NCBI GenBank assembly: GCA_020853795.1
Contig: JADYYF010000101.1
Location: 1-41,154, forward strand
DNA: 41,154 nt
From: Candidatus Zixiibacteriota bacterium
GTDB lineage: Bacteria; Zixibacteria; MSB-5A5; CAIYYT01
Direction of reading: 5' to 3'
The position numbers and the translations under genes are program-made. The notes under the pieces were generated by a model. That model was not told the origin of the DNA and did no database searches. It saw only the letters and a program-made list of their open reading frames with translations. Below are positions 1 to 41,154 of this stretch, piece after piece. Numbering within the stretch: position 1 is the stretch's first letter; each line of letters opens with the position of its first letter.

Positions 1-3000
1 GGTGGTCACTCAGATAATAGTGCAGCTTGCCGGAGGCGTCACGCATGGCAATCCGAGTCCCGCCGGCATAGATAAACCTGCGGGCAGCGCCGGAAGGAGC
101 CGGCGACGTCTGTTCCGCAAGAACCTTACCCTGGCCGAGGACATAGTAGGTGAAGGTTCGTGCCGTGTCGGTGCACCAAAGCGAGGTGGAATCGCCTTCG
201 CCCGGGCCGCGTGAACGCTCCTCGCCTGATCGCTCGCCACTACACTCACGGCGGAAGTGATAGAAGTACTCCTTGTAGATCCGCTCACCGCCGGCACTAT
301 AGCCGTACCAGACCGTGTCGACTCCCCAGCTACCGCTAATCTCGGTCTTCACGAGTCGGTTCAGGATATCAAAGTAGAATCGCGCCTTCTTCCCCGAGTG
401 GCGGATGACGTTGCCGTTGTGGTCATAGGTGAGTGTATCGTCGACCAGCCAGTGCTGGCGATCGGCGACGGTGAGTTTATTGGTGCCCGCGGCGTAGCGA
501 TAGTCCTTGGCGATTGTGCCCTCGGTCGTGAACTTCGAGGCGAAAGTGATGTTGCCGTTGCCGTCGTAGTTGAACGACTCGAACTCGAAGGCTTCAATTA
601 GAGACTCGCGCAGGCGATCGCTCTTGTCGTAGCGGTGAGCAAATCGTTTCTCATCACCGGCGATCGAGAGTTTCTGGCAGAAGACATTGCCGTTGTACTG
701 CGCCGGCCACGGCATCTGGGAGTACGGATGATCATAATAGTAGAGCCGCTGGCCGAACAAGTCATCGGGAGCAGCCCCCCCCGAGACTCCGTCATTGATC
801 GACTGCAACCATCCGCGCTCGTTATAGGCGTAATCCAGGTGCTGGATGGCGCCACCGATTTCCATGCTCTCAAGTTCGTCGCGTCGCGTGTGGGTCAGGC
901 GGGCATAGCGATCCACTTCGCCTGGCTCGGCACCGCCAACCTTGGTGAGTCGACCGCGTTCATCGTAGTCGTATCGTACGATCGAACCGTCCGCATAGGT
1001 GATGGAGCGAAGCTGGTCCGCCCAATCATAGGTGTAGCGCACGACCATGCTGTCGCCGTGACACGAATAGACCCAACCGGTACCAGTTACATAAGTCGAA
1101 TCCAGTACGGCCTGGAAGTAGTTGACCTGCCGTTTGACTCGGCCGCGGCCGTCGTAGTGATAGCGCTCGGCGTAGTTGCTGCGAGAACTGAGATCAGACG
1201 TGAAAACAAGCGACAGTCGCCCAACAGACAACTCGGACGCTAGCTGATCATAGAAGTAGCGCGATACCGGTGTCTTAGACGACTGTGAGCCCTGACTCGC
1301 CTCGAGACCACTCGCCGTGATCCGATCAAGCGCGTCGTAATCGTAGTAGATTTTCTCGGTGTACGAACTCGAGCCGGCGCGCAGCGTCGCATCCTGTTTC
1401 CGGATCAGGTTGCCGTTTTTGTCATACTCGTAAGTGATGCGACCGTAATTGCCGGTTCCGGAACTGTCGAGCAGGTCGGCCGCCTCTTCTTCAATCAGCT
1501 GCCCGAATGAATTGTACTTGTAGCGGACTTCATCGCCGTTCGGTTTGATGACCCGCGTCAAATTCCCCAAATCATCGTAGTCGAAGTAGGTTACGATCGC
1601 ATTGGTGCTGTCATAGCTTTGGCGCAAGCGCAGCTTGCCCCGGACATCGGTGACTTCGCGGACAACATGCCCGTTCTCGTCGAGGCACTCCTTGATAAAG
1701 ACTATGTCTTCGGGAAAGCTGAACAGCGTTGTCAGGCCGACGGTCGCTGCATTGGATACCGAATACTTGACCGAATCGGAAGAATGCGCGGGATCGGGGA
1801 AGTGAGTGCTGACCGGACGGTCGAGGAAATCGTAGGCCGATGTGGTGATATGCCCCAACTGATCCCGCACCGCGCAGACGCGACCGGCGTAGTCATGTTC
1901 CGTGACGACACTGTCGCTTGATCCGTCGGCGCCGAGACTCTCGGACAGGGTCGCGCGTGACAGGCCGTCGAACCAGGCTTTGGTGCGCTGTTCTGGTTCA
2001 TCTCTTGCGACACGCATCGATTGCTGGACGTTGACCGGATCGACCGCATGTTCATCATCATAAGCGAGTTTCATTGACCATGCCGTGTCATTCGAGAATT
2101 CGGCAGGGACATATCCACCGGGAAGTGTAATTGCTGTTGCTCGACCAAGATTGTCGTACGCAATTTCGGATTGATAGCCGTTCGGCTCGACCGTCCAAAG
2201 CAACCTTCCTTGATCGTCGACCTTTTGGTAAACGCAGAGACTTGTCCCATTGGCACGCCGCTCCGACTTGAACCAAAATGGACCGGCGTCGACAAAGGTC
2301 TCCGGGACCGAGATAGTGTCCAGAGTACCGTCGTCGGCCAGTCGGTATCGTGTAACGGTCTCGGTCGAGGATGGAAAGACGAAGAACGTCGTGTCCTGGT
2401 TCGGGTTCACGATCCACTTGGTCCCGCCCTGAAATTGTGAAGAGCTGCTGCCACCTTTGAGGTATGCATAAGCTGTGACAGTAGAATCGACAATGACGCC
2501 TGAGTCATCGATCAGATAATTAACTGCGCGGAATACCTGGCCGTTGTACCCGAGTTCCGCATTCGGCCCATAGTACTGGGTGGCAGCCTTCGTCAGCAAG
2601 CGATCGTCGAGATCACGGACGGTACGAACACTGTCCACAATCGAGCCATTGTAGTAGGCGGTTGCTGGATTGGTCAGATTCATGTAGTCGGGGCTGAAGT
2701 AAGTCTCGGACCGAATTCCCCATGGATCCGTGACCGTCTTGCGAATGATGTTGTTGACGGTGACGTCGCCGGGATCACCAAGCCACTCGTATTCATACGT
2801 TTCAGTAAAATGCTCTTCGGAATGGCTGGTGCGCAGGGTATCAAGCTGGAACGTCCCGGTACAGACATTGCCACTGCAGTCGATATCCCAAGCATAGCGC
2901 TTGGTGATGATCGGCTCTAGCGCACGACCCCAATCGTTATCCACGGACTTAGTCATCTTGAGCGACCAACCTCGATCCCGCGAGTTCTTGCTGAACAGGC

Positions 3001-4714
3001 CGTTTTCGGGGAAGTAATGGTACTCGAGACGGCGGTGTTTCAGCTGTTGATACTCAGTTCGATAATCAGTCCAGAGGGTGTCCTGACTGAACCAGCGCTC
3101 AGTAGTGAAAATGTCTCCGGTCACAATGCAGTAGTCATCGTCTGCGCCTCCATTCCAGGTGTAGTCCAGAGAGTCTGTGTTCACCAACTGACCATTCGTC
3201 AAGAACTCACGTGCCGCCACAACCATGTTCAGGAAGAAGGGATCACGTCCAATCTGGTCGAAGAATGAGGACTTGCGACAAGGGAAAAGCGGAGTGAGAC
3301 CGTTCAGACAGTCGTCAGTGTGATCGTAACTGACCGTGATCGTGTCGGTAGGGGTGTAGATATGATCATTCCCCCAGGCGGTCGCCTCATCATGGATATA
3401 TGAGAACTTCTTATGTCCGCCATCGGGATAGTGGATCGCCCACAGGCGCCAGGGCCGCATTTGGTAGGATGCGCCTGCATCCTTGCCTGAGGCGTTACAC
3501 ACGTTGAAGTGCCGAAGGACGTCGGCAAAATTCAGATTGGCGAAAGTCCTCTGATACGTCCGATAGCTGAATTCGGTGCTGCGATTCTCAGAATCGCGAA
3601 TCCACCATACCAGTCCGCGATTGGCCCGAGAGGTGGGTATCCAGCTCACACCCCTGCCGGAAGAGTGCGGCGAATGCACACCGTCCGCGTAGTAGAGTCG
3701 GTAGTAGGTGACTCCCCGGTAGACAACCGCGAATCCGCCGGTCGTGCCCGGATTCCAATCGTCCCAATCCAGAGCCACCTCTCCGATGGAATCAAGGAAA
3801 GGTCGGCCCAGCACGGTCATTCCCGCGTGCATGAAGCTATAATGCAGTTCGACCGCGTGACCCATTTGGTCGCGGAATTCCACCGGCAGAAGAATTCGCG
3901 GATAGTCGGCGCGTCCCTTGGGGAAGCTGGCATCACAATCGAGATCGGTCTTGTAGATCGGCTGGAAAATCTGAAAGAGAACTTGCGTTCCGTCTGATCG
4001 AAACAGCGTGAAGAAGCCGTGAAGTGAATCAGAGCTGCTCCACAAGTAACCACGATCCGGGTCGTCCTTCGAGCATGTGCTGTACTCGCCTCCGATCATG
4101 AAGGCTGGTCCTTCAATGCCGATGTCCATACTGTAGAGCTCTTTGATGCTCCCATCTTCTAACAGGATGCTGATCACACCATTTGTTGCGCCGTTCGCCG
4201 CTTTGCGTACCCTGTAGCACTTGTGATATCCTTCGACGTGCGCAGCTATGTCGTCGGTGTACGACGCATCCGCCGTGGAACTCGTGTCATTCCGCCAGGT
4301 TACGAGTTCGTTCTCAAAGTTGAAAGTTTGCACACCAATTCCATTGACGGAGAGTATCCACTCCGGAAGATTGATGGGTGTTTGCATGATCCCGTTGAGT
4401 CCCTGGCGAGCGCCAAAAGCCGTGTGTCCCACGTTTCCGTTGTAAGCAAGCTTCAGGTCGCAGTGCAGGCCGTTCTCGCTCACGGGAAGATAGAGAAGCC
4501 GCTGGGTGTAGATGAGGTTTCCGGCGAAATCTCCGATTACCTCATTGCCGGAAAGGCTGAAAGAATTGGACTTGAGATACCCGCGTTCATTAAACTGGCC
4601 GGCCGCATCAGCGATGTTTTGAAGCCGGTTGTCATCGTCGTCGGGCCATGCTCGTTCCGACCAACCCAGAACAAGTGTAACGAGAACGATGAGCAACGAT
4701 GTGCGTGAATTCAT
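1..4714 (-). CDS. Secreted RHS/YD-repeat protein (C-terminus beyond window)
   Basis: I translated the minus strand from the ATG at 4714 to base 1 and met no stop, giving about 1,571 residues of one open frame. The start has a strong AAAGGAGG site about 5 bases upstream (4721-4728). Residues 1-23 form a signal peptide (MNSRTSLLIVLVTLVLGW, then SERAWP). Residues of roughly 30-750 form a long Tyr/Trp/Asp-rich region I cannot assign. The C-terminal half carries at least ten YD-type repeats, for example YDNLGRATAI, YDDLGNLTRVIKPNG, YEYDKNGNLIRK, YDERGRLTKV and YDHNGNVIRH. The last residues, KLHYYLSDH, are the start of the DHLGS-type motif that closes the RHS core, so any variable C-terminal tip lies just outside the window. 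RHS cores form a hollow beta-shell that encloses a C-terminal domain, often a toxin or adhesin. No VgrG, PAAR or TcB partner is visible, and a Sec signal argues against T6SS delivery. A TTGACA-like -35 lies on the minus strand at 4812-4807 without a clear -10. Confidence 0.9.
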   Translation of the reverse strand, partial: MNSRTSLLIVLVTLVLGWSERAWPDDDDNRLQNIADAAGQFNERGYLKSNSFSLSGNEVIGDFAGNLIYTQRLLYLPVSENGLHCDLKLAYNGNVGHTAFGARQGLNGIMQTPINLPEWILSVNGIGVQTFNFENELVTWRNDTSSTADASYTDDIAAHVEGYHKCYRVRKAANGATNGVISILLEDGSIKELYSMDIGIEGPAFMIGGEYSTCSKDDPDRGYLWSSSDSLHGFFTLFRSDGTQVLFQIFQPIYKTDLDCDASFPKGRADYPRILLPVEFRDQMGHAVELHYSFMHAGMTVLGRPFLDSIGEVALDWDDWNPGTTGGFAVVYRGVTYYRLYYADGVHSPHSSGRGVSWIPTSRANRGLVWWIRDSENRSTEFSYRTYQRTFANLNFADVLRHFNVCNASGKDAGASYQMRPWRLWAIHYPDGGHKKFSYIHDEATAWGNDHIYTPTDTITVSYDHTDDCLNGLTPLFPCRKSSFFDQIGRDPFFLNMVVAAREFLTNGQLVNTDSLDYTWNGGADDDYCIVTGDIFTTERWFSQDTLWTDYRTEYQQLKHRRLEYHYFPENGLFSKNSRDRGWSLKMTKSVDNDWGRALEPIITKRYAWDIDCSGNVCTGTFQLDTLRTSHSEEHFTETYEYEWLGDPGDVTVNNIIRKTVTDPWGIRSETYFSPDYMNLTNPATAYYNGSIVDSVRTVRDLDDRLLTKAATQYYGPNAELGYNGQVFRAVNYLIDDSGVIVDSTVTAYAYLKGGSSSSQFQGGTKWIVNPNQDTTFFVFPSSTETVTRYRLADDGTLDTISVPETFVDAGPFWFKSERRANGTSLCVYQKVDDQGRLLWTVEPNGYQSEIAYDNLGRATAITLPGGYVPAEFSNDTAWSMKLAYDDEHAVDPVNVQQSMRVARDEPEQRTKAWFDGLSRATLSESLGADGSSDSVVTEHDYAGRVCAVRDQLGHITTSAYDFLDRPVSTHFPDPAHSSDSVKYSVSNAATVGLTTLFSFPEDIVFIKECLDENGHVVREVTDVRGKLRLRQSYDSTNAIVTYFDYDDLGNLTRVIKPNGDEVRYKYNSFGQLIEEEAADLLDSSGTGNYGRITYEYDKNGNLIRKQDATLRAGSSSYTEKIYYDYDALDRITASGLEASQGSQSSKTPVSRYFYDQLASELSVGRLSLVFTSDLSSRSNYAERYHYDGRGRVKRQVNYFQAVLDSTYVTGTGWVYSCHGDSMVVRYTYDWADQLRSITYADGSIVRYDYDERGRLTKVGGAEPGEVDRYARLTHTRRDELESMEIGGAIQHLDYAYNERGWLQSINDGVSGGAAPDDLFGQRLYYYDHPYSQMPWPAQYNGNVFCQKLSIAGDEKRFAHRYDKSDRLRESLIEAFEFESFNYDGNGNITFASKFTTEGTIAKDYRYAAGTNKLTVADRQHWLVDDTLTYDHNGNVIRHSGKKARFYFDILNRLVKTEISGSWGVDTVWYGYSAGGERIYKEYFYHFRRECSGERSGEERSRGPGEGDSTSLWCTDTARTFTYYVLGQGKVLAEQTSPAPSGAARRFIYAGGTRIAMRDASGKLHYYLSDH

Positions 4715-4857
4715 GGCAACCTCCTTTGAAAGCCACTTTCCTCTGTGCCACCTTTCTTATGCCGGTGAATCGCCGGTGCCAAAATCAACTATCTAATCCA
4801 GTTTCTTGTCAACCGATTTCTCCAAAATTTTCTACCCCTCGCCCCAATTTTCACGAA

Positions 4858-5364
4858 TTAATCGATTCTCGCCTTGGTAAACCCCACCCAACTCGGCGCC
4901 GAGTCGATTCGCTGACGCAGCATGAGATTGAGCTGCGCGGCGTGATGCTGTACGTGGCGCATTGTGTAGAGCAACAACTCAAGATTGGTCAAACCCGGGC
5001 GCCGTGCACCGCAGTCTTGATCGAGCGTTTCCGGAGTCAGGAACTGGATAAACGCGTGGCAGCGTTCGCGCCCGTACCGCAATAACTCGAGTAGTTCTGC
5101 CTGAGTGTAAACGCGCGGTGGCAGGGCGCCGGTCGGATCGAGTTCCTCCAAGTCGAACGGCGGCGGCGGCGCAAGACTCTCGGTCGACTCGGCCAGATAG
5201 TAGTCGAGCCAGAACGCCGTGTGCGACGCCAAATACCAGAAGTCAAAGAAATCCCCGCCCTTGCCCCGCCAGACATCTTCCGGGCAGCGGTGGACGGCGT
5301 TCTCCAGCATGGCGACGGCGGCGCCAGATTGCCTCCATAGGACTCGCTTCAACTGGTCATCCAT
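4858..5364 (-). CDS. DinB-like putative metalloenzyme (paralogue 1)
   Basis: This 168-residue protein has the DinB/YfiT four-helix pattern: a His in helix 2 (LASHTAFWLDYYL) and a paired-His helix near the end (RHVQHHAAQLNLMLRQ), the usual metal ligands. The middle has a PPRVYT motif before a helix. DinB-superfamily members are often thiol-dependent transferases or detoxification proteins, but the substrate here cannot be told. It is clearly paralogous to the protein at 16686-17240: both share the GAA.ML opening, PPRVYT, RHVQHH, the Q.DSAP.WVG ending and similar length. The ATG has an AAAGGAT site upstream (complement of 5371-5377) and a good minus-strand promoter at 5395-5424. It stands alone, between the RHS gene and a divergent peptidase. 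Confidence 0.85.
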   Translation of the reverse strand: MDDQLKRVLWRQSGAAVAMLENAVHRCPEDVWRGKGGDFFDFWYLASHTAFWLDYYLAESTESLAPPPPFDLEELDPTGALPPRVYTQAELLELLRYGRERCHAFIQFLTPETLDQDCGARRPGLTNLELLLYTMRHVQHHAAQLNLMLRQRIDSAPSWVGFTKARID

Positions 5365-5394
5365 CGAATCATCCTTTCTGCGTTCTTTGCTTCA

Positions 5395-5424
5395 TTGTTA
5401 TGCGTGAATCGGGTGCTCTGTCAA
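5395..5424 (-). promoter_or_regulatory. Sigma70-like promoter for DinB-like gene
   Basis: On the minus strand TTGACA (5424-5419) is followed after 18 bases by TAACAA (5400-5395), then about 30 bases to the start codon. The -35 is a perfect consensus match and the leader carries AAAGGAT. Confidence 0.6.
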
Positions 5425-5517
5425 TCGCATTCGGCGGATTTCATTGTAAGCATTTGCAGCTCCATAGCTTGCCACCGGAGTTGAAAGGCCGAGCACCGGC
5501 CTGCCCCAAGCCCCCGC

Positions 5518-5545
5518 TTGACTAACTGACGAGAATCGGTATATT
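5518..5545 (+). promoter_or_regulatory. Sigma70-like promoter for M1 peptidase
   Basis: TTGACT (5518-5523), a 16-base spacer and TATATT (5540-5545) lie upstream of the peptidase, implying a leader of about 155 bases to the GTG start. Confidence 0.5.
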
Positions 5546-5707
5546 ACTCAATATTAACAGTTCGCCGCCCGAGCTACCGCTGCGGCGACAGAATTACTCT
5601 CGTTTTGGATTGCCCTGACTTGGTCTCAACTCGACCACAACTAGATGAAAACAAAGTGTTCCCTGAGCCCGGACTTCGCCGGTTCGACAACAAGATCGGA
5701 GGAAAGT

Positions 5708-7945
5708 GTGCCCGCAACTTTATGGCGGAGAATCAATAAGGCGAGTTTTGTCGCCGTTGCTTCACTCGTTCTTCTAACTCTATTCGCTTCCGTATCAGCA
5801 GCTGATTTCGAGAAGATTCCGATCGAGCAGGCGATTCGAGAATCACGCGAGGCTCACGAACTCGAGCGGCAGGGGAAGGCCCGTGGACTTCTGAAGTCGC
5901 GCGAGTTACTTCAACAACTTGGTGACCGCGGCGCGCTTCCGACGCAGTATCAATATGATGTCAAGTTCTACCGCATCGACATGAGCGTCAATACCACGAC
6001 CGAAATCATCACGGCGCGCGTCGATATGCAGTCGGCGGCAACTCAGGACAGCGTCACTTTCTGCGAGATCGACCTCTACTCCAACATGACGGTGGATTCG
6101 ATCCGTGTCGACGGCGCGGTCGCAACATTTACGCGCAACGGCAATGTGGTCAAGGCGTTTCTGCCGACGCCGGTGGATTCGGGACAATTATTCACCGTCG
6201 TAACCTACTACAACGGCCATCCGATCGAAGGCGGCTTCCAGGCATTCTCCTTCGACAGCTACGGCGGCAATCCGGTGATTTCCACTCTCTCGGAGCCATA
6301 CCTGGCGCGCACGTGGTGGCCGTGCAAGGATCATCCGGACGACAAGGCCGACTCGGTGGACATCATCATCACCTATCCCAGCAACCTGTTCTGCAGTTCC
6401 AACGGCACGATGGTCGGCAACATCGACCTCGGCAACGGCACGCGGCAGACGTACTGGAAGGCGCGGTATCCGATCGCGACCTACCTGGTGAGCCTGGCGA
6501 TGTCGAACTACTCGCACTGGCGCAACTGGTTCCACTACGATGTCAATGATTCGATGCCGGTCGACTTCTGGGTCTATCCTTCGCAGTTGGCGGCCGCACA
6601 ATCCGGCTATGCACCAACAGTATCCATGCTCGATACGCTCTCGCGGCTGTTCGGGCTCTATCCCTTCATCAATGAGAAGTACGCGATGTCGATGTTCAAC
6701 TGGGGCGGCGCCATGGAACATCAGACCAATACTTCGATCATCAACAACAACTACTCGCAGTCAATCATTGTGCACGAAATGGGCCATCAGTGGTGGGGCG
6801 ATATGATCACCTGCCGCGACTGGCACCATATCTGGATGAATGAGGGATTCGCCAGCTACGTCGAGGCGCTCTGGTTCGAGTCGACCGGCAGTTTTGCCGA
6901 TCTGCGCAGCTACATGAACGGCATGCGCTACACCTCCGGCGGCACGATCTACTGCACTGATACCACCGATGTCTGGTCGATCTTCTCCAGCCGCGTCTAT
7001 GACAAAGGTGCGTGGGTCCTGCACATGCTGCGGCATGTCGTCGGCGACGCGAATTTCTTCGACATCCTGCAGACCTACTATGACGATCCGCGCTACAAGT
7101 GGAAAGACGTATCGACGGAGAATTTCCGCGACCTGTGCGAGGAAGTCACCGGCATGAACCTGCATCCCTTCTTCGACAACTGGATTTACGGCACCTATTA
7201 TCCGCGCTATACCATGTCGTTCGCTTACGACCAGACCTCGGCCAATTCGTACCGCGTCTACGTGCACGTGCGGCAGAATCAGAGCACCAATCCGACGGTG
7301 TTCAATATGCCCAACGTCGATATCTCGGTGTATAACGGCACCTATCACGACTTCGCCGTGCCGAACACGCAGCGCGACCAGGACTATATCTTCGACCTGG
7401 TCGGCACCAATATGCCGCCGACCTCGGTCGTGATCGACCGCAACGATTGGATCTTGAAATCGACCTCGACCGAATCGTATGCCGTGCACATCATCTATGA
7501 CACGCTCCGGGCCGGCAGCGAGGGGACGGCCTATGCCGACTCGCTGATCGTCCGCGGCGGGACCAAGCCGTACACGTTCCAGCTCATGTCGGGAAGTCTT
7601 CCGGCTGGACTGACGTTGAATACGGCGACCGGCGTGATCAGCGGCACACCGACCGACACCGGCGCGGTTGCGGTCTCGATCAAAGCCACTGGCATCAGCG
7701 GCGGCTCCGATACCAAAACACTGACCTTTTATATCGCGCCGCAGTTGTACGTCTCCGGCGATGCCGACGGCAGCGGCGCGGTCAACATCTCCGACGCAGT
7801 CTACTTGATCAATTACATCTTCTCCGGCGGACCGGCACCCACACCCTTGGCGGCCGGCGACCCGGATTGCAGCGGTGCGGTCAACATCTCCGATGCGGTC
7901 TACCTGATCAATTACATCTTCTCCGGCGGACCGGCGCCCTGCTAA
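5708..7945 (+). CDS. Secreted M1-family metallopeptidase with dockerin-like tail
   Basis: This is a zinc aminopeptidase of the M1 (gluzincin) family. It has GGAMEHQTN in place of the GAMEN exopeptidase motif. The zinc site HEMGHQWWG starts at residue 356 from the GTG, with the third ligand Glu exactly 18 residues on (WMNEGFASY), as the family requires. An upstream ATG at 5645 is in frame, but GTG 5708 has a perfect GGAGG 5 bases before it and gives a normal signal peptide (RRINKASFVAVASLVLLTLF, then ASVSAA), so I prefer GTG. After the catalytic part come a putative Ig domain (LPAGLTLNTATGVISGTP) and two dockerin-like calcium repeats (GDADGSGAVNISD). Length is about 745 residues. It is secreted and may be held at the surface through the dockerin-like tail. 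It acts on peptide N-termini by family knowledge; the natural substrate is unknown. Confidence 0.93.
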   Translation: MPATLWRRINKASFVAVASLVLLTLFASVSAADFEKIPIEQAIRESREAHELERQGKARGLLKSRELLQQLGDRGALPTQYQYDVKFYRIDMSVNTTTEIITARVDMQSAATQDSVTFCEIDLYSNMTVDSIRVDGAVATFTRNGNVVKAFLPTPVDSGQLFTVVTYYNGHPIEGGFQAFSFDSYGGNPVISTLSEPYLARTWWPCKDHPDDKADSVDIIITYPSNLFCSSNGTMVGNIDLGNGTRQTYWKARYPIATYLVSLAMSNYSHWRNWFHYDVNDSMPVDFWVYPSQLAAAQSGYAPTVSMLDTLSRLFGLYPFINEKYAMSMFNWGGAMEHQTNTSIINNNYSQSIIVHEMGHQWWGDMITCRDWHHIWMNEGFASYVEALWFESTGSFADLRSYMNGMRYTSGGTIYCTDTTDVWSIFSSRVYDKGAWVLHMLRHVVGDANFFDILQTYYDDPRYKWKDVSTENFRDLCEEVTGMNLHPFFDNWIYGTYYPRYTMSFAYDQTSANSYRVYVHVRQNQSTNPTVFNMPNVDISVYNGTYHDFAVPNTQRDQDYIFDLVGTNMPPTSVVIDRNDWILKSTSTESYAVHIIYDTLRAGSEGTAYADSLIVRGGTKPYTFQLMSGSLPAGLTLNTATGVISGTPTDTGAVAVSIKATGISGGSDTKTLTFYIAPQLYVSGDADGSGAVNISDAVYLINYIFSGGPAPTPLAAGDPDCSGAVNISDAVYLINYIFSGGPAPC
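7770..7935 (+). repeat. Direct DNA repeat encoding two dockerin-like units
   Basis: Two 67-base units, 7770-7836 and 7869-7935, lie 99 bases apart and differ at about 4 positions by eye. Each encodes SGAVNISDAVYLINYIF plus SGGPAP, the calcium-loop and helix of a dockerin-type repeat. The high DNA identity suggests recent duplication or gene conversion inside the gene. Confidence 0.85.
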
Positions 7946-7971
7946 GGGATAAGTCGCTGACGTGAATTAGA

Positions 7972-7999
7972 AACCGGGAGTCGCCAGCGGCTCCCGGTT
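7972..7999. terminator. Hairpin terminator between convergent genes
   Basis: The stem AACCGGGAG / CTCCCGGTT has a 10-base loop and is followed on the plus strand by TTCGTTT. It lies just after the peptidase stop and in front of the end of the convergent P-type ATPase gene, so it may serve both. Confidence 0.75.
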
Positions 8000-8037
8000 T
8001 TCGTTTATAGCAGGCAATCTTGTGATACCGGATTCCA

Positions 8038-10860
8038 TCATGCTGTGGCGTCCGTCCCGCGCATGCAACGGAGGATCAACTTACGCAGCTCGCTGATCCA
8101 GAGCACCGATGAGGCCATCAGCGCGCAGACCAGCCACTGCCCCGCCGTCAGCGGCGCAGTGCCGAACGCCGCATTCAGAAACGGCAGGTGCACGACGGCA
8201 AGCTGCAACAGCAGACCGAGTAGCACTGCTCCCAGAAGCCAGCGATTGACGAACATTCCCTGAAAAGCGCTCAGCGTCGCCGAGCGCGCGTTGAAGACGT
8301 TGAAGAGCTGGGCTAGCACCAGCACCGTAAATCCGGCGGTCCGCGCCACCTCCAGCGGCCCGATGCCGGCGATCACTCCTCCGGGCAGATAGAGGTCAAT
8401 CGTCAATAGCGTTGCGACTGCCATGACCAGCCCCGTCGTCAGCACCTCCACCCACATCCGGCCGTCAATCACGCGTGCGTCGAGTCGGCGCGGCGGCCGC
8501 GCCATCACGTCTTCGGTCTCAGGGTCGACTCCCAGCGCCAACGCGGGCGCCGAATCGGTAATCAAGTTGATCCAGAGGATCTGCGTCGCCAGCAGCGGCA
8601 GCAAGAAGCCGCCGGACTCCGAGGCCAGCCCGATGATGCCCGAGAGCACGACGCCGAGAAATACCGTCAGGACTTCCCCCATGTTCGAACCCAGAAGATA
8701 GCGCAGGAATTTCTTGATATTGTCGAAGATGATCCGGCCTTCGCGGACGGCCGCCACAATCGTCGCGAAGTTGTCGTCCGCGAGAATCAACTTGCCCGCC
8801 TCCTTGGTCACCTCGGTGCCGGTGATCCCCATGGCAACGCCGATGTCGGCCGACTTGAGTGCAGGCGCATCATTGACGCCGTCGCCGGTCATGGCAACGA
8901 TGTTGCCGTCGGCCTGCAGCGCATCGACAATTCTCAGCTTGTGCTCCGGTGCTACGCGGGCGTACACCGAAGTCGAGCGCACGGCCGCGCGCCAGGCGCT
9001 CTCGTCCAATTCGTCCAGTTCGATGCCGGTCAGCACGCGCGCACCGGGCACGACGATGCCGAGATCACCGGCGATCCGTGCCGCTGTTACCGGATGGTCG
9101 CCGGTGATCATCAGGACGCGAATGCCGGCACGCTGCGCCTCGCGGACGGCGACGGCGGCTTCCGGACGCGGCGGATCGATGATGCCGACGACGCCCAGAT
9201 AAATCAGTTCCGTCTCCAGCGAATCCGTGAGCGGACCGGCGCCGTTGGCGACTGCCGGATCCTCGACGCGCCGGTAGGCGACACCGAGCGTCCGCAGCGC
9301 CTGGGCCGACAGCCGCTCCACTGCGGCGAGCGCCGCGGTGCGAAGCTTCTCATCGAGCGGAACGACGTCCTCACCAACTCGCACCGCCGTGCAGCGCCGC
9401 AGGAGTACGTCGGGCGCACCTTTCGAAACCAGCGAAACACGCCCGGTCTTGCCGTCGTGTTGCAGCGTGGACATCAACTTGCGTTCCGACGTAAACGGAA
9501 TTTCGCCGCGCCGTTCAAATTGCGCCGTGTGCGCGCGGGTACCCTCAAGCTTGTGCGCCGCTACCAGAAATGCCGCTTCGGTCGGGTCGCCCTGAATCTC
9601 CCAATCGCCGTCGCGCTCGCGCAGGGAGGCATTGCCCGCCAGACTCCCACCGCTCAGTACCAACCGCGCCTCCATGAGCAGCTTCGGATCGATCGCCGCA
9701 CCGCTGACTGTAACGGCTTCACCTTGGGGGTGGTAGCCGACGCCGGTCAAAGAGACTTCGCCGGAAACGGTGACGATCCGTTCAATTGTCATTTCGCTTT
9801 TGGTCAGAGTCCCGGTCTTGTCGGAGCAAATCACCGACGCCGAGCCGAGCGTCTCGACCGACGAGAGTTTTTTGACAATGGCCTTGCGCGCCGCCATCCG
9901 TTGAACGCCGAGCGCCAGCACGACCGACAGGATCGCCGGCAGCCCCTCCGGCACGGCGGCGACGGCGAGCGAGACGCCGAGCATGAGCACCCCCACCGCA
10001 GCCGCGGGCGTCTTGACGCCGAACACCAGGACAATTGTCGCGACCACAATGACGGCAATGGCGATCACCGCTATCCCCAGCCGTTTGCCGAGCCGCTCGA
10101 TTTCGCGCTGCAGCGGCGTCGGGTCTTCCCGCGTCGTCTGCAGCAGCCGGGCGATCTTGCCCATTTCCGTGTCCATGCCGGTGGCGGTGACGATCGCGCG
10201 CCCGACCCCTTGCGTGACGGCCGTGCCTTTGAAGACCATGTTGTCGCGATCCGCCAGCGCCGCGCGCTTTGCCAGCTTCGCCGTGCGCTTGGTCACCGAT
10301 TCGCTCTCGCCGGTGAGGGACGCCTCGGCGACCCGCAAATTGATTGCGCGCACCAAACGCGCGTCGGCGCCGACACTGTCGCCTTCGTTAAGAACCAGGA
10401 TGTCGCCCTTGACTAATTCGTCAGTGTGGATTCGTTCGACCTGATCCTCGCGCAGCACCGCGGAGGTGGCGGCGGTCAAATTCGCCAGGGCCGCAACGGC
10501 ATCCTCGGCGCGCGCCTCCTGCAGATAGCCCAACACGGCGTTCGCTGCAACGATAGTCAGGATGACGAGCGCATCGATCGGGACACCGTGGGCACCCTCA
10601 AGCGCCCAGGCAATCGCCGAGATCGCAATGGCGGCCAGAAGCAGATAAACCAGGGGATCGCGGAACTGGTGCAGGAACTTGCGCCACGCCGGAACCGGTG
10701 GGGAGCTGATAAGTTCATTTCGGCCGTCGCGCCGCAGGCGTTCAGCTGCCTCGGCATTAGTCAGCCCGTGCTCGGGATCGACGCCGAGCGCTGCCGCAAT
10801 CTCACCAGCCTCACGCAGTGATGAGTCGGCGAAGAGGGAAGTCTCGCTTGGGTTTGTCAC
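8038..10860 (-). CDS. Ca2+-ATPase-like P-type cation pump (type II)
   Basis: This is a P-type ATPase with the phosphorylation motif CSDKTGTLTKSEM (the Asp is near residue 347 from the chosen start), the actuator loop LTGESESVTKR, KGAPDVLLRRC in the nucleotide-binding domain and MTGDGVNDAPALKSADIG in the hinge. The M4 motif VPEGLPAILSVVLALG, and WINLITDSAPALALG in M6, are typical of SERCA/PMR1/PacL-type calcium pumps, so Ca2+ (possibly Mn2+) export is the best guess. The frame is open to an ATG at 10944, but those first 28 residues (Cys- and Arg-rich) do not look like the family. A GTG at 10860 starts directly before the usual N-terminal domain and places the catalytic Asp close to its position in SERCA. 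No clear ribosome site settles the start. It is a single-gene unit, convergent with the peptidase. Confidence 0.93.
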   Translation of the reverse strand: MTNPSETSLFADSSLREAGEIAAALGVDPEHGLTNAEAAERLRRDGRNELISSPPVPAWRKFLHQFRDPLVYLLLAAIAISAIAWALEGAHGVPIDALVILTIVAANAVLGYLQEARAEDAVAALANLTAATSAVLREDQVERIHTDELVKGDILVLNEGDSVGADARLVRAINLRVAEASLTGESESVTKRTAKLAKRAALADRDNMVFKGTAVTQGVGRAIVTATGMDTEMGKIARLLQTTREDPTPLQREIERLGKRLGIAVIAIAVIVVATIVLVFGVKTPAAAVGVLMLGVSLAVAAVPEGLPAILSVVLALGVQRMAARKAIVKKLSSVETLGSASVICSDKTGTLTKSEMTIERIVTVSGEVSLTGVGYHPQGEAVTVSGAAIDPKLLMEARLVLSGGSLAGNASLRERDGDWEIQGDPTEAAFLVAAHKLEGTRAHTAQFERRGEIPFTSERKLMSTLQHDGKTGRVSLVSKGAPDVLLRRCTAVRVGEDVVPLDEKLRTAALAAVERLSAQALRTLGVAYRRVEDPAVANGAGPLTDSLETELIYLGVVGIIDPPRPEAAVAVREAQRAGIRVLMITGDHPVTAARIAGDLGIVVPGARVLTGIELDELDESAWRAAVRSTSVYARVAPEHKLRIVDALQADGNIVAMTGDGVNDAPALKSADIGVAMGITGTEVTKEAGKLILADDNFATIVAAVREGRIIFDNIKKFLRYLLGSNMGEVLTVFLGVVLSGIIGLASESGGFLLPLLATQILWINLITDSAPALALGVDPETEDVMARPPRRLDARVIDGRMWVEVLTTGLVMAVATLLTIDLYLPGGVIAGIGPLEVARTAGFTVLVLAQLFNVFNARSATLSAFQGMFVNRWLLGAVLLGLLLQLAVVHLPFLNAAFGTAPLTAGQWLVCALMASSVLWISELRKLILRCMRGTDATA

Positions 10861-11040
10861 GGCAATCTCATATTTTCTTGTCCACCGCCTCATAGTACAA
10901 CAAGGCTGGCGTTGCATGAAACACAATTGCAGGGAAAATCGCATCGCAAGCAGTTCTCCGCGTTAATCTTAGTTAATCCAAACTCGCCTGCGTCCGTGTG
11001 GATCTCTGCAAGTTCTTCAATTCCGTCAGATGCGACTTTT

Positions 11041-11070
11041 TTGAAACAAAATCGACCTATGAGATATACA
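11041..11070 (+). promoter_or_regulatory. Possible promoter for FAD oxidase
   Basis: TTGAAA (11041-11046), an 18-base gap and TATACA (11065-11070; overlapping TACAAT at 11067-11072) lie about 125 bases before the oxidase start. The match is moderate. Confidence 0.35.
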
Positions 11071-11197
11071 ATAGCATTGCCAGCACTCACTGCCGGTGTC
11101 AACCATCTCCAGCGGTGGGAGGCCGGAGCGTTTTCGCCAAGACCAGTTGTGGCTTTTCATGTGATCAGCGGCTTCCGACAGGAAAGGAATTTGACTT

Positions 11198-12613
11198 ATG
11201 GTAGTACAGACGATGGCGAATCGCGCGATCGAACTGAAGCAGGACGCGCTCGATATGCTGAGGTCGCGCATCAAGGGGCCGATTTTCACCGCGGGAGATG
11301 CACGCTACGAAGAATCGCGCACAGTCTGGAACGGCATGATCGACAAACATCCGGCCCTGGTCGTGCGCTGTCTCGGCGTGGCCGACGTGATCGCGTGTGT
11401 CAACTTCGCGTGCGAACATGATCTGCTCCTTTGTATCAAGGGCGGCGGGCACAACATCGCCGGATTGGCCACGGCCGACGGTGCGATGATGCTTGATATG
11501 TCGCTCATGCGCGGCGTTTGGGTCGATCCCCAGCAGCGCGTGGCGCGCGCACAGGCGGGTTGCCTGCTGGGTGACGTCGACCGCGAGACGCAATTGCATG
11601 GTCTGGCGGCCGTCCTCGGTTTTGTCTCACTGACTGGCGTGACCGGATTGACCCTCGGAGGCGGCTTCGGTTATCTGACCCGCCGCTGGGGCTACACCAC
11701 GGACAATGTCCTGGCGATGGAATTGGTCACGGCGGACGGCCGACTGGTGCGCGCCAGCCGGACCGAAAACCCCGACCTCTTCTGGGGACTGTGTGGCGGC
11801 GGCGGCAACTTCGGCGTCGTCACGGGAATTGACTACAAGCTGTATCCCGTCGGTCCGGAGATTGTCGGCGGCGTAGTGGCTTGGCCGGCAGAGGATGCGC
11901 CCAAGGTGCTGGCGTTCTTCCGCGACCTTGCGGCATCCGCGCCGCGAGAGATGACCCTGGTAGCGATGATGCGTCCGGCGCCGCCGGCGCCATGGCTGCC
12001 GAAGGAGATGCACGGCAAGCCGATTGTGGCGATGATGGCCTGCCATAGCGGCAAGCTTGAGGACGCCGAAAAAGCGGTCGCACCGATCAAATCGTTCGGC
12101 AAACCGATCGGTGACATCCTCGTGCGCCGCCCATATACGCAATTGCAATCGCTGCTGGATGCCACCCAGCCGAAAGGTCGGCGCTACTACTGGAAGAGCG
12201 AGTACCTGGCCGAGATTAGACCGGAACTTACCGACAAGTTCATGGCGCATGCCGCCAAGATTGTCTCACCGCACTCGGCGGTGATCTTCTTCCAGCTCGG
12301 CGGCGCCTTGAACGAACTGCCCAACGACCACTCGGCGGTCGGCAACCGCGACGCGCGTTTCGTGCTGAACATCGCCGGGTCGTGGGAACATCCGGAGGCA
12401 GATCAGGCTAATGTCGCATGGGCGCGCGCGGCCTGGAACGACATGAAATCGTTTTCTACCGGCGGCACGTATCTGAACTTCCTCACCGCTGACGACGGCC
12501 CCGAGCGCACGAAGGATGCGCTGCGTCAGGGACTGCAACGCCTGGGTGCGATCAAGAAGACCTGGGATCCGCACAACCTCTTCCGCACCAATCGCAACAT
12601 CCATCCGGCATAA
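11198..12613 (+). CDS. FAD-binding oxidase, berberine-bridge-enzyme-like
   Basis: This 471-residue flavoprotein has the PCMH/FAD_binding_4 fold of the 6-hydroxynicotine oxidase and berberine-bridge group. The GGGHN motif places His85 where the family binds FAD covalently. TGVTGLTLGGGFGYLTRRWG is the second FAD-binding stretch. The C-terminus (NLFRTNRNIHP) matches the BBE domain. The Cys that makes a second flavin bond in bicovalent members is absent from the SLTGVTG stretch, so I infer a single covalent link. Substrates in this family are varied (alcohols, sugars, amines) and cannot be predicted. There is no signal peptide, so it is cytoplasmic. An AGGAAAGGA site precedes the ATG; a second in-frame Met is at residue 6. 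Confidence 0.92.
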   Translation: MVVQTMANRAIELKQDALDMLRSRIKGPIFTAGDARYEESRTVWNGMIDKHPALVVRCLGVADVIACVNFACEHDLLLCIKGGGHNIAGLATADGAMMLDMSLMRGVWVDPQQRVARAQAGCLLGDVDRETQLHGLAAVLGFVSLTGVTGLTLGGGFGYLTRRWGYTTDNVLAMELVTADGRLVRASRTENPDLFWGLCGGGGNFGVVTGIDYKLYPVGPEIVGGVVAWPAEDAPKVLAFFRDLAASAPREMTLVAMMRPAPPAPWLPKEMHGKPIVAMMACHSGKLEDAEKAVAPIKSFGKPIGDILVRRPYTQLQSLLDATQPKGRRYYWKSEYLAEIRPELTDKFMAHAAKIVSPHSAVIFFQLGGALNELPNDHSAVGNRDARFVLNIAGSWEHPEADQANVAWARAAWNDMKSFSTGGTYLNFLTADDGPERTKDALRQGLQRLGAIKKTWDPHNLFRTNRNIHPA

Positions 12614-12623
12614 AGACCGTTCA

Positions 12624-12652
12624 CGCGACCGGGGTCAACTGCCCCGGTCGCG
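12624..12652 (+). terminator. Stem-loop after FAD oxidase
   Basis: A perfect 11-bp stem (CGCGACCGGGG / CCCCGGTCGCG) with a 7-base loop follows the oxidase stop by about 10 bases. There is no strong U-run after it, so termination is likely but not certain. Confidence 0.55.
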
Positions 12653-12703
12653 ACACAATTTCGACTGAGCCGCCGCGATGCGCTTCGTACAATATTTGTG
12701 CGT

Positions 12704-13060
12704 ATGTCAATTAGACTGAAACGAGTCTACGATGCTCCAGATCCTCGCGACGGCTACCGGGTGCTGGTTGACCGACTCTGGCCGCGCGGTATCAGCAAGG
12801 ATCGCGCCGGGCTCGACGAATGGGCCAAGGATTTGGCGCCCTCCAACGAACTGCGGCAGTGGTATCATGCCGATCGCAGTCACTGGGCGGAATTTCGCCA
12901 GCGCTATCTGGCTGAACTGAAAGCGCAGTCGGACCACTTGCGTGAGCTTGCTGCCCGGGCGCGCACTGGGGAAGTCACGCTCTTGTACGCCGCGGCCGAC
13001 CCCGACCAGAATCACGCGATCGTCCTGATGGAAGCGATCAAGAAATACGCGGCATCCTGA
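12704..13060 (+). CDS. DUF488 / YeaO-like protein
   Basis: This small cytoplasmic protein of about 118 residues matches the DUF488 (YeaO-like) family: LKRVYDAPDPRDGYRVLVD, the RLWPRGISK motif, and the ending VTLLYAAADPDQNHAIVL. The function of the family is not established. I place the start at ATG 12704 (MSIRLKRVY); a GTG at 12698 would add two residues. No ribosome site precedes either. A TACAAT -10-like element (12688-12693) lies about 10 bases upstream, so the mRNA may be leaderless, although no -35 is clear. The gene follows the oxidase after a hairpin and is probably separate from it. Confidence 0.88.
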   Translation: MSIRLKRVYDAPDPRDGYRVLVDRLWPRGISKDRAGLDEWAKDLAPSNELRQWYHADRSHWAEFRQRYLAELKAQSDHLRELAARARTGEVTLLYAAADPDQNHAIVLMEAIKKYAAS

Positions 13061-13174
13061 ACTGCCCCGTCGTCCGCGGCCCCCAAGATCGAGAACAGCG
13101 CCGGCCGCACTCGCTGGAGCCTTGCCATCGTCTGCCGGCAACGGTTTATAGCGTTTGTACTCCACGATTTATTC

Positions 13175-13203
13175 TTGACAATCCGCCCCGGCGGTGCTAT
13201 ACC
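13175..13203 (+). promoter_or_regulatory. Strong sigma70-like promoter for surface-protein operon
   Basis: A consensus TTGACA (13175-13180), a 17-base spacer and TATACC (13198-13203) lie about 100 bases before the start of the ISYQGRL protein at 13305. This is the best-spaced promoter in the window. Confidence 0.65.
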
Positions 13204-13304
13204 GCTCATAGAACCCAATTAATCCGCTTGGCCAATCACAACCGCGATTCCGCTTCCCGCATTGGCGCGCAAAGTCATCATTAGCACTCAGGGAGGTTTT
13301 TCTC

Positions 13305-15098
13305 ATGAAAGCACGTGTGCTCGCGATCGCGGCGATAGCGATCGTGCTGGCCGCGGCGAGCGCTGCGGTTTATGCCGACGTTCCGTCGCGCATCAGTTAT
13401 CAGGGGCGGCTCACCAACGATCTCGGACAACCGGTCGATTCGGTCACCAACATCACCTTCGTCCTTTACGAGGATTCGCTCGGAACCGCTCAGCTCTGGG
13501 AGGAGACCCACCCCGCGGTCAAGATCACCAACGGTCTCTTCACCGTCTTGCTCGGCTCGATCAACCCGAATCTCATGGCGCAGTTTGAAGGCAAGGAACG
13601 CTGGTTGGGGATCAAGATCGGCGACGGCGCCGTGATGATGCAGGCGTTGCCGATCGTGTCGTCGACCTATGCTTTCAAGTCGCAGCGCACCGACTCGGCG
13701 GCGGTCGCCAAAGCCGTCGTCGATAATGCCATCACCAGCGCCAAGATTCTCAACGGCACAATTCAATTCGTCGACCTTAGTCAGAACGGCGCCGCTGCGG
13801 GCGAGGTCATTAAGTGGACCGGTTCGGCCTGGGACGCCGGCGCCGACGAGGTCGGCAGCAACCTCAGCGGCTGGACCGACGGCGGCAACGTGGTTGGTCT
13901 CACTTCAGCGGCCGATACGATAGCCATCAATACCGCCTCGCGCTTGGGCAAGCTGAATGTCGGCGGCGATATCGGCATCTATCCATCGGGGTATATCTAC
14001 TTCGGCAACGATACGACCTACGTCCGCGGGCTTAGCGGCAATCTGCATCTTGAATGCAATGGCGTTTACTTCAACACGCGCGGGAACGTATTCATCGGTC
14101 ATCCGGTCGACGGCAACTGGGTGAAATTCGACAATACCAACAAGCGCGTCGGGATCGGCACGATGTCGGTCGATGACAAACTGCACATAGAGAATACCAC
14201 CGCCGGCGGCGCGTGCTGGTTCAAGATTCAAAACTCCGACGCCACCACCTGGGGCCAAACCGGCTTGCGAATTCAGACGCCGGCCAACACCTGGCACCTG
14301 CGGCAGGACCTCTATTCCGCCGCGAATTTCGCCGAAGGCGCCTTGTCGCTCTACAGTACCGGCGGCTCGGTTGAAGCGATGACCTGGCTGGAAAACGGCA
14401 ATGTCGGCATCGGCATGACAACGCCCGGCAGTCACCGGTTGTACGTCAAAGGCGCCAGCAGCACCTATAGCGGTTCTACGATCTACGCCGAAAATACCAG
14501 CACTAACGGGACCGCTGCGTACTGCTACGTCAATTCGAGCTATCCCGCTTTGGTTGCCGCCCAGAAAGGCACCGGCGATATCTTCCGCTGCGTCTGGATC
14601 GATGCCGGCGATGTCTCGACCGCGGTTTTCCGTGTAACTGACGACGGGCGCGCCATATGTCCGGAGCTGGAACTCACCGGCGGCAGCGATGTCGCCGAGC
14701 CGTTCGAAATCTCCGGGGCAGACGCAATTTCGCCCGGAGCGTTGGTCGTCATCGATGAAGACAATCCCGGCCGACTGAAATTGGCCTCCTCGCCCTACGA
14801 CGCGCGCGTCGCCGGTGTGGTGAGCGGCGCAGGCGGCATTAACCCCGGCATCACGCTGTCGCAGAAAGGCGTCAACGCGGGTGGCCAGAAGGTCGCCATC
14901 AGCGGCCGCGTCTACTGTCTGGCGGATGCCGGCTTCGGCGCCATCAAACCCGGCGATTTGCTGACAACGTCACCCACAGCCGGGCATGCCATGGTCGCCT
15001 CCGATCGATCTCGCGCTTACGGCGCCGTGATCGGCAAGGCGATGTCGGCGCTGGATTCCGGCACCGGACTGGTCCTCATCCTGGTCTCGCTCCAGTGA
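13305..15098 (+). CDS. Secreted ISYQGRL-type surface protein
   Basis: The ATG follows a GGGAGG site. Residues 1-24 are a signal peptide (MKARVLAIAAIAIVLAAASA, then AVYA). Next comes a beta-rich domain starting DVPSRISYQGRL, shared with the protein at 34105-35652. The middle (about residues 170-440) is rich in Gly, Asn, Thr and Trp and reads like the repetitive beta-structure of tail-fibre or surface proteins (GNVGIGMTTPGSHRLYVKG). The last 130 residues, from SGGSDVAEPFEIS-like sequence to GDLLTTSPTAGHAM and DSGTGLVLILVSLQ, resemble a C-terminal module I recall from many uncharacterised secreted proteins. No enzyme motif is visible. It probably sits at the cell surface. It is followed after 26 bases by a metalloprotease gene, so the two are likely co-transcribed. 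Function unknown. Confidence 0.85.
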   Translation: MKARVLAIAAIAIVLAAASAAVYADVPSRISYQGRLTNDLGQPVDSVTNITFVLYEDSLGTAQLWEETHPAVKITNGLFTVLLGSINPNLMAQFEGKERWLGIKIGDGAVMMQALPIVSSTYAFKSQRTDSAAVAKAVVDNAITSAKILNGTIQFVDLSQNGAAAGEVIKWTGSAWDAGADEVGSNLSGWTDGGNVVGLTSAADTIAINTASRLGKLNVGGDIGIYPSGYIYFGNDTTYVRGLSGNLHLECNGVYFNTRGNVFIGHPVDGNWVKFDNTNKRVGIGTMSVDDKLHIENTTAGGACWFKIQNSDATTWGQTGLRIQTPANTWHLRQDLYSAANFAEGALSLYSTGGSVEAMTWLENGNVGIGMTTPGSHRLYVKGASSTYSGSTIYAENTSTNGTAAYCYVNSSYPALVAAQKGTGDIFRCVWIDAGDVSTAVFRVTDDGRAICPELELTGGSDVAEPFEISGADAISPGALVVIDEDNPGRLKLASSPYDARVAGVVSGAGGINPGITLSQKGVNAGGQKVAISGRVYCLADAGFGAIKPGDLLTTSPTAGHAMVASDRSRAYGAVIGKAMSALDSGTGLVLILVSLQ

Positions 15099-15124
15099 CG
15101 GCGATGCGGGAAGAAAGTTGAAGA

Positions 15125-16525
15125 ATGATTATGAAACTCTCTCACCTGAATCGTAACCGGCGCTGGACTGTGCTCGCAGCCGCGCTGGCGCTGATGCTGG
15201 CCGCGGTGTCGCTGGCTCAATCAAGCGACAAGCGGCTATTCACGGCGCAGCTCTGGAACCTGGATCATCCGGTGGACATCTACGTGTACAATCCGAATCG
15301 CGAGCCGCTGGAATTGCCGCCGCCGATGACGCTCCCCACCTATTCGGAATTCCACGGCAAGGGCATCAATGAGAACAACCTACCCGATGCCGTCAAAGTC
15401 GGCGGAAATATCACCATCTCCATTGACTATCAGGATAGCACCGGCGAAGGCTTCTATGATGCCACGCTCGGTTCGGCGCGACGCAGTGCTTTCTCGCAGG
15501 CATTGGCAATCTGGGCATCGTATTTGCAGGGCCCGGCAACAATCACCATCGCCGCCAGCATGACGCCGCGTGGCGGCGGTCCGGGCAGCGCCACGCTCGC
15601 ATCCAGCGGTCCAGAACAGTGGCGCTACGAACCAGTCAATGCCCCGGTCGCGCAAACCTGGTACCCATCGGCGCTTGCGGAAATCGTCGGCGGTGTCGAT
15701 ATCGACCCCGATCGCGCGGAGATCGCCGTCGATTACAACAGCGATGTCGACAACTCCTATGTGCTCGGGAGCATCGACTGGTATTACGGCAATGATGCCA
15801 ACCCCGGGAATGATGTTGATTTCATGATGGTGACGCTGCACGAGATGTGCCACGGCTTCGGCATGGTCGCCTCCTTCAAGAGCACCGGCACCTGGGGCCT
15901 CGACTATGACGGTACGCTCTACCCCGTCATTTATGATCGCTACCTGGTCGACAGCTCCGGCACGTTGCTGATCAACAAGCCGGTTTCACCATCAGTAGTG
16001 ACGGGACATAACGTTTTCTGGAACGGCGCGATCGCCAAGTATGCGTACACGCACGACTTCGGCGGCACCTTCCGCCTGCCGATCTACGCGCCGACGCCCT
16101 GGGACGGCGGCTCGAGCATCAGCCATATCGATGAGGCCACCTTCAGCGAGTCGGTCTGGGAGCTGATTACGCCGGAGTACGATGAACCGATTATTCACAC
16201 GCCCGACTTGATCTGTCTCGGGATTTTCCAGGATATGGGCCACAGCCTGTCGCAGTCGCGTTACGTCAAGTTGACGGCGTCCGGTTTCGAGGACGGCAGC
16301 AGCGGGAATCCGTTCAACACGATCACGGAAGGCACGACCAATGTCCCGACCGGCGGGCATCTGCGCATCTACTCCGGCTCCTACGCCGGCGCCCGCACGA
16401 TCACCAAGGCGATGACCTTGCACAGTTGCGGCGGCACGACGGTACTGGGGACGGCGAAAAGCGCAACCGCGCGGGCCGATACGCTGCAGGGGGCGGACCG
16501 CGGCCCGGTGATCGAAGACCAGTAG
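15125..16525 (+). CDS. Secreted HExxH zinc metalloprotease
   Basis: A signal peptide (RRWTVLAAALALMLAAVSLA) is followed by a protease domain with the zinc motif HEMCHGFGM at residues 239-247 and a conserved-looking YPVIYDRYLVD stretch about 20 residues later. The HExxHGxG pattern recalls zincin families in which the third ligand lies further on. I cannot identify that ligand with certainty. After about residue 375 the sequence turns into what looks like the start of a right-handed beta-helix (YVKLTASGFEDGSSGNPF, then TITEG and GGHLRIYSGSY), but only about one or two coils are present before the stop, so the module is either very short or truncated. The start could be ATG 15125 or ATG 15131; neither has a strong ribosome site, which fits translational coupling to the gene upstream. 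Confidence 0.82.
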   Translation: MIMKLSHLNRNRRWTVLAAALALMLAAVSLAQSSDKRLFTAQLWNLDHPVDIYVYNPNREPLELPPPMTLPTYSEFHGKGINENNLPDAVKVGGNITISIDYQDSTGEGFYDATLGSARRSAFSQALAIWASYLQGPATITIAASMTPRGGGPGSATLASSGPEQWRYEPVNAPVAQTWYPSALAEIVGGVDIDPDRAEIAVDYNSDVDNSYVLGSIDWYYGNDANPGNDVDFMMVTLHEMCHGFGMVASFKSTGTWGLDYDGTLYPVIYDRYLVDSSGTLLINKPVSPSVVTGHNVFWNGAIAKYAYTHDFGGTFRLPIYAPTPWDGGSSISHIDEATFSESVWELITPEYDEPIIHTPDLICLGIFQDMGHSLSQSRYVKLTASGFEDGSSGNPFNTITEGTTNVPTGGHLRIYSGSYAGARTITKAMTLHSCGGTTVLGTAKSATARADTLQGADRGPVIEDQ

Positions 16526-16685
16526 CGCGGTTCCGGCGCACTTGCCGGGCGGCCTCGCCACCCCCGGCCACCCGGGAAATTTTCGGCATTGTGCCGAGAG
16601 CGGCCTGGTCGTATCTTGCTTTAGCTATGGATCAAGGATATCCACTTTGCTTCCCCGTCAACTGATCAACCGGGAACAGGAACGT

Positions 16686-17240
16686 ATGAACTCCAAACTT
16701 GCTTTGCTACTTTGGAACCAGCTCGGCGCAGCAATCGACATGCTGGCCAACGCCATGGAAATGTGCCCCGACCAGTTGTGGTCGCATCCGGAAAATTGGA
16801 ACGCCGGCGCGACCGAGCTGAAAACCCTTGATACCTACAAACCGGAGTTCTGGTACAACGCTTACCACGTACTCTTCTGGACCGATTACTTCCTGTCCAA
16901 CACGGCGGAAGAGGACTTCCAGCCGCCGGCGCCATTTGGGAAGGAAGAGTTCGACGACCGCGGCTTGATCCCCCCGCGCGTCTACACCAAGACGGAGTTG
17001 CTTGACTATCTCAATCACTGCCGCAACCGGTGCCGCGCTTTCATCAATTCACTGAGCGACCAGAGCCTGTTTGAAAATTCTCAGACGACTTTTCGACAGG
17101 ACTATCCCGTCTTGGAAGTGCTTCTCTACAATCTCCGTCACGTGCAGCATCATACAGCGCAATTGAATCTTCTGCTCCGGCAGGAAATTGATTCGGCGCC
17201 CCGCTGGGTCGGGCGCACGAAACTGCCCCTGGTCGAGTAG
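16686..17240 (+). CDS. DinB-like putative metalloenzyme (paralogue 2)
   Basis: This 184-residue protein is a DinB/YfiT-type four-helix protein with a helix-2 His (NAYHVLFWTDYFL) and the paired-His helix RHVQHHTAQLNLLLRQ. It is the paralogue of the gene at 4858-5364. Compared with that copy it has an insertion of about 15 residues between helices 1 and 2 (around ATELKTLDTY). An open frame extends upstream to 16542, but ATG 16686 is preceded by AGGAA and begins at the same point as the other copy, so I choose it. Activity unknown; likely metal-dependent by family. Confidence 0.87.
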   Translation: MNSKLALLLWNQLGAAIDMLANAMEMCPDQLWSHPENWNAGATELKTLDTYKPEFWYNAYHVLFWTDYFLSNTAEEDFQPPAPFGKEEFDDRGLIPPRVYTKTELLDYLNHCRNRCRAFINSLSDQSLFENSQTTFRQDYPVLEVLLYNLRHVQHHTAQLNLLLRQEIDSAPRWVGRTKLPLVE

Positions 17241-17288
17241 TGCTGCGAGCGAACTGATTTGCTCGGTGGTCAGCTCTTGGCGGCGAGG

Positions 17289-17852
17289 TTACATCTTCGG
17301 CCACAGCCAGCCAAACGTGCCGGCCGTCACGAGCGCGAAAATCAAGCCGTCAAACACCGACTTCAGTACCGAACACCAACTGCGCCCGTACCAGATCGAG
17401 TTCTGCAGCAACGCCAGCGAGTATCCCATAAAGGCCGAGCAGCCGACGAAGCGGAACACGCTGAGATACGATCCGCCCGGCTGGACCGCGTGCCACGCGA
17501 TATAGGCCGAGAAGATGCTGATCACGATACTGTACAGGAACCACAGGAACAGGCTCAAGCCCATGTTCATCGAGCCGCTCTTGAGAACCGTCATCACCAC
17601 GACCGGCCCTTTGGCGAGCTTGGCCTCGAACTCCGGCGTCTTCATATCCTTCATCGAATCGCACCGGGGCAGGAAGTAGTCGCCGGGCGGGATGTTGAAC
17701 GGCCGCAGCGCGGCCTGGACGGTGTCCTGATCCGGCACCTGCTTCATATCATTGGCGTGGTACTTGAGCACCATGTGGATCACCGAACTGACCACAAAGA
17801 CGAAGACTGCCGAGAGCAGAATCGGCGCCCACAACGTTACAAGGAAACCCAT
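17289..17852 (-). CDS. Four-helix membrane protein of unknown function
   Basis: This 187-residue protein starts at an ATG with a clear AGGAGG site. It has a hydrophobic helix near residues 4-26, a soluble stretch of about 70 residues ([30 protein letters not shown]), then three more hydrophobic helices (about 100-125, 135-153 and 160-182). Conserved-looking features are a Pro-Pro-Gly-Asp-Tyr stretch and several Trp/Ser-rich turns. I recall similar hypothetical inner-membrane proteins in environmental bacteria, but know no function. It is convergent with the DinB-like gene, 48 bases away. Confidence 0.75.
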
Positions 17853-18011
17853 AGTCGATACCTCCTATGACTTCAGGCTTTGCGTACTCTGGTGAATCAA
17901 TGCTGTGGCTGACCCAATTGACCGGGGCATTCATAGGACTTTGACCTCGGTCGCGCAACAACAATTGTCGTCGTCGTTCGAGTGTGTCAGTTGGAAGCGC
18001 AGTTTACTGGC

Positions 18012-18371
18012 TTATCCGGCCGCCTGGCGCACGATCGCGGCCAGCCGGGCCTCTGTCGCCTCGTCCAGCGCGGTGAAGAACCACGCGGATTCCATAAGCT
18101 GGTGCGGTGCGCCCTCAGCCCGCTTGAAGTTTGCTTTCTCGGTGAGGCCGAAGGTCATGTATTTGTCCGCGCGGAAGAAGCAGATGACCGGACCATTTTG
18201 GGCGTAGCCCGGCATCCCGTACCACAGCTTTGGCAGCAGTTCGGGCACGCTGCGCTTTATCAGCGCGTGCAAGCGTTCGCCGATGGCGCGATAGTGCGCC
18301 GGCATGGCGGCGATCTTTGCCAGCACCTCAGCCTCGTCGTCACTCTTCCTGGCCGTTTTCTTCTCAACCAT
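18012..18371 (-). CDS. DUF1801 (YdhG-like) protein A
   Basis: This 119-residue protein matches the DUF1801/YdhG pattern: MPAHYRAIGERLHALIKRSV, then LPKLWYGMPGYAQNGPVICF and a final helix LAAIVRQAAG. Members are small cytoplasmic proteins with a frataxin-like fold; their role is poorly established. It is the second gene of an operon with the related gene at 18394-18852, 22 bases apart. Confidence 0.85.
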   Translation of the reverse strand: MVEKKTARKSDDEAEVLAKIAAMPAHYRAIGERLHALIKRSVPELLPKLWYGMPGYAQNGPVICFFRADKYMTFGLTEKANFKRAEGAPHQLMESAWFFTALDEATEARLAAIVRQAAG

Positions 18372-18393
18372 GTTTGTCCTCCGGTGGGAGCGA

Positions 18394-18852
18394 TCAGCGA
18401 GCGCGTTTGAGGTTCAGCGCCACAGCCGCGCGAACCAGCGCCGTCAAAGCGGCCTCGTCAATCTTGTCGGTTTCACGGATATCGATGGCGCGTCTGACCT
18501 TGCCGTCAAGACTGGAGTTGAACAGACCGGCCGGATCATTCAGGGAGGCGCCCTTGGCGAATGTCAATTTGACGACATTCTTATATGTTTCGCCGGTGCA
18601 GAGATTGCCGCCGCGCGACCAGACGGGAGTCCCCATCCACTTCCATTCCTCGACAATCTCCCCGTCTGCCGCCCGGATGATTCGGCGCACCTGCGCGAGC
18701 GTCCGGCCGCGCCAATCGCCTAGTTCTTTAATCCGTTGGTCGATAAGCTTGGCGACCGCCGTTGCGTCGGTCTTTGCAGTCTGACGGGCCGGTGACTTTG
18801 CCGTCGCCGTCTTGGCGGCCTTCGGTTTCGGCTTGGATATCTTGTTGACCAT
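18394..18852 (-). CDS. DUF1801-domain protein B with Lys/Ala-rich N-terminus
   Basis: The frame is open to 18954, but the ATG at 18852 follows a GGAG site and lies only about 18 bases after a predicted transcription start, so I use it (152 residues). The first 35 residues are Lys/Ala/Thr-rich (ISKPKPKAAKTATAKSPA), a tail of the kind found on nucleic-acid-binding proteins. The rest is a DUF1801 domain (EEWKWMGTPVWSRGGNLCTG, VVKLTFAKGASLNDPAGLFN). It is the first gene of a two-gene operon with another DUF1801 protein. Function not known. Confidence 0.85.
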   Translation of the reverse strand: MVNKISKPKPKAAKTATAKSPARQTAKTDATAVAKLIDQRIKELGDWRGRTLAQVRRIIRAADGEIVEEWKWMGTPVWSRGGNLCTGETYKNVVKLTFAKGASLNDPAGLFNSSLDGKVRRAIDIRETDKIDEAALTALVRAAVALNLKRAR

Positions 18853-18876
18853 GGGGCACTCTCCTGCTAATGGATC

Positions 18877-18906
18877 AATATAGTCGATAATCAAGAATCG
18901 TGTCAA
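18877..18906 (-). promoter_or_regulatory. Sigma70-like promoter for DUF1801 pair
   Basis: On the minus strand TTGACA (18906-18901), an 18-base spacer and TATATT (18882-18877) precede the start codon by about 24 bases. Both boxes are close to consensus. Confidence 0.65.
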
Positions 18907-18959
18907 GCCGGTATAATTGGACGGTTCTGCGAGCGCAATACCGCGTGCCCGCAAAAAAT

Positions 18960-18987
18960 CTGGGAGTCACGAAGGTGTGACTCCCAG
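18960..18987 (-). terminator. Rho-independent terminator of katG
   Basis: On the minus strand an 11-bp perfect stem (CTGGGAGTCAC / GTGACTCCCAG) with a 6-base loop is followed by ATTTTTTGC. It lies about 20 bases after the katG stop. Confidence 0.9.
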
Positions 18988-19009
18988 CCGATCAGGTTGA
19001 GGGCGCGAA

Positions 19010-21217
<2,208 letters not shown>

Positions 21218-21253
21218 TCAAGTATGATTCGTAATTCATATTAATACTATCTA

Positions 21254-21270
21254 ATAACAGTTCCTATTAT
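21254..21270. promoter_or_regulatory. Putative PerR operator in front of katG
   Basis: The imperfect palindrome ATAACAG-TTC-CTATTAT lies between perR and katG, about 50 bases before the katG start. Its 13-base core AACAGTTCCTATT differs at one base from the core in front of perR (21783-21795). Confidence 0.65.
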
Positions 21271-21307
21271 GCGACGCGCCGGTCATGGCGGCGTAGGATT
21301 CCGGCCA

Positions 21308-21763
21308 TCAGGACTTCGGCTTGCACCGGGAGCAAAGGCCGCTGATCACGACGTGCTTGATCTCAAGCTTCTGCCAGTGCGAAATCGACTTCGGCGGCTT
21401 CATGCGATCGAAATCCGGCCAATAGAAATCCTCGATCTCGTGGCATCGCTTACAAACCAGGTGGTGATGATCAGAGATATTAACGTCGAGGCGGGCGGCG
21501 TTGTCAATGTGATAGACTTTGCGCACCAGGCCGTACTCCTCGAAAGTGGCAATCGTCCGGTAAACGGTGTCCAGCGAAATCGTCCTGAGTTGTTGCCGCA
21601 CCTGCTCGTATACGTTTTCCACGGTCGGATGATTGTCGTGTTGGAGGAGCGCCCGGAAGATCTCGGTGCGCTGATGGGTGACTCGGAGTCCCTTGTTTTT
21701 GCAGACCGTCTCGAAGCGGGCCATCATCTGAACTTGGTCGATCTTACCCTGTCTCATGATCAA
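21308..21763 (-). CDS. perR: Peroxide-sensing Fur-family repressor PerR
   Basis: This 151-residue protein has the Fur-family winged helix (LRVTHQRTEIFRALL, then TISLDTVYRTIATFEEYGLV) and a C-terminal dimerisation domain. Aligned by eye with Bacillus PerR, all five regulatory-metal ligands are present: His45, Asp93, His99, His101 and Asp112. Asp93 stands where Fur has Glu, which favours PerR over Fur. Two CxxC pairs (Cys104/107 and Cys144/147) make the structural zinc site. PerR with Fe2+ is inactivated by H2O2 through oxidation of its His ligands. The frame begins with TTG at 21763, which is 8 bases after AAGG; ATG at 21757 is an alternative. It has its own promoter with an operator overlapping the transcription-start region, and katG follows downstream. 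Confidence 0.92.
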   Translation of the reverse strand: MIMRQGKIDQVQMMARFETVCKNKGLRVTHQRTEIFRALLQHDNHPTVENVYEQVRQQLRTISLDTVYRTIATFEEYGLVRKVYHIDNAARLDVNISDHHHLVCKRCHEIEDFYWPDFDRMKPPKSISHWQKLEIKHVVISGLCSRCKPKS

Positions 21764-21781
21764 TGCAACAGCCTTATTGCC

Positions 21782-21796
21782 AAATAGTTCCTATTT
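21782..21796. promoter_or_regulatory. Putative PerR operator in front of perR
   Basis: The perfect palindrome AAATAG-TTC-CTATTT lies just downstream of the predicted -10 of perR, where a bound repressor would block transcription. Its core is shared with the site before katG. Confidence 0.7.
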
Positions 21797-21801
21797 AGGA
21801 A

Positions 21802-21829
21802 TATATAGAACCAGTGACTCGGGCCGCAA
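21802..21829 (-). promoter_or_regulatory. Promoter of perR
   Basis: On the minus strand TTGCGG (21829-21824), a 16-base spacer and TATATA (21807-21802) lie upstream of perR, with the PerR palindrome a few bases further downstream. Confidence 0.5.
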
Positions 21830-22413
21830 GAGCAAAATGCAGCTGTGCAAACCATCCTCGGCCTCGCGCTGCTCAAATGTACCACGCGATTACGGCCGAT
21901 CGTTGTAACGAATTCTGGAAATATCCGCGAGAACACTGCAGGCGAAGGCGAGCCCTTTGATGCCCTGCAGTTCTTTGAAGCTCAGACCGCCAACCAAGTG
22001 CTGGGATTCTCGAACCTCAACTCGCGTTCGGGCAAGAAGACCTTCGTGGCATTGCGACTGCACTGCGGCGCTTGCTCCATCTCCGGTCATGTTCAATCTG
22101 TACCACCCCGATCCAAACCCGCTTTCGTTCGTTGATGCGTTCGTTCCTGATGTTATTCTCTCCTCGGAATGTTTGCGGCGCGTGCGGAGCACCCTCCTGC
22201 GCGCGACGGCTCGTTCGACCGCCTTTATATTTTCTTTACGCTCAGGCCCCACTTCCTAACTCACCAGCCAGTCACCACCTGCCGTTATTGACCAGGCAGT
22301 CCTGAACTCATTGCTCGATTGCAGCAGTCAGGTACGACATGCGCAACCGCGCGGCGCCGGTCGACGCGCTCACGCTGCAAGCTGATGTTGATTCTTGGCA
22401 AGGAAGGAATAGG
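21830..22413. other. Intergenic region between perR and kdp operon
   Basis: Nearly 600 bases without a convincing gene separate the divergent perR and kdpF. It holds the perR -35 end and a KdpE-like box (22224-22240). Several overlapping open frames of about 100-120 codons occur on both strands, but none has a proper ribosome site or a family I recognise. I looked for a cyclic-di-AMP riboswitch, which precedes some potassium genes, and did not see its conserved elements. Confidence 0.5.
22224..22240 (+). promoter_or_regulatory. Putative KdpE-binding site
   Basis: TTTATA-TTTTC-TTTACG resembles the T-rich KdpE site in front of E. coli kdpFABC (TTTATA, five bases, TTTACA) at 11 of 12 half-site positions, with the same spacing. 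It lies about 175 bases before kdpF. The promoter itself is not clear; TTGACC at 22287 is a possible -35 without a good -10. Confidence 0.5.
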
Positions 22414-22500
22414 ATGACATTTGTCGTGGCCGGCATCGTCGCGGTAGCGCTGCTGTTGTATCTCGTGTACGCACTGTTTCACCCGGACAAGTTGTCTTAG
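22414..22500 (+). CDS. kdpF: KdpF, small subunit of the K+ pump
   Basis: This is a 28-residue single-helix membrane peptide, MTFVVAGIVAVALLLYLVYA followed by LFHPDKLS. The family is a single hydrophobic helix ending in a short polar tail, which matches. KdpF stabilises the KdpFABC complex. The ATG follows AGGAAGGAATAGG, and the stop is 9 bases before kdpA. Confidence 0.92.
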   Translation: MTFVVAGIVAVALLLYLVYALFHPDKLS

Positions 22501-22509
22501 GGGAGCCGT

Positions 22510-24201
22510 ATGACGTCTCATGATTACATGCAGATCGCCCTTTACATCGCGGCACTCATCGTGCTTGCGCCGCTGTTGGGGAGCTACATGGCCCGCGTGC
22601 TGCGCGGGGACCGGCATCTGCTCTCGGCGCCCTTGGGTTGGCTGGAGCGCGGCATCTACCGCCTGGCCGGCGTGAATCCGTCCGAAGACACGCCTTGGAA
22701 GATCTACGCCTGGCAGCTTCTGCTCTTCAACTTCTTTGGATTTCTGGTGGTCTTTCTGCTGCAAATGACTCAGCAGTGGCTGCCGCTCAATCCGCAGGGA
22801 CTCCCCGCGGTTTCCTGGCACTCATCATTCAACACCGCCGTGAGTTTCATGACCAACACCAACTGGCAGGGCTATGGCGGCGAGGTGACGATGAGCTATC
22901 TCACGCAGATGCTCGGCCTCACCGTGCAGAACTTCGTCTCCGCCGCAACGGCCATTGCGGTGCTGCTGGCGTTGGTGCGGGGCTTCACGCGCAAGTCGAC
23001 CGCGCTGGTCGGCAATTTCTGGGCGGACTTGGTGCGCACCACCGTCTACATCCTCCTGCCGTTGTCGATCGTGCTGTCGGTGGCGCTGGTCGGGCAAGGA
23101 GTAGTGCAGTCCTTTGACAGCTACCAACCTGTAACCACGATTGAGCGACAGGAGCAGATCTTGCCGCTCGGCCCGGCGGCCTCGCAAATCGCTATCAAAC
23201 AGCTTGGCACAAACGGCGGCGGATTCTTCAATGCGAACAGCGCAGTGCCCTATGAGAACCCTACGCCCTTTTCGAATTTCCTTGAGATGCTGGCCATCCT
23301 GCTCATTCCGGCGGCCTTGACCTACACTTATGGAAAGCTCATCGCAAATCAGAAGCAGGGTTGGCTGATTTTCGGCGTCATGCTCCTGCTCTATTTGGGC
23401 GGGCTGACGGTGTCGCTCGCGAGTGAACAATACCGCAACGAGGCCCTGGGCATTGCCGCCAATTTGGAAGGAAAAGAAGTCCGCTTCGGTGTAACTAACA
23501 GCGTGCTCTGGTCAACCGCCACGACTGCGGCTTCGAATGGATCGGTCAACGCCATGCAATCGAGTTTGACGCCGCTCGCCGGCGGCGTCGCAATGTTCAA
23601 TATGATGCTCGGCGAGATCATCTTTGGCGGTGTTGGCTGCGGCCTGTACGGCATGATCCTGTTCATCATGCTGACCGTCTTTCTTGCGGGGCTGATGGTT
23701 GGTCGAACGCCGGAGTACCTTGGCAAGAAAATCGAGGCACGCGAAGTCAAGTGGGTCATCGTGGCGATTGTTGCTCCCAGCGCCGTGATGTTGATCCTAT
23801 CGGGGATCTCCGCGGTGGTCCGGCCCGGCCTTTCCAGTCTCGCCCATGCCGGACCGCATGGTCTGAGCGAGATTCTTTACGCCTTCGCTTCCGGCGCGGG
23901 CAACAACGGCAGCGCCTTTGCCGGCCTGAACGCCAACACCGTCTACTATAATGTGCTCATCGGCATCGCAATGCTCATTGGCCGGTTCGCGGTGCTGTTG
24001 CCGGTACTGGCGATCGCGGGCTACATGGGCGAAAAGGGGATTGCACCGCCTTCAGCCGGGACGTTTTCGACCACTGGCAGTGTCTTCGCCATTCTGCTGG
24101 TCGGCGTCATCCTGATTGTCGGCGCCCTGACTTTCATTCCGGCGCTTGCGCTGGGTCCGATGATCGAACACTTCCTTATGAACGCCGGGCAGACATTCTG
24201 A
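22510..24201 (+). CDS. kdpA: KdpA, K+-translocating subunit
   Basis: KdpA is the channel-like membrane subunit that selects K+ for the KdpFABC ATPase. This 563-residue protein has about ten hydrophobic helices and the family's selectivity-filter segments: [31 protein letters not shown] and [14 protein letters not shown]. Length is normal for the family. The ATG is preceded by GGGAG, and its stop precedes the kdpB start by about 10 bases. Confidence 0.97.
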
Positions 24202-24211
24202 GGTGCAAAGC

Positions 24212-26344
24212 ATGAGAACAACTACCACCGGCAAAACAGCGACAGCCACAGTCACGACGCCCACCACTGCTGCTGCGTTGCGGTCGCTGGTCGGCCCGGC
24301 AGTTCTTGAAGCCTTTCGCAAACTGAGCCCGCGCGTGCAGTGGCGTAACCCCGTGATGTTTGTCACCGAGGTTGGCGCGGCGGCCGTTACCATCGTCATG
24401 GCCGCGGGGCTTGCGCACGGCCGCTTTTCCGGATTTGAGCTGCAGATCGCCCTGTGGCTCTGGTTCACGGTGCTGTTCGCCAATTTCGCCGAGTCCATCG
24501 CCGAAGGGCGCGGCAAGGCGCAGGCGGAAAGCCTCAGGAAAGGACGATCCAAAGTTGTCGCCAAACGGCTTCAGGGCTCACAAATCGAGAATGTTCCTGC
24601 CGAACTCCTGAAACGTGACGACCTCGTCGTGTGCACAGCCAACGACATGATTCCGGCGGATGGAGAAGTCATCGAAGGCATCGCCTCGGTCGACGAATCG
24701 GCCATTACCGGCGAGTCGGCGCCGGTCATTCGGGAAAGCGGCGGCGATCGCAGCGCGGTCACGGGGGGCACCCGCGTCATCAGTGATCGCATCGTGGTCA
24801 AAATCACGGCCGAACCCGGCCACGGCTTCGTCGACCGGATGATCTCGCTGATCGAGGGGGCCAAGCGACAGAAGACGCCCAACGAAATCGCTCTGGGAAT
24901 CGTGCTCGCTGGGCTCACGATCATCTTTCTTCTGGTCGTCGCCTCACTCAAGTTCTTTGCGGACTACAGTGCCGCGGCAGCACATCAGGAACTTGCGAAC
25001 ATTGTGACCGTGCCGGTACTGGCAGCGCTCTTGGTCTGCCTCATCCCGACGACGATCGGCGGCCTCTTGAGTGCGGTCGGCATTGCCGGCATCGACCGCC
25101 TTATCCGGCGCAATGTCATCGCCACCAGTGGCCGCGCCGTCGAAGCCGCCGGGGATATTGATGTCCTGCTCATGGACAAGACCGGCACGATCACGCTTGG
25201 CAATCGCATGGCGACAGAATTTCTGCCGGCGCCAATGATTACCGCGCAGCATCTATCCGAGGCCGCACAGTTGGCCTCGCTCTCCGACGAAACCCCGGAA
25301 GGACGTTCGATCGTGGTCTTGGCCAAAGAGAAGTACGGCCTGCGGGCGCAGTCACTGACACCGCACCAGGCACGTTTCATTCCGTTCTCCGCGTCCACCC
25401 GCATGAGTGGCGTTGATATCACCGAAGACGGCGAAGTTGTCATGCCGATTCGCAAGGGATCGCTCGATGTGGTGCAGCGTTATGTTGAGATTCAGGGCGG
25501 CGCTATGCCACCGGAAGTCGTCGCCGCAGCCGAGCGCATTGCCGCGGCTGGCGGCACGCCCCTGGCCGTAGCCAGCGACCGGCAGGTGCTCGGCGTGGTT
25601 CATCTCAAGGACGTCGTCAAGGGTGGGATTCGCGATCGGTTCGCCGAACTGCGCCGGATGGGCATTCGCACGGTCATGATCACCGGCGACAACCCGCTGA
25701 CGGCCGCGGCCATCGCGGCCGAGGCCGGCGTGGACGATTTCCTCGCTCAGGCGACACCGGAGATGAAATTGCAGCGCATCCGCGAGGAGCAGCGCCAAGG
25801 CCATCTGGTCGCCATGACCGGCGACGGCACCAACGATGCGCCCGCGCTGGCCCAAGCTGATGTCGGTGTCGCCATGAACACCGGCACACAGGCCGCCCGC
25901 GAGGCCGGGAATATGGTCGACTTGGACAGCAATCCGACTAAGTTGATCGACGTGGTTGAGACCGGCAAGCAAATGCTCATGACCCGCGGCGCACTCACCA
26001 CCTTCAGCATCGCCAATGATGTGGCCAAGTACTTCGCCATCATTCCGGCAATGTTTGCTTCACTCTACGCTGCGCCCGGCAGCCAAGTGGGTCCACTGGC
26101 GACGCTAAACATAATGCGACTGGAGTCCCCGCAAAGCGCCATTCTCAGCGCCGTGATCTTCAACGCTCTGATCATCATCGCGCTCATTCCGCTGGCCCTG
26201 CGCGGCATCACTTACCGGGCCCAGGGTGCATCGGTAGTCTTGCGGCGCAATTTGCTCATTTACGGACTGGGCGGGCTAGTGGTGCCGTTTGTCGGCATCA
26301 AGCTCATCGATTTACTGGTTTCCACTCTGGGACTGGCGGGGTAG
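24212..26344 (+). CDS. kdpB: KdpB, P-type ATPase subunit
   Basis: KdpB hydrolyses ATP to drive K+ uptake with KdpA. This 710-residue protein has the phosphorylation motif [12 protein letters not shown] (Asp near residue 322), the actuator loop [11 protein letters not shown] and the hinge [18 protein letters not shown]. The TGES Ser that is phosphorylated to inhibit the E. coli pump is conserved. ATG 24212 has GAGGTG about 6 bases upstream; an in-frame GTG at 24203 would add three residues but overlaps that site. The first 25 residues are Thr-rich and look disordered. Confidence 0.97.
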
Positions 26345-26354
26345 GAGCATCGAA

Positions 26355-26915
26355 ATGAAAAGTGTATGGCAATCGCTGCGCATGCTCGCCGTGCTTAGTC
26401 TGCTGACCGGCGTGCTTTATCCGCTGCTTATAACCGGTCTGGCTCAGGCACTGTTCCGGGACCAAGCCAACGGCAGCATCATCACCAGCGACGGGAATCG
26501 CATCGGCTCGACCCTTATGGGCCAGGCGTTCTTGTCTGACAAGTATTTCTGGCCGCGACCCTCGGCGACCGGATACAACCCGCTGCCCTCGTCCGGAACG
26601 AACGCTGGACCCACCAGCTCAGCTCTTCGCGACTCGGTGAGCGCCTGGGCTGGTCGATTCCATTCGCCGATTGCGGCGATACCACCGGACTTGCTCACGG
26701 CATCGGGCAGTGGGCTCGATCCGCATATTACGCCTGAAGCTGCGCGTTTTCAGACAGCTCGGATCGTGGCCGCCCGCGGTCTTGACCCCAGCCGAGAAAT
26801 GGAGGTGGAGCAATTGATTCGTGAGCACACCGAACCTCCGCAATTCGGGCTCTTTGGCCAATCCCGGGTGAACGTGCTGCGCCTTAATTTGGCACTGGAT
26901 TCTCTCCTGCGGTAA
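26355..26915 (+). CDS. kdpC: KdpC, K+ pump assembly subunit
   Basis: KdpC has one N-terminal membrane helix (MLAVLSLLTGVLYPLLITGL) and a periplasmic domain; it is needed for assembly and activity of KdpFABC. Family signatures are GSTLMGQAF, YFWPRPSATGYNPLPSSG and PHITPEAA. Length is 186 residues. A frame opens upstream at 26289 inside kdpB, but ATG 26355 follows TAGGAG and starts directly before the helix. Confidence 0.96.
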   Translation: MKSVWQSLRMLAVLSLLTGVLYPLLITGLAQALFRDQANGSIITSDGNRIGSTLMGQAFLSDKYFWPRPSATGYNPLPSSGTNAGPTSSALRDSVSAWAGRFHSPIAAIPPDLLTASGSGLDPHITPEAARFQTARIVAARGLDPSREMEVEQLIREHTEPPQFGLFGQSRVNVLRLNLALDSLLR

Positions 26916-26930
26916 GGGTACCTTTTCGCT

Positions 26931-29624
26931 ATGTCTGACGCAGGGCGCCCCGATCCGGATCGACTCCTTCAGGCGATCAGCCGCGAAGCGAAGTCGCAGG
27001 CAACCGGCAAACTGCGGATCTTTTTCGGCATGTCTGCCGGCGTCGGGAAAACCTACGCCATGCTCGAGGCTGCTCAGCAGCGACGGGGTGAAGGCATCGA
27101 TGTCGTAGTTGGCATAGTGGAGACGCACAGTCGCGTGGAGACCGAAGCCCTGCTGACCGGTTTGACGATTATCCCCCGCCGAGAACTTGCCTACCGCGGC
27201 ATCGCCTTGCAGGAGATGGATCTTGATGCCGTCCTGGCGCGCAATCCGCGCCTGGTTCTGGTCGATGAACTGGCACATACCAATGTCCCGGGATCGCGAC
27301 ACCCCAAGCGCTGGCAGGACGTGGTCGAGCTTCTGGATGCGGGCATTGATGTCTACACGACCCTGAACGTTCAGCACCTTGAGAGTCGCAAGGAATATGT
27401 CGAGGAGATTACCGGCATCACGATTCGCGAAACCGTTCCCGACACGATTCTGCAGCGCGCCACTCAGATTGTATTGGTGGATATCACACCCTCGGAATTG
27501 CTGCAACGACTGAAGGAAGGCAAAGTCTATCTGGGCGACAAAGCCGAGATGGCGGCGCAGAATTTCTTCACCGCGGATCGTCTGACCGCGCTGCGGGAAA
27601 TCGCTTTGCGCATCACCGCGGAAGCTGTCGACCAGGAACTGCAGGGTCTGACCGCCTCCCACAGCGCGGCGGGGCCATGGAAGATCACCGAACGACTGAT
27701 GGTGGCAGTCAGTCATAGCCCCCACTCCGAGGATCTGATCCGCTCGACGCGCAGGCTTGCCTTCAGTCTCGGCGCATCGTGGATTGCCGTCAACGTTGAT
27801 AACGGAGCCGCGCTTGGGGCCGACGATGCGCGACAACTAGATCGAAATCTGTCGCTCGTGCGCGAATTGGGCGGTGAAGTCGTCAACATCACCGACGTGG
27901 ACATCGGTGAAGCCCTGGCACAAGTAGCCCGCCAGCGGGGCATCACGCAGCTGGTCATCGGTCACCCCGGTCAGCGACGCCTTCGGGATCTGTTGGGCGG
28001 GGGTACGCTTCTGGACCGGTTATCCGAACGCGCGACCACCTTCGACATCCATGTACTCAAACCCGAAAGAGCCAAACGACTCCTGCGCCGACCGCTGGGG
28101 GACCTGCGAACCGAGTCGTCTGCTGCACACTACCTGCTGGCCGTCGGTACGATTGTCGTGGCGTCGTTGTTGAGTGCGGCGCTGCTTCCTGTCATCGGCT
28201 ATCACGCCGTCGGCTTCGTTTTTTTGATGGGCGTCTTGCTGATCAGCCTGTTCGTTTCGCTCGGTCCGATGCTGCTGGCCGCACTCCTTTCGGCGGTGGT
28301 GTGGAACTTCTATTTCATTCCACCCGTCGGGACTTTTGACATCGGAGAACCTGCCGATATTGCGATGTGCGTTGCCCTGCTGGTGGCGGCATCGGTAACC
28401 GGCACCCTGACCGGCCGCATCCGTCGCCGTGAACGACTGCTGCGCGCCCGCGAACAGCGCACGACGGCTCTCTATCAGCTTGCCAGCGACCTCTCGGCCG
28501 CGCTCGATCAAGCGGCGTTGGAGAAGGCCATCTCCGCCAACCTGTCAACCTTGTTGAAGGTCGAGATCGGCATTGCGCTTAAGTCATCCGAAGGCGAGCT
28601 GACTCTTCACAACTCTGCTTCCGCGGACCACTGGATGAGTGCGGCGAAAGAGTGGGCCGTGGCGCGCTGGGCCTTTGAACACCGCAAACCGGCCGGGTGG
28701 TCCACCGACACTCTGGCTTCTGCCGGCGGGATGTACATCCCCTTGATCGGCCCCTCGGAAAGCGTCGGTGTTCTGGGACTCAAGCGGCGTGAGGACCGTC
28801 GGCTCTCCAATGACGAGATGAATCTCCTGTTGACGGCTGCGCGGCAACTGGCGGTGGCGGCGGAACGGGAGCTGTTTCAAGAACGATCGCGGCGCCTGCA
28901 ACAACTGCAGGATTCCGAGCGCTTGTACCAGACGATCTTGAATACCGTCTCCCACGAATTGCGTACACCCTTGACGGCAATTATCGGCAACGCCTCGGCC
29001 CTGGATAACGAACAGATCGCGAACGATGCGACGAGACGAAAGCAGTTGTCGGTGGAGATCATCACCAATGCCGAACGACTCAATCGCGTTGTCTCCAATC
29101 TGCTGGATATGTCGCGCTTGAATTCCGGGAAGATGGTGCTTAAGCGCGATTGGCATGATCTGACCGATCTGGTCTCGGTGACGCTCGATTCGCAGCGGTC
29201 AGCATTGGCCGGTCATACCGTCACGGTGCGGTTAGCCGATGGCTTGCCGCTCGTGCGCGTCGACTTCCATTTATTGCAGCAAGCTCTGGCGAACTTGTTG
29301 GTCAATGCCGCAACCTATGCGCCGCCTCAGACTGTTATTGAAATTGGAGCGCGGGTGGCTGATCAGACAATTGTGCTCTCTGTCACCGACCAGGGTCCCG
29401 GGCTGCCGACAGAGGCGATCCCGCATTTGTTCGAGATGTTCTTCCGAGGACCCGGATCAAAACCCGGCGGTGCCGGGATTGGGCTGGCGATCACCCGCGG
29501 CATCGTCGAACTGCATGGCGGAACGGTCACGGCGGAGAATTTGACTCCCGGCGGCGCGCGCTTTGCGATCAGATTGCCGGTCGACACCCAGCCCCAATTG
29601 CCGCAAGACCGGAGTGAAGTGTGA
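26931..29624 (+). CDS. kdpD: KdpD, sensor histidine kinase
   Basis: KdpD senses K+ limitation or osmotic state and phosphorylates KdpE. The 897 residues show the expected order: N-terminal KdpD domain with Walker A (GMSAGVGKTYAML, Lys40) and VDELAHTNVPGSRHPKRW, a universal-stress-like domain (about 250-370), four membrane helices (about 400-490), a GAF-like domain (about 500-650), the HisKA box SHELRTPLTAI with His675, and the ATPase domain (NAATYAPP, DQGPGLP, GAGIGLAI). All catalytic motifs are intact. It starts 15 bases after kdpC and its stop overlaps the kdpE start. Confidence 0.97.
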   Translation: MSDAGRPDPDRLLQAISREAKSQATGKLRIFFGMSAGVGKTYAMLEAAQQRRGEGIDVVVGIVETHSRVETEALLTGLTIIPRRELAYRGIALQEMDLDAVLARNPRLVLVDELAHTNVPGSRHPKRWQDVVELLDAGIDVYTTLNVQHLESRKEYVEEITGITIRETVPDTILQRATQIVLVDITPSELLQRLKEGKVYLGDKAEMAAQNFFTADRLTALREIALRITAEAVDQELQGLTASHSAAGPWKITERLMVAVSHSPHSEDLIRSTRRLAFSLGASWIAVNVDNGAALGADDARQLDRNLSLVRELGGEVVNITDVDIGEALAQVARQRGITQLVIGHPGQRRLRDLLGGGTLLDRLSERATTFDIHVLKPERAKRLLRRPLGDLRTESSAAHYLLAVGTIVVASLLSAALLPVIGYHAVGFVFLMGVLLISLFVSLGPMLLAALLSAVVWNFYFIPPVGTFDIGEPADIAMCVALLVAASVTGTLTGRIRRRERLLRAREQRTTALYQLASDLSAALDQAALEKAISANLSTLLKVEIGIALKSSEGELTLHNSASADHWMSAAKEWAVARWAFEHRKPAGWSTDTLASAGGMYIPLIGPSESVGVLGLKRREDRRLSNDEMNLLLTAARQLAVAAERELFQERSRRLQQLQDSERLYQTILNTVSHELRTPLTAIIGNASALDNEQIANDATRRKQLSVEIITNAERLNRVVSNLLDMSRLNSGKMVLKRDWHDLTDLVSVTLDSQRSALAGHTVTVRLADGLPLVRVDFHLLQQALANLLVNAATYAPPQTVIEIGARVADQTIVLSVTDQGPGLPTEAIPHLFEMFFRGPGSKPGGAGIGLAITRGIVELHGGTVTAENLTPGGARFAIRLPVDTQPQLPQDRSEV

Positions 29625-30307
29625 TGGGTGCGCGGATCCTGGTCATCGATGATGAATTGGCGATCCGCCGTTTCCTCCGGCTCAGCCTGGAGGCGGAAGG
29701 GCATACTTTCATCGAATCCGAAGGCGGCGAAGCGGGACTGATTGCCGCTGCCACGCATCGCCCGGAGCTGATTGTTCTCGATCTGGGCCTGCCCGATCTG
29801 GACGGCATGACGGTGCTGAAGCGGCTGCGCGAGTGGTCGACGGTTCCTGTGATTATTCTCACCGTGAGAGATTCCGAAAGTGAGAAAGTAGCGCTGCTCG
29901 ATGCCGGCGCTGACGACTACCTCGCCAAACCGTTCAGTGTCCCGGAACTCCTGGCCCGCGTGCGCGTAGCGCTGCGCCACCAGCAGACCGGGGTATCCGC
30001 GCCGTCGGTTCGCGTGGGTGACCTGGAGATCGATTTCACCGATCGCACGGTCTTGCTGCGCGGCGTCCCAATTAGACTGACTGCGACCGAGTACGAACTC
30101 CTGCGAATCCTGGCCAAACACCACGGCAAAGTCGTCACTCAAAGGCAGTTGTTGAAAGACGTCTGGGGACCACAATCGGTGAACCAGTCGCAATACCTGC
30201 GCGTCTATATCGCCCAGCTCCGCAAGAAATTGGAGCGTGACCCGAGCCGCCCCAGGTATATCATCACGGAACCAAGCGTAGGATATCGACTGAGTTCTGG
30301 CGAATAG
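29624..30307 (+). CDS. kdpE: KdpE, response regulator of kdp
   Basis: This OmpR-family regulator of about 227 residues has a receiver domain with the acidic pair (VIDDE), phospho-acceptor Asp53 (VLDLGLPDLDG) and switch Lys (DDYLAKPF), then a winged-helix DNA-binding domain (VVTQRQLLKDVWG, YLRVYIAQLRKKLE, VGYRLSSGE). The ATG at 29624 shares one base with the kdpD stop; a GTG one codon earlier is also possible. It would bind the T-rich box at 22224-22240. Confidence 0.96.
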   Translation: MGARILVIDDELAIRRFLRLSLEAEGHTFIESEGGEAGLIAAATHRPELIVLDLGLPDLDGMTVLKRLREWSTVPVIILTVRDSESEKVALLDAGADDYLAKPFSVPELLARVRVALRHQQTGVSAPSVRVGDLEIDFTDRTVLLRGVPIRLTATEYELLRILAKHHGKVVTQRQLLKDVWGPQSVNQSQYLRVYIAQLRKKLERDPSRPRYIITEPSVGYRLSSGE

Positions 30308-30467
30308 ATCTCCGCCACACCCTTAATCCGCTTCTGTAATGATTGCAATGGTTTCCAGTGGCGCCGGTGCGTTACTGATGTTTGCGCACGACTTCGTTGC
30401 CCTGTGAAATCAAGCGATCAACTTCGGCTGCGCTGACCGGCGCAAATCACGCTAATCGGCAATGTCT

Positions 30468-30498
30468 GCCCGGAGGTCGGGAAGTCCGACCTCCGGGC
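30468..30498. other. Strong perfect stem-loop downstream of kdpE
   Basis: A 13-bp perfect stem (GCCCGGAGGTCGG / CCGACCTCCGGGC) with a 5-base loop lies about 160 bases after the kdpE stop, in front of the end of the convergent DUF4242 gene. Neither side has a U-run, so it is either an atypical bidirectional terminator or an mRNA-end stabiliser. Confidence 0.55.
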
Positions 30499-30573
30499 GT
30501 TGGCTGACAGGAAAGGTCCTGCAATCGGCCGCCCGGCGCGAATTTCGATGGCCGCGCCGGGATCCGGGACCTC

Positions 30574-30858
30574 TCACTTGGCAGGATCATCGTTCACGAC
30601 GACAAGGTCACCGACCGGGATCACTTCGTCGGCCGGCATTCCGACCCGGCGAGCGTGTTCGCGGATGGCTTCGGGACTCGTGCCCTGGTAGATACAAACC
30701 GTACCGAGCTTGCCTTCCTCCTTGACGACGTAGCTCCTGATCCACTTCACTTGGTCCGGCATCTCCTCAAGGCCGATGCGCGACGAGATCGAAGCCGACT
30801 TCTCGAGGTCTTCCGGGCGAGCCCAGAATTTGCGTCTCAAGATTACGTAGGTGTTCAT
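30574..30858 (-). CDS. DUF4242 protein (SCO4226-like)
   Basis: This 94-residue protein matches DUF4242: a start MNTYVILRR, VKWIRSYVVKEEGKLG with a central Cys (TVCIYQGTSPEAIREHA), and RRVGMPADEVIPVGDLVV. A streptomycete member, SCO4226, has been described as a nickel-binding ferredoxin-fold protein; whether this one binds metal is unknown. A GAGGAGA site precedes the ATG. It stands alone, divergent from the regulator at 31031. Confidence 0.87.
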   Translation of the reverse strand: MNTYVILRRKFWARPEDLEKSASISSRIGLEEMPDQVKWIRSYVVKEEGKLGTVCIYQGTSPEAIREHARRVGMPADEVIPVGDLVVVNDDPAK

Positions 30859-30995
30859 TGCACTGTCTCCTCTGCTCCAGATCGGAGCTGGTTGGCCGTC
30901 CGCCCGATGGTCCGGGCTCCGGCGGTTTTATTGCGGGCGCGGCACCGTGCCGTCGCGCCGTGAGGTGATGGTAACAAGAAATGACAACCAAGTCC

Positions 30996-31024
30996 TTGTG
31001 GACCCTTGATGGAATCCTTATGTT
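30996..31024 (+). promoter_or_regulatory. Possible promoter giving a leaderless regulator mRNA
   Basis: TTGTGG (30996-31001), 17 bases and TATGTT (31019-31024) end 6 bases before the ATG of the regulator, so transcription would start at or next to the start codon. No ribosome site is present, which agrees. Confidence 0.4.
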
Positions 31025-31030
31025 TTTCTG

Positions 31031-32803
31031 ATGATCTGGCGATTTGACCCGTACGAACTTGACGAGGAGCAGCGCGAATTGCGGCTGTTGGGTCGTGAAG
31101 TCATGGTCGAGCCGCTGGTTTTTGATCTGTTGGCCGACCTGGTACGCAACCGCGATCGCGTTGTCACCAAGGACGAGTTGTTTGACCGGGTCTGGGCGGG
31201 CGCCATTGTGAGTGAGAGTTCGCTGCAGCGCGCCGTGAGTCTGGCCCGGTCGGCCCTCCGCGCCGGCAACTTGACCGACGCGATCAAGACATTTTCGCGT
31301 CGCGGATACCGGTTCACTGCCAGCGTGACCGAGATATCCTCCCATCCGACAACGACGACTGCAGTTAATGACTTGGACCCGCTTCGTCGGGCGCGTCACG
31401 AATTCGAGCGGAATAACTGGGAAAAGGCGCGATCCGAATTCATCAAAGCCGACGGCGCCGGCGGCTTAGCCGGACCGGATCTTGAACGGGCGGCCTGGTG
31501 TTACTTGAATCTCGGTCGTCCGCACGAATCGGTTTCGTGGTTGGAGCGGGCGGCGGCCGCTCATTCCGCCGCCGCCGACTCTCTGGGCGCCGCGAGAGCG
31601 GCGATTCTGTTGTGCCAGGTTCATCTCGAAGGCAGGCGCACAATGGTCGCAGGAGGTTGGCAACAACGCGCCCAGCGACTCCTTGAGGGCCAGAAGCCAT
31701 GCCGCGAAGTGGCGCAATTTGAATGGGTCACCGGGCGACTCGCATTGGCAACAGGCGACATCGACAACTCGCTTCTTCATGCCGAGCGCGCTCTGGCGTT
31801 GGCCCGCTCCGTCGAAGACCCCGACCTTGAGGCCGTATCGCTTATCTATCTTGGGCATGTGTGTATCGTCCGTGGCGATGTGCGCCGCGGGCTTGCGCTC
31901 CACGACGAGGCGGCGGCGGCCGTGCTCGGCGGGGCGGTAGCTCCTTGGTTTGCCGGGTTGGTTTATTGCGGACTCGTGTACATCTGTCAGAACCGGGGTG
32001 ATTGGTTGCGCGCAGCCCATTGGACCGAGGCGTTCGGACGATGGGCCGACCGCGCTCCGACGTTCACGTACCCGGCTGTCTGTCGGATGCACCGGGCCGA
32101 AGTCCTCGCGCTCAAGGGCGAACTGGCGACCGCAGAACGGGAACTCACTGAAGTCCGTACCGAACTTGAGGAGAGCGCGCCTTGGGCAGTCGGCGACGCT
32201 GAGCGGATCGTCGGCGAAGTCCTGCGCGCCCGCGGCGATCTGAGCGGCGCCGAGCAGGCATATCGCCGCGCACAAGTTGTCGGGTGGGATTCCTGCCCCG
32301 GCTGGGCCGAGCTGCTTCTTGAGCGCAAGGACGCGCCGGCAGCCGTCCGGGCTCTGGAAATGGCAATCGAAGACCCATCGTGGCCGTGTCGTCAGCGGCG
32401 CCGCCTGCTTTTTGCCGCGCTGGCCCGTGCTGCGGCGCTGTCGGGTGATACGGTGCGCGCTCGCCAGGCCATCGATGCGGCAGTGACGATCGAGGATGGA
32501 GACATCACGCCGGCGCAACACGGCGCGCTGGAGCGCGCCCGCGGCGAGATTGCCGCCGCTGAAGGTCGAATCGACGAAGCGATCCGCACGCTGCGCGCAG
32601 CACTTCGCTTTTGGAGAGACATTGAGGCCACGCTCGAAATTGCACCGCTCCACGAGCGATTGGCCGAACTACTTCTTGCTGCCGGCGACACGACGAGCGC
32701 CACGATGGAACTGCAGACGGCTGAGACCCTTTGGCGTGATGCAGAATCCGTGACCCGTGCCGATGCCTGCGCGGCCCGACGTTTGGCTCTGCAAACTTCC
32801 TGA
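31031..32803 (+). CDS. Winged-helix transcriptional regulator with TPR domain
   Basis: This 590-residue protein begins with an OmpR/CadC-type DNA-binding domain (residues 1-97): REVMVEPLVFDLLADLVRNR, VVTKDELFDRVW, SSLQRAVSLARSALRAG, and the ending FSRRGYRFTASV. The rest, about 115-590, is a run of helical pairs typical of TPR repeats (for example GRPHESVSWLERAAAAHSAA and LEAVSLIYLGHVCIVRGDV). There is no membrane helix, so unlike CadC or ToxR it is cytoplasmic. Such proteins bind DNA and sense a partner or ligand through the repeats. The target is unknown; DUF4242 (divergent) and the downstream cupin are candidates by position only. It lacks a ribosome site and may be leaderless. Confidence 0.85.
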   Translation: MIWRFDPYELDEEQRELRLLGREVMVEPLVFDLLADLVRNRDRVVTKDELFDRVWAGAIVSESSLQRAVSLARSALRAGNLTDAIKTFSRRGYRFTASVTEISSHPTTTTAVNDLDPLRRARHEFERNNWEKARSEFIKADGAGGLAGPDLERAAWCYLNLGRPHESVSWLERAAAAHSAAADSLGAARAAILLCQVHLEGRRTMVAGGWQQRAQRLLEGQKPCREVAQFEWVTGRLALATGDIDNSLLHAERALALARSVEDPDLEAVSLIYLGHVCIVRGDVRRGLALHDEAAAAVLGGAVAPWFAGLVYCGLVYICQNRGDWLRAAHWTEAFGRWADRAPTFTYPAVCRMHRAEVLALKGELATAERELTEVRTELEESAPWAVGDAERIVGEVLRARGDLSGAEQAYRRAQVVGWDSCPGWAELLLERKDAPAAVRALEMAIEDPSWPCRQRRRLLFAALARAAALSGDTVRARQAIDAAVTIEDGDITPAQHGALERARGEIAAAEGRIDEAIRTLRAALRFWRDIEATLEIAPLHERLAELLLAAGDTTSATMELQTAETLWRDAESVTRADACAARRLALQTS

Positions 32804-32869
32804 CAACTCCGCTTCGGATCACGTTGAATGTCCGGAGTCGGCAGCCAAATGCGTGACCTCAATAAGGCC

Positions 32870-32897
32870 TTGAAATAGTCCATGATTGTACTATCAT
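32870..32897 (+). promoter_or_regulatory. Promoter with overlapping inverted repeat for cupin gene
   Basis: TTGAAA (32870-32875), 16 bases and TATCAT (32892-32897) precede the cupin gene by about 100 bases. An inverted repeat ATGAT-N6-ATCAT (32882-32897) overlaps the -10 and could be an operator. Confidence 0.5.
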
Positions 32898-32994
32898 ACA
32901 CGCCGGATCAACAGGTTCGATCCGAGGACGCCCAATCGTGAATCCAACAATATTCCGAACCTGGTAAAATCAATTAGACACAGGAGGTAAAATC

Positions 32995-33648
32995 GTGTCA
33001 CTCCGCCTTATGGTTCCAATTCTGCTGGTGCTTGCCGGAATTGCATTTTCGCAGGAGCGTTCGGGAGGTACGACCGTCGATTCTGTGCAGCAGACGATTG
33101 ACGCAGCTTTGGTCAGATGCCGGGCGGCAATCGACAAATTCGGCGTGACCGACTCGGCGATGATCGCCATTCAAGAGGTTTTGTCGGAGCTGGCCGCGAT
33201 TCCGGGCATCAAGACACGAGGGACAATGAAGGAACTCCACGGCAACAAATCCATGGGGCGAGCGTTGTTGGCCTCCGAGAACGATTCCGGCATTTGCCTC
33301 TATGTCTCCTGGTTCGGCAAAGGCGCAGCCACGCCGGTTCATGATCACCTGACTTGGGGCGTCATTCGAGTTCTGGAGGGCCAGGACAAGTACACTTATT
33401 GGAAGCGCCGGACCGATGCGCAATCCGGCGAAGTGCTGGTTGCCAAGACCGACGAGAGAGTCTTGAAAGCGGGTGCGTCGACCTTCTGGCTCGGGCCGCC
33501 CAACGACATTCACAGTCAACAGGCTGTCGACGGAGAGGTTTGGGAGTTGGTGCTGACCGGACGGGACCTGTCATCGGATTACGTCTCAAAGAACCAACAA
33601 CGATTTGACGCAAGAACCGGCCGAGCGCTTCAACAGAAGCCCAGATAG
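32995..33648 (+). CDS. Exported cupin, cysteine dioxygenase-like
   Basis: This 217-residue protein starts at GTG with AGGAGG 7 bases upstream. Residues 1-20 are a signal peptide (MSLRLMVPILLVLAGIAFSQ). The fold is a double-stranded beta-helix like thiol dioxygenases: TPVHDHLTWGVIRVLEG supplies His116 and His118, and NDIHSQQ supplies His173, the three-His iron site of the cysteine and 3-mercaptopropionate dioxygenase group. Those enzymes oxidise thiols to sulfinates and are normally cytoplasmic, so the signal peptide is unusual. Substrate unknown. Confidence 0.82.
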   Translation: MSLRLMVPILLVLAGIAFSQERSGGTTVDSVQQTIDAALVRCRAAIDKFGVTDSAMIAIQEVLSELAAIPGIKTRGTMKELHGNKSMGRALLASENDSGICLYVSWFGKGAATPVHDHLTWGVIRVLEGQDKYTYWKRRTDAQSGEVLVAKTDERVLKAGASTFWLGPPNDIHSQQAVDGEVWELVLTGRDLSSDYVSKNQQRFDARTGRALQQKPR

Positions 33649-34104
33649 TAGCTTGCCACTGTTCCGGGACGGCAGGCGCAGTGAAATGCGCGAATAAGTT
33701 CATATCATGGATTCAAGGGGAATCAAGCCCCCGACTGCGTTGGACAACAAGAACTTATCCGGCGTTATGACCAAGTCGTGCTTGTTTCTCAATCGCCGGC
33801 TCGCCTGAGTCTTTGCCTCCGTACTCGTGTCCAACCATCAATTGCGATGCCCGTATTGCCGCTCCACCAGAAAAAGCTCTCCATCAAGGAGACTCGATGC
33901 GTAAAAGATAGATTGCATGGACCTACGAGTGAACCCTGCTTGATTCCGGGCAGCTCAAGAGCGTGACAGGAAGACCGAGTTCTGACAAGGGGCATCAAGA
34001 TCGGTCCATTGCGAAAATCAAACGAGCTGGACCCTCTCGTGTGGAACAGCCCTTCGAGCGGTCAGCCATGTCCGAATTACCTGCTCTTAACTGGGAGAGA
34101 CCAA
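33649..34104. other. Intergenic region before second ISYQGRL gene
   Basis: About 450 bases hold no gene I can support. An open frame runs into the downstream gene from 34009 without a ribosome site. A four-codon reading frame (MRKR, stop) at 33897-33911 follows an AAGGAG site and may be the remnant of a lost gene start. No clear promoter or terminator was seen. Confidence 0.45.
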
Positions 34105-35652
34105 ATGCAAATCGAAGTCAACCGCGAAAAAAACTCAGCACCTCGAGCCCTCTTGCTGCTCCGTGTGGTCTTCATAGTCGTAGCCGGGTTGGCGGTGGCA
34201 TCAGTCGCTCGCGCAGAAGTCCCTTCCACGATCTCTTACCAAGGCCGGCTGGCGACGCCGGCAGGCTCACCGGTGGCCGATGGTACCTACTCGATTGCCT
34301 TTCGCATCTATGACGATTCCACCGGTGGAAACCTGTTCTGGGAGGAGGTCAAGTCGGTAACGACGAAAAACGGATCCTTCTCGGTGCAACTCGGAGAGAC
34401 CAATCCTCTCGATCAGAACACATTCTCGATCTCCAATCTCTATCTCGCTATCCAGGTGGGAGCTGACCCGGAATCGGCGCCGCGATCGAAATTGAATGTT
34501 GTTCCCTATGCCACGCTCGTCGGCACCCTTGATGGCGCCTGGGGCGGCATGGTTGTTGGCGACATCTACGCCACCGGTCAAGTCTCGGGAAGCAGCAGCA
34601 ACGGTTCTGGCGGTTATTTCCAATCCTTCAAATCGACCCCGGCAAATCAGTACGGTCTAGTCGGCAGGTTCAGCGCGTCCGGATCTCTTGATGGCTCCGG
34701 CGTCTATGGATATAGCAGGCCAGCGGACAACTACGGCGTTGGCGGGGAATTCGAGGGGGGCTACGCCGGGGTCTATGGGTATGTGTACCCGACCGGCAAC
34801 ACCGATCTCACATACGGTGGAGTCTTGGGCAACGCCATTGCGACAGCTCCGCAACAGGAAGCCCATTTGTACGGCGTTTTAGCCAATGCGTCAGATGCTC
34901 TGGAGAACACTGGCGTTTTTGGTGGTGCTTCAGGTTCAGCCGGTAGTCTCGCCGGTAACTATTATGGTCTGAGCGGCAGCGCCACCGGCACTGGCGCGCA
35001 AGCGATCAACTATGGAGTCTATGCCCGTGCTGAGGGCGGCTGGGCCAATTACGGCATTTATGCCGAAGGAAATACTCGTGCCGGCTTCTTTCTGGGGGAT
35101 GTGCAGGTGTTTGGTTCCCTGTCAAAACTCGGCGGGAGTTTTAAGATCGATCACCCCTTGGATCCAGCCAACAAATATCTGCAACACTCGTTCGTCGAAT
35201 CACCCGACATGATGAACATCTACAACGGCAATATCACCCTAGACAACGACGGCAAGGCCACCGTCACCATGCCGGAATGGTTTGAGGCTCTTAATCGCGA
35301 TTTTCGTTATCAACTGACCGCCATCGGAGCGCCGGGGCCCAATCTGTATATCGCGCAGAAGATGACCAACAACCAGTTTTCAATTGCCGGCGGCAGCGCC
35401 GGTATGGAAGTCTCGTGGCAAGTGACCGGCGTGCGCCACGACGCCTGGGCGGAGGCGAATCGCATCCAGGTAGAAGTCCCCAAGAGCGCCGACAAAATCG
35501 GTACCTATATGTTTCCCGAGCTTTTCGGTAAGCCGCAGAGCATGGGCGAGACCTATGAGATGACCAAACGTGCTGCCGATGCAATGCGCCAAGCTGTGCA
35601 GACTCGTGAGCGAATGGCCGCAAAAAGGGTCGTGGAAAAATCCACTGAATGA
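34105..35652 (+). CDS. Secreted ISYQGRL-type surface protein 2
   Basis: I start at ATG 34105, which follows GGGAGAG and directly precedes a signal peptide (RALLLLRVVFIVVAGLAVAS, then VARA); the frame is open upstream to 34009 but that part is not signal-like. The mature protein of about 480 residues opens with EVPSTISYQGRL and shares that first domain of about 110 residues with the protein at 13305-15098. The middle is very rich in Gly, Ser, Asn and Tyr with repeated GVYG/YG-type turns (GSGVYGYSRPADNYGVGGEF), suggesting a beta-solenoid. The C-terminal part holds FKIDHPLDPANKYLQHSFVE and a charged helical tail (ETYEMTKRAADAMRQAVQTR). The C-terminal module differs from that of the first protein. 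Probably a surface or appendage protein; function unknown. Confidence 0.83.
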   Translation: MQIEVNREKNSAPRALLLLRVVFIVVAGLAVASVARAEVPSTISYQGRLATPAGSPVADGTYSIAFRIYDDSTGGNLFWEEVKSVTTKNGSFSVQLGETNPLDQNTFSISNLYLAIQVGADPESAPRSKLNVVPYATLVGTLDGAWGGMVVGDIYATGQVSGSSSNGSGGYFQSFKSTPANQYGLVGRFSASGSLDGSGVYGYSRPADNYGVGGEFEGGYAGVYGYVYPTGNTDLTYGGVLGNAIATAPQQEAHLYGVLANASDALENTGVFGGASGSAGSLAGNYYGLSGSATGTGAQAINYGVYARAEGGWANYGIYAEGNTRAGFFLGDVQVFGSLSKLGGSFKIDHPLDPANKYLQHSFVESPDMMNIYNGNITLDNDGKATVTMPEWFEALNRDFRYQLTAIGAPGPNLYIAQKMTNNQFSIAGGSAGMEVSWQVTGVRHDAWAEANRIQVEVPKSADKIGTYMFPELFGKPQSMGETYEMTKRAADAMRQAVQTRERMAAKRVVEKSTE

Positions 35653-35825
35653 TGTGGCGGGTAAGGCCGGGCACAACAGCATACATTCTAACACTCGATA
35701 ATATTGGACGTGGGGGCATCGAATCCCTGAATCGCGTTGCGAAAGAACGACTCACGGGTCGTTGTGTCCAAATTGTGACGCTGTTCGAGGCTTCAAAGTC
35801 GTGATTGTGGACTCGCGAAGTCCCT

Positions 35826-35984
35826 TCACATTTGTGCTACTTTGCGATTGAGGCTGGTATCCTCCGCCAGATACACCTCGCCCATTCCACCGGCGCCGAT
35901 CTTCTCGATGATCCGGTAGTGATTGATGACTGTGCCTTGGGATAGCACAGTCACGGCTTGGGTCTTGTCGTCGTCAGGTGGCAT
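35826..35984 (-). pseudogene. Ser/Thr kinase 5' stub
   Basis: This 52-codon frame starts at an ATG 5 bases after the stop of the kinase gene at 35989-38898. It repeats that gene's N-terminus almost exactly: [20 protein letters not shown], then [25 protein letters not shown], then Gln-Met and a stop. It therefore holds the first strands and the Gly-rich loop, but ends just before the catalytic Lys and cannot be a kinase. Homology stops sharply at the Val-Ala codons, as if a deletion or recombination removed the rest of a third kinase gene. The 170 bases beyond it, up to 35653, hold only a weak hairpin (35746-35763). Confidence 0.8.
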
Positions 35985-35988
35985 GCTT

Positions 35989-38898
35989 CTATTTTTGAGC
36001 TTCGACGCTACCCAGATACAAGTCCAGCCAGTTGAGAATCTCCCTAATGAGCTGATTCCGTGGGAGGAAGTGGCTGGTCTCATAGACTACCTGTTTCTTC
36101 TGATTTGGGGCGGTGCCCAGCAGTCTAAACATGGGTAACTGCGAGGTTTCATACGGAAAGTAATAATCATATTTGCCGTTGAGCATGAGGACGGGCATCT
36201 TGATGTGGCCGATAAAGTTGATGGCATCGACTTCTGGAAGCGCTTTGTTGAAGGAAAGGCCGGCCACATTTAATACAGTGACCTTGAACCGCCGTTCGAT
36301 TGCCGGCATGATTGCTCCCATCTCGCCGCCCCAACTCCAGCCAAAATAGGCTATCTTTGAGGTGTCAATGTCGGATCTCGTCTCTAAGTAGTCGATAGTG
36401 CGACCTATATCTTTTGCCCAAGCCACGACATGATCCCGCCACAGAACTGTCTCGTTCGGATAGTCCGTGTTCAGTTTGCTACCTCGTTCAAAGGTCCCCT
36501 TAAGAATCGGATAAGCGAGAGCCCGACCGCTCTTAACAAGAAAGTCGATACCTGAAATGAGCCGACGTGAACTACTTGATCGTTCGTAGATGTCGTCGGA
36601 TCCCGGGAAGAAGACCACTACCTGCAAGGGGGGCTTCGCACCCTTTGGCAAGAAAACGTAAGCTGTCATTCTCTCGCCTCCGTATGCGGCATCGAAAGAT
36701 ACTTTTTGAGAGATCCACTCATCGGCTGAGTCTCTCGACTCGATCTTCTCGTTCAGAGGAGCATGATCATATTCGAAAATAGATAGGTACTGTCTGAAAA
36801 CTCGGTCTGATACTGGTTTTTCCTTCATGAAGTTGCGAAACGCGATCTTGATTGGTGCATAGGCAAGAGACTCCGCGACTGCCGGTCTCAGAATCTTGAC
36901 ACAGCGAACTCCGTTGGTGGGAGAGCGATCAAGAGGTGGTTGGGCATAAAGATCCATAAATGAGTAAGACTGATCATTCCACCCGCCTCCAAGAATGCAG
37001 CGTTCACTACCGCTTTGATTGAAGCACCATTCCCGCACGTTCCCAGCCAGGTCATAGGCGCCACAGGCAGTGATACCTTGACCGACAGGAGTCGGGCCGC
37101 TCCCGCTGAAGTTGCTCGCGGGAATGATGTATCGAGCTTGGCGTGTAAATGCCGCGAGATTCCAATGATATACGGTTGGCAGAGTTTTCTCCCGGAACTC
37201 CGCATAGGCAGCGGCTTCGTACCAGCTGATACCACCAACTGGATAGTCCGCTTCGTCCTTTCGATAGGTTCCCATTTCCCACGTAGAAGGTCCCGGCCGA
37301 CCAGTGGCATCCACAAACTCAGCCATGGATTGCTCCCAGGAAAGAGTCTGTCCTCTGTCAATCACCGGATATTTCCAGAACAATTTCTTGCGGTATCCAC
37401 CGCTATCGACGAACTCTTTATACTCACGATTTGTGGCTTCGAATTTGTCGATAAAGTAATCTCCTAATTGAGCAGAGTCGCCGGTAGCGTCAAGTATGCA
37501 TGTTGGCGTTTCTCTCCTGACACGCACCATTTCCGTCGGAATTGAACCCACTGAATCCAGGTCGATTGCGCGCTCACCCTGGAAGCTCAAAGCGACCGCT
37601 GTCAGGTCCAGCGTAACAAACCCTGCTCTCTCAATCCGGACACGTACTGAGCCAAGCGGGAAATACGCGCTGTCTATCGGAGTCCGACCAAGGTAGAGCC
37701 ATTGTGTATCAGCGGCGGTATATTCTCTCAAGTAGACTCGGGCATCTGCCGGATTAGTTTTGATCGAAACCTTGACCGAAAATTTCGACCACAGTTTTGT
37801 CAACATAGGATCATTGTGGATATAGGACTCAGCTTCCTGTGCGAGAAAATAGGCCTTCTCCCATCGGCTCTCAGCAGCGAGGCTGTCGATGGCCGGCAGG
37901 ATCACTTCTCTTGCCCATCGCACTTTGCCCGAGTATTGGACGGCACTAATCAACCAGTACACGGCGACCGCCACGATTAGAACAATCGGAATGGAGATGG
38001 CTGGGCGCATGGCGACCCTCAAGTAGCTACGCCTGGTGGGTTGCTGAGCCAATGTCAACTGGTGAAGAGCAGTAGCCATCTCCGCAGCACTTGTCCACCG
38101 GTGATCTGGAGCTTTGTCCAAGCTTCGACTGATGATGCGCTGCAGTGCACCACCAAGAATGAGAACGCCGTCCGGCAGTGGCGCCGGATCATCATACGCG
38201 ATCGCATGAAGGGTCGCCGCTTCGGTATCGCGCTTGAACGGTTGCCTGCCAGTAATCAACTCATAGAGAACAACACCAAGCGAGAAGATGTCCGTCCGCT
38301 GGTCAACTTGCTCCCCTCGCACCTGCTCCGGCGACATGTAGCCAACAGTTCCGAGAGTCGAACCGGTCTTGGTCAAATGATCTGTTCCACCCACCGACGC
38401 CAGTCCGAAGTCAAGTATCCGCGCTCGCCCGTGAGAGTCGATCAGGACGTTGGCCGGTTTAATATCGCGATGGGTAACGCCTCTTTCGTGTGCCGCCTGC
38501 AACCCCTCGGCAATCTGGATGCCGATTTCCAGCACTTGCGGAATTGACAACTCATGTTGAGATGCGTGCTCCTTGAGCGACCGTCCCTCGATATGCTGCA
38601 TCGCAAAGAAAGGTCGTCCCTGAAATTCACCGACTTCATACACTGTAACGATGTTCGGATGATCGAGCTTGGCGGCGGCCTGCGCTTCACGCTTGAAACG
38701 CGCTCGGCAATCGGCATCCTGACAAAGATGAGGGGAGAGAAACTTAAGGGCGACCTTGCGATTAAGTTCGATATCTTCGGCAAGGTAGACCTCACCCATG
38801 CCGCCGGCACCGATCTTCTCGATGATGCGATAGTGATTGATAACCGTGCCTTTGGAGAGCACCGTCACTGCCTGGGTTTTGTCGTCGTCAGGTGCCAT
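35989..38898 (-). CDS. Ser/Thr kinase fused to PEGA, FGE-like and hydrolase domains
   Basis: The start is ATG 38898 (MAPDDDKTQ), inside the end of the upstream kinase gene; the frame is open 48 bases further, but this start matches the stub copy. The 969 residues contain a Hanks-type kinase (Gly loop at 30-37, Lys52, HRDIKPAN with Asp145, DFG with Asp163), a membrane helix (about 300-320), a PEGA-like beta domain (about 375-430), a formylglycine-enzyme/sulfatase-modifying-factor domain (about 478-670) and an alpha/beta hydrolase (about 735-960) with GWSWGG nucleophile Ser855 and likely Asp911 and His943. In the FGE-like domain the usual GGSW...CR active-site Cys region reads [17 protein letters not shown], so it is probably not an oxidase. 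The kinase would be cytoplasmic and the rest extracytoplasmic. Targets unknown. Confidence 0.9.
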
Positions 38899-41154
38899 AT
38901 TTCTCCAGGAGTTTTTGGTAGCGGGGTAGTCTGCGAAGGGGGTCATACCGGGGATCGAGGCGATAATATGCGACAGAGAAAGAAGAGGGAATCGAAAGCA
39001 AATAGTCCATCTGATCTAGGGCAGCATCATACTCACCGACCATGACGTATATCAAAGCAAGATACTCCACTCTATGTGGTCCCAGCAGAGCGTCTCTGGA
39101 GACAGGGCAAAGCTCGACCCCCCTCTTTCCCTCACGGATTGCGTCATCCTTGCGCCCCAATCCTGCATAAACAAAACCTAGATGACTATGGATGCGATCG
39201 TCGTCGGGCCGCTCATTTAGTTCGTTTTCTAGGATGAGGCGTGCCGAATCAAAATAGGCATGGGCACGCTGCGCGTCACGCATGAGCTCATAGACGATCG
39301 CCGTCAGTTGAGACTTTGGAGTAAAGAGCTGCGGGTCAATTTCCGGTATCCGAGACATTAGTGACAACTCGCCTAAGGCCGCAGGGAAGTCTCGAACAAA
39401 AATATGGTGCCAGAACCAACTATCTCGCGCGAGCTCATCGTCCTGTTTAGGGATAAATGCCAAAGTCGTCCTGGCTTGACTGGTATCACCATTCCACAGG
39501 TAATAGAGAAACGCTTTTTGTTGGTAGGCGTAGACTTGATCCGGCTCAAGAGCGATTGACAGGTTCAGGAACTTCTCTGCCGACGCGTAGTCTCTGAGCT
39601 TGTAATAGGTCCCTCCAATTTCGCTGGACAGCACTGCATTTCGCGGGTTCAGAGCGAATACCCATTCCAGCCTTTCGACCGCAGCCCGGAATTTTCCTTG
39701 ACGCCGCCAGATGTAAGCCTTGGCTCCCAAAACATCGGGATCAGATGGGAGACCGGTTTCCGCAAGCGCTATCTGCTCCAAGGCACGGTCGTAGTCCTGA
39801 AGACACCAATAGTAGTAATATCCCAGTGCAGCGTGTGCCCAGGCGAGGTTTGGCTGGAGTTCAAGCGCCCGATCCACGGCGACCTTGGCTTGATTAGGAT
39901 GATCTTGATCGATGTCGTATTTGTTCAAGTACATCCCGGCATGAACATACCCAAGTTGGGCATAAGCGAGAGCGAATGCAGAGTCAAGGTCTACCGCCTT
40001 CTGAAACATCTGCACCGCCGACTGCCAATTCTCCCTCGTAGGATCGGCTCTTGTCCAGTAGTCCAGCCCTCGTAAATATACCTGATATGCATCTAGGTTA
40101 TGCGTTGGCATCGCCTGCAGAGCAGCGTTCTCAGTCGCGAGCAGAGTGATGTTCATTGCCTCGGCGATTCGTGCGGCAATATCTGCCTGCAATTCAAAAA
40201 TATCGGCCAGCGGACGCTGGTACGTTTCCGCCCACAGATGCGTATCGTCAGACACTCGGATCAATTGTGGGAGAATTCGCACGCGATCGGTGTCACCACT
40301 CTTGTCCCAACTAATGGTCCCTTCGAGAATGTAATCAACACCCAACTCTTTGGCGATCTGCCTAATATTCTTGCTCGTCTTCTTGTACTGCATCGTACTA
40401 GTGCGGGAGATTACCCCCAGTTCACGGATAGTCGCAAGCTTGCCAGTGATTTCGTCAGTGATGCCATCGGCGAAATACTCGTCATCGGGTGATCCGAGAT
40501 TCTCAAACGGCAATACCGCCAGCATTTTGCGCTCAGAGGTCGCCTTCTCGCTTGAGAAAAGATGGGGCTTGAAAATACCGTAAGCAATCACCCCGAGAAG
40601 CACGAGAGCTGCAGCTCCGGCCACCAACCGCCATGGCCGATTCTTTCTTTCCAGTACCCCGGTCAAGAGCTGACTTGTTACCGTCAGGGTCCTCAGATCA
40701 CTAATGACATCAGCAGCCGTCTGACACCGTAATGCCGGGTCTTTCTGCAGCAGCTTCGATACGATCCGCTGCAACTCGTCAGGAACACCCTCCTTGTATC
40801 GCGCCAGCGGTTCCGGAGTCTGCTGTACTATCGCATTCATGGTCGCAGCCGGAGTTTCAGCTTTGAAAGGCGACTTACAGCTGATCATCTCATAGAGCAC
40901 GACGCCGAACGAAAACAGATCGGAGCGATGATCCGTCGATTTGCCCTGAACCTGCTCCGGCGACATGTAGCCGATGGTGCCGAGAGTCGAACCCTCTTTC
41001 GTCAGCTTGTCGGCGCCGGAGACAGCAGCCAGTCCGAAGTCGACCAACTTGGCACGCCCCGATTGACTTACCAGGATATTGGCAGGCTTGATGTCACGAT
41101 GGGTAATGCCGGCCTTGTGCGCTTCCTGCAGTCCCTCGCAGATCTGCAGCGACA
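38888..41154 (-). CDS. Ser/Thr kinase with TolB-like and TPR domains (N-terminus outside window)
   Basis: The frame is open to the right edge; its first visible residues read SLQICEGLQEAHKAG, then [13 protein letters not shown] and the DFG of LVDFGLAAVSGADKL, so the Gly loop and catalytic Lys are off the window. After the kinase comes a membrane helix (RLVAGAAALVLLGVIAYGIF), then a TolB/FlgO-like domain (MLAVLPFENLGSPDDEYFAD, ELGVDYILEGTI, DDTHLWAETYQR) and about ten TPR-like helical pairs to the end (AYAQLGYVHAGMYLNKY, RIHSHLGFVYAGLGRKDDAI). This architecture, with the repeats outside the membrane, is common in Acidobacteria and FCB-group genomes. Its last 11 bases overlap the start of the next kinase gene, so the two are probably translated in a coupled way. 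Target unknown. Confidence 0.92.
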   Translation of the reverse strand, partial: SLQICEGLQEAHKAGITHRDIKPANILVSQSGRAKLVDFGLAAVSGADKLTKEGSTLGTIGYMSPEQVQGKSTDHRSDLFSFGVVLYEMISCKSPFKAETPAATMNAIVQQTPEPLARYKEGVPDELQRIVSKLLQKDPALRCQTAADVISDLRTLTVTSQLLTGVLERKNRPWRLVAGAAALVLLGVIAYGIFKPHLFSSEKATSERKMLAVLPFENLGSPDDEYFADGITDEITGKLATIRELGVISRTSTMQYKKTSKNIRQIAKELGVDYILEGTISWDKSGDTDRVRILPQLIRVSDDTHLWAETYQRPLADIFELQADIAARIAEAMNITLLATENAALQAMPTHNLDAYQVYLRGLDYWTRADPTRENWQSAVQMFQKAVDLDSAFALAYAQLGYVHAGMYLNKYDIDQDHPNQAKVAVDRALELQPNLAWAHAALGYYYYWCLQDYDRALEQIALAETGLPSDPDVLGAKAYIWRRQGKFRAAVERLEWVFALNPRNAVLSSEIGGTYYKLRDYASAEKFLNLSIALEPDQVYAYQQKAFLYYLWNGDTSQARTTLAFIPKQDDELARDSWFWHHIFVRDFPAALGELSLMSRIPEIDPQLFTPKSQLTAIVYELMRDAQRAHAYFDSARLILENELNERPDDDRIHSHLGFVYAGLGRKDDAIREGKRGVELCPVSRDALLGPHRVEYLALIYVMVGEYDAALDQMDYLLSIPSSFSVAYYRLDPRYDPLRRLPRYQKLLEKYGT

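Follow-up and report, generated by a model that had tools for sequence, protein, structure and literature searches.

We identified a pair of palindromic operators, one in front of perR and one in front of the adjoining katG gene, which are real and very probably belong to the PerR protein encoded beside them, and which are of a type predicted before in another organism. In the reading that we favour, to which we assign a probability of roughly 0.87, metal-loaded dimers of the adjacent PerR would occupy paired 7-1-7 boxes and repress perR and katG until peroxide is encountered. A preliminary description of this DNA had proposed a shared operator ahead of the two genes, and as a prediction this proposal is upheld here.

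The window, that is, the whole stretch of DNA analysed (41,154 nt), is the complete contig C101 of a 3.56-Mb draft genome. The two genes concerned lie on its minus strand:

19010 to 21202, minus strand: katG, catalase-peroxidase of 730 aa (TIGR00198, 1213 bits, above the cut-off)
21308 to 21757, minus strand: perR, Fur-family PerR-type repressor of 149 aa counted from the ATG (PF01475, E 2e-27)

The core sequence AATAGTTCCTATT was found without mismatch at 21783-21795 (plus strand), upstream of the Fur-family gene, and AACAGTTCCTATT, which differs from it by one mismatch, at 21256-21268 (plus strand), upstream of katG; the two copies of a 13-base core with a single difference, as originally described, are thus present. 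When the window was dinucleotide-shuffled, at least two matches to the core pattern at up to 2 mismatches were obtained in 2 of 100 shuffles. In the whole 3.56-Mb genome, only the perR and katG copies match AATAGTTCCTATT at up to 1 mismatch. At up to 2 mismatches there are 13 matches, compared with 67 for the reversed control pattern; therefore, weaker matches to AATAGTTCCTATT are not enriched. Elsewhere in the window, a kdp cluster for potassium transport (by Pfam, a P-type ATPase with KdpC, KdpD and a response regulator) occupies 22510-30307 divergently from perR, about 750 bp separating perR from the ORF at 22510. Two overlapping frames at 35989-41047 (minus strand) both carry serine/threonine kinase domains, together with an FGE-sulfatase domain in one and TPR repeats in the other.

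The unit that is conserved was sought in related perR promoters. A set of 83 related perR loci, 80 of which had been retrieved with patterns including ISLDTVYRT, was reduced to 72 at less than 85% identity, and 165 bp around the match start of each locus (150 upstream and 15 inside) were searched without a seed motif. Palindromic EM of width 15 returned TAggAAT.ATTCcTA with a log-likelihood of 200, compared with 21 to 29 in three mononucleotide shuffles, and width 21 returned AAaTAggAAT.ATTCcTAatt with 273 (shuffles, three per width and also mononucleotide, up to 40); the consensus of the 72 promoters reads AaTAggAAT.ATTCcTAat. The half-site spacing L-1-R occurs in 47 of the 72 promoters (control 1.3) and R-2-L in 44 (control 2.9), while half-sites on the same strand recur with a 17-bp period in 23 (control 1.3) and with a 14-bp period in 19, which is also above control, less strongly. 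Double boxes with a 2-bp gap were found in 34 of the 72 (control 0.3), the top value among 24 gaps tried (-8 to 15); gaps of -5 (21/72, the next best) and -2 (15/72) were above control as well. From these spacing and gap peaks it follows that the preferred layout is [7-1-7]-2-[7-1-7], 32 bp long and 17 bp from centre to centre. Judging from these promoter sequences, what is conserved is a 7-1-7 box of 15 bp, TAGGAAY-N-RTTCYTA, often doubled with a 2-bp gap. A double box scoring at least 10 or a single box of at least 9 bits was present in 50 of the 72 perR promoters, and neither in the other 22. In MAGs whose titles name several phyla, perR genes sharing the recognition helix of the window PerR are again preceded by the box, and the paired layout persists there as well.

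In the window, this layout is recognized in front of perR as follows:

21779 to 21810, minus strand: perR operator, TTCTATA-T-ATTCCTA-AA-TAGGAAC-T-ATTTGGC, two adjoining 7-1-7 boxes with strong inner and weak outer half-sites
21782 to 21796, plus strand: junction palindrome AAATAG-TTC-CTATTT, straddling the junction of the two boxes
21800 to 21805, minus strand: candidate -10 hexamer TATATT, picked by eye, overlapping the operator's upstream end

As a double box the operator scores 11.3, the second best distinct place in the 41-kb window, and as a single box it scores low (6.1 bits). All 12 aligned relatives have a homologous block ahead of perR, two of them with the exact AATAGTTCCTATT core, and five of the six nearest relatives share the block TCCTAAATAGGAAC unchanged. 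The double-box score reaches at least 10 in 12 of the 13 perR cassettes, L019 having 5.6.

AAATAG-TTC-CTATTT, which had been named as the palindrome, is literally present at perR, and its arms pair at 6 of 6 positions there, as would be expected if the 15-bp palindrome AAATAG-N3-CTATTT, with its own distinct spacing, were the unit bound. Moreover, AAATAGNNNCTATTT occurs within 2 mismatches in 9 of the 72 perR promoters (control 0.7), part of which may reflect overlap with the real box. Among the 13 aligned perR promoters (that of the window plus those of 12 relatives), however, the 6/6 pairing is seen in the window alone, two promoters having 5/6 and ten at most 4/6, and within 2 mismatches AAATAGNNNCTATTT is outdone by ATTCCTANNTAGGAAT (19/72, control 0.0) and TAGGAATNATTCCTA (13/72, control 0.2). 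We therefore consider such a unit hardly credible; the palindrome was placed in the wrong register, and the 7-1-7 box is what is conserved.

More serious is the reading in which a single dimer sits on ATTCCTA-WW-TAGGAAY, a back-to-back repeat (7-2-7), instead of two dimers binding 7-1-7 boxes. ATTCCTA-WW-TAGGAA is the best conserved inverted repeat at perR, with 5 to 7 of 7 pairs in 11 of the 13 aligned promoters, and the second 7-1-7 box pairs at only 2 of 7 arm positions here and at 2 to 5 of 7 across the 13. These pairing counts indicate that the inner back-to-back half-sites are the part kept at perR. In the de novo search, too, width 16 (aTTCtTAaaTAggAAT, 240) gave the highest score among widths 14 to 17. 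Against a single dimer on this repeat stand the catalase and ferritin-like promoters of L049, L050 and L056, whose 7-1-7 boxes are near-perfect, and the PerR boxes of Bacillus and Desulfovibrio, which have the 7-1-7 orientation. On balance we regard it as unlikely. Two dimers at perR are suggested by the katG, catalase and ferritin-like promoters, in which the first boxes are mostly good 7-1-7 palindromes.

The following boxes were assigned to the katG promoter:

21252 to 21266, minus strand: katG box 1, TAGGAAC-T-GTTATTA, 13.4 bits, the best single box of the 41-kb window
21235 to 21249, minus strand: katG box 2 (weak), TAGTATT-A-ATATGAA, 17 bp from box 1
21219 to 21233, minus strand: possible katG box 3, TACGAAT-C-ATACTTG, 9.2 bits

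Boxes 1 and 2 together score 13.5, the top double box in the window, so that the top two distinct double boxes of the 41 kb are those of the katG and perR promoters. Compared with random 125-bp stretches, which were taken from the same loci with real sites included, the two window operators reached only p = 0.008 and 0.007. Genome-wide, katG box 1 is the only match to TAGGAAYNRTTMYTA at up to 1 mismatch, and it is a perfect one. The possible third box, TACGAATCATACTTG at 21219-21233, lies shortly before the katG start. It is among the three places in the window with single boxes of at least 9 bits; a 12.5-bit single box, GAAGAATGATTATGA at 15120-15134, overlaps the start codon of an ORF at 15125 and is probably due to chance.

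In 6 of the 12 cassettes in which the next gene was open to examination, the window included, a double box scoring at least 10 precedes the gene after perR, namely katG in the window, a catalase gene in L049, L050 and L052, a katG-type peroxidase gene in L051 and a ferritin-like gene in L056 (the next genes were named by Pfam in nine relatives, and the katG of L018 and L019 by eye from the N-terminus). No double box was found before the next gene in the other six, L045 (of the same genus), L046, L047, L018, L019 and L048. Four of these six have a perR-to-katG gap of 5-67 bp; therefore, read-through from perR is likely in them. L045 (108-bp gap) and L048 (94-bp gap) are true misses. Since katG cassettes without a box exist, control of katG by its own box is not universal, and the perR operator, on this comparison of cassettes, is the more constant part. 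The absence of the core from related species, against which the preliminary description had staked its proposal, is accordingly seen at one of the two genes: the perR block is kept in every aligned relative, and the katG box is missing in the same-genus relative.

It might be argued that the conserved block is mainly the core promoter and leader of perR, to which the resemblance at katG is coincidental. The -10-like hexamer does overlap the block, the leader between operator and ATG shows conservation as well across the window and six near relatives, and the same-genus relative lacks a katG box. We find this explanation very improbable, because the same box with the same spacing stands before the catalase, katG-type and ferritin-like genes of L049, L050, L051, L052 and L056, the palindromic model recovers the box, and the katG copy is the genome's single perfect match to TAGGAAYNRTTMYTA. 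As regards the -10 itself, the perR copy had been placed just after it; TATATT can be picked out by eye overlapping the operator's upstream end, and TATAGT- or TATATT-like letters occur at this position in several relatives, but a consensus promoter scan scored no promoter at the perR operator. The leader (21758-21778), conserved in the window, L044-L047, L018 and L019, reads roughly CAATAAGG-NTG-TT..., and in all seven leaders the NTG codon (ATG or TTG in five, CTG in two) is in frame with a TGA that overlaps the perR ATG (ATGA). This frame is possibly a coupled mini-ORF; in the window's copy it is interrupted by an earlier in-frame TGA.

The protein encoded beside the operators is, by its domain and residues, of the PerR type. 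Its FUR domain (PF01475) scores 96.1 bits against a cut-off of 23.1, and the nearest PDB structure is B. subtilis PerR (2fe3, E 1e-21). The equivalents of B. subtilis H37, D85, H91, H93 and D104, which we take to form the regulatory metal site, are all present, with Asp and not Glu at 104, and the four cysteines of the Cys4 structural zinc site (C104, C107, C144 and C147) are invariant across 11 sequences; all nine metal-site residues are common to the window PerR and ten orthologs of 47-70% identity. All named PerR models of NCBIfam remain below their cut-offs (best, NF052545, 94.4 bits against 180). These models are equivalogs of particular PerR groups, and the shortfall weakens the exact name and not the assignment to the PerR type. 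Exactly one Fur-family match, the PerR, exists in the window genome, and thus we see no competing Fur-type protein that could read the box: a separate Fur or Zur of the Fur family was not found in this genome, which is rated 99.9% complete. Two genomes of the same family (G002 and G004) have no Fur-family match. By position the gene is linked to those of peroxide defence: katG adjoins perR here, and peroxidase, catalase or ferritin-like genes adjoin perR in nine relatives.

The closest PerR sequences come mostly from Zixibacteria MAGs. The lack of a Fur-family match in G002 and G004, and the flat identity (67-70%) of the four best matches in other genomes across families, might point to horizontal transfer of the cassette. 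In the tree, however, the window PerR belongs to a supported group comprising 11 rows, of which 6 carry Zixibacteria titles, and resolution near the tips is poor; we therefore do not claim such a transfer.

Further sites in the genome were looked for by pattern searches and by weight-matrix scoring of retrieved stretches. At up to 3 mismatches TAGGAAYNRTTMYTA has 600 matches in the genome, compared with 1801 for the reversed control. Of 38 weak-match loci that were checked (L003-L013 and L125-L151; these leave aside five of the listed 2-mismatch places and the 3-mismatch places of TAGGAAYNRTTMYTA), 33 fall inside open frames of 150 codons or more. Near none of the 38 does a double box score above 7.4, a value reached inside a 791-codon frame. 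The peroxide-gene set comprised 19 rubrerythrin, AhpC/TSA and ferritin loci, with 12 of the 16 AhpC/TSA matches included and L190 and L203 being the same gene. No double box above 3.0 was found near these 19 loci of the window genome. At L194, a peroxiredoxin gene has a single box, TAAGTACGATTCCAA (9.6 bits; L194:1419-1433; G000:C149:4392-4406), 52 bp upstream of its ATG; this box belongs to the five listed 2-mismatch places of TAGGAAYNRTTMYTA outside those 38 loci. At the other 18 loci, single boxes within 250 bp before the match do not exceed 5.9 bits. The peroxiredoxin of the same-genus relative, the only match to the L194 gene at E <=1e-30 in 12 genomes, has 42% identity to it, and no box of at least 9 bits was found upstream of its gene. 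The L194 peroxiredoxin gene may be regarded as a weak candidate for a third target. At L187 and L188, single boxes scoring 12.8 and 13.9 bits are inside open frames, some 800-1400 bp from the match. The further sites anticipated before ferritin-like or rubrerythrin-family genes thus did not turn up in the window genome, and those anticipated before ahpC-type genes came down to one weak single box among 12 AhpC/TSA-family loci. Within the reach of the pattern searches and selected stretches, the PerR regulon appears to be mainly local, with one weak further candidate.

The switch that we propose would work as follows. Loaded with Fe(II) or Mn(II), PerR dimers would bind TAGGAAY-N-RTTCYTA boxes side by side with a 2-bp gap, covering the start region of perR and the upstream region of katG and blocking transcription of both. 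Peroxide would oxidise the metal-site histidines, upon which PerR would release the DNA; KatG and fresh PerR would then be made, and PerR would end the response. Binding, repression, the sensing of metal and peroxide, and the presence of two dimers on each operator are predictions from sequence.

A further proposal concerns a sub-branch of PerR proteins with Asp57 and Arg61 (B. subtilis numbering), which might read TAGGAAY and seat two or more dimers on neighbouring 7-1-7 boxes repeated every 17 bp; we offer it tentatively and regard it as less likely than not. In crystals of Fur with DNA (Deng et al. 2015, PMC4506495), Tyr56 and Arg57 are described as touching bases, the Arg a guanine. By motif position these residues correspond to Y68 and R69 of the window PerR, in which the aspartate D65 lies four residues before R69; B. 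subtilis PerR has Asn at the place of R69. D65 and R69 may be what brings about the GG letters of the box, a suggestion that is weakened by 28 sampled members having the same two helix residues and Glu at 85, whose motif,.aaTAAT.ATTCTTA, has one half without GG. Asp57 and Arg61 alone therefore do not fix the box letters. The association of the two residues with TAGGAAT is also confounded, since the retrieval pattern makes the helix largely the same in these loci, and relatedness among the proteins extends to helix and box alike. Classical overlapping Fur boxes are offset by 6 bp. If the proposal is true, a 17-bp period would amount to about one helical turn beyond that offset, and neighbouring dimers would sit on opposite faces of the DNA. 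Among the papers listed by searches of the open literature, mostly judged by titles and abstracts, none was seen to deal with such an operator in Zixibacteria or with PerR boxes in a 17-bp tandem arrangement.

Altogether, the switch is very probably real and fairly ordinary, and what merits testing is its tandem geometry, together with the link from helix to box. The suggested link of box letters to two recognition-helix residues makes an operator code of this PerR branch testable, and the system offers an example of a peroxide switch whose action seems to be confined mostly to its own locus.

Fur-type proteins of the same class (Glu at 104) share the PF01475 family with the window PerR, whereas their upstream regions (n = 29) carry TGAaa.TgAaTtTCA and not TAGGAAT. 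Among 128 distinct Fur-family proteins from the retrieved loci, all 88 with Asp57 have Asp104, all 29 with Glu104 carry Ala, Ser or Thr at 57, and the remaining 11 combine Asp104 with a residue other than Asp at 57.

B. subtilis PerR represses its own gene and has a catalase target. The window system resembles it in the 7-1-7 spacing, the metal-site residues and the Cys4 zinc site, and differs in the box, where GG or AG replace A/T bases of TTATAATNATTATAA, and in the recognition helix, where Asp and Arg stand in place of Ala57 and Asn61. Only 1 of the 72 perR promoters matches TTATAATNATTATAA within 2 mismatches, and 12 (control 0.4) within 3, compared with 13 and 27 for TAGGAATNATTCCTA. The box is accordingly not of the Bacillus type in its letters, as the preliminary description had held; the different spacing that it had also assumed is not borne out, because 7-1-7 is common to both (L-1-R in 47/72) and the letters alone differ.

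The closest likeness is to Desulfovibrio, for which Tables 7 and 11 of Rodionov et al. 2004 (PMC545781) give the PerR signal AwnAGnAAtngTTnCTnwT, with AATAGGAATCGTTCCTGTT before rbr2 as an example; there, the Bacillus-type box is reported as not found, PerR regulons are described as mainly local, and katG is a predicted PerR target only under a different signal, that of Desulfuromonas. By comparison of Table 7 with the 72-promoter consensus, the window has the same half-site AATAGGAA within a 7-1-7 palindrome: its left half is identical to that of D. vulgaris rbr2, and in both cases the 7-1-7 arrangement lies inside a 19-bp palindrome, the sites precede perR itself and peroxide genes, and the regulon appears small and local. 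With respect to the same tables, the window boxes differ in that their right halves are degenerate, the left halves alone matching well, and in that they are paired with a 2-bp gap whereas the PerR sites listed there are single; the target in the window, moreover, is katG. To call the operator lineage-specific, as was first suggested, is hence too narrow, since the box occurs in MAGs titled as several phyla and matches this published signal. The range of the operator type predicted in Desulfovibrio would thereby come to include Zixibacteria-like bacteria as well as MAGs whose titles name other phyla.
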